From Acanthamoeba sp. SK_2022b (taxonomy: Eukaryota; Discosea; Longamoebia; Acanthamoebidae), in NCBI GenBank assembly GCA_027943245.1, contig JANDJZ010000139.1, positions 35,378 through 99,377 on the forward strand: a stretch of 64,000 nucleotides of DNA, given 5' to 3'. The notes below the pieces were generated by a model. It saw only the letters and a program-made list of their open reading frames with translations. It had not been told where the DNA came from and did no database searches. Of the stretch, positions 1 through 64,000 are shown in pieces. The position numbers were made by a program, and so were the translations under genes. Every line of letters begins with the position of its first letter. The first letter of the stretch is position 1.

Positions 1-312
1 CGGTCGCCCTCAGCCTCCAGAACCCCCACGAGATCACCGACACGGACACCTTCAGCATCATCCTCTCGAAGCCCCACGAGATCACCGACAAGGACACCCA
101 CAGTCTCATCCTCCCAAAGCCCCACGACCTCACCGACACGGACACCCTCAGCTTCATCTTCTCGAAGCCCCACGAGATCACCGACACCAACACGGTCGCC
201 TTCCTCCTCCCGGAGCCCCTCAGCTTCATCCTCTCGAAGCCCCACGAGATCACCGACACGGACACCCTCCCGAAGCCCCACGAGATCACCGACACCGTCA
301 CGGTCGCCGTAA
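1..312 (+). CDS. 3' end of a Ser/Pro/Thr/Arg-repeat protein gene (partial)
   Basis: Frame 1 is open from the first base to a TAA at 310-312. It encodes about 103 residues made only of Ser, Pro, Thr, Arg, Ala and a few Val/Gln. The DNA is a tandem array with a period near 48 bp (16 codons), each unit reading roughly RSPTRSPTRTPSASSS. The gene runs off the left edge, so start, domains and function cannot be seen. The composition resembles the stalk of the mucin-like protein at 6616-8894, but Arg is much more frequent, so it could be either an RS-like or a glycosylated surface segment. No Met is needed because only the tail is present. The strand call rests on the clean, biased frame alone. Confidence 0.45.
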   Translation, partial: RSPSASRTPTRSPTRTPSASSSRSPTRSPTRTPTVSSSQSPTTSPTRTPSASSSRSPTRSPTPTRSPSSSRSPSASSSRSPTRSPTRTPSRSPTRSPTPSRSP

Positions 313-520
313 TCTTCTGTGACTCCCACGACACCTACACCCTCAGCGTAATCCGGTCACCAACACCGTCGCCTTTTTTTCTCTGTGAGCCCCACGACAT
401 AAATGCGATGTCGTCACCATCGTCTTCTCCTAAAGCCCCACAACATATATGCAACGACACCCTCAGCTACATCTTCTCAATGCTTCACTACATCACCAAC
501 GTTTTCTACAGTGCGGCACT
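313..520 (+). repeat. Degenerate continuation of the 48-bp repeat past the stop
   Basis: Recognisable pieces of the repeat (CCCACGAC, ACACCCTCAGC, TCGTCTTCTC) continue 3' of the stop but carry extra stops and AT-rich interruptions, fading out near 520. This is probably decayed coding repeat that became 3' UTR or intergenic DNA. From 521 to 816 I see nothing else. Confidence 0.5.
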
Positions 521-816
521 GCTGTGGCACGCCAACACTTCCTCTTGCATGAAGTTCCCTTGTTTGTCCTTCCACTCAAATCATAAATGATCAGTGGTTA
601 ATTTATGTGATCCACCTTTATGCTGGCCAGGGTCTGATAGTCACATGGTGGCTCTCCAGCCGTTTGCCTTTTTAATCAAGCTGACATATATCAGGATCAC
701 TTCCTAGGCGTCCTCTGCGGCGAGATCATTATCTCTCGTGGACACGCTGTCATTGGGAACTGCCAGCGCATGAACCAGCTCAATTTGAGTCATACGTGCA
801 TGTGGGCCACATGCAG

Positions 817-1869
817 CTACGATACCTTGGCGATGAAGGCCACGGTGTGAGCGATGTCCTCAGGCTGAATCATCTTGGTGGTGTCGAGACCAGAGGCGCT
901 CGACACCATGGGCGTGTTGACGTAGCCAGGCTCGATGGCACACACCTTGATGCCCTTCTCCCTCAACGCCTCGAACATGGACATCGTGAACCCCACCACC
1001 CCATGCTTAGACGCGCAGTCTGCCCCCCACGGAACCACCCCGATCAGCGCGTTCAGTCGTGATCTCCCCCTACATTTCCTCATCTCGTGGTTGGTGGGTC
1101 GGCGTACAGGGAGCGCTCTCGCCCATTGGCAACCGGCCAGCGACGCTGGCGATGTTGATGAGCGAGCTACCCTCTGCTCGTTGTTAGCGCGCGTGTGTGT
1201 GAGGGCAGGCCACTGAGTGGCGAGAGTTTGGGGGCATGCCCTTCTTCTCGAGGTGCGGGACGGCGAGGTTGGTGATGCGCATGAGCGATGTCAAGTTGAG
1301 GTTGACACAGGTCTCCCACTCCTCCAGCGAATCGCGGGTCGTGACCAGCTTGCCCGCTGTCGAGTGACATGCCCGATGTAGAGCGTGAGTCAACGAGTGC
1401 GGCGGGGAGGTACTACGCTCGTACCCGAATTGACGAGAATGTTGAGCCCGCCGAGCTGCTGGACACACGAGTCGACGGCCGACCGCACGCCCTCCAGGGA
1501 GTAGATGTCGGCGGGGATGGCCACCGCATTGACACCCAGCTTCTTGCACTCCTCAACCACCTCCCTCAGTTTCTGTGCGCATCGATGCCCACCCGCCAAC
1601 AACTACGAGTGAGCAAGGGCGCCCACGAGCTTTGATGGGGAGGGGCTGCAGACGTCTTCGCTACGGGCGACTGCGGCAACGTGGCAGCCCTTGCGAGCAA
1701 GCTCGAGACAGCACGCCCTACCGATGCCTGTGCGGTCACCGTTCACACACCCACTCGTGAGCCAACGGTGGTCTCGCTCCACCTCTGAGCACGCGCAGCG
1801 TGAGGACGAACCAGAACTGGCGCCCGTGACGAGAGCAACAAAGTCCTTGATGTTGGTCTTGAGTGCCAT
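817..1869 (-). CDS. Short-chain dehydrogenase/reductase (SDR), multi-exon
   Basis: NAD(P)-dependent oxidoreductase of the classical SDR family; substrate unknown. ATG at 1867-1869. Splicing 1812|1727 joins ASSG to IGR, giving the nucleotide-binding TGASSGIGR. Later exons give ILVNSAG (NAG motif), the NIASVAG serine and a YCASK catalytic Tyr/Lys pair, so the active site is complete. The Tyr codon is split by an intron: read without splicing, an Asp appears in its place. The motif PGYVNTPM follows. One intron, after VPHLEKK, appears to start with GC rather than GT. The frame ends at a TAG (817-819) after AFIAKVS. Family members usually run some 20-30 residues further, so the 3' end may hold an unseen exon or a short frameshift. 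It lies tandem to and only about 110 bp downstream of the Hsp20 gene on the same strand. Confidence 0.82.
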
Positions 1870-1981
1870 TGTGTATTTGCTCTTTCTCTTGTTGTGTGTG
1901 CCTTTAGCACGCCCAAACGGCGCAGCGCTCCGGCAAAAGCCCCGCTACACGCGAAATTCGCTGGTGCCTCTTCTGGCTACG

Positions 1982-2970
1982 CTACTTGGTCTGTTCGAGC
2001 TTCTCCTTGCCCTTGTCCGCCACTTCCTCGCTCTCGGCGATGTGGATCCGTGACTTGGAGGTCTTCATGTTCAGGTGAACGTGCAGCACCTTCACACGCA
2101 AGGAAGTATCTTTTCAGGAAAGGAATGAAAAGATGTGCAGAGGGACCAAAGGGTAGGGGTAACGTGTGGCAGGGGTACCCCTTCGCGGATGTGCGCCTCG
2201 ATGAGGTCGCGCTCGACCTTGTAGGGCAGCCTCACCTTTCGAAAGAAGCGGCCGTAGTGCCGCTCCTGGATGTGGTAGATTCCTGGTGTGGCGCATGCTG
2301 TGTGAGCCCCTCCCCCGGTGAGCTCCCACGGCAGCGCAGGTGATTGGGAGGGGGGAGGTCCACACCATCTTCCTCCTTGGCGCGCTGTGGCTTGAGCGCG
2401 GCGATGGTGAGGCTCATGGAGCCATCCTGCTCGTCCTCGTCTAGCTCCAGCCCGATGTCCTCCTTCGGCACCCCCGGCAGCTCCACCTCCACCAGCAACC
2501 GACCAGTGTCCTCCTCGAACAGGTCTGGCCACCACTGCCGTGGTCATCATCGCCGCCGCCACCAGGACACTACCCACCAGCAAGCAAGCGCACCGACTCG
2601 AGGGCACCACAGGGTCTGGTCATCGATGTTAGGATTGTAGTACACCTTGTCCACGTCTTTGAGGCCCTTCCAGCCTGCGCACAGGCGGTAAGCAATGCTT
2701 AAGAGGGGCACGAAAGACATGAAGATCTGCAGGAGGGAGGTGTGCCTGGTAGGGACTTCCAGTCGACGCCTGCCTCGCGGATGAGGCGTCCGCGCCGTAT
2801 GTCCCTGGGCAGGGCCGCCACCTTCTCGCCCCACTTGCCCGTTCGCTCTGCAGCAGTCAAGAGCTTGAGGCTGCGAACGACGAAGAGATTGGTGGGAGGG
2901 GGAGCTTGAGTCGCGTACCGAGGCTGGCGGGAGCGGACAGATCGCCATAGTCCTGAGGGTTGTAGTTCAT
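1982..2970 (-). CDS. Hsp20/alpha-crystallin-type small heat-shock protein
   Basis: Predicted ATP-independent holdase chaperone. ATG at 2968-2970 (MNYNPQDYGDL). The joined exons give an N-terminal arm with KWGEKVAALPRDIRRG and YYNPNIDDQ. The alpha-crystallin domain follows: LLVEVELPGVPKEDI (strands beta2-beta3), SMSLTIAA, RKVRLPYKVERDLIEA, and REG joined by splicing to VLHVHL. The charged tail ends EKLEQTK with TAG at 1982-1984. The I-x-I/V anchor typical of the C-terminal extension is not obvious. About five exons; the intron after WKSLP seems to use a GC donor (CAG|GCACAC). The ordering of PGVPKEDI and VLHV is diagnostic of the family. The neighbouring SDR lies just downstream in the same direction; 2971-3560 upstream holds no gene I can support. 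Confidence 0.82.
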
Positions 2971-3560
2971 GGTGGCTCCTGCGTGCTCTCCTTGTTCTCA
3001 ACTTGAGTTCCACAAGCTTGCTTCACGCAGAAGGCTTAGTGGTGTGGGGGGGGACTACAACGGCAGCAAGAGGCCTGGTGGAAGAGGACAGGCTTTCAGC
3101 CACATTCCCCCCACCTCCCTTCGTTCGCTCACTCCCCAGCGACGAACCGCAGAATGGCCATCGACCGGCTGGCCTCTCTCTTTGACTCGATTGGTTGCAC
3201 CCCAACACCACTTTGGCTGACCGACGGTGAGCACGAAAGGCCACACGAATCACTTCTCCCCTTGCCAGGCGGGCCCGACGACCGTGAAGGATCGAGTCAT
3301 TCAAAACTTAACAATCGAGAATGAGGCCAATAGGAGTGTGGCACTAAAGACCGATGCGCCGAGAAGACAACCAACAAGGACGACGGTACGTGGCTTTACG
3401 CTTCGCCTTTGGCTGTTGCTCGTTGGCCGAATTGGGTTGGCGTTTTCTTGTGTTTGTGTTGTTGGAAGTTCTTGTACGACACATCTGAGGAAGTGGTCCC
3501 ATCCTGTTCTGCCCTTCTTCGCATCACAGAGCCGTTCTTTCGTCACACCCTCATCAATAG

Positions 3561-3784
3561 GTAAGCTTCAACACCGTTGTCTTAAAAATTCAATTCATCA
3601 TTCAGAGTAAATGAGCCACTACGCCCCAATTTTTTAACGGTAAAGACTTGAAAACGAAGAACAAGCATGTCATGATGTTTAGTGTTTTGAGCTGGAGATG
3701 TTCTCCCCCCACCCAAAAATCTCAGCTTGCTATCCCTTTCTTTCTCAATTTCTAATACCTTTTGGTGATTATCGTGTACCGCAG
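3561..3784 (+). other. Probable 5'-UTR intron of the TMEM144-like gene
   Basis: A strong donor (AG|GTAAGC) at 3561 and an acceptor (TACCGCAG) ending at 3784 lie just upstream of the ATG at 3793. The interval has no open frame. This fits a leader intron, placing the promoter upstream of about 3550. Confidence 0.5.
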
Positions 3785-3789
3785 GTTAA

Positions 3790-5471
<1,682 letters not shown>

Positions 5472-6615
5472 GTGCACGGTCTCGCCCGATTTTCTGCTGG
5501 TTGGGGCCGTCATCAACGGTCAAACAAACAAAAGCAGAAAATGAAAAAATAATTCAATTTATTGCCTTTTTTGTTGAACATTAAACGACCAAACGCCCGC
5601 CTGCCTCATCCTTTGACTAACGCATGCCCCATTCAAAGCCAACCGGGTACACTCGTGTCGTTTTTGAAACGCGAACGTGAGAAGAACGAACGAACGCAAA
5701 GCCACGCCAACGGCTGGCTTGTTTCGTTTGCTCTGCGCGAGTGGATTCGTGAGGTGGGGTTTGTGTGTCGTTTGGGCAACCGGTGCCCCTTGTGCTCGAG
5801 GGTGGCACCAGACGCTCCGTGATCTGGTCCTGGTACAAGAGGGGCAAGAGAAAAGAGACGACCAAGGGCCAAGGGCCAAGGGACAAGGGATAAGCAAAGT
5901 GAAACCAGATAAGGACATAGTAGTCGTACCTCTCTCTTCCGCACGCCTGTCCGTTTGTGGTGCTCGTGTGAAGGGGATATCGGTTCTAATAGTGGGCAGA
6001 ACCAATGGCCGAAGCCCGTAACAGAGACGAAATTCCCTGCCAGCACAAAGAATCCCTACCGACCAATCGAATCGCCGGTCAACCAACCCGGGCCCAATGG
6101 CATCCACGCATGTTTAACGGCGTGTCGACACCCAACGAAAATCGCTCGAATTGCCGCAAGCCGGTTGGACGCCGACAAGTTCCTCGTGTGCCGACTGTTG
6201 GCCTGATACCCTTGAGGATCTTCCCCCACGGCGCGGCCATTGGCCAGCGGACGGCCCCAATTCATGAACATGATCGGCGCCTCGTTTGTTCGGACAGGGC
6301 CATCGCGCCCCCCGCACAGAAAATCGGACCCGCCCGAGCCGCCCACCTCGCTCATTTCTCTCTCCGCCGCCCCCGCACACCACACGCCCCAGAGGAGGAA
6401 ACGAGTAGTGGACGCGTCTGCTCCCCACATCTCTCTCTTCTCCCTACTACCACTACTCGAGAAGGCCTCTCGAGTCTTTCCGGATCCAAAGCAAGGCCGA
6501 CGCAGGTTTTCTTTGATCCGCTACGAAACGAGTAGTACTACTACTGCTACTTGTGCATCTCCCGCTCGAAAGAAGAAGAAGAATCAACGAGTAGATTCGA
6601 GCCACCAAGCACGCC
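5472..6615. other. Intergenic region between two plus-strand genes
   Basis: About 1.1 kb that holds the 3' flank of the TMEM144-like gene and the promoter of the mucin-like gene. Frames on both strands are short and lack codon bias, splice logic or recognisable motifs. No tRNA or repeat is seen. Confidence 0.5.
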
Positions 6616-8894
6616 ATGTCGTCCGCATCTTTTATGAGGCACCCTATCGTCCTCATCCTTCTGACCATTATGGTCATGCTGGTTCCCCTCGTCTGTACGT
6701 GCCTCGTCGCCTCGTTCACGCACTCCCTCCAGATATCGCTATCTCCTTCTTCTGTTTGGTCTTCCTTCGTCTGCGGGGTGCTTGAGCTCGTCGTGTGCTT
6801 CACACCTGCAAGCCCCATCACATCCTTTCTCATTTTTTTTATTTATTTGTTTTCTCTTTTATTTTCGACCAATGGCGTGGCCACGGAGATGACGTCAGCT
6901 GACTCCTCCCCTCCTACGCGCAGTGTCTGATGTGACTTGCACGTACACCGCCACGGGCTGGTGCTCGGCGAGCTACTCGCTCAATAACATCACCGAAACC
7001 ATGGTCAAGAACACGTTGACCTCGAACATCAACTCCATGTTGGGCTCGTACGTACTACGCAGTTCCCGCATCTTTCGTTGGATTATGTGAGCTTGTTGTT
7101 GTTGTTGTTGTTGTTGAGATCTCTCTGGTAGAGTCCTCACACTTGCATCTCTGCCAGGGGATTCAACTGGGACAACAACTGGCTGTACGGTAGGCCGAAC
7201 AACTTCACGATGACCCTCAACTTCACCGCCTACGAGGCAGCTGCCACCGCTGTGGATGCAGGCCACGCAGATTGTACGTCCTGCCCCTCCTCTCTTCCTC
7301 TTCCACTCGAGTGGGGGGGAGGCGGGAGATTAGATTCGCTGACATCTTCCCACTGTTGTGTTGTCTGCAAACAGCGTTGGCTTCCTCCATCTCGAGCACG
7401 CTCGGCACGTACTGCAAGACCACGTCGTCGGGCGAAGCCCAAGTGTACGGCAATGCCCAAATGGCCTGCCCGTCGCAGTCGCCCAGTTCGACCCCGACGC
7501 CCTCGCGGACGCCCTCCCAGACGCCGACGCCCTCGCAGACCCCGTCGCCCAGCTACTCGCGGACGCCCTCGCCCTCGCCCACGCCCTCCATTTCCAACAC
7601 GCCGTCGCCGACCGGCACGCCGTCGGTCACCCCGTCGCAGACCGGCACGCCCTCGGTCACCCCGTCCGTCACGCCCACCCGTACCCCCTCGCCCAGCTAC
7701 TCCCGCACGCCGTCGGTCACCCCGTCGCAGACCGGCACGCCCTCGCCCACCCCGTCGGTCACGCCGACCCGGACGCCCACGCCCTCGCGCACGCCCTCGA
7801 ACACGCCGACCCCGTCCAACACGCCCTCCCCGTCTCTCACGCGCACCCCCTCGCGCACCCCCACGCGCACGCCCTCGGGCACGCCGTCCAACACGCCCAC
7901 GCCCTCGGTGACGCCCTCGACCTCCATGTCGCCCTCCCGCACCCCGTCGGTCACGCCCAGCAAGTCAGAGTCGCCCTCCCGCACGCCCACGCCCACCCGC
8001 ACGCCCACGCCCTCCCCCACCCCCTCCGTCACGCCGTCGATCACGCCGACCCCGTCGCGCACGCCCTCGGTCACGCCCTCGATCTCGATGACGCCGTCGA
8101 TCTCGATGACGCCCTCGCGCACGCCCTCGGTGACGCCTTCGATCTCGGGCACGGCGACGCCCTCCAGGACCCCGTCGGTGACGCCGACGCCCACCAGGAC
8201 CCCGTCGGTGACGCCGACCCGGACGCCCACGCCCTCGGTCACCCCGACGCCCACGGTCACGCCCACGCCCACGCCGTCGCCTTCGATCAGCCCCATCGTC
8301 AAGAACATGTGCCTCTACGGCCTGTCGATGCTGTACGTCAACGACTGGGTGTCCAACGGCAACGTGACCCAGTTCCAAGACGCGCTCAGCACGCGCTTCA
8401 ACGCCCTGCTGGCGTCGAGCACCAGCAAGTGGTTCTCCATCTTCGTGCGCAACTACGCGGCCAGCAACACCACCGTCGAGCTGGCCTACGTCATCTACTT
8501 CTGGTCGGTCAACGACGAGCTCATCGCCGACAACATCAACAGGCTCACCCAGGCCGCCGCGCGCGAGGTCAACACCGTCGACAGCCAGGCCAGCGCCGGC
8601 GTCACGCTCAAGTTCGAGACCAGCGCCTCCGAGTGCTCCACCACCGACAGCGGCCTCTCCCCCGGCGCCACGGCCGGTATCGCCATCGGCGCCGTCGCGG
8701 GCGGCGTCGCCGGCGCGGGCGCGCTCGCGGGCATCGCCGCGGCCGGCTACGCCGTGTACCGCCACATGAACCGCGCGCCGGCGCCGGAGCAGCTCGCCTC
8801 GGGCGACACAGCCTTTGTCGACAACACGTCCAACGACAACAAGCTCTTCACCTCCAACCAGGCCGAGTTCCAGAACGAGCTCTACTCTCTCTAA
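6616..8894 (+). CDS. Mucin-like type I surface protein with Pro/Thr/Ser stalk
   Basis: Signal peptide (hydrophobic core [15 protein letters not shown]), a small Cys-containing N-terminal domain ([16 protein letters not shown], then [17 protein letters not shown]), and a stalk of about 270 residues of TPS/TPT repeats from 7489 to 8297. A second folded region follows ([15 protein letters not shown] to KFETSASEC). A Gly/Ala-rich transmembrane helix ([20 protein letters not shown]) and a cytoplasmic tail of about 40 residues end at LYSL and TAA 8892-8894. Exons are about 6616-6694, 6924-7048, 7159-7274 and 7375-8894. The membrane-proximal region is about 120 residues, has several N-glycosylation sequons and resembles the N-terminal one in style, possibly a SEA-like or duplicated domain. 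The stalk is likely O-glycosylated. Function unknown; adhesion or cell-coat roles are only inferred. The antisense frame through the stalk is a repeat artefact. Confidence 0.8.
7489..8297 (+). repeat. Coding imperfect repeat (ACGCCCTCG-type, TPS stalk)
   Basis: Short imperfect units of 9-24 bp such as [10 protein letters not shown] and TPSRTP recur across the stalk. Slippage in such DNA would change stalk length between strains. Confidence 0.85.
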
Positions 8895-9364
8895 AGTCGC
8901 TACGTCTACTTGCCAGCGAGAGAGAGAGAGAGAGAAGAGACCCGGTGTTTTATTATTCTCTTATTTATTTATATTTATTTACTACCCGACGATAGAGAGG
9001 CCTCGCGAGGAGAGGAGAGCGGAGGAGGAACACCAGCAGACCGAGCTTGCGTGGCGTTTTTTAATCAACTCTACACCATCTTGTTGTGTTATATAACTCC
9101 CCGACACTGTAATTGTATACCGCCATTTTGGTTGGGACCATAAAGCTCTGCCCAGTTCATCCTCACTACTCGCCTCATCTCTCGCCCATGAATGATCGTC
9201 GTTGAAGAGTAGATTTTACGTAAAAAATTTTGTGCCTACAGATCTGTACAGAACGTCGCTGATGATGTCGAGCCAGGCTCAGGGGCAAAAATCGGTTGCG
9301 GCCGTCTTTGCACACCGCACATACAGCATACAGCGAGATGGTGTGCCGGCCCAGAAGATGATCG

Positions 9365-9520
9365 CTACTGGCTGCCGCTTTTGCTCTTCTGCTCTTCGAG
9401 GTACTTCATTACGGACTCTCTTCGCTCACGCTTTTGGTCCTCCTGATCCCAGTGTATTTTGGCCACGAGGCCTGCCGTGCCGACCAGGCACGAGATGAAG
9501 AACACCTTTGCCCAATTCAT
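9365..9520 (-). CDS. PET117-like small mitochondrial membrane protein
   Basis: A 51-codon intronless frame on the minus strand, ATG at 9518-9520 and TAG at 9365-9367. The protein has an N-terminal hydrophobic helix (VFFISCLVGTAGLVAKIHW) followed at once by a highly charged helix (DQEDQKRERRESVMKYLEEQ) and ends KSKSGSQ. The layout, with a short signal-anchor, an H-W-D-Q-type junction and a basic/acidic helix, matches PET117, an assembly factor of cytochrome c oxidase in the inner mitochondrial membrane. It sits in an otherwise empty stretch between two plus-strand genes. The size and fold pattern fit, but so short a protein can match by chance, so the call is moderate. Confidence 0.55.
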   Translation of the reverse strand: MNWAKVFFISCLVGTAGLVAKIHWDQEDQKRERRESVMKYLEEQKSKSGSQ

Positions 9521-9902
9521 CTCCCGCTTGTGTGTGTCAATTTTTAAATGATATCTTTTTCATTTTAATTTTCTTTTAACAAACGAAATGCCGCGACATT
9601 CCTTCCGCTTTTGCGCGATCACTGATTCTGCTTCTGCCGTAGGTGGCGTAGGACGTGGCCTACTGCGCGCACCAGCTCGCAGGAGCACAGAGCACCTGTT
9701 TCTACTGCGAGAAGATCAGCCAAAAATCTACAGCTCTTTCCGTGAGTCCTCCTCTCTGCATCCCTCTGGCCCTTTTCCTCTTCTCCTGTGTGCTTTCTCC
9801 CAAAATCAAATCACATTCAATACGCCATTTGCCAGTTTGTTGGGTTCCATCTCAGGAAGCAAAAGGTTTCAAAAAGGTCATAAAGAGGATTGTAAACAAA
9901 CC

Positions 9903-10506
9903 ATGGCTTCGCCAGGCAGCACGAATCGACTGCAGCCATTGCCTGCTACCGCCTCCCTCGCTTCCTCTTCTTCCACCACGACTTCCGCGGGCGCTGCTGC
10001 TTGTTCGGGCGCCTACTCTCCCTCCCCGCTGTTGCGGCTGGCTTCACACAACCTGAGCCCGAGGCCCACCACCCCCGCGAGCCTGGGGCGGTCAGCGTCG
10101 CCCCGGCTCGCCGCCCACCTCCCGCCCCCCCTGCCGCGTCTGGCCGACCTCTACGACCTGCAGCACGTCATCGGCCAGGGCGCCTACGGCGTCGTATGGT
10201 ATACACCAACCTGCCACTACTCGTTTTCTACACACGCGCAGCGAGCCTCACCATTTTACCGGGGGGGGGGCTGGGGCCTTGCACGCGCACACAATCAAGG
10301 CTCGGGGTGGACAGACGCAGCGGGCAGCGCGTGGCGGTGAAGAAGATCGCGGACGTGTTCGGAGACGCCAAGGAGGCCAAGCGAACGCTGCGCGAGGTTC
10401 GCCTCATGCGCCACTTCCGCGGATCCTCGCCTCACGTACCTCCCCCCCATTCTCCCTTTCCCCTCCCCTCCTCCGTGTCGTGTGGCCAGAGGCTGACTGC
10501 TGTGGG

Positions 10507-10571
<65 letters not shown>

Positions 10572-12435
10572 GTGTGTGTGTGTGTGTGCGTGCGTGCGGG
10601 GGTGGTTTCAGATCTTGGCGATCCACGACCTGCTGCCGGCGGCGGCGAGCGACAAGCAAGGGCGCCACGACGCGCAGCTGCAGGAGCAGGAAGTGGTGGT
10701 GAGCCAGGACACCTTCCGCGATCTCTACGTGGTGACCGAGTTCATGGACGGCGGCGACCTCTCCCAGCTGTGCAACCGGTCGTCGCCCGGCTGGACGCAG
10801 CCGACCGAGGAGCGCGTCAAGGCCGTCGCCTTTGGCCTGCTGTCGGGCCTGCGCGTGATCCACAAGGCCCGCGTGCTTCACAGGTAGGCTGCCGCGTCGC
10901 TCTGCCCCCCTCCTCATTCTGACATTTGCCCTCTCCCTACAGAGACCTCCGACCAAAGAACCTGCTGATCGGCGGCAACACAATCAAGGTAATATACATG
11001 CGTATTTATTTATTTATTTATTTATTCATTAAATACATAAAATGAATTAAATAAACTTGACTTGTGGTCTCCTCCAGATCGCAGATTTTGGGATGGGTCG
11101 GGGCAAGGCCAAGAAGCAGGAGAAGGCGCAGAACAGGTTGAAGCTGAGCCTCATGGAGTTTGTCAGCAATCGCTACTACACCGCGCCAGAGGGACTCCTG
11201 CCCAACAACGAGTACAGCTATCCTGGTACCGCTCCTCCTCCTCCTCCTCCTGGCCAATCGGCCCTCGGTAATCGTCACACGCGGGGGAAGGGGGCTGACT
11301 CTTTGCTTACGCGGCGGCGGTGTAGTCGACGTGTGGGCCGTCGGTTGTATAGTGACGGAGCTGCTGCTGGGCTACAACGTTTTCAAGGACTCGCGATGTA
11401 CGTGCACAGAGGCCGCCCCTCCCACTCTCTCCTTCTCTCATTCACTCTCTCGCTCTCTCTTCGATGTTGGTCCCGTGAACTCAACACACGCCCTCTTCAC
11501 GCGTTGCAGTTCCCGATCAGATGCGAACGGTGATCAGCGTGATCGGCGCCCCGAGTGAGGAGGACATCGCCAGCATCGCCAACGGCAGAAACGAGAAGGT
11601 GTGCAGCGCTCCTCTCCCTCTCTCCCTCTCTCCCTCTCTCCCTCTCTCCCTCTCTCCCTCTCTCCCTCTCTCCCTCTCTCCCTCTCTCCCTCTCTCTCCC
11701 TCTCTCTCCTCTCCCTCTCTCTCCTCTCTCTCCCTCTCTCCTCTCTCCCTCTTCTCTCCTCTCTCCCTCTCTCTCCCCTCTTTCTCTCCTCCCTCTCTCC
11801 TCTCTCTCTCCCTCTCTCTCCCCTCTCCCCCTCTCCCTCTCTCTCCCTCTCTCCCTCTCTCCCTCTCTCCCTCTCTCCCTCTCTCCCTCTCTCCCTCTCT
11901 ATTTATGTAGCACTTGTGTGCTGACCCGCGTTGCCGAAAGTTTCGGGCCTACATCCGAACGCTGCAGGCGCACGAGAACCGGTTGTGGACTCTTCTGCCC
12001 AACTTGAGCTCCGAAGGTGACCACTCCACACCACCCACCACCCACCACCCACCACTACCATCACCACACGTGGCCTCGCTCTTCTTGGTGTCGCTACCCC
12101 ACCTCCCAAACTGACGTAGAGCGCGCGCGGCCACACAACCAACACCAGGCAGGGACTTCCTGCAGCGGCTGCTGGCGTTCAACCCGGCCAAGCGGGCCAC
12201 GGCCGAGGAGGCCCTCCGCCACCCATGGCTGCGGGGCGTGGCCGACGCCGGCAGCGAGGCGGCGGCGCCGGGGGCCAGCAGCGAGAGACCAGAGGCCGGC
12301 GGAGAGCGCGACTGCGGCGTGGGCGAGGTGCTCGTCTTCCAGGGGAGCGACATCGAGGCGGCCGAGGAGGAGGAGAGCGAACTGCGGCCGCTGCTGTGGC
12401 GCGAGATCGTGGGCTACCATCGCGAACGCGACTGA
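9903..12435 (+). CDS. MAPK/NLK-like CMGC protein kinase with altered catalytic motifs
   Basis: ATG at 9903; a Ser/Pro-rich N-terminal tail of about 80 residues precedes the kinase domain. Splicing (donor 10199, acceptor near 10298) gives [26 protein letters not shown]: intact glycine loop and VAVKK lysine. Later exons give YVVTEFMDGGDL, HRDLRPKNLLI, ADFGMGRG, EFVSNRYYTAPEGLL, VDVWAVGCIVTELLLGYNVF, MRTVISVIGAPSEEDI and FLQRLLAFNPAKRATAEEALRHPWL, then an acidic tail of about 70 residues to TGA 12433-12435. Overall order and motifs are those of MAP kinases, nearest in feel to Nemo-like/ERK7-type kinases. Three oddities: HRDLK is HRDLR, the TxY activation motif is Met-Glu-Phe, and the RAPE arginine is Thr. 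Activity and activation by a MAP2K are therefore doubtful. Two introns carry large simple repeats. Confidence 0.85.
10508..10594 (+). repeat. (GT)n microsatellite in kinase intron
   Basis: More than 40 GT units with one interruption, running into TGCG units, between the RHFRG exon and the ILAIHDLL exon. Confidence 0.95.
11612..11904 (+). repeat. Homopyrimidine (CCCTCTCT)n tract in kinase intron
   Basis: Nearly 290 bp containing only C and T on the coding strand, mostly 8-bp CCCTCTCT units with drifting variants in the middle. It fills the intron between the NGRNEK and RAYIRTL exons. Confidence 0.95.
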
Positions 12436-12669
12436 AGGCCTGCCCGGGCTAGTGAGTAGACGAGAGTGTAAACACAGCGGCTGTAGAGTGTACATAAGCA
12501 CGATGCCGTGCTACGGGACAATATCTGCAAATAATAACGAAAATTATGAAAAAAAAAAAAAACAGCAAAAAATTAGCAAAGAAAGAGAAAAAAGGATTGT
12601 GTCGGCGTCGAACGATCAGGAAGAGGAGCGAGCGGCAGGACCGGAGCGAACTTTTGTGAGGCCAAGAAG

Positions 12670-13835
12670 ATGGTGTCGATCGAGAGGGTGCGCATTGAGG
12701 ATTTGATCGAGCTGCAGAATGCCAATCTGCACTGCCTGCCGGAGAACTACCAGATGAAGTATTATCTCTACCACGGCCTCTCGTGGCCCTCGCTCTCCTT
12801 CCTTGCCCGCGACTACTCCTCCGGCAAGGTTGTAGGCTATGTCCTTGCCAAGATGTACCTTGCCCCCCCCCCCATTTTCGAATTTTCCGAGATTACTGCC
12901 CACGCGCACTGAGATTTGATTTAAAGCACCGAGCCAACACTTGGTCACTTTGCTCCTCTTCGAGAGTTGAAGAGGAATGAAGCAAGCATTTCTTGTGATT
13001 TGACACGTTACATTTGCCAGGGAGGAGGATCCCGACGATGAGGAGGAACAGCACGGACACATTACCTCGCTGGCGGTGCTGAGCTCGCACCGCAAGCTCG
13101 GTCTGGCCACCAAGCTGATGAAGGCCGCCGGTAGGACGTCCACTGCCCCTTTCCTTTCAGCCACCCTGACGCCCCCCCCCCCACCACCACAAACTGTGTT
13201 GCCAACGCAGAGAGGGCCATGCTGGAGAACTACGACGCCGCCTTCGTCTCCCTGCACGTGCGCGTGAGCAACCGTGCCGCGCTCCACCTCTACACCAACA
13301 CCCTCGGCTTCTCGTACGCGAATCTTTCATGCCCCTCCTCCAACGCAGCCTAGTTGTAGTGAGTAGTGCACTACTCACACACTACACGACACGACACACC
13401 ACTACACGCGACGTGCACGACAGGGTGACGAAGACCGAGGTGGGCTACTACGCGGACAACGAGGACGCCTACGCCATGCAGAAGAGCCTGCGCGAGCCCA
13501 AGAAGGCGAAGAAGGAGGAGAAGGCCTCGATGGCTGCCGCTGGCAAGCGCGTCACCCGGTCGGCCGCCCGCGCAGCCGGCAAGGGACACACCGCCGGCGC
13601 CGCCGCTGCCGCCGCCGCACTCAAGGAGGACAAGAAGGGCGACGAGACGACGACCACGGCGACTGAGGACGAGCAGGCCGAGGCCAAGGAGGAGAAGCCC
13701 GCCGCGGCTGCCGCGGCGACCAAGCCTACCGGCGCAGCCCCTGCCGCCGGAGGAGCGTCCAGCAAGAACGCTGCCAAGAAGCGTAGGAGGCAGAAGCAGA
13801 AGCAGGGCGGAGAAGAGAAGAAGGAAGGCAGTTGA
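12670..13835 (+). CDS. NAA10: N-alpha-acetyltransferase 10, catalytic subunit of NatA
   Basis: GNAT-fold enzyme that, with NAA15, acetylates the N-termini of nascent proteins on ribosomes after Met removal. ATG at 12670. Exons about 12670-12855, 13020-13131, 13211-13312 and 13423-13835. The spliced protein reads [63 protein letters not shown] (acetyl-CoA motif RKLGLA, form R-x-x-G-x-A), [22 protein letters not shown] and [15 protein letters not shown]. These are near-diagnostic of ARD1/NAA10. The C-terminal tail of about 120 residues is unusually long and rich in Lys, Ala and Glu, ending in a basic [10 protein letters not shown] stretch that could contact rRNA or act as a nuclear signal. Stop TGA 13833-13835. 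Confidence 0.95.
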
Positions 13836-14012
13836 GGATGCGCATCAGTTGCGCTACTCTTTTGTACCCCAACAACTCTTCCGCACAGCCACAGCTCACG
13901 CACGGGAATGTAAATACCCAAGGGGCACCTGGCCACACAGGTTGCCCTCGCAAACCTCTTTTGCTGGCTGGTGATTGGTGTTGTGAACATCAGTTCACAA
14001 GACCTTTAACAA

Positions 14013-14084
14013 TCCGCTGTGGTGTAGTCGGTAACATTTATAGTTCTCACCCATGCGCCCCGGGTTCTATTCCCGGCAGCGGAA
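14013..14084 (+). tRNA. tRNA-Glu(CTC), variant copy with B-box and anticodon-stem changes
   Basis: Acceptor arms TCCGCTG/CAGCGGA pair fully and the anticodon loop TTCTCAC gives CTC. Against the two other copies in the window it has G to A in the anticodon stem (breaking a pair with CCAT) and G to T in the T-loop (GGTTCTATTCC instead of GGTTCGATTCC), which damages the conserved B box. A T4 terminator follows. It may be weak or a pseudogene. Confidence 0.8.
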
Positions 14085-14247
14085 TAACCTTTTGTTAGTT
14101 CCCTGTGTTTGCCGACGAGAGAGCAGGTATTTTCACCAGCCGCACAAAAGAGTGTGCAGCACACCACGAGGTTGCACACGCTTGTACCAGCCACCCCGCC
14201 CAGCCTGTTTGTTGCCTAATTAGCTGAATTTCATCTGTATTCAGCGA

Positions 14248-14330
14248 GGGACGGATGGCCGAGCGGTCTAAGGCGACAGTTTAAGGCACTGTTATCTTCG
14301 GATGCGTGGGTTCAAATCCCACTCCGTTCA
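14248..14330 (+). tRNA. tRNA-Leu(AAG)
   Basis: An 83-nt type II tRNA: acceptor GGACGGA/TCCGTTC with one G-T pair, D-arm TGGCCGAGCGGTCTAAGGC, anticodon stem ACAGT/ACTGT around loop TTAAGGC (anticodon AAG), long variable arm, T-arm GGGTTCAAATCCC and a T5 run shortly downstream. Confidence 0.95.
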
Positions 14331-14433
14331 CTCCTTTCTCTTTTTCCCGCCACGCGACCGTGGCACGTTGTATCTCACCACATCCCTCTCAACATGTACG
14401 TTGGGTAAGGTAAAAACATTTTCATGTACATTT

Positions 14434-16120
14434 TCACGCAGCACAATACTTCTTGAGCTCGTATTTGTTCCTGATGAACTCCACCCGATCCTTGCTGCAC
14501 GCCAGAGCAGCAACGGTGAGTGGCGGAGGGGGAGGCGTCTCACAAACATTGAGGTGTGAGTTGCGGGGCGGGAGCGTACAATGTGGATGGCGGGACGTGG
14601 TCGTCGGGCAATCGTGCAGCCCACTCTGCGTTAGCTTTGAGATTGCCCATGTTCTCCATGAACTGCGATGCCACAACAAAACAAACAAACAAATAAGATA
14701 TCAACATAGAAAGAACGAAGAGCGAGGTGATGAGAACGAAAGCGAGAAAGAGACAGCTGGAGGGAGGGAGCACTCGGATCATGGTGTCGTCCCACATGTC
14801 CAGTGTGAGGGACCGAATCTTTGAGGGCGCCCCGTTGAGATGCATCCCGCGATGCACGCCGCTGCACTCGATGCAAATGAAGACTCCCAACGACAGCGAC
14901 GCCCACTCTGGATCTTGGGGTTGTTGTTGGTTGTTGTATGAGTCATTGCCTGAGATTAAATTAAAAGTAAAGATATGTGACACCGCATGCATTGACGTAC
15001 TGGAGGCGCCGCAGTCTGCGCATCGGTTGTTGCCTTCGATGTGCAGGAGCCGTCGCATTTCGGACTTGCCGCCCTCCACTGCCGCTTCAATCTCTCCCGC
15101 TTCGTTGTTCTGCCACGGATACATTTGTTTCTCCATTATTTTTTTCCCCAAAAATGCAACTCGACAGGTAAATAAATAAATAAATATATAAATAAATAAA
15201 AAACTCCTATCCTAGGTAAATAATTTATAAAATAAATTTACCTGGAGGGCGTATTGGATGGAAGTCTGGCGGTCGGCGAGTGTGTTCTTGAGGAGGAGGT
15301 CCATCATCCTCTGCTTGAGCGCGTTGATCACTGTGATCCAGTTGTCCTTCTCTTGGCTCGTTTCCGCCGCGAAGACATAGTTTCGGTTCACTGCGCCGCC
15401 GAGTTGTGTAAATCACTCGCGCATGGGCACGCCATCACTTCGGGGTGGGAGGGGGCGGGAGAAGGGCAGGGCAGTACTGGCGATGACTTCGAAACAGGCG
15501 CTCTTGTTTGACGACGACGACGACGACGAGGCCTTCTTGTCGTTGTTGCTGCTGGTGGAGGAGCCCAGCGATGCGTGGGGGTCGTCCTTGCCGCGGCCCA
15601 GCAACAGCGAGCCCTTCAGGTTCGACAGCGACGTCGACCGCCCGAGCGACTTGCTCCCGATCGAGCTCCCGCCACTGCCGCTGCTCGACGCCACTGCGAT
15701 CACCACCACCACCACCACCACCACCACCACCACCACCACCACCACCACCACCACCACCACCACCACCACCACCACCACCACATCAATGCGCCTTCCCTCG
15801 GTGTTGTGTTGTGTTGAGTTGTGCGGGCGGCTACCTTCCTGGGTAGCTCCATGTTCATCGCTCCCCTGAATCTCGTAGCTGCGGATGCCCGACATCACCA
15901 TGTTCACGTTGCCCAGCTCCTCGCCGGTCAAGAACTGACCCCCCCCCCAAACACGCCCACGCGACGCGTCACACACGGCGCCTCATGCCCCCCTCCCTCC
16001 CTCCGCCGGCGCACAGCTCGGGGGAGGAGGGGCGAGTCGTGATGGGGGGGGGGTCACCTTTTGTCGAGACGAGTAGTAGTAGAGGCAGCCGTCGTCCTTC
16101 AACACCACCCACATGTCCTT

Positions 16121-16188
<68 letters not shown>

Positions 16189-18181
16189 TGAGCATGAATG
16201 CACGGAGAGTGCTGTGCGGTTGCGGGCCAGGGCACCTTCCAGGCCTTCCTGCCCAGCTTCCAGATCTTGGCGTTCTCCTCTCGCATCTGCAACGAGCCAG
16301 CCTTGAGCACGCTTTCGTCCTCGTCCTCCTCGTCGCCGAGCGGCACCGCCGTCGAGGCTGCATTTTCCATTAATGGTTAACATTTTAACCAACCAATTAG
16401 TCAACCAACCAATCAGCCAACAGGAAATGGGCGGTAATTACCAGAAAGCGGCCGGGACGGCTTGGGCGAAGAGGCGGCGGCGGCGGCGGCCTCGATCGCG
16501 ATTTCGCTGCCCGAGCCTGAACCCGACCGGCTCCAGCTCTTGCGCAGGTCGCCGGGCGAGATGACCCTCCCGGGCATGAGCGAGGCGTGCCTCGCCCGCT
16601 TCTGCTCCTTGGCCTCCCTCGTGACGGCGCTGCCGCTGCCGCCGCGCTCGAACGACGAGCGCTTGGACAGGGACAGGCTCTTGCGCTTGGACCGCGTCGT
16701 CATCGCCGCGCCTTCGCTCTTTGCCGTTGTATCGTCCGCCTGATCCTGCGACGACTGTTGTTGTTGCTGTGGCTCGCTGCTGGTGGTGACGGTGGCAGCG
16801 GCGGCGGCGGCGATCGCCTTGGCCTCCTTCTTCTCCTTGCTGCTTCGGCGCTTGAGGCTGCTCTTCTTCTCCTTCTTCTCCTTCTTCTCCGCCTTGGCGC
16901 TCTTCTTCTGCCTCTTCTTCTCCATCTTGTCGAGGTCGTGCCGCATATCCTGAATGTTCGTCTCCGATTCCTCGAGCAGCGCCAAGAACTCGTCCATCAG
17001 GGCATCGCCGCCTCCGGAGGCGTCCTTGTCTGCTTTGCCCTTCTTGGCGGTCTTCTCCTTCTCCTTGGCTGTTCGCTTTTTCTCCTTTTCTTTCTCCTTT
17101 TCTTTCTTTTTCTTGGCCTTTTTCTCTTTGGCGCTTTCGCTCTCGCTGGCCTTGGTCGAGTTGGTCAGCTGGCGTCGGCTGCTCTTCTTCAGCCCGGAGC
17201 CGCCGCCGCTCCCGACCTTGCCTTCGTTCTTTTCTTCGCTTTCTTCTGTCGCCTCGAAGCTGTCGTCTTCGCTCTTCTTGCGATGGTCGATCTCCACCTT
17301 CATTTTCTCCATGATCGTCTTCTTTCGCACTTTCTCCTTCATCTCGCGCTTGAGCTTCGTTTCCTCGTCTTGACCGCGTGTCTCCCTGGCCAGCGTGCGC
17401 TGCGACAGGCCGATCTCCAGCAGCATCTGTTCGCGGTTCACCACTTCCTGCATTCCCACAACGCAAATAAGAAAACAATTACGATTTATATTATAAACAA
17501 ATAAACATAAAATAATAGAAGCGCCACCAACCTCTTCGTGTTGAATGGAGCGCAGGCGAGCCTCGTCGATGTCGGCCTGCATGGACTGCACCCAGCCCTG
17601 CCCCTCGGCCGCATCCTCGCACAGGAAGTAATACGTGCGCTCCCACGACACCACCTGGCCGTCATCACCAATCACCACGCGACGTGTCACTCTGCCGTGC
17701 AATTGGATCGAGTTGGTTGGGTTGGGTGTGCACCTGGAAGGCGTAGAGCTCCTCCTGATTCTGGGGGTGTTGGGCACGGAGGTCGGCAATCACCTGCGCG
17801 AAGTCGGGGTCTTGTCGGGCCTCCTCCGACGACACCTGCTTGACGCTGCACAACAGCAGATCGATCGCGCCCAACAACTTGAGCTGCGACCCGCCCGAGT
17901 CACACGCGCGCCAGCTTTGGGTCAGGCCATCCACGGACACAATCGTTGTGCTCGCGGGGGGGGGGAGATCTCACAGGTTCGGTGTTGGCGTAGTGGTAGA
18001 GCACGCCGTTGTTGAGGACAAACCACAGATAGCGCCACTGCTGTTGTTGCTCTGGCTGGCCCTCTTTCGGCGACTCGTCTTCGGCGTTGGCCTTGGTGAA
18101 GGTGTCGTTCCTCCGCTCGAGGAAGTAGCAGTGCCCGTGCGAGCGTCTGAGTGAGCGCGAGAACGTGAAGTGACCAGCCAT
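14434..18181 (-). CDS. PH / coiled-coil / PH / ArfGAP domain protein
   Basis: Predicted GTPase-activating protein for Arf with phosphoinositide binding. The start I chose (MAGHFTFSRSLRR, 18179-18181) follows an in-frame stop. First PH-like region: QWRYLWFVLNNGVLYHYANTE, later SWERTYYFLCEDAAEGQGWVQSM. Next come about 330 residues of Lys/Glu-rich coiled coil and low complexity (EKEKEKEKKR, poly-Ala, poly-Gln). Second PH: LKAGSLQM, then MWVVLKDDGCLYYYSSRQK and, after a Ser-rich insert, NYVFAAETSQEKDNWITVINAL. The C-terminal ArfGAP zinc finger is CADCG, then FICIECSGVHRGMH (C-x2-C-x16-C-x2-C), with the catalytic Arg in the HRG stretch. It closes with the helix FIRNKYELKKY and stop at 14434. Order and finger are firm, individual exon limits less so. 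A further 5' exon at about 18313-18388 is possible. Confidence 0.8.
15694..15780 (+). repeat. (CAC)n trinucleotide tract
   Basis: About 28 CAC/CCA units inside the ArfGAP gene. On the coding strand it is (GTG)n. Read through, it would encode poly-Val, so it is most likely intronic. Confidence 0.9.
16123..16187 (+). repeat. (GT)n microsatellite in ArfGAP intron
   Basis: Sense strand of the gene is (CA)n; it lies inside the second PH coding region between two exons. Confidence 0.95.
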
Positions 18182-18776
18182 ACGTGCGTGTCCATGTCAC
18201 GGGCACCCCATTAGCCGAGGTTACGGCGGGTGTACGCGAGGCAAAACTTTAATATAACAACTAAAAAAGAATGCTGTGCTGATGGTGGGGGGAGTGCGCA
18301 CTTGATCTTACGGCTGCCCATTGAGAAGGACATAGTACGTACGCTCAGCCTTTTCGCGTCCCAGCTCATCTTCAACCCATCTAGGAAGAAATAAAAAACA
18401 CGAATAAAAAAACAAAATAAAAAGGAACAATATCCACAAAAATTAGTTATATGCTTTTTTTCTGTTGGGCGCTGTGCTAAAAACAATAAAATGAAGGGGG
18501 GGGACAAAGAACGAAGACAAAGGCATGGTCTACCGTGGAGGGGACGAGGCGCGTGGGGCTTCAGGCCCAGCACCGTGGGGCGACGCGGGACGACGGTGGA
18601 CATGACCCCCGGCCGACAACTGGGTGCCTGTGCTTGTCGTCAGTGGCCCTGTTGTGATGGTAAATGGCGAAAAGGGCTCAGCACGGAGCTAATTTCCGTC
18701 CCTCGGACACGATTGGCCCAAAACAACACCCAGCCCGAGTTCTTGAAATATAGCAGTTAAGGCAACCAAAACGTTA

Positions 18777-18848
18777 TTCCGCTGCCGGGAATCGAACCCG
18801 GGGCGCATGGGTGAGAACCATAAATGTTACCGACTACACCACAGCGGA
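18777..18848 (-). tRNA. tRNA-Glu(CTC)
   Basis: Intact 72-nt copy on the minus strand: acceptor TCCGCTG/CAGCGGA, anticodon loop TTCTCAC, B box GGTTCGATTCC, T4 run just downstream. Body identical to the copy at 29881. Confidence 0.96.
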
Positions 18849-20110
18849 TAGGCTGGCAGACGTAAAAGCATTTCTTACAATAGATATATCTCTTCCCTTA
18901 ACGGCCAGATCATCTATTGTAACTTGGGCAGTGAGTGAAGTGGCCAGCGCTCCCTCCGCAGCAAGGCTCTTGAGTCGGGGGGCAATCCGCCAACACCATG
19001 TGCCTACAGCAGAGCTGGGTTGATGAGAACGCATAGGAATTGAGTGTGCAGTTCACTTTCCAGGTGGCCCAGCTAGGCGGTTCGGTCTTTAGAAGGGGAA
19101 AAGCAATGTGTTGCTGCCGATGACGTCGCGCCACGTTCTATTCTTAATTGAAAAACGTACGAACAGTGAGTAACGCCAGGAGGTTGGCGACTTCACTCGC
19201 TTTCCCACCAACTCGACGATAGACGAGAGCTGGCTCTCAACCTTAAGTCGGTTTTTCCTCCAATTTTCGCCCAATCCTAACCGCACCCACTTATGGCGCA
19301 CAAGCTTAATTAGTTCCACCGCAGCAAATTGTCACCTTTGAATTCGATTGGCCAGGACGATGATCCCACCAGTGGGCAGATCGAGATCCATGGGGCTGCT
19401 CGGACCGGATATCTCAAAGAGTGAAAACCATCACAACTCCTGGACCAGTGGCGTGGAGTTCTGGCCCCAACCAGAAAGCCTTGGAAATTCGAACCCCACT
19501 TTGCGCGAAGGCGGGGCATGTGGGCGCACACCTGACAGGGCGACTCACGCTTGTGGCGCAACTGACGTGCAGAGAAGGCCCAGCGCGTGTGGCGATCGTG
19601 GGGGGACCGACCAGATAAGTTCACTCGCTAAAGGCCAGTTGGTTCTATTCATTTATTCCACTCTCACTCCTGGTCCCTCTACTCCACCTTCCCGCAGCAG
19701 CCAGCGCGACCTCCACCTTCTGTGACCACAGCGCCAATTCGCAAGTGGTTGGCCACACAAAATACCCACTCTTTAAAGGAGCCCTGGACTACACATCTTG
19801 GCCAGCACACGGACACACTCACTCTTGTCCCAATCACATACTTCACACGGAACACGACGTTCTTTAATCCAGGCCATCATCCATCGCAAGAGGGTAGATC
19901 ATTCCTAGCACACTCACACAAATACACAAAGCGAGAGGTAACTTCACCCCCACGTTTCAACTCGCAGTCGCCCGTCGTGAAGTCGTCTCTCAACCAGTGC
20001 CCTCAACTCCGCCCGCCCGGCTTCTCATCTTCGCTTCTCTCTTTTTGGATCTTTGTCAGACCTGTGCTCCTACGACTTCTCCCGCCTCTCTTCCTCTCCT
20101 CTTCGCTTCG
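18849..20110. other. Intergenic region upstream of the homeobox gene
   Basis: About 1.26 kb with no frame I can support. Overlapping frames near 19310-19725 occur on both strands and lack a bias favouring either. It likely contains the homeobox promoter and 5' leader. Confidence 0.5.
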
Positions 20111-22311
20111 ATGAGCGACTTCTCCGCCCTACCCCTTCCTCACTCCCCTGCCCACAGCCATTCTCCTGACGCAGCCCTCCCGGCCGCTGATTGCGCCGAG
20201 GTACGCGCAAACCCTCCCCTCGAAGTGCGGCAATTCCGCTCGTATTGCCGGTCCCGGGCCAGGCGAGCATTGAGGTTGACATGTGTTGTCAGCTCAGTGA
20301 GGTCGCGGTCGCCCCAACTGCCCCCCAGTGGACTCACGGCCCCTCCCTTTCTCGCTCTATGCAGGCGCACGCGGCCGAGACGACGGCCGACAATACCCGC
20401 CGACGCCTCTCGGTTGACTTCCTGCTCAACAACGATGGTCTCAACCTAGCTGCAGCTGCCGCCGCCGCCGCGTCATCCGCGGCTGTTGCCGATCCGACCG
20501 ACTCCGATGACACCGGCCCCGCGGTGGGCAGCACTGCCTCGGCCTCGCCGTCGACCAACACTTCGCCCAGGTCGTCGGGCTCGGCCCACGCCACGCGCCG
20601 CTGCGCCGACGTCCTCGCGGGCGCCACTCAGCAGCTGCCGCCCCTCTCCTCGCTCCTCTCGTCGTCCGCACCGGTCGCCACCACCGCCTCCGCCGCCTCG
20701 GCCCAGCAACGTGCGGTCCACCAGCACCACCACCGGCGGCGATCCTGGTCGACCGGCGGCGTAGTGCGGCCGTCGGCCTACATCCCGCCTCCCATGCCTC
20801 CCCAGAGGCAGGGCAGTGCCTGGGGTGGCGCCAACCCGCCTGAGAGGCGACCGGTCGTGACCCTGGCCACCAGTGGCCCGCTCGCCCGTGGCCCGCCCTC
20901 CGCCGGCGCCCAGGCCCCGTCCCGCTCGCCCTTTTTCCTGCCCATCACCGCCCTGCCTGTGGTGATCGACATTGACCGCGACCTCGAAGCCGCCGAGCTC
21001 CAGCACCTCCAGCGTCAGCGCCAGCAGCAGCTCCACCAGTTCCAGCGCCAGCGGCGCCCCCAGCAACAACAGCAGTTGGCGATGGCGATGATGCAGAAGC
21101 GCAAGTTCGACCGTCTCTCCGAGCTCGACCAGGACGAGGAGGAGGTGGCCCGCATGCTCGCTGACCCCAACCGCTGGGGCGTCACCCCGCGCGACCCTGT
21201 GGCGACCCACAACGTCCAGCGGCAGTCGGCGTTCCCCTCAACGAGGAGGGACGGGATGGTGGTGGCCGAGGCCGAGACCGTCATGAGCCCCGCCGAAGAC
21301 GCCCGACGCATGCAGCAGCACTCGAAGCGTCGCCGGCACAGCGCCGCGCCCACGCTCGTGGCCGAGGCCCAGCGCCTGTTCTCGTCCCACCTGGCCGCCA
21401 CGCCCATCCTGCCCGCCAGCGAGGCCAAGGAACTGGCCGCTGCCAAGTACGGCTCCAGCGCCAACGCCAGCTCCAGCGCCACGACCGGAGCCGTAGCCCC
21501 TGCTCCTGCCCCGGCCGAAGCGGGCGACGCCATGGACGAGGCGCCTACCGTTCCGCAGACGACCCCGGTCGACAAAAATGCGGAAGTAATCACCAATCAC
21601 GACCAAGGCACCGTCGCAAACTGCAACGAGGACAGCAACATGACGACGGCGATAGCGCCGACGTATCGCAAGGCAGAGGCGTTCCAGTTCAGTCCCGACC
21701 AGCAGGACCTCCTCCTGCAGGTGCTCGAGCGAACGCAGCAGAAGGAGGCCCAACGCGGCAGCGAAGCGGGACGCGACCAGCCGAGTGACCGTGGCGACAG
21801 CAGCGGCAGTGGCTCGTCGACCGGCTCGTCGTCCGGCGACGAGGGCGGCGCCAACGAAGAGGACGAGGACGAGATCGGGCGCCTGCAGCGCATGGCCAAG
21901 AAGCGCAAGCGAGTCAACGCCCAGCAGCTGGCCGTGCTCGAGGAGTACTTCGCGGTAGACCCCATGCCCAACACGCTCGTCAAGATCAAGCTGGCCGAGA
22001 CGCTGGGCATGTCGCCCAAGCGCGTCCAGATCTGGTTCCAGAACAAGAGGGCCCGCCTAAAGAAGGGCGAGCAGAAGAAGATGCAGGAGTCGAGCCAGCA
22101 GAGGAACGCGGCCTCGCGCCAGCTGCTGGGCTACCACAACCTCATGATCGACGACAACGGCCACGTCGTGTTCAAGGACGCCCCCGGCGACAGCGGCACT
22201 GGCGGTTCGCAGGAATCTGCTCCGGCAGCGACGGCAGAAACGCAGGACCAGCAACACCAGCAGTTCGTGGCCATCAAGCCCCAGCCCACGACCACCGCTT
22301 CGGCGATGTGA
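20111..22311 (+). CDS. Homeodomain transcription factor
   Basis: Two exons: 20111-20200 (MSDFSALPLPHS...CAE) and 20365-22311, joined by a GTACGC...TATGCAG intron; product about 678 residues. I prefer this start to the downstream ATG at 20191, which lies at the donor and would read through the intron. A long Ala/Ser/Gln/Pro-rich N-terminal region precedes the homeodomain at roughly residues 541-600: KKRKRVNAQQLAVLEEYF, MPNTLVKIKLAETLGM, then SPKRVQIWFQNKRARLKKGE. The recognition helix has the invariant W-F-Q-N-x-R, with Gln at position 50 of the fold. An acidic Ser/Gly stretch just before it resembles an activation segment. The C-terminal tail is Gln/Thr-rich. Expected to be nuclear; target genes unknown. 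A possible AATAAA lies 50 bp after the stop. Confidence 0.92.
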
Positions 22312-22360
22312 GTGACCCCCTTGTATCATTAACAATACTCTCCCAACAAGAGGTTATCCC

Positions 22361-22366
22361 AATAAA
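22361..22366 (+). promoter_or_regulatory. Candidate polyadenylation signal of the homeobox gene
   Basis: AATAAA 50 bp after the TGA and about 50 bp before the end of the convergent Rac-encoding gene. Confidence 0.4.
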
Positions 22367-22415
22367 TTCTTGAAAAATACAATCGGTCCAATTAAAACGT
22401 ACAAGCAACCCTTGC

Positions 22416-24191
22416 TTAGCTCAGAAGACAGCCACCCCTGCTTTGTACGGGGGCGGGGGTGCCGCGGATTGCGGCCTTGATGCACTCGTCGAAGAGGAGC
22501 TTGAGATTTTGCTGCTCGAGCGACGAATACGAGATGAAGCCCGCCGCGCCCAGCTCTCGCGCCAGGTTGATCCCCTGCCCCAACACACAAATGCACGTGA
22601 TTGGATGATTGCACAGGCCAATCAAAAAATAAAATAAAATCAAGAATAAGCAAAGGTTATCCGTTTAAAAAAGTGTAGAGATGCACCTCTTGGTGGGTGA
22701 CCGGCGGCATCCTCTGTTCGGCCAGCCTCTTGAGAACGGTTCTGCTGTTGTCTGTGTCGCCCGACAGCAAGTCGAGCTTGGTCCCGGCAATAATGAACGG
22801 GGTGCCGGGGCAATGGTGCGTGATCTCGGGCACCCACTGTCCACCACATCCACAAAAAATGAGACAAAAAAAATTATTGAATACTTGATAGATAAAAAAA
22901 ATTATAATTACACTCACCTTGGACTTGACGTTTTCAAACGAAGCTCTGTTTACGAGACTGAAGCACACAAGGAACACGTCCGTTTGCGGATAGCTGAGAG
23001 GCCTCAACCTGTCGTAATCCTGTCCCGAATAAATGCAACCGCGTGAGCCAGTCTGGCAGTGCACCTCCCCGTGTGCGCAGAAAAGCAGAGAGAAAGCCGC
23101 ACCTCGGGCCCCGCCGTGTCCCACAGCCCCAAGTTGATGGGGACCCCGTGCACCATGATGTTGGCAGAGTAGTTGTCTGGGAGAGCCATCGCCACCGCCA
23201 GGTCAGACAAGTCAGGGGCGTACAAACGAGGAAAAATCAAAGCAATCCGCAGCGGCGCGGTGATACCGAACACGGTCGGGATGTACTCGCCGGGGAACGC
23301 ATTCGTGGTGTAGGTGATCATGGTGCAGGTCTTGCCCACGGCGCCGTCGCCCTGTTGCAAGCCGTCGTTCGTTGGTGAGATGATGCGGAGGACCGCCCAC
23401 CTCTCATCGCGTGGGTGGGTGGGCCGTACAACGACTACGAGCTTGATGTTGACCATGGCGCCTCCGGTCTGCTTGTAGGCGAAGAGAGACCCAGTGAGCA
23501 TGCTCCTGCGCGCGTGCTTCTCGTAGTCGGCCCGCACGTTGCCGAGCTTCTCCTTGAGGTCTCTCCTTTCCTGTTTGTGCGGTCGCGCAGAGAACAGCAA
23601 GCGTGTCGACACGCTCAGCTCGCTCACAGCGCGCAAAACATGCACACGCACGCGCACGCACGCATCGGCAAAGCAGGAGGTGGAGGAGTCCACACGTACG
23701 TGAGCCTCCTCGACCAGTACACGGCGCACGCCTCCGGGCACGTCGCGGAACTGGTGCCAGTTCCTCCAGGCCATCTCGGGAAGCGATCGTAGGGCGTCTT
23801 CCCACAGGCTGTTCTCCAGCGTGATCATCATGTTCCACCTGATGGTTTTTAAAATAACAAAAATAAAATAAATTAAAAAACAATCAACCCACAATCTCAG
23901 AGAAAAATAAAATCAAATTAAATTAAAAATCAAGTCAATAACGCTTGAGGAAAACTCATACCTTCTACAGGCGCAAGCAGCCTGACACAGGGCGATGACG
24001 TCGTTGCGGAGATAGGAGAAGATCAGGAGCAGCACTTCGTCGGGAACCAGCGCTTCCAGATCGGGACCGGATTGGGCTTGCTTGGCCTTCTTGCCTCCCT
24101 TGGCCTTCTTTCCGGTGGCCACCTCCGGCTGCGGCACCACCACTGGCAGTGCCCACAAAAAGGCCCATCAGTCCTGCGTGCCTACATGCGC

Positions 24192-24288
<97 letters not shown>

Positions 24289-26195
24289 GTCGTCAATAGA
24301 CTATGGATATGTACGGTATTTGGGGTCGTCGAAATACTGGGAGGCGCCGTCGCGACCGCCGAAGGTCAACAGAGTCAGCTCGTCGATCCACGTCGCCGCG
24401 TGGAACACCGTGCCGCGCGGCGCAGTTCCTTGCACCTGCCACTTCTTCCACCTCTTCGTCTCTGATGTTTCCGTTATGCGGAGGAGTAGAGCCACACATG
24501 GTGAGGTGACGAGCGAGAGGAGCACATGTGTGTGTGTGTGTTGCGTGTGTGTGCGCGCGCAAATGGAATCGCGACGAATACCGAAATGGAATTGCCAGAA
24601 ATCGGGGAAGGTGACGTGCTTGTCGAAGCCGCCCATCACCACCATGCTCTCGCCTAGGGCGTCGCACAGCGCCACGTGGCCATACCTCGCGTCCGGCCTC
24701 GGTCCGGATACGATCGGCGCCGCCTTGCTGCCACCGCCGCCCTTACCGGTGGACTCGGTGCTCTGTTTGTCGTCACCGGCCAGCTGCTCCCACTTGCCCT
24801 CCTCTGCCAAACGCGAGACTCGGTGAGCGAGGAGAAAAAGAGGTGCAGAGAGCGGCGGCACACGCAACTGAAGTCGAAGCTCCACAGGTCGGCCATGACG
24901 GCGTTCTTGTCGCCCTGTCCTCCGAACACGAACATGCGATCGTGCGCGCGGCTGTACACCGCCGAATGCTGGAACCGCGCCGCCGGCGCCGGCTTGTTCT
25001 TCTTGCACTCGAACCTCTTCCACTCCTTGTTCACTGCGCATCACGCCCGCACCGACGCGCGCTCAGTGTGAGACAGTGGACAATGCGTGGCCCATGGCTC
25101 CTCCTCCTCCTCCCTCTCCTCGGTGACGTACGGAAGTGGAAGGACCACAGGTCGGAGCAGGTCCACGAATCGCTGTCGAATCCACCAAAGACCCACATCT
25201 CGTCGCCGCGCACCACGGCGCTGTGGCCGTAGCGCTTGGCCGGCGGCCGGTTGGCCGGATCGGCCGGCTTCACCTCCTCCCACGCGTTGGCCTCTGTTGC
25301 GACAACCAATGGCGATCGCCTTGCTCTCGTCAGCAGGTTGCGGGCCTCCTGAGCGAGTGTTCGCGTGTGGTGTGTGCGTGCGGTGTGTGCGTGCGTGCGT
25401 GTGCATGTTTGCGTGTGTGACGGACCGGGATCGAATTGCCAGAGGTCGTTGAGGTAGCCGTTGCTCTTGCCTCCAAACACGAACATCCTGCCGGCAGGGG
25501 CGGCGTTGCTGACGTCATCATTTTCTTCTTCGTCCTCACCCTTTTCGCGGTCGTCATCCTCCACGGGTGCCTCGTGCTCGCACTTGTCCTTGCCCTTGTC
25601 CGCGGTCGTCTTCTTAGTGGCCTTCTTCTCCTTCTTTGTCTTCTTCTTTGTCTGGTCCTTCTTGTCCTTGTCTTGGCCGTCGGCCGACGACGGCGCGGGC
25701 CACACGACGGCAGTGTGGAAATGGCGCTTGATGGGCATGGCCGCGGCGGCGCCCTGCTGCTGGCCGGCGGGAGGCGCGTCGTCGTCGGGCCCGCCCTCCT
25801 GCAGCACGCGCCAGCGCTTGTCGTGCCACGAGAGCGCAAACACCTCGTTGGAGAACTCGACCTGGTTGGACCCGCCAAAGAGCAGCACCGTCGTCGCAGT
25901 CGTGTGTGCGTTGCTGGGAGCGGGGATGGCGACAAGCGAGTGGCCGTAGCGGGCGGGCGGCGCCTCGCCACCGGCCGCCAGTTGGTTCCAATTCGTGCGC
26001 CCCGCCAACTCCCGCCCTGCAAAACGCCAAAAATTTTATTAAAATAGCAAATTAATGTTGCAACAAATTGGAAATATATATATATATATATACCTATAAT
26101 GAACCTAATTTTCTTTTAAAAGAAAAATAAAGAGTGCATTAACTTTACGTACTGGGTTTGGGAGTTTCTCTCTTCTTCTTCCCAAAGCCTAGCAT
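22416..26195 (-). CDS. Kelch-repeat + F-box + Rac-type GTPase fusion protein
   Basis: Read as one gene of about 14 exons and 800 residues. Exon 1 (26153-26195, [14 protein letters not shown]) splices to 26016. Six kelch blades follow, with [79 protein letters not shown] and [14 protein letters not shown]. The intron 24307-24137 joins the last blade to the F-box in frame ([22 protein letters not shown]). A linker helix leads to a Rac module: [58 protein letters not shown] and SSL. The end is CLLS, a CAAX box, with TAG-free stop at 22416. The catalytic Gln61 position is Pro and the usual C-terminal polybasic stretch is missing. It would couple a Rho-family switch to an SCF ubiquitin ligase. Alternative: two genes splitting at the TAG at 24301, but only about 140 bp, nearly all microsatellite, would then separate them. 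Confidence 0.78.
24193..24289 (+). repeat. (GT)n/(GTGC)n microsatellite between kelch and F-box exons
   Basis: About 30 GT units followed by seven GTGC units. On the gene's sense strand it is (GCAC)n then (CA)n, inside the intron that joins kelch and F-box parts. Confidence 0.95.
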
Positions 26196-26545
26196 TGTCG
26201 CAGTCTTGCGTGGTCGTGGTCTCTTGTGTGTGGTTAGCAGCTGGCTTGGGGAAAGAAACAACCTGCCAATTAGGCACACTCAAAATTCTGTCGACCCGCG
26301 TTCGCCGCACAACCACTTCGCTGTCTTCCCTTTTCGGAGACGCGAAACGAGCTGGTCATTTTAACCGATGGCTTACTTACACTGCCATTTGCTGCGTTGT
26401 TTAAGCATTTATTTATTTATTTATTTTGGAAAAAATCAATCCCTTGTTGTAGTAAATACATTGTTACAATTTAAACAATAAAAAATCTGGCAGGTTGTGT
26501 ACACAGGGCTATGTCGAACTTGGGTTGTGGTAGGTCTGTGTGGGG
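26196..26545. other. Intergenic spacer between two minus-strand F-box genes
   Basis: About 350 bp, AT-rich near 26400-26490, holding the promoter of the kelch-F-box-Rac gene and the 3' flank of the F-box/MORN gene. No gene seen. Confidence 0.5.
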
Positions 26546-27677
26546 TTAGGTGTTGGGCGGAAAGAGGCGCCAGAACTTCTCGATCACGGTGCCGTCCTTC
26601 TTCGTGAGCACACCGCCAAACGGGCAGTTGAACTTCCACACACCCTGTTCAGCAACACAACACGGGCAGGGTGAGGAGTGGCGCATGTTGGTCGACCACA
26701 CGCGCAAATGAATCGACAGATGGCTTGGGCGCGTGGGTTTGCAGACCTGGTACATCTCGCCGTCGTTCTTGACGAGCTTGCCCCAGCCGTCCCGCATTCC
26801 GTTGCGCCATTGGCCCGTATACACGCCGCCCATCATCGTGCTGTACGTGTACGTGCCCTCGCCGTGCCTCTTCCCGTCCTGCATACCACAAATCGTCAGC
26901 CGCTACACACAACTCGTACACACACCACTCTCTCTCTCTCTCCCCCCCCCTCTCGTACACACTAACCAAACGAAAGAATAGGCGCACCTTGTACTCGCCC
27001 ACGTAGACCGACCCGTCGGGCCAGCAGAAGGTGCCCTTGCCCGACATCTTTCCGTCCTTGTACTCTCCCTCGTATCTGCGCCAGTTATTAAAAAACATAA
27101 ATATAATAATATAAAAGCATAAAGAAATAAAATAATAAAATAATAAATAAATGTAAGGTGGAGAGGGAGAGAGACCTGCGCCCGTCGGGCCAGACCACGC
27201 TGCCAAACCCCTCGCGCTTGCCCTCCTTCCACTGGCCCTCGTACTTGGTCCCGTCGGCCCAGATATAGATGCCCTCCCCGTGTCGCTGGTCCTCCTTCCA
27301 GTTGCCCGCGTAGAGATCGCCCCCGTTCTTGGCGTAGTTGATCGGCCACCGGAAGATGCCAAAGCCCGAGCGCATGTCGTTCTCCCACTCGCCGTCGTAT
27401 CGCCTGCCGTCCTGCATGAGCCCCGTCCCTGTCACAATTGGGCGTGTCGTGCCGTGTCGGTAAGAGAGAGTGAACAACAGGCAAGAGGGGGGAGAGGGGG
27501 GAGAGAGAGAAGGCCTACCGACGCCGTGGCGTTTGTTGTCCTTCCACTCGCCCTCGTACATGTCGCCGTGCTCGCTGCCGCACGACCCCTTCCCGTTCTT
27601 CACGTCGCCTGCCCGGAACACGCGCTGTCGACGTCGAGTGGAGGAGGGGGAGAATCGCGTCAGGCCATCTCACAAGC

Positions 27678-27742
<65 letters not shown>

Positions 27743-27927
27743 TGTGTGCGATGTGGTGAGCGCAAGGAGGAGCACCTTCTTGCACTCAAAGAGCCATTTG
27801 AATGACTTGTGGCTGGGCTTCTGCATGTACACGCCTTCGATGTCCCACGTCCTCTCCACGATGTTCTTCCACAGATGTGCGTCGTTGGACAGCGCGGAGA
27901 ACATCGAGCACACCTGCGCGGGCATTC

Positions 27928-27985
<58 letters not shown>

Positions 27986-28394
27986 GAGTTTCGCGATAAC
28001 GATCAGAGCGAGAGAGAGAGAGAGAGAGCGAGCGAGACAATGCGCCGTACGTCGGCGCTGAGCAGGAGGTCCTTGCCGTCGAGGTAGCCAAAGATGTGCA
28101 GAACGAGCTCCATGGGCAACACGCCAAAGTAGCCGAGGTTGGTCTGCACGGGCCGGTCCAAGTGCTGCGTGCATATGAGATGAGAGATGAGATGAAATGA
28201 GAGATTGCGTAATGGGTGAGTGGCCCGTTCATGCGATCGCGCCACAGTACCAGCACGAATTCGAGGTATCGTCGTCGGCCGAGGATCTGGTCGTTGAGCT
28301 CGGTCACGCTGCGGTCGATGCCCGTCGTCAGCTTGCCCAGGTCGAGGTTGTAGTGGAACCGATGATTGCGCAGCGAGCGACCCACGTCCTGCAT
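26546..28394 (-). CDS. F-box and MORN-repeat protein
   Basis: Predicted SCF substrate receptor with membrane- or cytoskeleton-associated MORN repeats. ATG at 28392-28394 (MQDVGRSLRNHRFHYNLDLG). Exons run down to the stop at 26546 (FWRLFPPNT). The F-box reads YFGVLPMELVLHIFGYLDGKDLL with the continuation ALSNDAHLWKNIVERTW. At least seven MORN units follow, each about 23 residues: GDMYEGEWKDNKRHGVG, RRYDGEWENDMRSGFG, GDLYAGNWKEDQRHGEG, TKYEGQWKEGKREGFG, YEGEYKDGKMSGKG, GVYTGQWRNGMRDGWG and a final degenerate one. Two long dinucleotide repeats of opposite sense lie in its introns. It is tandem with the kelch-F-box-Rac gene about 350 bp downstream, so two F-box genes adjoin. Sub-unit partners and substrates are unknown. 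Confidence 0.88.
27680..27741 (+). repeat. (GT)n microsatellite in F-box/MORN intron
   Basis: (CA)n on the gene's sense strand, between the FECKK and RVFRAGD exons. Confidence 0.95.
27929..27982 (+). repeat. (CA)n microsatellite in F-box/MORN intron
   Basis: (TG)n on the gene's sense strand, in the intron after the F-box exon; opposite in sense to the neighbour at 27680. Confidence 0.95.
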
Positions 28395-28495
28395 GCTCCT
28401 GTTGTTATGAAGTTGTGTTGTGTTGTGTGGTTGATGACGACGACGACGACGACGACGAATGACGATGATTGGGTTAGTTGAGTGCGCGCGAGCTA

Positions 28496-29545
28496 TTAGA
28501 GAGACGACGAGTCGAACCGTTGGAGGCCTGCGAGCGGCTCGATGAGGTTGTGGAGGGAGACGACGTTGGCCCTCATCTCGTCCCTCGTCATCCCCTCCCT
28601 ACGCGCACTGCAGGCCCTGGCGGCGATCGCCACGCCCGGCGTCGTGTTGGTCGCTGAAGAAGACGACGACGACGACGACGGAGATGATGACATCGATGAT
28701 GTGGTCGGACTCGGCGCTACGTTGCCCGAGCTGTCTGCCGAACCCCCGCGCTCGAGCGGTGGGGCGTCGCCGCAGTGCTCGTCCTCCACGGACTGGGTCG
28801 GCTCGGCCTCGCAGTCGTCCTCGGCCGGCCTGTCCTCCGGCTCGATCCCGTTGGCGCAGAGCTGGTCGAGCAGCGACGACGCCGAGGCGGTGGTGGTGAG
28901 CAGAGGCGAGCGGCTGCCACGGCCGTCGTCGGCGTCCAACGCCATCGCGGACCCGTCGTCGCTCGCCGCCACGGCCATGGGCTGCTGTTGCTGCTGGTTG
29001 TGGTTGGCGGTGGGCGCGCGCCTCTGCCTCTTCCTCGGTCGAGGAGGCGCCCGTTCGCTGTCGTCCTGATGGCGATCGTCCTCGTCTCTTTCGACTTCCT
29101 TTCCCTTTGCCTCCGAGTCGACCTCCATCTCTTTTCCCTCCGGCGTAGAAGCCTCTGCTTCTTCTTCTTCTTCTTCAAAGGTGTGTGCTCTCTTGCTGTT
29201 CTGCCTGCGCTTTACGCTCAATATTTCATCTGGAAGGTTCGATGGTGATGCGCTACTTGAATTGCTCGGGCTGGATTGATGAAGAGGCACGGCGCTCGCG
29301 AACGATGCGGCGTCGCTTCCTGGCTCCTCAGCGGGGGGCAAAGGTAGGGTCTTGAATCGTTTCTCGAGGAGGACCTCGTAACTCGGGTAGCGTGGATAGT
29401 GCAACAGATTGTACGTAAATTTGGGCACACCAGAATTAGATGATGATGAGGAGGACGCGGTTGTAGCATTCACTGGCGCGCCCCCGCGCATCGTTGTGTC
29501 GTCCTCTTGCGGTGTGCTGTGATCGCCCCCTTGATCGGGTTCCAT
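28496..29545 (-). CDS. Acidic, Ser-rich protein of unknown function
   Basis: A single uninterrupted frame of 349 codons, ATG at 29543-29545, stop at 28496. I do not recognise the family. The N-terminal part contains an aromatic patch (KFTYNLLHYPRYPSYEVLLE) that looks structured. It continues with a Lys/Arg cluster plus a run of Glu, and a bipartite-looking basic signal (PRPRKRQRR) suggests nuclear localisation. A Gln run, an acidic stretch with many Asp and Glu, and a Ser homopolymer follow. The C-terminus ends in a possible helix (MRANVVSLHNLIEPLAGLQRF). It ends about 100 bp before the ATG of the F-box/MORN gene on the same strand. I found no convincing donor to join the two. Confidence 0.65.
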   Translation of the reverse strand: MEPDQGGDHSTPQEDDTTMRGGAPVNATTASSSSSSNSGVPKFTYNLLHYPRYPSYEVLLEKRFKTLPLPPAEEPGSDAASFASAVPLHQSSPSNSSSASPSNLPDEILSVKRRQNSKRAHTFEEEEEEAEASTPEGKEMEVDSEAKGKEVERDEDDRHQDDSERAPPRPRKRQRRAPTANHNQQQQQPMAVAASDDGSAMALDADDGRGSRSPLLTTTASASSLLDQLCANGIEPEDRPAEDDCEAEPTQSVEDEHCGDAPPLERGGSADSSGNVAPSPTTSSMSSSPSSSSSSSSATNTTPGVAIAARACSARREGMTRDEMRANVVSLHNLIEPLAGLQRFDSSSL

Positions 29546-29880
29546 AATTTGCGATTTTCAAAATGCCTCGTATGGTGAATGAGAGGGTAGAATGCTCCTT
29601 TGCTCGTGATCAATGTTGAAGATCAGGCCCAATTCTTGATGGTCAATTTAGTTTTGTCTCAAATTTCTTCGCGCCAACCAAACAGCACCTTCCCCGTTTT
29701 ATCCCACCACGGCTTTCTTGCGCGACCAATGGTGGACCGCCAATAAAACAAGCACAGATGCAGGCCAGAGCCTCCTCAAAAATGAGCAATTCAACAAGGA
29801 TAAAGGACTTCAAGCCAAAGACCTTGAGCAGGTGAGTTCTGTGATAATGTAATTGAGCTAACTTAAATGTGTTTTAACAA

Positions 29881-29952
29881 TCCGCTGTGGTGTAGTCGGT
29901 AACATTTATGGTTCTCACCCATGCGCCCCGGGTTCGATTCCCGGCAGCGGAA
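29881..29952 (+). tRNA. tRNA-Glu(CTC)
   Basis: Intact 72-nt copy, body identical to 18777-18848: anticodon loop TTCTCAC, B box GGTTCGATTCC, T5 terminator after GGAATATCC. The upstream TTTAACAA is shared with the copy at 14013. Confidence 0.96.
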
Positions 29953-30361
29953 TATCCTTTTTGGATTGGTTTGGCAGTTGTACAGAACAATGGCATTGGC
30001 GCAGGCCATACCCACACCTCTATAGAGCAACGGCTTCCTAATCAGTATCAGCCTGTACTGTTGCTAAATGTACAGCCCTTGGGATCAACAATGTAATACA
30101 ACTGCTGGTTGAGCTGTTCTGCCAGTCTTTATAAGCTTGGAAACCTACCATCTGGCAAACCTCAAAGCTGACCAAAGCTTGCTGCTCTAACATAAGGAGG
30201 TTTACACAAAACACAAGTAACAGAACAATCACCCATGACCTCCCCGCCAATTACTGCAGGAAGCAGCCAGTTAGCCTGTCATGAAATACCTTCTACATGT
30301 ACCAAATTCATCCCTGATTTTAGAAAACAGCCAGATCTCCCAATTACATAAAATCACAGTT

Positions 30362-31137
30362 ATGGAGCCAGTGGTGTCGTTCCTGCTGCCACAGGTGCTG
30401 CAGGGGATCAGCAGCTCAAATGCAGAGGGACAGGCCCTGCGGACACAGATTGAGCCCATCCTTCGCGATTTCGTGGCGGAATGGCTGCATGAGCTGGCCA
30501 CCCCCCATGATCCCTCCCAACTGGCCGAGCTCAGCGGTGCCATACCTTTTTTTATTGCATTTATATCTTATTTTATTTTATTATTAAAATAAATGATATT
30601 TTGTCGTGGCCTAAAATAACTGGTGTTTTGGACGTGGTATGGTGCCAAAGAAATGCTCGCAGCATACCTTGGCGACGTTGGACGAGTGCCGCCCGCTGGC
30701 CGAGCGGAGGCTCTAGGCGTGGAGCTTATCCGGCGACGTCTCGCGCGGTACATAGCCTCGCACCTCACTCCCAGGTGGCTACACAAGACCGTTGGGCCGT
30801 TGTGTGCCCACATGCCGGCCTTCACAGGCTCAGCACGCAGTGCTACGTGCTGGAGCAACAGCTGGCAGGTGGCAGCAGGCACTACCAAGGTGGTGATGTG
30901 GACGCGGCAGCACAAGCGCAGACCACAGTACAGCAGCTCCAGGCGGCCATCCAGCAAATCAGCGACCCCAGGGTGGCGTCCAAACTTCAGGTTTGACCCT
31001 TCCGCACCAGGAGCCCCGGATGGTGATAGGCGGCTCATGAGACGCGGGCGGTTGCGTGCTTGATACAGGACGAGCTGCGACAGATCGTCAACCGCGCGAT
31101 ACTTGTGTTTGGCTTTGATGGAATGCACCTGGGCTGA
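30362..31137 (+). CDS. Small helical protein of unknown function (multi-exon)
   Basis: No single long frame exists, but four splices with good signals join into about 175 residues. The exons read MEPVVSFLLPQVLQGISSS to PSQLAELS, then EMLAAYLGDVGRVPPAGRAE to LARYIASHLTP, then RLSTQCYVLEQQLAGGSR to ISDPRVASKLQ, and DELRQIVNRAILVFGFDGMHLG with TGA 31135-31137. Introns are about 30532-30649, 30771-30829 and 30990-31069. The sequence looks mostly helical, with a Gln/Ala-rich coiled-coil stretch. I do not recognise a family. The consistent phases across introns support a real gene. It lies just downstream of a tRNA-Glu and converges on the putative glycosyltransferase gene. Confidence 0.55.
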
Positions 31138-31732
31138 GTTTGTCAAGTCAGCAGTACAGTAGGACACATTGATGAACTCGCTCTGACGCTCGCACCTTTG
31201 CCCACTAGCCCACTGCCACTGAGCCGAGAGCCATGAGGCTTTTGGGCATGTTGGTGTTCACAACCGGTCATATCTGCTGCAGGCTTCGAGCTGACCATAC
31301 GTCGGCACCAAGGGGACCGTCTCGCCTGGCGTCGCGCATAGCTTCTGTAGGCTGGAGGGAGGGGCTCGATGGCCTCTTCTGCAGCATCGTGCCCAACCCG
31401 GGGCCCTACCAAGTCCAGTTCATGGGACTGCTGACGTCGCAGGTGGCTGTGTAGGCGGCCTTGGGGTCGACGGAGATGCCCCAGGGGCCGCGTGTGGGCT
31501 CCTGCGTACCCCCGCCACGCTGTGTGCGGCCCGGTCCCAGACCAGCCGCAGTGCCTCAGTGGCGGATTCCACTTCGTTCGTGATGAAGTACGACGTGGCC
31601 GAGGTTCTTAACAATAATAAGGAGGGCGACACCTTATTGTTAAAGTGTCGCCTTCCCATTGCCTTTGCCAGCTACGATGCACGTTATCCCTCACAAATCT
31701 TGCATGAGCGAAGTAATAACGACACGCCACTG
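31138..31732. other. Convergent intergenic region with weak coding traces
   Basis: About 600 bp. On the minus strand near 31420-31610 a frame reads SYFITNEVESATEALRLVWD and, one base out of frame after a run of five G, GPWGISVDPKAAYTATCDV. This could be a small frameshifted gene or pseudogene. On the plus strand near 31380 a short frame ends LLTSQVAV. I cannot support either fully. Confidence 0.35.
31625..31652. repeat. Inverted repeat (hairpin) in convergent intergenic region
   Basis: GGCGACAC and GTGTCGCC form a perfect 8-bp stem around a 12-nt loop. The loop sequence CTTATTGTTAA is itself nearly complementary to TTAACAATAATAAG at 31608-31621, so two mutually exclusive hairpins are possible. 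Confidence 0.7.
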
Positions 31733-32402
31733 TCAGTGTGCGCCTTGTTCGTGCCGCAGTCTCTCTGTCGCCCATCGCTGGCGAATGCCGTCTTGCTCCT
31801 GGTCGAGCTGCGGCCGTAGCTCGCACTCTTCGCAGGCGTCCGACGGCGGCGGGATGCCCCACAGCTTCTGCATCGCCTCGTCGTAGTTGCGCGCCACCTT
31901 ACGACCTCCTGGCCCTGTCCCCCCCCCAATATTCACAAGGCCGGTTAGGCACACCATCGCCAACCCCCCTCCCTCTCTCTCTCTTTGCGTGTCTCGACTG
32001 TTTACCTCCTTGGACCTCGCCCCACATGCGGTCCATCACGTTCTTCCACTTGTTCTCCAGCTGTCTGCGCAGCTTGTCGCTGTAGTCCATCATTCCACGG
32101 CTTATCTCCTATTCACGCCAACACACACGCACGCAGCAAGCTTGGTGAGAGCTCCCCAAGCAGATTGCCGCGCGTGCGTGTATGTGTCGTGCTGGCTTGT
32201 GCGTGCGTGTATGTGTCGTATGTGTGTGGCAGGGCGTGGGCGTGCTACGTGGAAGTCGGCGCGATCGAGCTTGTGCGCCAGGTCCTCCCACGAATCGAAC
32301 AGGATGACGTGCGGCCAGTGGTAAAAGTCCGAGAACGAGAGCCACCGCCGCACCACCGTCGCGTTGAGCTCATTGTTCGGATCCCACTCCGCCAAGCTCT
32401 AC

Positions 32403-32461
<59 letters not shown>

Positions 32462-34497
32462 GTAGTGTGAGCGACGCAGGAGGAGGATCGAGAGAGGGAG
32501 GGGTACCTCGGCGTCGGGATGGCGCGGGTACCTCGAGGCCCCACCGTAGCGATTATAGATCGCCCCGTCCCACGTGCGCTCACGCACTCCACACAATCGA
32601 AGCACAACCACGTCAGCATTGCAGCTCCGTATGCGCATATGTGCGTGCGTGCGTGGATGGGGGAATACCGCATCGCCACTCCATGTGCCATGAGGTGAGG
32701 AGGTCGAGCGAGGGCACGATCATGGGGATGCCCAGACGGTAGTACTCAAAGACCGACATGATCGAGCACTGGTAGGGGATCACCACGACGCCCGTGAACG
32801 CCGTCAGGTCCTTGTACTGGTAGCCCCCCATCGACGCCTGCATGGTCAGCGTGAACCTGCGCTCCGTCTTGGACGTGCGCCAGAGCTCTGTCGTTGGACC
32901 ATCGCATCGTGAGCCCCAGTAAGTGTCGACGCCACGCCCAAAGAGAGGGGGGAGAGGGAGAGGGCACACCTTCGAGCGGGTGGAACAGCGAGGCGGAGAA
33001 GGTGATGCCTCGACTGAGCCCGACCAGCAGCCTGTTCTCCGGCGCGGGATCGTAGGAGGCCTTCACGTACCCGCAGTACGACGGTATGAGCTCCACGTTC
33101 TGAATTCCTGCATTTATTTATTTATTAATTCAATTAATAAATCATTTAACAGTGTTATTATATTGTAGTTGTTGGTCAGTTTTACGGGAGTGGACGAGTG
33201 AGTATAGACCACGCGGTGGCGCACCAGTAAAGTAGCGAATGTAGTGGAGGTCATAGAGGTTGTTGGCTGCGATTACGTTGCGTGGGTCGGACGCGATGCG
33301 TCGCATGTTGGTCACAAACCCGTCCATGCAGAATTTCTCGTCCCTGCGCGGAGTGAGGACCAGCAACCATCAGTCATCGCCAGTAGTGAGAAGGAGAGAG
33401 GGGGGGTAATGAAAAGCAACAGGGGAAAAGGAGGAGTTACGCGCGGGCGAGATCGAAGCGGGTGGTGGCGATCACGATGATCGACTTGTTGAACGCCATG
33501 AATGCCTCGCATATTGCTGAAAAAAACCCATTAAATAAATAAATAAATAAATATAAAAATATCGTAGACCAACCGAATAACACGCGTGCTGGGGAGGCAC
33601 CTGCGGGGTGGGTGCACAGGAAGGCGTCCACGTTTTTCTCGACCCATTCGCGGTACTCGTAGAAGAAACGCCGCTTGGTGATGCCCGGACAGGCGCCCAG
33701 CGTGTAGATGTCCCGATCGTTGAGCACCTTGGACACAGCGCACACAGCCTCAGCACGACCAGCCCCACCACTCGACTACACCCAACCCACAAACACCACG
33801 TACACAGACACAACACATGAACCAGCGATTGGTTGTGCAGAGTGGTTCACCTTGAGGTTCTGGTTGACGGCGCAGTTGCCGACGCGCGCGCAGTGTCCCT
33901 CGTGGAAGTTGAGATCGGTCACCTTGACGCCGAACCGCGGCACCAGGAAGTCCTTGACGTCCGAGATCGGACCCACGTGGACCGACATCGAGTACAGCCC
34001 GAACCCTGGGAGAGCGAAAGCGAAAGCGAAAGCGACAACAAAAGCGAAAGCGGAAGCGGAAGCGAGAGGTGTACGTTAAGCACGAATGCCAATCACTTAC
34101 GCAGAGCGCTTGGCAAACACAGGCAACAGACAAATGATGTGAAAGCCGTGCCTAGGTAGGCAGACATGTCCTTATCGGCAAGCTGTCTGTCGTCTGCGTG
34201 TGTGAATTCGTAGCCGGCCAGCTCTCGCTCCAGGTCGCCGCCGCTCGCCACCGACGACCACGATAGGGCTGAAGGCAGAGGAATGTGCCTCTGCTCGGCA
34301 ACGACAGAGAGGTCGCCCCCAACCTGGGGCTTCGTGTCCATACGTAGGCGCGGGGCAGCAACGCGGAGGTACATGAAGATGTTGGCGCTCACGAGGAGCA
34401 ACAGGGTCAGGGCGCCAGCTATCGCCGTGTGCTGGCCACAACTCCACCCGCGCCCGCCCGCACTACGCGGACGCAGGGCCAGCCCTCTGCGCATCAT
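31733..34497 (-). CDS. Type II membrane protein, putative Golgi glycosyltransferase
   Basis: ATG at 34495-34497. A short basic cytoplasmic N-terminus (MMRRGLALRPRS) and a signal anchor (AIAGALTLLLLVSANIFMYL) are followed by a long luminal region in about eleven exons. Recognisable stretches are HVGPISDVKDFLVPRFGV, DRDIYTLGACPGITKRRFFY, DEKFCMDGFVTNMRRIASDP, VELIPSYCGYVKASYDPAPE, VVVIPYQCSIMSVFEYYRLG (followed by IPMIVPS) and WDPNNELNATVVRRWLSF. The pattern of a conserved E-Y-x-x-x-G-I-P-M turn within a C-terminal Rossmann-like half is typical of GT-B glycosyltransferases, where it contacts the nucleotide sugar. Topology plus this motif suggest a Golgi transferase, but the family is not certain. 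Stop at 31733. A (GT)n tract lies in one intron. Confidence 0.55.
32404..32461 (+). repeat. (GT)n microsatellite in glycosyltransferase-like intron
   Basis: (CA)n on the gene's sense strand, between the PRHPDAE and SLAEWDPN exons. Confidence 0.95.
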
Positions 34498-34731
34498 CTT
34501 AATCTATCTGCTCGCCCGCAAAACGGGCAACAAAGATAAATAAAATAAAAATATAACCCCGCGTGAGGGGGCGATGCAACATGTTAGCCTGTGTAAGCAG
34601 TGCTGGCCAACGAAGTGGCGCGGGCGAATTTGTGAACGTCACGCGCTGCAAGGACGTTAAGCAAGCACAAGCTGATGAGCTTTCCCTCACCCACACAGAA
34701 ACATTTCGTGTTCACGTCTCGTTGAGGAAAG

Positions 34732-34929
34732 GTCAAGGTCGCGCCTGCAGGCCGAGTTCGTGCAGCAGGAGGGACATCACAGTGTCACATGGTGCGTGAA
34801 TGAGAAGCGCCGCAGAGGCGTCCTTGGGCGTGCGCTGCTTGTTGACGATAACCACCTTCCCGCCCTTCTCCACGCAGTAATCCGGCAAATCGCCTGCGTG
34901 CGTTGTGCCCGCCATGCGGTGTTCGTTCC

Positions 34930-34986
<57 letters not shown>

Positions 34987-36269
34987 GTGTTGTGTGTGTA
35001 TGCATGCGTGCGTGAGGATTACGAGAGGTATGGCAGGAACAGAGATCAATCAACGCACAAGCAGTGGGCACGGAGAGCGAAGAGCCGAGTACGAGGAACA
35101 GGTCAGCCTTGATCGAGTTCACCCACGCGCTGGCGTCACGTGGAAAATGTCAGAAGGCATAATAAAGAGATGCAGGCGAAGAAGGCGAAGAGGATCGAAC
35201 AGCAAGTGTGAGCGTACAGGTCGTACTGACTCTCCATGGAGGGCACGTGCTCGACCGTGTTTCCAAAGTTGACGATGATGTCGCGCAGGGCCTGCTTGCC
35301 GCACTTCTCGCACGTCTGCCGTGCGTACGGGATACACAGCGCCGCTGGCGTGAGGGCATGCCACCTTACGATATCCAATGGCCCCGAAAGGCGCTGTGGC
35401 ACACGAGCCTGGCGGCCGCACCCGTCCAGTCTGGTGGTCGTAGATTCGCTTGGCCGTGCGCACGACGTAGTCACGTTCGAACACGGCGCCGCACTCGGCG
35501 CACTCCTCGACGAAGCTGTTGCCGTGCAGCTCGGCCAGGCTCTCCGAAGGCACGAACCCAGTGCGGCGGTGGAGCCCGTCCACGTTGGTCGTCATCAGGA
35601 AACGTAGGTGACCTGCTCGCACGGCAAAGATCAGCAACGCGCGAGGTTGAGCCTAGGTGTTGGAGCTCACTGACCGGCGTCGAGAAGCGTCTTGCAGGCG
35701 TGGTGCGCGGCCGTCGGGTGCAGCGTCGCCTCGGCGAGTCGCTGGCTCAGCCCACGCGAGTCCTCGTCCGTCTGTTCGCCGCCCATGACGCGCTTCGTCC
35801 AGATCCCAGTCGGGCCTCGGTAGTCTATTTATTGAATATTAAAAACATGAAATAATTTTTTAAAAATATATATATATATATATAAATAGCCAACCAAACT
35901 ATACGGCTGGTCGTACCTGGGAGCCCGGCAGCGGTACTGATGCCGGCACCAGAGTAGATGACAAAGTGGTTGGCACAACGGACGAGTGCAGCCAATTGGC
36001 GAACCTTGTCGGCCACCACGTCTGGCGGGTCGGTGAGCTCCGAGAGGAAGTCGACGACCTCCTGGCCCGCCTGCGTGCGCTCCTTGTCAACCTGCGTGCG
36101 GAGGTTATCGGCCACGTACTTGGCAAACTCACGAAACTCTTCGGCTTTCACATCCAGCACGTCCTCTGCTTCTTCTGCGTGTTGTCGCTCTGCCGTGTTG
36201 CAAACATATAAGAAATGGTGCTGAGAATCAAACACGAAAAACAAAGAGAGCACCTTGCCCACGTAGCAT
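34732..36269 (-). CDS. Sirtuin, SIRT6/7-like (class IV) NAD-dependent deacylase
   Basis: The only start giving consistent phases is ATG 36267-36269: a 16-nt first exon (MLRGQ) splices at 36189 to ERQHAEEAEDVLDVK. The domain follows: IYSGAGISTAAGLPG joined to DYRGPTGIWT, then TTNVDGLHRRTGF, LAELHGNSFVEECAECG, a second Cys pair CEKCG (zinc site), DIIVNFGNTVEHV, LFLVLGSSLSV and VVIVNKQRTPKDASAALLI. It ends at LHELGLQARP with the stop at 34733. The catalytic His (LHGN) and the GAGIS and NVDG motifs are present. DYRGPTG, NKQRTPKD and the LGSSL spacing favour SIRT7/SIRT6-type over SIRT1/2. Likely nuclear, acting on chromatin or nucleolar proteins. An intron carries a (GT)n tract. Confidence 0.9.
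34932..34983 (+). repeat. (GT)n microsatellite in sirtuin intron
   Basis: (CA)n on the gene's sense strand, in the intron before the GDLPDYCVEKGG exon. Confidence 0.95.
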
Positions 36270-36764
36270 TGTCGTTTCTTTGGGTTGCTTTTGCTCTGCT
36301 GTTTCGACGGCACCCGGCTGGCCTCCTCATCACAAGGAAATGAAGAAGAAAAGGGCGTTTCACTGAATGGTGAAGGGCTGTTAGTCTGCCGGCTGTTCTC
36401 CTGTATTGGCACAAATTGAGCCAAGCTGCATAGCTATAGCGACTTTTTCTCAAGTTGGTGTAAGTGGTCGTGTCTGCTGTTCACTTCACTTTTGGGGTGC
36501 AACAAAAACTTGCTGTCATCAGGATTAACAATTTGGACTGGCATAATCAGATGAAGCCTGGCAGGCCCTGTGGGCATAACAGAAAAAGAGCTCTCGGATG
36601 GCGCAGCCCAACTTTGAACAGAGAAAAGGAAAGGGAAAAGGAAAAGGAAAAAGAGCTGTTGTACTTTTCCTGCGAGCTTCCCTCCAACTCGCCCTTTCCT
36701 TTCTCAGCCGCAGTCGGGCGACTCAACATACCTGGTCTGGCTACACCTGCCGAATAGATCAGGG

Positions 36765-37643
36765 ATGGTGAATCCTCAACGTTTTGCGACATGCGCCCTT
36801 CTATCGCTCTGTGCCCTCCTACTGACCTTCCTCCCCACCGCGGTCGTTTGCGAGGAGGTACCATCCCAGTTCCTCATTATGACTTCGTCTCTTGCCGCTC
36901 TTCCACCGGGGCCGGTTCAAGTTCGTTGGGTTTGGGTCTAGGGGTAGTGGTGCACAAACCAAACGTTGGGCGGATTCATCATTCTCCTGTATTGAGCGTT
37001 TGGCGATCTTGCCTAACTTTGCGTCTGTTCGGCACAGCTGCCCGTCGAAGGAAGCCCGCTGCAGGTACTCAGGTGCAAGGACGCCCTGAACTGCTCAGCA
37101 TGCATGGTACGCGGGCTGCTCCATCCCCAATTGTGGAGCTCGTTGCTCTTAAGAACTGCTGTGTCTTCTCTCGCGTTAGACCGCAGATGCGGTATTTGGC
37201 TGCGGGTGGTGCGGGCCAAGCGACAAGAACGGCACCTGTTATCCGTGCACCGTTCACCTCAACTCTACCTGCAACGCTCCTGACACTTGCCAAGCCGAAT
37301 GGTACTCCCTCCTCCTTTCCTTCTAGCCTCCCGTGCAGACTGACAGGCCCTACACACATCACGTAGGTCGACTATAGTCTGTCCGGATGTGAAAGATGGG
37401 TTGGGTTTGACCCTGGCGATGATCGTCCTCATCGCGGTGTTCTCGTCGCTCGGGGGCTGCATCTGCCTCATTTTGGTGATCTGTGTTGTCGCCTACTGCT
37501 GCTGCTTCGCGGGTGCCGCGGTGGCCGCGTCCTCGGGCGGTCACCAGAGCTACGTCATACACACCGCTGCCCCGTCGACCCACTACCACTACGAGCCCGT
37601 TTCGCAGGTGGGCAGTACCAACAAGGACGCCTACTACGTCTAG
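36765..37643 (+). CDS. Type I membrane protein with a Cys-rich PSI-like ectodomain
   Basis: ATG at 36765. The first exon is a signal peptide (CALLSLCALLLTFLPTAVVC). Splicing gives an ectodomain of about 75 residues with CKDALNCSAC, FGCGWCGPSDKNGTCYPC, then CNAPDTC; the C-x-W-C core and Cys spacing resemble the PSI (plexin-semaphorin-integrin) domain. A transmembrane helix follows (LTLAMIVLIAVFSSLGGCICLILV), then a Cys-rich juxtamembrane YCCC likely to be palmitoylated. The cytoplasmic tail of about 45 residues contains Tyr-rich motifs (SYVI, HYHYEPVSQ) ending KDAYYV with TAG at 37641-37643. The last residues could be a PDZ-type ligand. Four exons with standard junctions. Function unknown; a receptor or adhesion role is inference. 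Confidence 0.72.
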
Positions 37644-37841
37644 CCACCTTCTTCCTCTTCATTGATGTTTTTGGATGTTGGAGAGACGTTCAGGCACATG
37701 CAAACAACGACTGGATCACATTCCCCCCTCTTACGCTACTGAGAACCGTTTTGATTGGTCAGCCTCTACACATCGCTGTGGTATACATGAGACGAGGACA
37801 GTCCCTGCTGCCGCAGCATCTTGACGGTACGGTCAGGACAC

Positions 37842-38320
37842 TTACTTGCGCCACCTGTTGCCGATCTTGACGAGCACGACCTTGAGGTTGATGTTGATCG
37901 CCAGCTTCTCGAGCCCCTTGTTGTGGTTGCCCCACGAGGCGGTGGCCGCACCGAGCTCATTGAACATGTTCTCGTTCATGACTGCACCCCACCCAGCCAC
38001 GGTTTTTGTAGGTAAGTTAACATCGGCGCATGTTCTTGGTGTGGGTGTGGAAACGTACTGTTGGTAGTGCCAATACTGCCCAGAACAGTGGCAAGGTCGT
38101 CGCTGTCGGCAGAAGGGGTGTCGGAGCCAGCAGAGCCAGAGCCACCATTCGTGCCAGAGCCTTGGTTTCCGCCGGGGAAGCCTCCAAAACCTCCATTACC
38201 ACCGCCAGGCGGGCTACCAGCACCTCCAAAACCTCCTCCAGGACGGCCAGGCTGGGCGAAGGCCGAAGTCACGAGGAGGCAAGCGAAGACGAAGAGAGCA
38301 GCGAGTGTGGCAGACTTCAT
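37842..38320 (-). CDS. Small secreted Gly-rich protein
   Basis: ATG 38318-38320 with a clear signal peptide (SATLAALFVFACLLVTSAFA) then a Gly/Pro/Asn-rich segment (PGGGFGGAGSPPGGGNGG) and a Ser/Asp stretch. An intron (donor GTACGTTTCC near 38057, acceptor GTGCAG near 37985) leads to a folded-looking C-terminal segment, NMFNELGAATASWGNHNKGL then KLAININLKVVLVKIGNRWR. A TAA at 37842-37844 would stop it, but the same bases form a strong donor (AA|GTAAGTG), so a further exon of about 15 residues is possible. I do not recognise the family. Confidence 0.65.
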
Positions 38321-38580
38321 GTTAAGGGAAGTGATTCCGGGCTAGTGGGTGCTGTATGAGTCTGGTGTGGTTTGTTGCTGAGACTAGTTGAGAACCCTCC
38401 CTTTTTGTGATGGCCGGTGAGCTGTGTCCCACAGTTGGGCAGGCTGTGGTTGGTCGCTCGCATTTCCTTTCTTCGCCCTTTGCGCTACCAACAACCACCG
38501 GGGAAGGAATGTTTTTACGGCCAATAGCCCGTTTAAAATAAATATAAATAAATAGACAAATATTTCGGTGCCGCTGTGGC

Positions 38581-39429
38581 CTACTGGATCAGCGAGAGAA
38601 GGCGCGCGACCAGAGAAAAGAGACAGCTTGAGGCAGACGAAGCCGCAGCGGTGGCCACGGTGACCTGCGGGTCATACCAAATGCTCGAGCTGGCTGCGCT
38701 GAAGGCCAAGAAGATGTCAACGTTGGAGCCCTTGACCTGGGTGGTCACATCGACGGGCTTCTCCTCCAGACCATCGTAAGTGGCCGTGTTGGCGAACTGG
38801 ATCACAGCGTCCTCCTGTGGTGCAGTAGAGATCAATAAAAAGTAACTAACACCGAGGAAAGAGAGGCAAGCAAAGGTGGGAGCGCGCACATTCGGATAGG
38901 AGAGCGTGTAGTTCTGGGCGTCCCACGAGGCCTTGTAGCTCGGGTGCTGGAGACCAAGGGTGAGCACGAGCTTGTTGTTGGCGTCGGCGAACTGCCATCC
39001 GGAGATGTTGACCGACCACTTGAAGGCATTTTCAACGGCCCAGAAGGTCTGGTTGCCAACAGTGTAGTTGCCAGACTCGAGGAACACGTAGAGGTCGGCC
39101 GTGAGCTTGACGCCGCTCTGCGTCTTGGTGGAGAGGGTGGAATCGAACGTAACCAGCTTGGCGCTGATGTTGTGGAAGTCGACGGTGCTCGGAGTAGAGA
39201 AGGAGAACTTCTGCGAGGCGAACGTGTTGACGCAGTCGTTGGACTCGCAGAGCGAATCAAAGGTGAGCGTGTACTTCTTGTCCGACCGCTCTGGGATCCA
39301 GAAGGTGATCTTTCCGGACTGACCCTGGACGTGCACGACCACCTGATCGTTGCTCACTTGCTGATCGGCCAAAGCGGTGGCGAAGGCCAAGACGACGAAA
39401 AGGAGGGTAAAGAAGATGGTTTGCTTCAT
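38581..39429 (-). CDS. Secreted, probably GPI-anchored surface glycoprotein
   Basis: ATG 39427-39429, signal peptide (TIFFTLLFVVLAFATALA). The mature part of about 220 residues has several N-glycosylation sites (HNIS, GNYT, GNQT, VNIS, QNYT), one Cys pair (LCESNDC) and a beta-rich pattern. The C-terminus (SSASSCLFSLVARLLSLIQ) is a short hydrophobic tail with small residues before it, as in GPI-anchored proteins. An intron of about 75 bp near 38820-38895 keeps the frame open even if retained. Stop TAG 38581-38583. I do not recognise a named family. Its neighbour at 37842-38320 is another small secretory gene on the same strand. Confidence 0.72.
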   Translation of the reverse strand: MKQTIFFTLLFVVLAFATALADQQVSNDQVVVHVQGQSGKITFWIPERSDKKYTLTFDSLCESNDCVNTFASQKFSFSTPSTVDFHNISAKLVTFDSTLSTKTQSGVKLTADLYVFLESGNYTVGNQTFWAVENAFKWSVNISGWQFADANNKLVLTLGLQHPSYKASWDAQNYTLSYPNVRAPTFACLSFLGVSYFLLISTAPQEDAVIQFANTATYDGLEEKPVDVTTQVKGSNVDIFLAFSAASSSIWYDPQVTVATAAASSASSCLFSLVARLLSLIQ

Positions 39430-39855
39430 CGTGCGTGAGGTGAGGTTCGGATGGCGAGTTGAATGAAGTGCGCCTGTCCGCCCTGTCCTTTTGAGTTGCA
39501 CTTTTTGTCGACCGGTGCGGCAACCCGCAACCGCAGCAGTGGCTGCCGCAAACCGTGATTGGCGACCTCAATCTCCGGGGCGGGACAACCTCGGCAAAGA
39601 GCGGCAAGTCACGCGCTGCCGGAGACAGTGTTGTCTTGACCACCCCCCTGGGTGGACCAGCATGCTCGAACTGGTTTATGTTCCCTGGGGAATTGGCGCT
39701 TGTGGTCATTTCCAAAAGTACAGGTGCAAGAGGAGTGTACAAGGTGATCTTTTTTGTTATGTTATGTAGGAGTGTGCACACCTTCATCCACTGAAATTTT
39801 TGCAATCATTGCACTGGAGCAATGGCTGGTAACAACCCAATTTGGCTGGTGGAGC
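39430..39855. other. Intergenic spacer up to the retrotransposon
   Basis: About 425 bp with the promoter of the GPI-type gene. No gene seen. The last five bases (39851-39855, GGAGC) are the left target-site duplication. Confidence 0.5.
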
Positions 39856-40073
39856 TGTTGTAGCAGGTTATGATAGTTGTGTAGTGGTTTGAATACAAGC
39901 ATGTATATTTGTAGAGAAGAGTTGATAGAGTAGAAGGAAAGAGTGAGTTACATGGTCAGAGCATGAGCTCCTTTTATAGATGTAGTTTTGGGCTATGATC
40001 AATTGGACAGAGTCAATGGCATTGAGTTATTGACATGGCTCTTTGATGCTGGTCATGAGTTCGAGTCTGAACA
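39856..40073 (-). repeat. 3' LTR (left copy) of copia element
   Basis: 218 bp, nine differences from the other LTR, all transitions. Seven are CpG to TpG or CpA in this copy. Confidence 0.95.
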
Positions 40074-40091
40074 CGCCCCTCACATGGCTGG

Positions 40092-41220
40092 TCACTTGAT
40101 ATTAAAGTGTTCAGCAACACCATTGAGCTCTGGTGTGTGCGACGCGATCGGCACATGGGTGACGCCCCTGGAGCGGAGCAGGTCCTGGAACTTGCGTCCC
40201 ATGTACTCGCCACCTTGGTCTGAGCGCAGGAACTTGCATGATCGACCAGCTGGCAAGGCACGCAGGTAGTCATCAAGGGCCTGGGTGAGGCCTGTCTTGG
40301 CCCGCACAAGGTAGACACGAGCGTAGCGAGTATGGTCGTCGATGAAGGACACAAAGTAGCGGCGTCCACCAGGTGTCTCAACGAGCGGTCCACACAGGTC
40401 TGTGCACCAGCTCCAGCATGGTGTCACTGCGCTGGGCTGGTCCGGAGCCAATAGGCGATCGGGTTTGCTTGGCGCGGATGCACCTCACACTGAAGGACGT
40501 GGTCCCCACGAGCTACAGGTGTGGAGTCCATTGTGGCGCGTACACGACGCTCACTGATGTGGCCCATTCGACGGTGAAGGAGCTCCAGACTGACAGGAGC
40601 TGCCTTTACGGTGCAGGCCAGGTCGTGCGGTGAGCCTTCAATGCGAAGCGAAGCAACCAGCATGCGTCCAAGGTTGACTGGACTGAGGACAGTTCGCTGG
40701 TCGCGCTTGTTAAAGACTCGGCAGCCTTGACTAGAGATCTCGATGGTGAGGCCGGCACTGGCAAAACGTGCTGTGGACAGCAGGTTGCGTGCTAGGTCCG
40801 GCACCTGTAGCACGTCACAGAGCTGGATTCTCTGTCGACGACCACCTGTTTCGACGCTTGCCTCAATGGTGCCCCGGCCGATCGCATGAATGGTGCGGTC
40901 ATCACTGAGAGCCACTTGATGTTGGCGGGATAGCGGCGTGTAGTGACGGAACCAGGAGCGGTTGGCAGCCATGTGCGACGTAGCACCTGAGTCAAGGTAC
41001 CATAGTGTGTCACCGGGGTCGGCTGACACAAGCGCCAATTCAGACTCGGTGGCTGTGAGAGCCACAGTGTCTGGTTCATCGCCGCGGCCAGAGGTGACTT
41101 CTCCAGCAACGTTGGCGTGTTCCCCTGCAGCCATCCTCCTGCGGCAGACCTCGCGTGTGTGGCCCGAGCGCTGGCAATAGCTACAGAAGGGATGCTGGTG
41201 ACTTGGCAGACTGGCTCGAG
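40092..41220 (-). pseudogene. copia pol remnant: zinc knuckle, protease, GAG-pre-integrase, partial integrase
   Basis: The knuckle CSYCQRSGHTREVC (C-x2-C-x4-H-x4-C) lies at about 41175-41215, the aspartic protease core WYLDSGATSHM near 41000 and the pre-integrase motif LHRRMGHIS near 40560. A frameshift around 40480-40500 moves into the integrase core (DLCGPL, FIDDHTRYARVYL, FLRSDQGGEY, ELNGVAEH), where the D,D,E residues can be seen. The frame ends near 40092, almost at the 3' LTR, so the rest of integrase, RT and RNase H were deleted. Confidence 0.9.
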
Positions 41221-42059
41221 CCGTGGCTGAAGTTACCACGATGGCTGCGGTCGCGGCATCGTGACGTTTTGCCAGAGTTATGGTGACCAGGATCTCCTCG
41301 TGGGTTGTGAGGAGCATGACGGCTGGGTCCTCTGGCGTAGAGGAGCCTGTCATGGCCGCTAGCATCTGAGCGATTGATCTCAGCTTCGCGCTTGCTGATC
41401 TTGGCGCGGGCGCGATTGACGTCGAATTCCACCCAGTCGCTGATGATGGCCCTTGCCACGTCGTACTCCTCTGGGAGCCCAGCGAGGGCAACGGCAGTGG
41501 CATGCTTCGTGATGTATCGACGTAGGAGGTCCTTCGAGTAGGCGATGACGAAGGGTGAGAGCAGGCCTGGGCCTGGACTGTGAGGATTGGCGAGGTTAGC
41601 ACGGTGGCGGATGTCCTCTGTCGCGTCGGCGACAGTGAGAGTGATCAGGCCATCCAGCTCAGCGAAGTAGGCGGCCACACTTTGGTCTGGCTTCTTCTTC
41701 AGCGAGAAGAGCTGACAGATTGTAGTGATGAACCGCGTGGTATTCTTCGCGAGCAGTTGCGCCTCAAGCAGATCGAGTGCTTGCTTGGCTGTAGCGGCGC
41801 CCTCGATTGATGGAAGCAGACTGTCATCAACTAGCTTCTTGATGATGCCTAGCGTCTGCTGGGCGTGCTTGTCATGCTCGAGCTGTCTCACAGCGAGAGC
41901 GTAGTCTGTCTCCGATTGATGGAGCTTGATGGGCGGCGCGAGCGTGCCGGTCGCATGGCCCTTGAGGCCGAGTGACTCGAGGTGTGCGATTACCTTCGAG
42001 TGCCACCTGCGGTAGTCGTCCGTGCCTTGGAGGAGTGGTATCCCCTTGTGCGCTTTCAT
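41181..42059 (-). CDS. copia gag
   Basis: 292-codon frame, ATG 42057-42059. Typical copia Gag: FLL-type N-terminus (GIPLLQGTDDYRRWHSKVIA), mid-region LDLLEAQLLAKNTTRFITTI and LFSLKKKPDQSVAAYFAELD, then a basic tail. The zinc knuckle falls in a neighbouring frame (one base offset) together with protease, so the Gag-Pol junction now needs a frameshift. That may be programmed or a decay mutation. Confidence 0.85.
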   Translation of the reverse strand: MKAHKGIPLLQGTDDYRRWHSKVIAHLESLGLKGHATGTLAPPIKLHQSETDYALAVRQLEHDKHAQQTLGIIKKLVDDSLLPSIEGAATAKQALDLLEAQLLAKNTTRFITTICQLFSLKKKPDQSVAAYFAELDGLITLTVADATEDIRHRANLANPHSPGPGLLSPFVIAYSKDLLRRYITKHATAVALAGLPEEYDVARAIISDWVEFDVNRARAKISKREAEINRSDASGHDRLLYARGPSRHAPHNPRGDPGHHNSGKTSRCRDRSHRGNFSHGSSQSAKSPASLL

Positions 42060-42112
42060 GCCTTGTAGGCAACTGACACGGCGGTCACGGGGTGGGAGGT
42101 GGGAATGGCTTG

Positions 42113-42690
42113 TTGCGGTTACGCGGCCAGGCGTGCGGGCGACGGGCTAAGTCGCGGTCACGCGGGAGGCGTATGGGCGGTCAAGCGAGGTCGCGGGTAG
42201 GTGTGCAGGCGTGCTGGCGACGAGCCGAGTCGCGGTCACGCGGGCAGACGTACAGGCGATCGATGAGTCGCGGTTGCACTGGCAGACGTGCGGGCAACGG
42301 GCCAGGTCGCGGTCACGTGGGCGAGTGTACAAGCGAGTAAAGAAATCGCAGTTACGCGGGCGGGCGTGCAGGCGAGGAGCTAGGTCGCGGTCACGCAGGC
42401 AGGCGCACGGGCGATTGAAGAACTTGCGGTTACGCGGGCGGGCGTGCGGGCGAGGAGCTAGTTCGCGGTCACGCAGGCAGGCGTACAGGCAAGTGGGGTG
42501 CAGTCGCAGTGACACGGGCGGGCGGGCGGGCGAGGAGCTAGTTCGCGGTCCCACAGGCAGGCGTACTGGATGAAGATGAAGTCGCGGTCAGGCGGCCAGA
42601 CGAGCGGGCGAGTTGCAAGGTCGCGGTCTCGTCTGACGGGCGTGCAGGCGACTGAGCCGATGGGCTTGCGGTCACGTAGTCAGGTGGCTG
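42113..42690 (-). repeat. About 15 tandem copies of a 39-bp unit in the copia leader
   Basis: On the plus strand each unit is close to TCGCGGTCACGCGGGCAGGC followed by GTACAGGCGA plus a variable 8-9 bp. The period is 38-41 bp, CpG-rich, with adjacent units alternating between two sub-types. It lies between the primer-binding site and gag. Confidence 0.88.
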
Positions 42691-42750
42691 ACTGACGTGC
42701 GGGCAAGCGGACGGGAGAGTGTAGTTGTTACTTGTTAGCACGCTTGTGAG

Positions 42751-42765
42751 CGTGGGCCCATAACC
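42751..42765 (-). other. Primer-binding site, initiator-tRNA-Met anticodon-arm type
   Basis: Immediately inside the 5' LTR the minus strand reads GGTTATGGGCCCACG. Its first 13 bases are the complement of the initiator tRNA-Met anticodon arm (TGGGCCCATAACC), the priming mode known for Drosophila copia, which uses a 5' half of that tRNA. Confidence 0.8.
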
Positions 42766-42983
42766 TGTTGTAGCAGGTTATGATAGTCGCGTAGTGGTTT
42801 GAATACAAGCGTGTATATTTGTAGAGAAGAGTTGATAGAGTAGAAGGAAAGAGTGAGTTACATGGTCAGAGCATGAGCTCCTTTTATAGATGTAGTTTTG
42901 GGCTACGATCAATTGGACAGAGTCAATGGCATTGAGCCATTGACACGGCTCTTTGATGCTGGTCGTGAGTTCGAGTCCGAACA
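42766..42983 (-). repeat. 5' LTR (right copy) of copia element
   Basis: 218 bp, TGTTG...GAACA on the plus strand. It keeps eight CpG sites, seven of which are lost in the left LTR. Confidence 0.95.
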
Positions 42984-42988
42984 GGAGC

Positions 42989-43363
42989 AAGAACTTGAGG
43001 TGGATCAGTGTGTAAGTGTGGTTTATCTTCTAGAGTCCTCAGTCTGGCCAGTCAGCTCCACAGGTGTTTGCGGAGTGCAGGATAATCATTAAGATCATTG
43101 TCTGCAACTACTGGAGGCTGTGCCGCCCAGGGTGCTGGCGGTGTCGTGCGTCTGGTTAACTACGGCGCCAACCGCCAAGCCCACCATCACGTCGGTTCCC
43201 TCGGCTGCCAGTAAGCAGCTCTTTCCCGCCACATCATGTATTGAAATTGACGTGTCCCTATACTCCCGTTCAGCATGCTCCCTCCAGCAAGGTACCAATC
43301 CACCACAATCCACCACAATTTTTGTTGCCCACACCAGGTAAAGAGAAAGAGCTTCTATTCTCT
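42989..43363. other. Spacer between retrotransposon and PARN-like gene
   Basis: About 375 bp, the 3' flank of the PARN-like gene. No gene I can support. Confidence 0.45.
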
Positions 43364-44142
43364 TTAGTGGATGGCTGCGGAGAGGCGGTGAACGGCGAAG
43401 GCGAGGCCCAGCGGAAGGGCCAGACCCGCCAGGGCGGCCTTGGCCAGCTGCGGCCAGTCCGTGGGCGACTTGCCCGCCTTGAAATCGGCAAAGCTTCTCA
43501 CCACAAAGCCATACACTCTCGACTTGGGCTGCTGCAACTGCACCGCCACATTTGTGAGCATTTGCTGAGCATGCGTGCGGTGTACACACGGGTGCAAAAA
43601 ATCAGAAAAGAAAAAAGAAAATAAAACTACCTGCTGCTTGACGATGGGCCACACGCGCGGAAGGAGGGAGCGATCGTTGACGATGACCCACACGCTGGTC
43701 TTGTTGATCCACTTGAGCTGGACCGGAATGCCTGGAATGCAATCGTCACGAGAGAGGCAAGTTTGGTAAAGGAGAGCGGGAGATCGCGTGCCATCAAACA
43801 GGGCCATGACGGCGGCCGCCTGGGCCGGGCGCTGGTGGATGCCGACGTGGAACACGTTGGCAAAGTCGTTCTCGTCTTCGGGGCGGTCCAAGCGCAGCAC
43901 GGAGCAGGCGCCCCACTGGTTGAGCGTGTTGGCGTACTGCACGATCTTGGGGCTGGCGACGAGGGGCGCCCCCTCGACGTGGGCCTCGGCCCCGACGAGC
44001 TGCTCGACGTAGGCGGCGAAGATGGCGCCCGTCATGAAGGCGTCGAAACCTTTGGGAGGGGAGGGGAGGCCACACCACACAACACGGACGCGCAAACACA
44101 GCTCAGCCCACTCGGGGCGACGCGACAGCGCTGTGTTTTGTG

Positions 44143-44209
<67 letters not shown>

Positions 44210-45015
44210 CGCCCGGCGGACGGTGTGTACCGGCTTCGTGGGCGTACTCCTCGTTCTCGCGGTACCTGTCGAAGCCTTCGGCGTGCGCCACGTTCACGCT
44301 GCCCTTCAGGGCCGCGTAGACGTCCCCCAGCGCCGTGTTCAACAAACGGTCCTGTTTATTGTTAAATTGTAAGTATCTGGTTATAAACTAATAATAACAA
44401 TAATATTATTATTTTGATTGTAATGAAAATGAAAAATCCTTGGCAAACCTTGTAGGCGGGATCGGTAGCGGCGATGTGCTTGGTGTCGAAGATGGTGGGG
44501 AAGAGCCTGTTGATGGCGACCTTGAAGTTGCGGAAGCTCGACGGCAGGCGGTCCTCAAAGTGAAAGTAGCTGTACAACAGATCCAGCAGCAGGTTGTGCC
44601 CTGCGCTCTCCCAGCCCCCCCCCCGCATCACACCACACTTGACTTGAGCCACACGCTCGGCCTCGAAGGTCACGGTGAGACGGCCACACTGGCCACGCAC
44701 CGATGATGGGCTTGCGAGAGGCGCTCATGGCCTCCCACACCTGTCGGAATCCGACGGCCGCCTCGAACTCCTGGGATCAGTCGGGGGGCAGATATGACAT
44801 ATGAGACCGGGCAGGGAGAAACCGGTTGCCTATTTTGGGTAAAGGGAGAGGCAATAGGGAGGGCGCGCACGTCTCGCTTCTGCTGGGCGAGCTCGGCCCT
44901 GCGCCTGGCCTTCTCCTCCTCGCTCATGCGGCTGATGGCCATGTTGTCCCACGTTCCTTGCACCTTTTCCACGTTGAGCTCCGGATAGCTGACATCACAA
45001 CACACACGAGTGACA

Positions 45016-45086
<71 letters not shown>

Positions 45087-46228
45087 CGGTCAGTCCTCAG
45101 GCAGTGCACCAGCCACGCGGGTTGAGTTGGGTTGGGCTCACCTGTTGCGGACTTCCTGGTAGACCAGGCGCCTGAGGAACGAGTTGGGGGCGATGAGCAC
45201 AAGCGGCTCCGCGGCCGACGCGTCGCCCTGCAGCCACGCATCGATCGAGGCCCTGTCCGGAGACGACAAAAAAAAACAAAAAAATAAAAAAAATAAAAAA
45301 AACAAGAAGGCCGTCAGTGTTGCTGTTGGTTCGAGCTACCGAGAAGGGAAGAGCGCCTTACTTGATCCCAGCCACGAACTCGACGTCGCGCGGATTGGTG
45401 GGTACGATGTCAGGCAGCGCCTCCTGGACGCACGCACACGAAACGTCGAGTTGGCGATCTGTCTCGCATTATTATAATATATAAATAATAAGGAGTAATA
45501 ATAATAATAAAATTCTAAATCGAGTAGAGCACCTGCGACGAGGAGTCGAGGAGCTTCTGGATCTCCTCCTCGACCTGGGGCCGCATCTTGTCCTCGACGT
45601 AGCGGCTCAGGTAGCCCACGCCCTCATAGATGAACTTGTTGAAGTCGAACTTGTGCTCGAGGAGGAACTGAAGGGAGCCCGCCTGGCAGGTGAAGCGCCG
45701 GTCGTGCCATCCGTACGGGCGAGGGAACAGGTAGAAGCTCCACGTACGCGCCACGTACCTGCGCCCCCCCCCCCAAAGTACAACGTGCGAGGTCAGCAAC
45801 AGAGAGTGGGCGCGGCGGCGCCGTGTGAACGCACTTGTTGTCGGCAGCATCCCACGAGAAGGCAGAGAGGCCGAACTGGGTGATGGTGAAGGCTGAGGAG
45901 TTCTCCTTCAGCTTCTTGTAGCGCTGTTCGACACGAAGTGAATGGAAGGTAAGCGTGTGTGCGTGCGTTGGCAAAATAACGAGGACAACAAGAAGGCGGA
46001 CACAAGGACAGTACCTCCTCGAGGAGATCTACAGGGTGGTTGTCGAGGTGGCCGCCCAGTGTGAGACCTGTGTTGCAATCAAGTAAGCACATTACGGACC
46101 AAATTGAAGCGATTGTTGAAGTGATTGAAACCTGTAAACTCAAGATCGAAAGCCAGGAAATCGGAAGTGGCAATGGCCTCCTTCACGCCGGGCAGCACCG
46201 CTGCAAAGTTGTCCTTTGTTACTTCCAT
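43364..46228 (-). CDS. PARN-type poly(A)-specific ribonuclease with hydrophobic C-tail
   Basis: DEDD (CAF1-fold) 3'-5' exoribonuclease that shortens poly(A) tails. ATG 46226-46228. About twelve exons, near 570 residues. Motifs in order: TSDFLAFDLEFTG (DxE), TLGGHLDNHPVDLLEERY, ITQFGLSAFSW, RTWSFYLFPRPYGWHD, an R3H-like segment (LIAPNSFLRRLVYQEVRNSYP), IIGHNLLLDLLYSYFHF (third acidic residue), IFDTKHIAA and YAHEAGFDAFMTGAIF (His and last Asp). All catalytic positions are present. The C-terminal part differs from PARN: no RRM is evident and it ends in an apolar stretch (AKAALAGLALPLGLAFAV) then HRLSAAIH. This recalls the membrane-anchored relative PNLDC1. Two introns carry long dinucleotide repeats. 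Confidence 0.88.
44142..44208 (+). repeat. (GT)n microsatellite in PARN-like intron
   Basis: (CA)n on the sense strand, between the EYAHEAG and FDAFMTG exons. Confidence 0.95.
45018..45084 (+). repeat. (CA)n microsatellite in PARN-like intron
   Basis: (TG)n on the sense strand, between the YQEVRN and SYPELN exons. Confidence 0.95.
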
Positions 46229-46591
46229 AACGACTGCAGCTTGCGGCAAACAACAAACTCGCCAATAGCTTGTTTTTTCGCATTTATTTTGTAATTCTGA
46301 TTTTATTCCGACTCAGACGGCATGTTGTTCTTTCTCTTTTTCCCCTTGGCTGCTGAGGTAAGTATGTCTTATGTCTTGGGCGCAGTGGGAGGCACTATGT
46401 TGGTATAATTGCAATCTTGTATATTGTGATGCTCAGAACCTCTTCGATCGAAGAGATAAGGCTGAGGAAATGCGGAGACACAAAATGTTACTTTGAAGGA
46501 AGGAGCAGTGGTAAGGGGAGGAGGGCATCACCCTCTCCCCTCTCCTTGGCGGAAAAGCTGCGAAAGAACTGGCTGGCTCATGGGAGCGAGC

Positions 46592-47866
46592 TTAGTTGCT
46601 GCAGGTGAGGCCGGTGAGGGTGGCGGTAGGGGTGGCGATGGTCGACGAGGTGGTCGACGAGCCGACGATGCCAGCGCCCTGCGAGGCGCCGACCTGGAGC
46701 GGGCCGTAGGTGGTGGGGATGGCGAAGGTGGTGGCGTCCTTGCGGTTGAGCTCCCAGCTCTGCGAGATGGACACACCGGAGGCGAGGGCGAAGGTGACCT
46801 GGCCGGCAGTGATGGGCTTGGTGCCAATGTTGGTCACGGTGATGTCGAAGATCTGGTTGTTGCCGTTGGCGTCCTGCCACTGGCCGCCAGAGGCAGCCGA
46901 GCGGGCGACGACCTTGACGTCAGCGCTGCAGCCCGAGGGGGCGGCGCTGGGCTGAGGGGTGGAGACCACAGTCGAGGGCGAGGGCGAGGCGGGGGCAGCC
47001 GAAGTGGCGGGCGAGGTCGACGGGGCGGCGGTGGGCGAGCCGTTGCAGGTGGTCGACTGCACGGTGACGACGGGGGCGGCGGTGGTCTGGCCGGCCTTGG
47101 ACTTGACGATGAAGCCAGCACCCTGCGAGGCGCCGACCTGGATGGGGCCCCACGGGGTGGGCACGGTGAAGACGCTCGAGGTGTCGACGCGCTGGAGGTT
47201 CCAGAACTGGTAGATGCTCACGGACGACTCAACGGCGATGTTGAGCTTGACGCCATCGACGGGGGTGTTGCCCGAGGCGGTGACGGTGAGGTCGTAGATC
47301 TGGAACTGCGAGTCACCCTCGGTCCACTGACCGCCGGAGGCGGCAGAGCGGGCGACGGACTGGACGGTCACGGTGCAGCCGGTGGGCTGGGGAGTGGCGA
47401 CGATGCTGGGGGCAGCCGACGACGAGGGCGAGGGGGCGGCGGGCGAAGCCGAGGCGGAGGGGGCGGCGGGCGAGGCAGAGGGAGCCACGGAGGGCGAGAC
47501 ACCCTTGCAGTCGGCAGCCTCCACGTCGATGGTGGCCTGGGTCTTGGTCTTGATGATGTAGCCGAACTGGTACGACGAGCCGACAGCGATGCCGCCGTTC
47601 TGGAGCACGTAGTCGGGCAGCACGTAGAGGCCACGGTTGTCCTTCACGATGTTCCACAGCTGGTCGAAGGCCGAGTCGGTGATCGAGAGGTCAACCGACT
47701 TGACAGCCTCGGAGCCCGAGTTGGTGATGGAGACCGACCACTGCGAGTAGTCCTGGCCGTTGGAGGTCCAGGCGCTGCCGAGGGTCTGCTTGACGGTGAC
47801 CTGGCAGTCAGCCGCGGCCAGGGCGATGAAGGCGGCAAGGACCGCGAAAGCGAGAAGCTTGTTCAT
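46592..47866 (-). CDS. Secreted triple-CBM49 cellulose-binding protein (Luke-type cyst-wall lectin)
   Basis: Intronless 424-codon gene, ATG 47864-47866, stop at 46592. Signal peptide (LLAFAVLAAFIALAAA), then three CBM49 modules of about 85-100 residues: CQVTVKQTLGSAWTSNGQDY, CTVTVQSVARSAASGGQW and CSADVKVVARSAASGGQW. Each continues with a YSQWSVSITNSGS- or FDITVTNIGTKP-type strand and ends in a Cys. The linkers are Ser/Ala/Pro-rich (PSASPAAPSASASPAAPSPS). Conserved aromatic residues for glucan stacking are visible (W-N-I, W-N-L, W-E-L). In Acanthamoeba, Luke lectins with two or three CBM49 modules bind cellulose and chitin in the cyst wall. This gene fits that family, so expression should rise on encystation. 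A TATA-like box lies about 107 bp upstream. Confidence 0.92.
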   Translation of the reverse strand: MNKLLAFAVLAAFIALAAADCQVTVKQTLGSAWTSNGQDYSQWSVSITNSGSEAVKSVDLSITDSAFDQLWNIVKDNRGLYVLPDYVLQNGGIAVGSSYQFGYIIKTKTQATIDVEAADCKGVSPSVAPSASPAAPSASASPAAPSPSSSAAPSIVATPQPTGCTVTVQSVARSAASGGQWTEGDSQFQIYDLTVTASGNTPVDGVKLNIAVESSVSIYQFWNLQRVDTSSVFTVPTPWGPIQVGASQGAGFIVKSKAGQTTAAPVVTVQSTTCNGSPTAAPSTSPATSAAPASPSPSTVVSTPQPSAAPSGCSADVKVVARSAASGGQWQDANGNNQIFDITVTNIGTKPITAGQVTFALASGVSISQSWELNRKDATTFAIPTTYGPLQVGASQGAGIVGSSTTSSTIATPTATLTGLTCSN

Positions 47867-47972
47867 GGTGTTGAGGGATATGAGATGAGGTTGTTCAGAG
47901 TCTGTTGGCAGAGCTGGTGTGTGCAACAGAGCTTGCTGAGTTGAGTGATTTTGGTGACGGCAACAGACCCCA

Positions 47973-47979
47973 TTTTATA
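47973..47979 (-). promoter_or_regulatory. TATA-like box of the CBM49 gene
   Basis: TATAAAA on the minus strand about 107 bp before the ATG at 47866, followed by a short leader. The rest of 47867-48388 contains no gene I can support. Confidence 0.6.
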
Positions 47980-48388
47980 CCTGGTCCTGTACTCCCTAGC
48001 GGGACGTGAGCGTGTGTAGAGGTCCGCTGGCATTTCGCATGTTGGTGTGGTCGCATGTCGGAGTTCAGTTGATTTAACACCGACATCCTATCCCAATCGC
48101 TCCGATTGCCAATCGTCCACTCACCAGCTATTTCGTATGATATTCCATAGAAATTTGCGAATTTAGGCCAACAACGCGCCCCGTTCTGGATTGGTCGGAA
48201 CGAGAGCGTGGAGAGCTCGGGTGGAGGCGCAGAGCAAACACACGTGGAGATCCAGCTCAAGCAATGATCACCAATCACAACTTCGGAAACAAAATATATT
48301 AATTTGCCTATCAATATTTTGTACTATCTCCCGGTTCTCCCGGGGCAAGCACGCGACGCGGCGTCTCAAGGCTCTGATGGCGGTGGTC

Positions 48389-48693
48389 TCAGAAGCTGCC
48401 CTTGGCCAAGAAGTCGGTCTTGCCGTCGAGGACGGAGCGCGTGAACGAGTCCGTGCACGCCATCCTAAGGGGGAGATGAGCGATCAGAACCATGAAGGAG
48501 TTGAGGGAGAGAGACAAGGAGGGAGAGCCCTACCTGATGCGTTCGGCGGTGAGGGGAGCGTGGACGGGCAGCCAGTTGTCGAGGCCCTCCTCCTTTCGCG
48601 CGGCGCCGATGGCGTTTCGGATGGCGAACAGCGCCGACGAGCCCAGGAACAGCGGCGGCTCGCCTAACGCGACAGCAACCAGCGTATCATCAG

Positions 48694-48758
<65 letters not shown>

Positions 48759-51591
48759 CAATTGTCATCATCGTGGTCACATAGCCAAGCAGCACGATGG
48801 GCGGGGGGAGAGAGTACCGATGGCGCGGGAAGAGTGGATGGCGCTCGGGTTGGAGCTGTCCTTCATGAGGGTGATGTTGAACTCGCGCGGGATGTCGTCG
48901 CACGACGGGATCTTGTACGCGCCGGGACCGTTGGTCCTCAGGCGGCCGGGCCGCACCCACGGGTCTGTGTTTGAATTTTGAAGTGGTGGTGGTGATGAGG
49001 AGGATGACGAATGAGAACTGATGATCGGTTGATGATCAACAACCGAACACCAGAGTTGTGGGCCAACGTACGGTCCTTGTCGCCCCACACCAGCTCCTCC
49101 ATCGTGAGCCAACCGGCGCCCTGAACGAACGCGCCCTCGATCTGTCGTCCAACAACCAACAACCAACAAAAACACCAAAGACCAAGTCAGAAACGTTTGA
49201 AACGAAAAACGAAACGAGTAGGCAGAGAGAGAGAGAGTGAGGGGAGCGTGCCTGGCCGACGTCGATGGCGGGGTTGATGGACTTGCCGACGTCCATGACG
49301 ATGTCGGTGCGGAGCGGGCGGTAGTCGCCGGTGAGGGTGTCGATCTGGACCTCGGTGGCGGCGACGCCCGAGGTGAAGTAGCAGAAGGGCTTGCCCTCGC
49401 CGGTCTCGAAGTTGAAGCCCGACACGGGCACCTTGTAGAAGGCCTGCGCCGACAGGTTCACGCGGTCGAACCAGGCCGCCTGCACCAGCTCCTTGAACGA
49501 CGCGCCGGGCATCTTCTCGCGCAACGGCGCCAACCGCTCGTTGAGCTATTCGACCACAGAAAGAACGAAAGCGAGAGAAAGAGAGAAGGGTTAGCCAAGT
49601 CACAAGGGAAAGAAAAGAGAGAGAGAGAGAGAGAACAATCGTACGATTTGGCAGGCGTTGTAGGTGGCCATGCAGTAGAGATCGGTGCCCTGGGAGGCTG
49701 CCGTGGCGGAGGCGTTGGGGATCTTGTCGGTGGCGGTCTCGGACACATGCACGTCCTAATTGATGGTCACGCGTACATACATCAGCGAAAAATACTCAAC
49801 TCAAAATAAATTTCATAATAAATGAAATAAATTAATTATAAATGAAACAACGCGTGTCGCACCTTCATGGTTACGCCGAGCGCATTGGCAGCCACCTGCA
49901 TGACCTTGGTGTGCAGGCCCTGGCCCATCTCCACACCACCTGTGCGACCACCCAATAAAATGTCAACAACTAAAAAAAAAAATAAAGCATTAAAAGTAAA
50001 TGATTAAAATAATAAACAAATAATGAAAATAAAAACAACAGCTTTAGGGAGGGGTGCGCACCGTGGGTGATGAGGACGGTGCCGTCAGTGTACACGTTGA
50101 CGAGCGAGGAGCCCTGGTTGAGCGGGGTGAAGGTGAAGGAGATGCCAAACTTGGTGGGGATCATGGAGATGCCGCGCTTGCGGAACCGGTTCTCCCGGTT
50201 GAACTCGGCGATGGCCTTCTTGCGCTGGCGCAGATCGCTCTGGGCCTCGCACTGGTCCCACATCTCGTGCAGCTTGAGGTTGATCGGCTGCCCGAAGTGG
50301 GTCTTGTCATCGTACATGTACATGTTCTTCTTCCTCACGTCCTCCGGCTCCATATCTGCACGCACGCACGCACACAAGAGCGAGCGAGAGAGAGAGAGAG
50401 AGAGAGAAGCTCGCTGCTCAGCACTCCTGCAGTCGCGCAGTGCGGCCCAAGGGGGCAAACGTACTGAGCTGGTGGGCGATGTGCTCGACCCAGGACTCCG
50501 TGACGATCATGCCCTGGGGCCCTCCGAAGCCGCGGAAGGCGGTGTTCGACGGCAGGTTGGTCTTGCAGATTCGGCCTTCAATTGATTTACATTTTTAATA
50601 TTTTTTCCCAAGTATTTGGTTTTTTGTAATGTATTGTTTTCGTTTTTTTTTTTTTTTTTTGATATTTTCTTCTTTTCTATTTGATGGTGGTTGCGTACCC
50701 TTGACGCGGAAGTCGGGCACGTTGTAGACGTTGTCCGAATGGAACAGGGCGCGCTCCAGCACGGGCCACGACAGATCGTGTGAGTAGCCGCCATTGTTGT
50801 ACAACTGGTGTGTGTGAGAGAGAAAGAGAGAAGATATGAATAGGTTAAAAGCCACATCGAGCGTGTGGAGAGAGTGCGCGCACGAGGTACCTGAACGTCG
50901 ACGGCGGTGATGTTGCCCTCGTCGTCGAAGCCGGCCTTGTAGATGCCCTCGAAGGGATGCCTCTTGCCGGTCCACTCCATGTCCTCATCGCGACCCAGCA
51001 GCAGTCGCACCGGCCGGTTGAGATGGTGCGCCGCCACCGCCGCGCAGCACGAGTACAAAATGTTGGAGGTTTCCTGTGTAGAGCCAAACAAAAAAATAAA
51101 TTAATACAAAAATTAGGGGAAAAAAATTAATTCATTTTTTTAATGAAAAATAAAATAAAGCTTTAGAAAGGGGTACCTTGCCACCAAAGCCGCCGCCGAT
51201 CCGTCGGAGGGAGCAGGCGACCTTGTTCTCGGGCATGCCCAGGACAGAGGCCGTGAGCTTCTGTGTCTTGTTGGCGTTCTGCGTCGAAGAGTAGAGCACC
51301 ATCTCCGAGTCGGACGGCTGTGCGATGGTGACCTGCGGCTCGAAGTAGAAATGCTCCTGCCCGCCTGTCGACATTCACCCAACCAACCAATCCATCGATC
51401 GAACGGTCGTGAGCGCAAACGCGTCGCCACTGGGATGCTTGTGGGGGTGGGGGAGTACCGATGCGCACGCGGCCCTCGACGATGTTCTTGGACTGCGCGA
51501 GTCCCCTGGTCGCGTCTCCCTTCTCGATCTGTTCACGCGCGGGCGCCGCAGTTGCGATTGGGTGAGTGGATTGTTGTACAACTGATGTGTG

Positions 51592-51663
<72 letters not shown>

Positions 51664-52574
51664 CGAGCCCGAGGGAGTGTCCCGCGCGACGCGATACGGC
51701 TCGGGGGAGGGGAGTCCACGGCACCTTCTTCTCCAGCGGGAAGAAGCTCTGCTTGGCCACGGCGTCCTCGATGGAGAAGACGGGCTCCAGGTCCTCGTAC
51801 TCCACCTCGACGAGGTGCGCGGCGTGCTTGGCCGTCACGGGGTCCTCGGCCACGATGATGCCTGGCGCGACATCCATAGGTTAGCGCGCAGACACACGAG
51901 CCTTCGGCCCCACTCGATCGATTCGCTGAGGCGGGGCGGGGGAGGTGGCTCTCTCACCGATTGGCTGGCCGACGGTCTCGACGACTTGGCTGGCAAAGAC
52001 CTCCTCGTCGTGCACGATGTCGCCGATGAGCTTCTCGCCGGGGATGTCCTTGTGGGTGAAGAAGCCGACGACGCCGGGCAGGTTGAGGGCCTTGGAGGCG
52101 TCGACCTTCCTGAGCCTGGCGTGCGGGCGCTGGCTGACGACCAGGGAGCCGGTCAGCTCGCCGTGCAGCTTGGGCATGTCGTCCACATAGACGGCCTCGC
52201 CGGTGACCTGACGCTCGGCGGACGCGTGAACGACCGACTGGCCTGTGTGGCACCACGCCGAGCGACGAAGCGGAGATGGATGTGAGAGTGCTTGTTTCAT
52301 GCGGCACACGGCACGGCACACGCCACACGCCACACGGCACACGGCACACGGCACACGGCACACGGCACACGGCACACGGCACACGGCACACGCCACACGG
52401 CACACGGCACACGGCACACGGCACACGGCACACGCCACACGCCAGGTCTGGAGACGCACCGACGATGGGCTGGTCGCTTCCAGAGAATGCCTGCTTGCCC
52501 TTGGGGGACTCAGCGGTGAGCGGCCACAGGGCCGACAAGTACGACGGCGGGATAGTCGGGCCGTTTTTCTGCGG

Positions 52575-52634
<60 letters not shown>

Positions 52635-54079
52635 TGCGGTGTGCGTGCGTGTCGTGTTGTTGTGCGATGAGTGGGATGCGTAAGCTGAAGGCGGCCAGCG
52701 ATCGTGTTGTGGGGCGGGTCGACGCGCCGTACCATCTTCTGTGCGACGGCGAGGTAGTACTTGAAGAAGAAGCTGAGGGCGAGCGTGGTGCGGTACTTCT
52801 CCATGCCGCCGGGGGTGCCCTCCTTGAGGGTGACCTCCTGCCGCAGCACGTCGACGGCCTTCTCGAAGGTGTCCTGGTTCCACTGCTTGCCCACCAGGAA
52901 CGCCTGCGTCTGCTTGGCCTGCAGGGTGTACGGCGCCAAGCCGCCAAAGGCCAACCGAGCCGCGGTCACCCTTCCCTGCATTAATTTATGAATTAGCAAA
53001 ATAAAAAAAAATCGAAAGTATAAGTCAAGGTGCACAAAACGAGCTATAAACTCATAAATCCTCAATTAAATCGTTTTTTCAAATTACTAATAATTAAGAA
53101 ATAAAAAATGTGACGCACCGAATCGTCGAGAGAGACGTTGAAGCCGGCGTTGACGATGGCAATGTCGTCCTCGCGACGCCTCGCCTGCTTGTAGGCCTCG
53201 ACGTACTGGTTCTCGTGGTTGTAGGGGATCACGACCGAGGTGAGCACCTCGTCGTGCTGGATGTCGACCTTGCGGTAGCCCGGCTGGAAGAAGTCGCTCG
53301 CGTTGACGACGCGCTCGCCGCGTTCAAAGGACTTGAGCCGGAACTGGGCGTCGAGGGCGACGAAGACCGGGTTGAGATCGGAGATGGGCGAAGCCGTGAC
53401 GATGTTGCCGCCCAGGCAGGCGCCGTTCCTGATCGACGTGCCGGAGAACCACTGCAGCTGCTGCGTGATCGCCTGCAAACTGCCAGCACGCAAACATTAC
53501 GAATTAATATTTTTAAAAAAAATAAAAATTAAATTAAATAAAAATTATTAAAATAAAAATCTTACCTGCGAGTCTTGAAGGCGTCCTTGCCCTGGTCGTT
53601 CTTGGCCAGGTAGGTGTTGGTGTGCTCGAGGGACTCCCACAGAGAGGTGAGCGGGACGGCCGAGCCCACCTCGACGCCGCCGTCGAGGAAGGAGATGCCG
53701 TTGAGCTCGGGCACGTTGGCCGCCGAGATCAGGATCGGGTAGTGCTTTCGGCCGAACCGCTGCTCGATGCCGATCTCGGTGTTGCCCACCACGATCTTGG
53801 CGTGGTGATGGGCCGCCTTGAGCTCGAGCAGGTGCTGCAGGTTCGTGGGGCGGTACCAGCTCGCGCGGGTGCCCGTGATCTGTGCCAAACCATGCAAAGC
53901 CAAGCCAAGCCAAGCCGATATCAGTGAGATCCTGATGTGCACTGTTCACTGAAGCAGGGGTGTGGCTCCCGTACCTGCAGGGGATGAGTGGACCGCTCGA
54001 TCAGCTCCTGAGGGAAGTGGTGCAGTTTCTCCAGGGTGGCAGACTGCTTGCCCTTGTACTCCTTCTCCAACGAACTGTC

Positions 54080-54136
<57 letters not shown>

Positions 54137-55179
54137 TCAGCGGGGCCAGGACAGCTTTTGGGGCCGAGCGAGTGAGAGACGGCACCGGAGGGCGTCGACG
54201 ATGGGCCGGTAGCCGGTGCAGCGGCACAGGTTGCCGTCGATCGACTTCTCCAGCTGGTGGAGCGAAGGAGCGGGGAACTTCTGGAGCGCGCTGTGGATCG
54301 ACATCACGAAACCGGGCGTGCAGAAACCGCTGTGGAGTAGAGTGGAGTGGAGTTGCGCGGGTGTGAGAAGCAAGCGTGCAAGCTTGAGAGAGAGCGCGCG
54401 CGCTTGTGAGGAGCAAGCGTGGGCGCACCACTGCGAGCCAAAGAGGTTGGCCATCTTGTCCTGCACGGGATGCAGCTTGCCGGAGCGGGTGGAGCCCAGG
54501 CCCTCGACGGTGGTGACCTCCATGCCATCCACGAAGCACACTGGCACGAGGCACGAGTTCAACGCACGGTGCACCACCTGGCCCCGCTCTTGGTCCCAGT
54601 GCGCCACCGTCACCGTGCAGGCACCGCAACCACCTATACGGGTGTGCATGGAGTTAATTAAACAAAGTAATAATATATATAAATAATATTTAATAATAAC
54701 GAAAATAAAAATAGAAATTCAGCTATCGGAGACCAACGGGGGGTGCTGTGCGACACATCAAAGGAATGGCAGGAAAGTGTACCTTCGCCGCAGGCGAGCT
54801 TGGTGCCGGTGAGGCCGTGCTCGCGCAGGTAGTCGATTAGGGTGAGGTCGGGCTCCACCGATTTGGGTGCGTGCCGTTTGCCGTTGATGTAGAATACAAC
54901 CTCGTGCCTCGTCTCCTTCAACGCGCTCTGAGCTTCCGCAGGGAGACCCGAAGGCGACGACGAGGGTGCAGAAGAGGGCACGCGGGCAGTCCGCAGCATC
55001 GCTTCCGCCGCATCTGCCGACATTTGCGACGGCTTCGACGGCATGGTGGCATTTGAGCGTTGTGTCGTCACGCTCGCTTCATTCCGTTGAAGAAGATGCG
55101 AAGAAGCAGAAGGGGCAACGTGATTACGTGCAAGGAAGGCTGCCCTCGAAGATGTCAAACGCCGGCTGTGCCTGAGCAT
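48389..55179 (-). CDS. Xanthine dehydrogenase (molybdenum hydroxylase)
   Basis: Oxidises hypoxanthine and xanthine to urate using Moco, two [2Fe-2S] clusters and FAD. More than 20 exons. N-terminal ferredoxin: LACGEG spliced to GCGACTV, then [13 protein letters not shown] and [17 protein letters not shown] (cluster cysteines). FAD part: [44 protein letters not shown]. Moco part: [54 protein letters not shown], and EPPLFLGSS carrying the catalytic Glu. It ends LAKGSF with TGA 48389-48391. The first ATG (55177-55179), preceded by an in-frame stop, adds about 45 residues rich in Arg, Ser and Ala before the alternative start MPSKPSQM (55044). The extension looks like a mitochondrial presequence, unusual for this enzyme. 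Introns contain six sizable simple-repeat tracts. Confidence 0.95.
48691..48758 (+). repeat. (ATC)n microsatellite in XDH intron
   Basis: About 22 ATC units in the intron between the SSRAIG and EPPLFLGSS exons. Confidence 0.95.
51592..51661 (+). repeat. (GT)n microsatellite in XDH intron
   Basis: (CA)n on the sense strand, between the FPLEKK and IEKGDATRG exons. Confidence 0.95.
52296..52445 (+). repeat. Heptanucleotide (CACACGG)n minisatellite in XDH intron
   Basis: About 20 units of CACACGG with periodic CACACGC variants. It lies in the intron before the [12 protein letters not shown] exon. Frames through it yield only Cys/Val/Arg artefacts. Confidence 0.92.
52574..52633 (+). repeat. (GT)n microsatellite in XDH intron
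   Basis: (CA)n on the sense strand, upstream of the [11 protein letters not shown] exon. Confidence 0.95.
54080..54134 (+). repeat. (CA)n microsatellite in XDH intron
   Basis: (TG)n on the sense strand, just before the [12 protein letters not shown] exon. Confidence 0.95.
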
Positions 55180-55962
55180 CGTTCAAATAATAATAATAAT
55201 AATAATAAAAAGGTTCGAGGTTTGTGGAGAATCGAAGTACAAATGCCAAAGTGATCTTCCCTCGAGCTAATTCTAAATTAAATGGGACCAGCCCCGGCGT
55301 GTTGTGACCCGGTTGTCTGTGTTGTACAGCCTTATTCTTCTTTTCTTCGTCATTTCTCTCTCTTCCATCACCCAGTACCAAATGCTGTAATTTTCCTTGT
55401 TTGATCCCTTGGCATCGGACCGGCACCGGAACTACAGCCCCATGAGGCACGTCTTGGATTATACATGTAAAAAGATTGCAATCGATGTCCATGGCTGAAA
55501 GGGACGTGGGGCATCCAGGGCTCCATCAACCAGCACTCTTTACTTCCCCTTGTCAGTTTGACCGTGGGACTTCTTGCCATCATCATGGCAGTCAGCTTGC
55601 ACTGCTGCGGTTTTTGAACATCAGCCCTATATCAATGATACAAAGGTGGTGTCATGCTCCTATCTGGGCACCGTTGAACCACCAAGACACCAGCCTCACT
55701 CCACATAGGCTAACATAGAACAGAAAACCAGATAACAAGAACACCAAGGATCTGGCTAAAAACCATGTGACTCCTCAAACTAGGACAAGCTTACCCGACC
55801 TCATGAATTGGGATAAGCTCAGACCCAAAGTCAAGTTGATCCCTTTGCTTTGGCGATGATTGGGACGATCTCCCATTGGTTGCTTGCCGACCATAGCCAA
55901 GGTGTAACGCGGCCAAAAAAGAAAAGCCGCACCTCGAGACAGCAGAAAACCATAACAAAGAG
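55180..55962. other. Divergent intergenic region between XDH and PH-TIPE genes
   Basis: About 780 bp that must hold both promoters. An (AAT)n run lies at about 55184-55208, next to the XDH start. No coding signal on either strand. Confidence 0.5.
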
Positions 55963-57570
55963 ATGGAAGAAGAGGGTCGAGGGGAGGTGGACCAGGAGGG
56001 GGTGCTGGGGCTATCGAAGGGCAAGCCTGACAAAAAGGGCAAGAAGGCCCAGCGTAAGAAGCCCAAGGACTTCTATTTCAACCTTCTTGGCGGGGCCCTC
56101 TATTATTACAAGCAGGCCGAGGTTCGCACGCTCACATAGCTCTCTCCCCTTGGTTTTTTTGTTACTACCTTGTTTATACTTTTACTATTACTATTTAATC
56201 TCGTCTGTTTCACCCCACTCACGATGTGCACACGGCAGTCGACCGAGCCTAAAGGGACCATCAAGCTGAGCGAGATGACGTTCACGCGACAGGCAGAGGG
56301 AGGCGAGGACCAGAAGTTCTGCTTCCAACTCGCCAACGACAAGCTCGACTTCCTCTTCATCGCAGAAGGTGCGAATCATCGCCACCAGCATCACCTGTAG
56401 GTCTTGCACCACTGGCGCGCTGACAGCGCGGTGGTGTGACTCTCCCAGAAGAGGCCGACTACAGGGCGTGGGTGGCCGCGATCGAAGCCCACCAGGGCGA
56501 TGAGCCGCGACCGCCACTGTCCAAGGAGAAGGCTGCCGGCCGGTTCCAACGCCTTACACGACGCACCACCAGGAACCTCGCTGGCAAGGCTGTTGCCTCA
56601 CCGCTCGGTAAGGCCTCTCATCGCCACCGCGCGCTCATGCACCACACATGCAACACTTTTTTTTGGTGTTCATTTGCTGCTTTGTAACAAAGGTTGTTTT
56701 TCATTTTATGGTAAATATATTTATTTATCTTTCGTTAACCGCAGGCAAGCGAGCCATCCGCAACAAGCTGCCCAAGGAGATCACCGAGCTGATTGGGGCA
56801 CTAAAGGCCATCGTGCAGAAGGAGTCCAATTCTCCCAAGAAAGCCGGTGCGTGGATGCGTGATGTAGCTCGCGTGCCGTTTGCATTCCTTAGTGAGAACA
56901 CAACTCACGCGCGTCGCACAGAGAGAGTCGAGGACAACATCTACCGGATCGGTGTCAAGATGTACTTCCTTCTCGCGGACAAGAAGATCCGCATAGAAGA
57001 CATGGCCGGTACCACAACTGCTCCTCTTCCCTCCATCTCTGCGCGGTCTGCCGACTCACCGGAGGCGCAGTGATGGACACGCCCTTCCGTCAAGCGCTCG
57101 CCCTCTTCTCCAAGATTCGCTTCCAAGTCCACGTCAAGCGGGTACTCTTACGCCGTATTGCGTGTGGCCAGAGCCCACGCTTACGCATCTATTGACCGGG
57201 GGAGGTTGCAGGACAACCAAGCGGAGATCAACTTTGACGTGCTCAGGGAGAAGCTGGGCGAGGTGAAGCAGCTGGTGACCGAGGCCGGCGACGCCCTCAA
57301 GAAGCTGCTCGAACCCCACATGAAGCCAAGAAACGTGGAGCGGGTTGGCGAGGTTCGCTGGTCTCCACAACATGCGTGTGCGTGTGTGCGTGCGTGACTG
57401 TGTAGCTCTGACTGCGCTGGCGGGCACCTGCACAGGTCATCTCGTACGTCACGGACCCCGAGGTGGTCACCAGGGTCCTGCTCGACCCGCTGCTCGACGA
57501 CGAGCTCTTCAATCTCGAGAGCGCGGCCAAGCACTACTCGCAGTTCTTCTACTACGCCGACGGCAGCTGA
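55963..57570 (+). CDS. PH-domain protein with C-terminal TNFAIP8/TIPE-like helical region
   Basis: ATG at 55963. About seven exons, roughly 330 residues. The N-terminal half is a PH domain: GVLGLSKGKPDKKGKKAQRK, DFYFNLLGGALYYYKQAE, PKGTIKLSEMTFTRQA, DKLDFLFIAEEADYRAWVAAIEAH (closing helix with the invariant Trp). After a basic linker the second half is all helix: ITELIGALKAIVQKES, NIYRIGVKMYFLLADKKI, FDVLREKLGEVKQLVTEAGD, ALKKLLEPHMKPRNVERVGE, VISYVTDPEVVTRVLLDP. The spacing and residues R-V-x-x-V-x-x-x-x-x-D-x-E and LYR/YRIG-type helices recall TNFAIP8 (TIPE) proteins, which carry phosphoinositides. TIPE homology is my inference from pattern. Stop TGA 57568-57570. It converges on the RTN4IP1-like gene 125 bp away. 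Confidence 0.72.
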
Positions 57571-57695
57571 TAGCGCTGCCTCGACGCACGCGAGAGAGGC
57601 CGCGAGACAGGCTCCTCGCACACGCGCGCGCGCACAGCGCTTGCGATTGTACACTTTTGCAGCATCGCTTCGCTTCAAACTCGCTCGCGCACGAT

Positions 57696-58013
57696 CTATT
57701 GGTGGTTGGCGGTGGCGGCGGTGGAGGCGAGGGGGTCCTGGACCTTGATGACGAGCTTGCCGCGGGCCTCCCCGCTCTCGAGCAGGGCGTGGGCCTCGGG
57801 CAGCCGGGCGAGGTCGAACACCTCCCGGTGGACGTCGGGCCGGACGGCGCCCTCCTCGACGAGCCGTCGCACCTGCTCGAGCGCCTTGCCGTCGGGCCCG
57901 AGCGCGAGATAGTTGGCCGTGATGTCCTTGGCCTTCTTCATCTCCGCCTGTCGCTTCACTATGTTCCACCAGCCCTTGATCGCGCCCTGTCGTGCGTGCG
58001 CATGCGTGCGTGC

Positions 58014-58044
<31 letters not shown>

Positions 58045-59387
58045 CGTCAGCAACCACAAGACAAGAGCGTGTGCGTGCGAGGGAGGGGCACCATGAACGG
58101 CCCGTGTTCGTGGATGTACTCGAGGACGAGCGGCCGCAGCGAGACGTACTTACCGCCGCGCTTGACGACCTGGAGGCACTCGGCCTCCGTCTGTTCGCCG
58201 CCCTCGGTGTCGAGCACGACGTCGAACTCCCCGCCCTGGTCGGCCAGGCGCGTCGCCCAGTCGGGCCCGCGCGGGACCACCTCGCCGCTACCGCCGCCGC
58301 CGGCCTCCGACGCGCCGACGAGCCGGGCGAGCCTGGGCGCGTCCTCGGTCGCGCAGACGACGGTGGCGTGGTGGCCGTAGTGCTTGAGCAGCTGCAGCGC
58401 GAACGCGCCCACTCCGCCGTTGTCCCCGTTGATAAACACTCGCTGGCGTTCGGTCTGCGGTAAAGAGATAGAGAGCGGTGAGTCGGCCTAGGCTCGGGAC
58501 GCGGAGGGAGAACGACGTACGGTAGCGCCGGGGTTGAGCGGGGACGGGGAGCCCACAGGCCCGAGTTGCCCGGCCTCGACGAGGGCCTGTGTGCGTGTGG
58601 GCGCAGCAAAAGTGAGAATTTGAATTTGAATTTGAATTTCGCTCGTAGCGAGGGCGGGCAGTGCCTTCCAAGCGCTGACGGCGGCGGTGGGCAGGGCGGC
58701 GGCCTCGACCGACGTCAGATTGGCGGGCGCGTGGGCGAGGGCCGGCTGGCGTGAAAACGGAGAAGGGAAAGGTGAGACCCACAAGGCAAAGGCCAAAGGC
58801 GGGCGGGCGGGCTGTACCTCTTCGGCGATGACGTACTCGGCATTGCAGCCATCGCGAAAGAGCGACGTGGAGCCCCACACGCGGTCGCCTACCTTCAGGT
58901 TCCACGCGCTCTTGCCCGTCTGCACCACCGTGCCTGCACACATCGCCGTCGCCAGTGTGAGCTCATTTTCTTCAACTGCCAGCTGCGCCACAGCAGCGGG
59001 TGGAGAGGAGGTGGCGTGTGGAATGGGGCGGAGACCTACGCAGTCGAAGCCGAGGGCCATGGGGCTCTCCTTGGCGCGGGCGCGGAAGAGAATCTTGTGC
59101 GCGAAGCCCTTGCGCACGGCGAGGTCGATGGGGTTGACGCTGGTGGCCTCGATGCGCACCAGCACGTCGTTGGTCGATGGGTTGAGCGGCGGCACCAGCA
59201 GGTCATCGCGCAGCTCCAGCCGCGACTTGGGGTCGCCTTCGCCAAACGACGCCAGCCGCACGCCTCTCATCCGAGAGGGAACCGCGAAATCGCGCAAAGA
59301 TTGCGTAGCGAGACATCGAGCTTCGGAACACAGGAGAGGCTGCGGCGTGGTTGCACGCGTGCACGTGGAGAAGACAGCTCGGCGCAT
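57696..59387 (-). CDS. RTN4IP1-like mitochondrial NADPH-dependent oxidoreductase (MDR/quinone reductase family)
   Basis: ATG 59385-59387 begins a presequence-like N-terminus (MRRAVFSTCTRATTPQPLLC). The MDR fold follows: VLVRIEATSVNPIDLAVRKG, FDCVG-type splice, VGDRVWGSTSLFRDGCNAEY, ANLTSVEAAALPTAAVSAWK, RVFINGDNGGVGAFALQLLK (nucleotide-binding G-x-G-x-x-G), DVVLDTEGGEQTEAECLQVV, KGWWNIVKRQAEMKKAKDIT and ARLPEAHALLESGEARGKLV. It ends LASTAATANHQ with the stop at 57696. No zinc ligands are seen, as expected for the quinone-reductase branch. The presequence, the VNPID-A-R-G motif and the W-W insert favour RTN4IP1 over zeta-crystallin. It shares a short promoter with the HSDL2-like gene. Confidence 0.82.
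58018..58044 (+). repeat. Short (GT)n tract in RTN4IP1-like intron
   Basis: About 13 GT units (CA on the sense strand) next to GCGT repeats. Confidence 0.85.
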
Positions 59388-59565
59388 CGTGGTCGCAGAT
59401 GGCAAGGGTTGTGCAAAAATTAATTCTTTTCTTTTTTTTTCTTGAATATTTAATCAAAAAGATATATTTCTTATCTTAGCCATCCCAAACGTTTCGGCGG
59501 GAAGGCTCGCCTTGGCTCGCGTGCGGCAGGAAGTATGCAGTTCCCAGTACTTCGTTTGAGACGAC
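59388..59565. promoter_or_regulatory. Compact bidirectional promoter region
   Basis: Only 178 bp separate the start codons of the divergent RTN4IP1-like and HSDL2-like genes, so both promoters and leaders must fit here. It contains an AT-rich core (59417-59475). Confidence 0.6.
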
Positions 59566-61163
59566 ATGGACGTGGCAGCAAGGCGAGTTGCCCTGGTGGT
59601 GGGTGCCTCACGAGGCATTGGACGACAGACGTGCCTCACTCTGGCACAACAAGGATGGCGGCACGTATGGCCTTTTTATAAGTTATAAATAATAATATTT
59701 TAACATAATAACAATAAAATAGATATTAATGTATGTATGTATTTACGTACGCGTGCAGGGTGGGCGTGGCGGCCAAGTCCCAAGAGGATAACCCGAAGCT
59801 GCCCGGCACCGTTTACTCTGTTGCTAGAGAGATAGAAGCGTTGGTGCGTGCCTCGTTCTCGCTCCCTGCGCGCAGGCCACTTCGCGCGAGCCCTCACCGG
59901 AAACTACTTGGCCAGACGAGCTCTGGAGGCGACACAGCTACTCGCGACGCGTGGCAGACCGCCTTGCCCATTGTCTGCGACGTCAGGTAAGGCCCCTAAT
60001 TGCCATGCCATTGCAATGCACCCAACACCACACACGGCGGTCGCTGGCGATGTGGTGAACTGCTCTCTGTCTTCTGTGCATCTGTGGATCTGCAGGTCCA
60101 CGACCTCGATCGACGCAGCGGTGCAGAAGTGTCTGCAGCACTTTGGCCGGCTGGACTTTGTCGTGTACAACGCCGGTGCCATCTGGTGGGCCAAAGTGGA
60201 CCAGACCGACACCAAGAGGTACGGACCTGTGAGCGAAACTTGGCAGCCGCCAGGGTCGCGATCATCACGCGTCTTACACGCCGCCGTGAACAACATTTGC
60301 CTGGTAGGTTCGACCTGATGCACGAAGTCAACATGCGGGGCAGCTACCACATGGTGAGAACGGTGCTGCCCTACTTTCGACAGCAGAAGTCGGGACGCTT
60401 CCTGCTCATCTCGCCTCCCATCTACTCGCGCTTCTTTCGGGGCAAGGTGTGCACGGCAAGCTCATCATTCCCTGCCTTAGCCTTAGCTAACCAGTCGTTT
60501 GGGGAGGCAGGTGGCCTACGCCATGACCAAGGTGGGTATGACAGTGTTGGTACACGGGCTGGCCGAGGAACTGAAAGACTCGGGCGTGGCCATTACAGCC
60601 CTCTGGCCGGCCACAGCCATAGGTGAGCACTTTGGTTTGTTTGTTACAATTTTTACTTGATAAATATCAAAAGAGAATGCTATTTAATTAACGATATGTG
60701 AGATTATTTTATTTATTTTTATATATATATCTAAACTGGCCAGCCGCATAGCTTAATGCGTGTGCATGTTGCTGCAGAGAGCCAAGTGTCGAAAAAGATG
60801 GGGGCCAAGCCGGAGCTGATGCGCAAGGCCACCATCTTCGCGGATGCGGTGGCGGCGATCGGCGATGAGCCAGCCAACCGCTTGAACGGGGCTGCGCTGA
60901 TCGACGAAGACTACCTGCGAGAGCACAAGGGACTGACCGATGCCGACCTCGTGCAGTACAGGTCCGTCATCTGCGTCTATCCACACGGCCAACGATCCCA
61001 GATCCCTCTAGTGACTCTGCGTTTTGTTTGTTTCGCTCCCCCAAACAGAGCGGATCCGGCTGTGGAGCCGCCACGCCTCCTGCCCAAACAGTTCCCGTCC
61101 CTCTTGGTGGCCGAGCAAGACGCCCCGGGCTTGCAGATGAGCAGCGTTGCGGCCAGGCTCTAA
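59566..61163 (+). CDS. HSDL2-like short-chain dehydrogenase
   Basis: ATG at 59566. Exons join as VALVVGASRGIGRQTCLTLA, VGVAAKSQEDNPKLPGTVYS and VAREIEAL, then LPIVCDVR, VQKCLQHFGRLDFVVYNAGA, FDLMHEVNMRGSYHMVRTVL, GRFLLISPPIYSRFFRGK, VAYAMTKVGMTVLVHGLAEE, VAITALWPATAIE, SQVSKKMGAKPELMRKATIF and GAALIDEDYLREH, ending SSVAARL with TAA 61161-61163. NAG, the ISPP serine and Y-x-x-x-K (YAMTK) give a complete active site. The AAK-x(4)-PKL-x-GT-x-Y stretch and ALWP-x-TAI are hallmarks of HSDL2, a mitochondrial/peroxisomal SDR of unknown substrate. The SCP2 sterol-carrier domain found in animal HSDL2 is absent. C-terminal ARL resembles a weak PTS1 peroxisomal signal. Confidence 0.88.
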
Positions 61164-61755
61164 TCCCGTGCCCGTGTGTGCGCGCGTGTGTGCGTTTGTG
61201 TACACGTGTTCCCGACCACGCGTTGAGAATCTCAAGATCGCCGCAGAGTTGTCGCCAACCATCGGTCCGGCGAGCGGAAAGTTCCGAAAGAAGTAACGAA
61301 GAGGGGTGAAGAGCAGTGAGGAGAAGTTACCGTCTGCTACGGCTGGGCCTGTGAGCCTTGTCCTGTGCTCTGGGCGGCCAAGTTACCCTCCGCTGTGGTC
61401 TTCATGTCCTGTCTGAGGTCTTTTTTTCTCCGTGTTCGCTGCGTTCGCGGGTGTTCTGTTGTTTGAGGAGCGCTGAGGTCTGGACCACCGTCCACAATGA
61501 ACCTAACGGGCCCAGTTTACCCGGCCAGGTGGTTGGCCTTGCCGCAGAAAGAGAGAAAGCGCGAACAACCTCTCGCGCAAGCGTAGCGTGTTGTGCAGAG
61601 TTGAAGATTGAAATGGAGTATAAAGTACAGTGGGTAGCTCCTCTCTTGGAGGAGACAAAAAAGATTAAAGTACATGTGTGTGTGGTGATGATGAGTTGCT
61701 GCTGTATGTACACTGGCGCGGACTTGCTCGAGAGAAGATCTGGGTTCGCGTGGGG
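61164..61755. other. Convergent intergenic region
   Basis: About 590 bp. Short frames on both strands, no recognisable motif or splice logic. Confidence 0.5.
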
Positions 61756-62634
61756 TCATCTTGGTGGCCTCTTGCTTCCAGTTCGCTTGACGTCACACAC
61801 GGAGGTGTGGTCATACATGGCCGGTGACGTTGTTGAGCTGGATGACGTGGAGGTCGGAGTTGGCGAAGAGGATGAGGTTGAAGTTGTAGTGGAGGAAGAT
61901 GAAGATTGAGAGCAGGTGCTGCCACTGCTGGAGTCGCTCACACCGACACTCAGGTGGCTGTTGAAGAGGAGGTGGGGCGGTAATGGCCGCTCCAGCTCTA
62001 GATTCGTTGGAGTCGTGGTGGTGGCGGTGGTGTCGAGGCCCTCCTCGGCCAGGACCACGGAGGCTATCCGCTCAATGGGGTCCGACGCGAAGTCGATCCC
62101 CCAACGGGCCGACTTCTGGCGCACGACTTCCAGGAGCTGGCGCCGCAGCCACGTCTCGACCTCGTCCCTGTCCACCTCACCGCCTCGGCCTCCGCCTGAG
62201 GGGAAGAGACCCTGAGGCGGCCATGTCTCCGAGGCTCCCAACGTGCCGTCCCGCCCGCCGTTGCTGTTGTTGTTGAGGTGGTGGAGTCTCCGCCTGCGGA
62301 GTTGGGTGAGCAGGGCCGAGTGCCGGGTAAGGGAAGCTTCGGCTGCTGCTGTTGTTGTTGTCGGTGGTGTAGGCGCGCTCGAAGATCTTGTTGGTGCGGT
62401 GGAAGATGTGGATGACGTGGGTGTGGTCTGGTCGAAAGCGCTGCTGGATGAAGTCGGCGTAGAAGATGAAGGTGAAGAAGTGAAGGGATTAAGCGAAGAT
62501 GAGGAGAAGATTGAGGTGGTAGGGGTGGCATCCATCGCGTCTGACGGATCCATGTCCATGTCGTGATGGTCGGGAAGCTCCGAGGACGGCTTTTGGGGGT
62601 CGTAGAACCCCTCGGGCGGATCGTGATCATCCAT
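61756..62634 (-). CDS. Low-complexity Ser/Thr-rich protein of unknown function
   Basis: 292-codon frame without introns, ATG 62632-62634 (MDDHDPPEGFYDPQKPSSEL), stop at 61756. The N-terminal third has Asp/Met/Pro-rich sequence, then runs of Ser and Thr. One ordered-looking stretch stands out: DRDEVETWLRRQLLEVVRQK followed by SARWGIDFASDPIERIASVV, an amphipathic helix pair. The C-terminus returns to Ser/Thr homopolymers. I do not recognise a domain. The bias and single start suggest a real gene, but it may have further exons that I cannot define. Confidence 0.55.
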   Translation of the reverse strand: MDDHDPPEGFYDPQKPSSELPDHHDMDMDPSDAMDATPTTSIFSSSSLNPFTSSPSSSTPTSSSSAFDQTTPTSSTSSTAPTRSSSAPTPPTTTTAAAEASLTRHSALLTQLRRRRLHHLNNNSNGGRDGTLGASETWPPQGLFPSGGGRGGEVDRDEVETWLRRQLLEVVRQKSARWGIDFASDPIERIASVVLAEEGLDTTATTTTPTNLELERPLPPHLLFNSHLSVGVSDSSSGSTCSQSSSSSTTTSTSSSSPTPTSTSSSSTTSPAMYDHTSVCDVKRTGSKRPPR

Positions 62635-63718
62635 ATGCGCTCTCCTACCACCCTTCTTGAGCGTGCTGGCCGTGAGTTGAAGTGTGCGGGGACGAGAAGG
62701 AAAGTGAAGAGTTTCTCGCGGGAGTTGAGTGGCTAGGGATGGCGTTGCCCTGACCCTTGGGCCTTGTTACTTGCTGAGCCCCACGTTACTGCCTGAGACA
62801 AAGGACCTCTCTTGCGGTAGCACCGCTTCGACGGTGACGCCGTGCCGCAGAGTGGAACGCAACAGACCGGTGTTGAGGTGGAAGAGCGGTATCGGAGGGA
62901 TGACGAGCTGCCGATGTCTGACTGCGGCTTCGTTGTCGCTTGTCCTGACGCTACCGGGCACAGAGAAATACTCACTATCACAGACCACGGGCGAGGAGCG
63001 GGTCGGTACCCTTGGCCCTAGACAGTCGACACGTATAAGCAGAAGCACAGCCCGCGCCAATTACCCGCGAGATCACGGGTTTACACTAATTTGAACAAAT
63101 GACCAGATTACTAATTGTCCGAGCGCCATCTTTGTGCTTTCTTTGACATTTCGGGTCACTTTTTTTTTTGCGATTTTTTTTATATTTAATGTTGTTTCTC
63201 TTGGCCACCTCTTCCCTGGGCTTCCTGCTTGTTCTGTGTCAGGCTCTGACTGACTGACTGCAGTGACTGGCTAAAAAGTGTGGCATGTTCTGCTTCTGTG
63301 ATGGTTTGCCATGACTGGCGGATAAAAGGTGGTTCCCGGTTTCCTTGCTGCCCACAAATTACTGGGCGCGAACAGCAAACCGTGACGGGTGGCCACGAGG
63401 AAGACCCGCAACCACAAAAGACGCACGGGCCCGTGCGCTCTCGATTAAGACTCGTTGACGCCCTGCAACCACCAGCAACGAGAGCGTGCAAGGGTACGGT
63501 ACCATCACGGCCGGTAACTTGTTCGCAGCTTCTGCCGGCGGCATATCGATTTACATCATGATTTCGCTTTTCGTTCTCCTTTTTATTTGCCACTTCATAT
63601 TGAATGGAACGCCGAGGTTGATTGTACATCCTTTCATTTGTCCAGGACAAGGGATCAACTTGTAGCACGAGTTATCGCGAACCATTGGGGACTGGCCCCC
63701 CTCGCGTAATCTCGTAAA
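62635..63718. other. Divergent intergenic region
   Basis: About 1.1 kb between the low-complexity gene and the poly-Q gene. Frames occur on both strands at 62730-63094. The minus-strand one contains IPPIPLFHLNTGLL but no start or splice support, so I call no gene. A T-rich patch lies at 63155-63190. Confidence 0.45.
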
Positions 63719-64000
63719 ATGCTGCCGCGATCTGTGTCGCCCCTGCCCCTTGGCAGCGATCTGCCTCCGCTTCGCATGTTCGGAAGGCTCAGGCGCAGCG
63801 ACAGCCCTGCCCCTCCACTTCCCTCCTCATCCATCTCGCTGGCAGGCGGTAATGATGGAACAGATGCAGATCAGCACACGTCCTACATCGACAACGACGG
63901 CTACACGACGTCCGTCGAGGGCGAGGGCACCGTTCCCCATCGCAACAGCCACGCCGATGGCCAGCAGCTGCAGCAGCGTCAGCAGCAGCAGCAGCAGCAG
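63719..64000 (+). CDS. First exon of a Gln-rich protein gene (partial, runs off the window)
   Basis: ATG at 63719 opens a frame that stays open to the last base (94 codons): MLPRSVSPLPLGSDLPPLRM, a Ser/Pro-rich segment, DGTDADQHTSYIDNDGYTTS, then a Gln-rich run ending in at least seven consecutive CAG codons at the edge. The N-terminus has several Ser-Pro sites. No domain is visible yet. The CAG tract is a coding trinucleotide repeat and could vary in length. Transcription factors and kinases of amoebae often have such N-termini, but no function can be assigned. Confidence 0.6.
   Translation, partial: MLPRSVSPLPLGSDLPPLRMFGRLRRSDSPAPPLPSSSISLAGGNDGTDADQHTSYIDNDGYTTSVEGEGTVPHRNSHADGQQLQQRQQQQQQQ

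Follow-up and report, generated by a model that had tools for sequence, protein, structure and literature searches.

A predicted Kelch–F-box–Rho protein of Acanthamoeba is a new form of the Rho-plus-cullin-adaptor combination

FBXO42 and other F-box-Kelch receptors have no GTPase domain, and in FBXO42 the F-box precedes the Kelch repeats. LZTR1, which uses CUL3, consists of an N-terminal propeller followed by BTB-BACK domains. It lacks a GTPase domain but is a receptor for GDP-bound Ras proteins, and Ras GTPases are bound by its propeller. A Rho domain and a cullin adaptor are combined in one chain in the RhoBTB family (Dictyostelium RacA and animal RhoBTB1–3), in which an N-terminal Rho domain is accompanied by two BTB domains and CUL3 is the cullin. 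In the accessible text of two reviews, RhoBTB is described as Rho plus BTB (PMC4931677, PMC8305917), and five Rho GTPases, of the Rac and Cdc42 types only, are given for A. castellanii (PMC8305917).

Here, we analyzed a window of 64,000 nucleotides from Acanthamoeba sp. SK_2022b, in which a gene of 14 exons was assigned to the minus strand (Table 1). All 13 introns were of the GT..AG type, and splicing gave one frame of 786 amino acids, which runs from six Kelch blades through an F-box and a linker to a Rac-like G domain and ends in CLLS. The actophorin of the assembly (44.9 Mb, 1129 contigs) was identical to the solved actophorin, an Acanthamoeba protein, at 133 of 137 residues, which identifies the genome as that of an Acanthamoeba. 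The whole Kelch-F-box-Rho protein was searched against the same assembly. Since matches beyond its own exons reached only residues 560 and later, which form the Rho part, except for two weak Kelch matches on contigs C888 (E 7e-8) and C277 (E 2e-5), the gene was taken as single-copy on these sequence matches. A candidate paralogue on contig C829 was rejected, as it showed Rho pieces only and no F-box by eye in three frames. Inspection by eye also revealed a long CA-rich repeat at window 24190-24290 within intron 6 and shorter ones in introns 2 and 5. The adjoining upstream gene (window 26546-28404, minus strand) apparently joins an F-box-like stretch (VLPMELVLHIFGYL) to MORN-like repeats, and the Kelch-F-box-Rho gene lies tail to tail with a long ORF (window 20191-22311, plus strand) that contains a homeodomain-like stretch (KRVQIWFQNKRARLKKG); both were assigned by eye.

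Table 1 Features of the Kelch-F-box-Rho gene (positions in the window)
Feature	Position	Strand	Basis
Whole gene, ATG (26195) to TAA (22416)	22416..26195	-	Spliced translation; homolog P0001, 66% over 95%
Exon 1, ends in phase 1	26153..26195	-	N-terminus of P0128 similar; exon outside P0001 coverage
Exon 2: Kelch blades 1-2, Lys-rich insert of ~70 aa, family motif GGKSNGY (aa 196-202)	25426..26016	-	Spliced translation, Pfam
Exon 3: Kelch blade 3	25132..25293	-	Spliced translation, Pfam
Exon 4: Kelch blade 4	24869..25033	-	Spliced translation, Pfam
Exon 5: Kelch blade 5	24582..24803	-	Spliced translation, Pfam
Exon 6: Kelch blade 6	24315..24461	-	Spliced translation; blade assigned by eye
Intron 6 (contested): 172 nt, GTACAT..TGCCAG, phase 1, with in-frame TAG (24301) and CA-rich repeat	24143..24314	-	
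Exon 7: most of F-box (F-box = aa 476-518, including start of exon 8)	23962..24142	-	Pfam
Exon 8: F-box end and linker	23700..23838	-	Spliced translation; helical in P0001 model
Exon 9: linker and first G-domain strand (ends NIKLVVV)	23430..23570	-	Spliced translation; P0001 model
Exon 10: G1 (GDGAVGKT) and switch I (YIPTVF)	23267..23351	-	Spliced translation, residue comparison
Exon 11: NYSANI..DTAGPE, G3 box, Pro at Gln61 position (CCC, 23108-23106)	23103..23176	-	
Exon 12: rest of switch II	22918..23019	-	Spliced translation
Exon 13: G4 (TKLD) and Rho insert region	22687..22836	-	Spliced translation, Rac1 alignment
Exon 14: G5 (SSL), C-terminal tail, CAAX-type end CLLS	22416..22574	-	Spliced translation, residue comparison

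The original prediction placed Kelch, F-box, and Rac in one gene, joined by a phase 1 intron at 24307-24137. The phase and the open frame were correct, but the intron lies at 24314-24143. The TAG at 24301 was also found as predicted: the unspliced Kelch frame ends there, after KYRTYP. A stop directly past the intron 6 donor, the long CA-rich repeat inside this intron, and the presence of a Kelch-less F-box-Rho protein (P0128) in a database would all suit two neighboring genes. However, intron 6 has the same phase as the five introns preceding it, and the F-box frame contained no ATG from the TGA at 24170 up to the F-box, so that a separate F-box-Rac gene would need an additional exon. Furthermore, P0001 and other relatives read through the junction. 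Because P0001, a single database ORF, matched 95% of the spliced frame at 66% identity, a chance frame was excluded; at the junction itself, 9 of 12 residues were identical. P0001 comprises 742 aa, and its contig of 2461 bases thus has no room for introns of such kind. The domains are in the same order in P0008 (37% identity over 77%), a TRINITY-assembled transcript ORF that is marked complete. P0128, for its part, begins like exon 1, as though exon 1 were joined directly to the F-box exon. We concluded from the missing ATG and these alignments that Kelch-F-box-Rho is a real single gene and that a separate F-box-Rac gene is unlikely.

P0128 (jgi, 356 aa) starts with MLRFGTKK and has an altered P-loop, PPE in G3, and an odd C-terminus. 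In the present gene, the join of exon 1 to exon 7 is in phase 1 and in frame and would give a product of 357 aa; therefore, the Kelch part could be skipped by splicing.

The domains of the 786-aa protein were examined using Pfam. Kelch repeats (PF24681, 208 bits, cut-off 50; PF24981, 155.3 bits), an F-box-like domain (PF12937, 40.7 bits, cut-off 24.3), and Ras (PF00071, 143.5 bits, cut-off 21.6) were identified, and the six predicted blades were visible by eye. The older F-box model PF00646 gave 14.9 bits, below its cut-off of 20.5. A chance F-box is nevertheless unlikely, as an F-box above the Pfam cut-off or precomputed occurs at the same place in 7 of 10 relatives. No BTB or BACK domain was detected by Pfam, and there was no tandem BTB after an N-terminal Rho domain, the Rho domain being C-terminal. 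The protein thus has by sequence the F-box and the substrate-binding-type repeat domain, here a Kelch propeller, of an SCF receptor, and the proposed fusion of a Rho domain to an apparent SCF substrate receptor was supported at this level. Two structure models had pTM values of 0.55 and 0.57. In the P0001 model, the propeller (residues 1-409) matched solved propellers, and the linker between the F-box and the G domain was predicted to be helical. The structure-search matches listed were Kelch and Rac chains; the F-box matched solved F-boxes weakly (best E 0.014). The nearest solved propeller to that of the window protein was LZTR1 by sequence; by structure, with the P0001 model, LZTR1 tied with KLHDC3.

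The best solved-chain matches of the G domain were Rac1. The Rac1 alignment indicated a Rho insert between G4 and G5, five residues longer than in Rac1; the G1-G5 boxes, a Rac-like switch I, and the C-terminal CAAX (CLLS) were also present. Gly12, Lys16, Thr17, Thr35, Asp57, and TKxD were intact. The prediction of a full Rac-like G domain with CAAX was therefore correct for G1, switch I, Asp57, G4, G5, and the CAAX-type end, but not for the catalytic Gln61 (Rac1 numbering), which is Pro. Compared by part with P0001, the G domain was the best conserved (76.4% identity), followed by the F-box (71.1%), the Kelch part (70.4%), and the F-box-G linker (55.9%). Of the 11 proteins with Kelch, F-box, and Rho in this order, the window protein among them, 9 terminate in Cys-x-x-x; P0041 and P0091 do not.

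Relatives were collected by three protein searches, from the best 120 of 234, the best 120 of 7962, and the best 120 of 199 matches, so that the family counts are lower bounds. The 199-match search yielded mostly other Kelch proteins and one new Kelch-Rho protein, P0238; with 16 from the 234-match search, at least 17 proteins have both Kelch and Rho. In at least ten of them, Kelch precedes Rho: P0001, P0008, P0016 (Balamuthia), P0017, P0019 and P0103 (Naegleria lovaniensis), P0036 and P0066 (Willaertia), P0041 (N. fowleri), and P0091. In these ten, Kelch is followed first by the F-box, or by the position aligned with it, and then by Rho; they are 28-68% identical overall and bear generic names such as "hypothetical protein" or "RhoG-like". 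In seven (P0001, P0008, P0016, P0017, P0019, P0091, and P0103), the F-box exceeds the Pfam cut-off or is precomputed. It was assigned by alignment only in P0036, P0041, and P0066, among which P0041 has the UniRef name "F-box domain-containing protein". The order Rho-Kelch-F-box was observed in at least two relatives (P0012 and P0015). At least five are RhoBTB-like proteins with Kelch (P0006, P0007, P0009, P0011 of Arcella, and P0238), so that the predicted parallel with RhoBTB not only held but went further, as a propeller of this kind also occurs in RhoBTB-like proteins. BTB was detected by Pfam in four of these five; P0011, which had no Pfam BTB match, was assigned by its UniRef name and by eye. 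Human RhoBTB2 is described, in the accessible part of PMC1257465, to have a large insertion in BTB1. In P0238, the best BTB match spans positions 5-45 of the 110-position profile, and the propeller comes after it; therefore, Kelch lies about where human RhoBTB2 has this insertion. In the other four, Kelch was located at the same place by eye. Given ten Kelch-(F-box)-Rho, two Rho-Kelch-F-box, and five RhoBTB-like proteins, CUL1-type and CUL3-type adaptors alternate around the propeller and Rho. These sequences suggest that the Kelch-Rho family is old and that the window gene is one branch of it. Acanthamoeba was not found among the source names of the matches listed in the 234- and 7962-match searches, where about a quarter of the proteins are named and long names are truncated.

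As to the statement that no described protein with such an architecture was known, the architecture is present in databases (Balamuthia, Naegleria, Willaertia, and others), while no description of it or its parts was found in the accessible portions of open-licence papers. The available main text of PMC8305917 contains no occurrence of "kelch", "U-box", or "F-box", and PMC8296547, PMC7285305, and PMC1257465, which look close, do not describe the architecture in the portions available. The Kelch-Rho family is thus apparently undescribed in the literature accessible to us. An existing mention is possible, since the available text of PMC4931677 cites unpublished work on RhoBTB evolution as well as a chapter about the evolution of Rho proteins that Elias and Klimes published in 2012. 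The genome also has an ordinary RhoBTB-like gene (L038, G000:C265:78200-83700, minus strand), seen as matching pieces, with DTAGQED, Ser17, and a U-box between its BTB pieces; a U-box also occurs within the database RhoBTBs P0101 (Arcella) and P0069. By contrast, no RhoBTB is among the A. castellanii proteins given in the accessible part of a published survey.

Gln61 was kept in only one of the 17 listed Kelch-Rho relatives and was replaced by Pro in 12, Gly in 2, Glu in 1, and Arg in 1. The sole keeper was P0091, the sequence of which is short at its end, and an inserted residue in P0008 leaves its exact position-61 column uncertain. For the ten relatives in which Kelch comes first, residues were taken from the rows of a gapped alignment, with X written for gaps, and their position-61 letters agreed with another alignment. 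As controls, Gln61 was present in all 20 Kelch-free RhoBTBs examined, in 81 of 84 other proteins among the best 120 of 234 matches, and in 114 of 116 further proteins other than P0128 among the best 120 of 7962 matches. The Fisher value for this contrast (1.3e-9) is descriptive only, as the sequences are related. The near-universal loss of Gln61 in the Kelch-Rho proteins found and the alternation of F-box and BTB are the most surprising points of this analysis. Because Gln61 is Pro while the nucleotide-binding residues are intact, slow hydrolysis with GTP binding kept would be expected; hydrolysis is taken here as about eightfold slower, a value that reportedly goes back to Der et al. in 1986.

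A GGKSNGY-like blade motif was found in 17 of 18 Kelch-Rho proteins (including the window protein) versus 2 of 118 Rho-less Kelch proteins among the matches listed, the pattern having been picked after the sequences were inspected. The motif-bearing propellers align in register. The two Rho-less carriers, P0243 (Balamuthia) and P0244, are Kelch-BTB proteins and, judged from this motif, may be the nearest non-GTPase kin of the family. In a tree of G domains from which position 61 had been dropped, the window protein grouped with P0001 and P0008 (F-box), P0011 (BTB), and P0128 (support 100/96), and three BTB forms were joined by the F-box form P0012 (95/86). The proteins of Naegleria and Willaertia were placed elsewhere, together with P0017, with weak support (74/78); separate origins are possible because their G domains fall apart from the window group. 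In the propeller tree, the five BTB forms made one group (99/97), the center was not separated, and the nearest to the window protein after P0001 were P0008 and the Rho-less P0244. A second G-domain tree was built under the simpler model LG+G4 with 59 rows, without P0091, P0016, P0017, and P0238. Under this model, holding together all 15 Kelch-Rho rows (p 0.31), the 11 F-box rows (0.083), the 4 BTB rows (0.077), or the window protein with P0001, P0008, and P0128 without P0011 (0.51) was not rejected. Our reading is that the cullin adaptor may have been swapped (F-box/CUL1 versus BTB/CUL3) around a kept propeller-Rho pair; the trees fit one or several origins.

On these data, the protein may well be a membrane-anchored SCF (SKP1-CUL1-F-box) substrate receptor with a slowly GTP-hydrolyzing Rho domain, a reading that we put forward tentatively. 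From the identity of the domains, the Kelch propeller would pick the substrate and the F-box would dock on SKP1-CUL1, with SKP1 binding and ubiquitin transfer presumed. The CLLS end and the nucleotide boxes suggest that a prenylated C-terminal Rac-like domain would place the ligase on membranes, near Rac effectors. The Rho domain would bind GTP and hydrolyze it slowly and, since Gln61 is replaced by Pro, would serve as a tether with long-lived GTP rather than a fast GAP-driven switch; the receptor would then be controlled by turnover or localization. Against this reading, the F-box exceeds the cut-off of only one of two Pfam models, scoring too low with the older one, P0091 keeps Gln61, and P0041 and P0091 have no Cys-x-x-x end. 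In addition, the available part of PMC6813200 reports that HRAS Q61P failed to transform and was biologically like wild type, which speaks against a strongly GTP-locked state.

By analogy with LZTR1, it is conceivable, if doubtful, that the propeller reads Rho-family GTPases: the fused Rho domain, as a pseudo-substrate or brake, would be its ligand in cis, and the substrates would be other Rho GTPases. Extended to the whole family, this idea becomes an ancient Kelch-Rho ligase family that kept an LZTR1-like propeller able to read GTPases together with a Rho domain impaired in hydrolysis, while the adaptor was swapped (F-box/CUL1 or split BTB/CUL3); we regard it as a speculative and rather unlikely model. 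If true, the GTPase as a built-in propeller ligand would make a self-gated ligase. It is unlikely that the Rho domain cycles as an ordinary switch by which the SCF receptor is activated and inactivated. The nucleotide-binding boxes and both switch sequences are Rac-like except at position 61, and because HRAS Q61P behaves like wild type we raised our estimate of this switch slightly and lowered that of the membrane-anchored receptor reading from an even call to just under one. Nevertheless, Gln61 is absent both in the window protein and in 16 of 17 listed relatives, and the normally switching Rho domain of the original prediction did not hold up. A G domain that is a passive leftover with nucleotide binding lost is very unlikely: the catalytic Gln is gone from most family members found and both G1 and G3 are altered further in P0128, but the window protein keeps the P-loop, Thr17, Thr35, Asp57, TKxD, and SSL, and its G domain is the best conserved part relative to P0001. 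Two neighboring genes, of which the Kelch gene would end at the TAG at 24301 and the F-box-Rac gene would begin near 24158, are scarcely credible, being rejected by the missing ATG and the read-through relatives.

The combination can be tested by comparing its versions, as the kept propeller and nucleotide-binding Rho domain are the likely core and the changing F-box or BTB is the exchangeable part. Like the RhoBTB proteins, the window protein carries a Rho domain and a cullin adaptor in one chain; unlike them, it has a C-terminal Rho domain, an F-box (with CUL1 expected), and Pro in place of Gln61. It also has Thr17, whereas the 20 Kelch-free RhoBTBs examined have Ser17 along with Gln61. It differs from FBXO42 and its kind in having a GTPase domain. 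It resembles LZTR1 in having an N-terminal propeller followed by a cullin adaptor, although that adaptor is an F-box rather than one for CUL3. The Kelch-F-box-Rho protein is therefore a new form of the known Rho-plus-cullin-adaptor combination, with another adaptor, the same kind of propeller, and Gln61 missing in nearly every case found.
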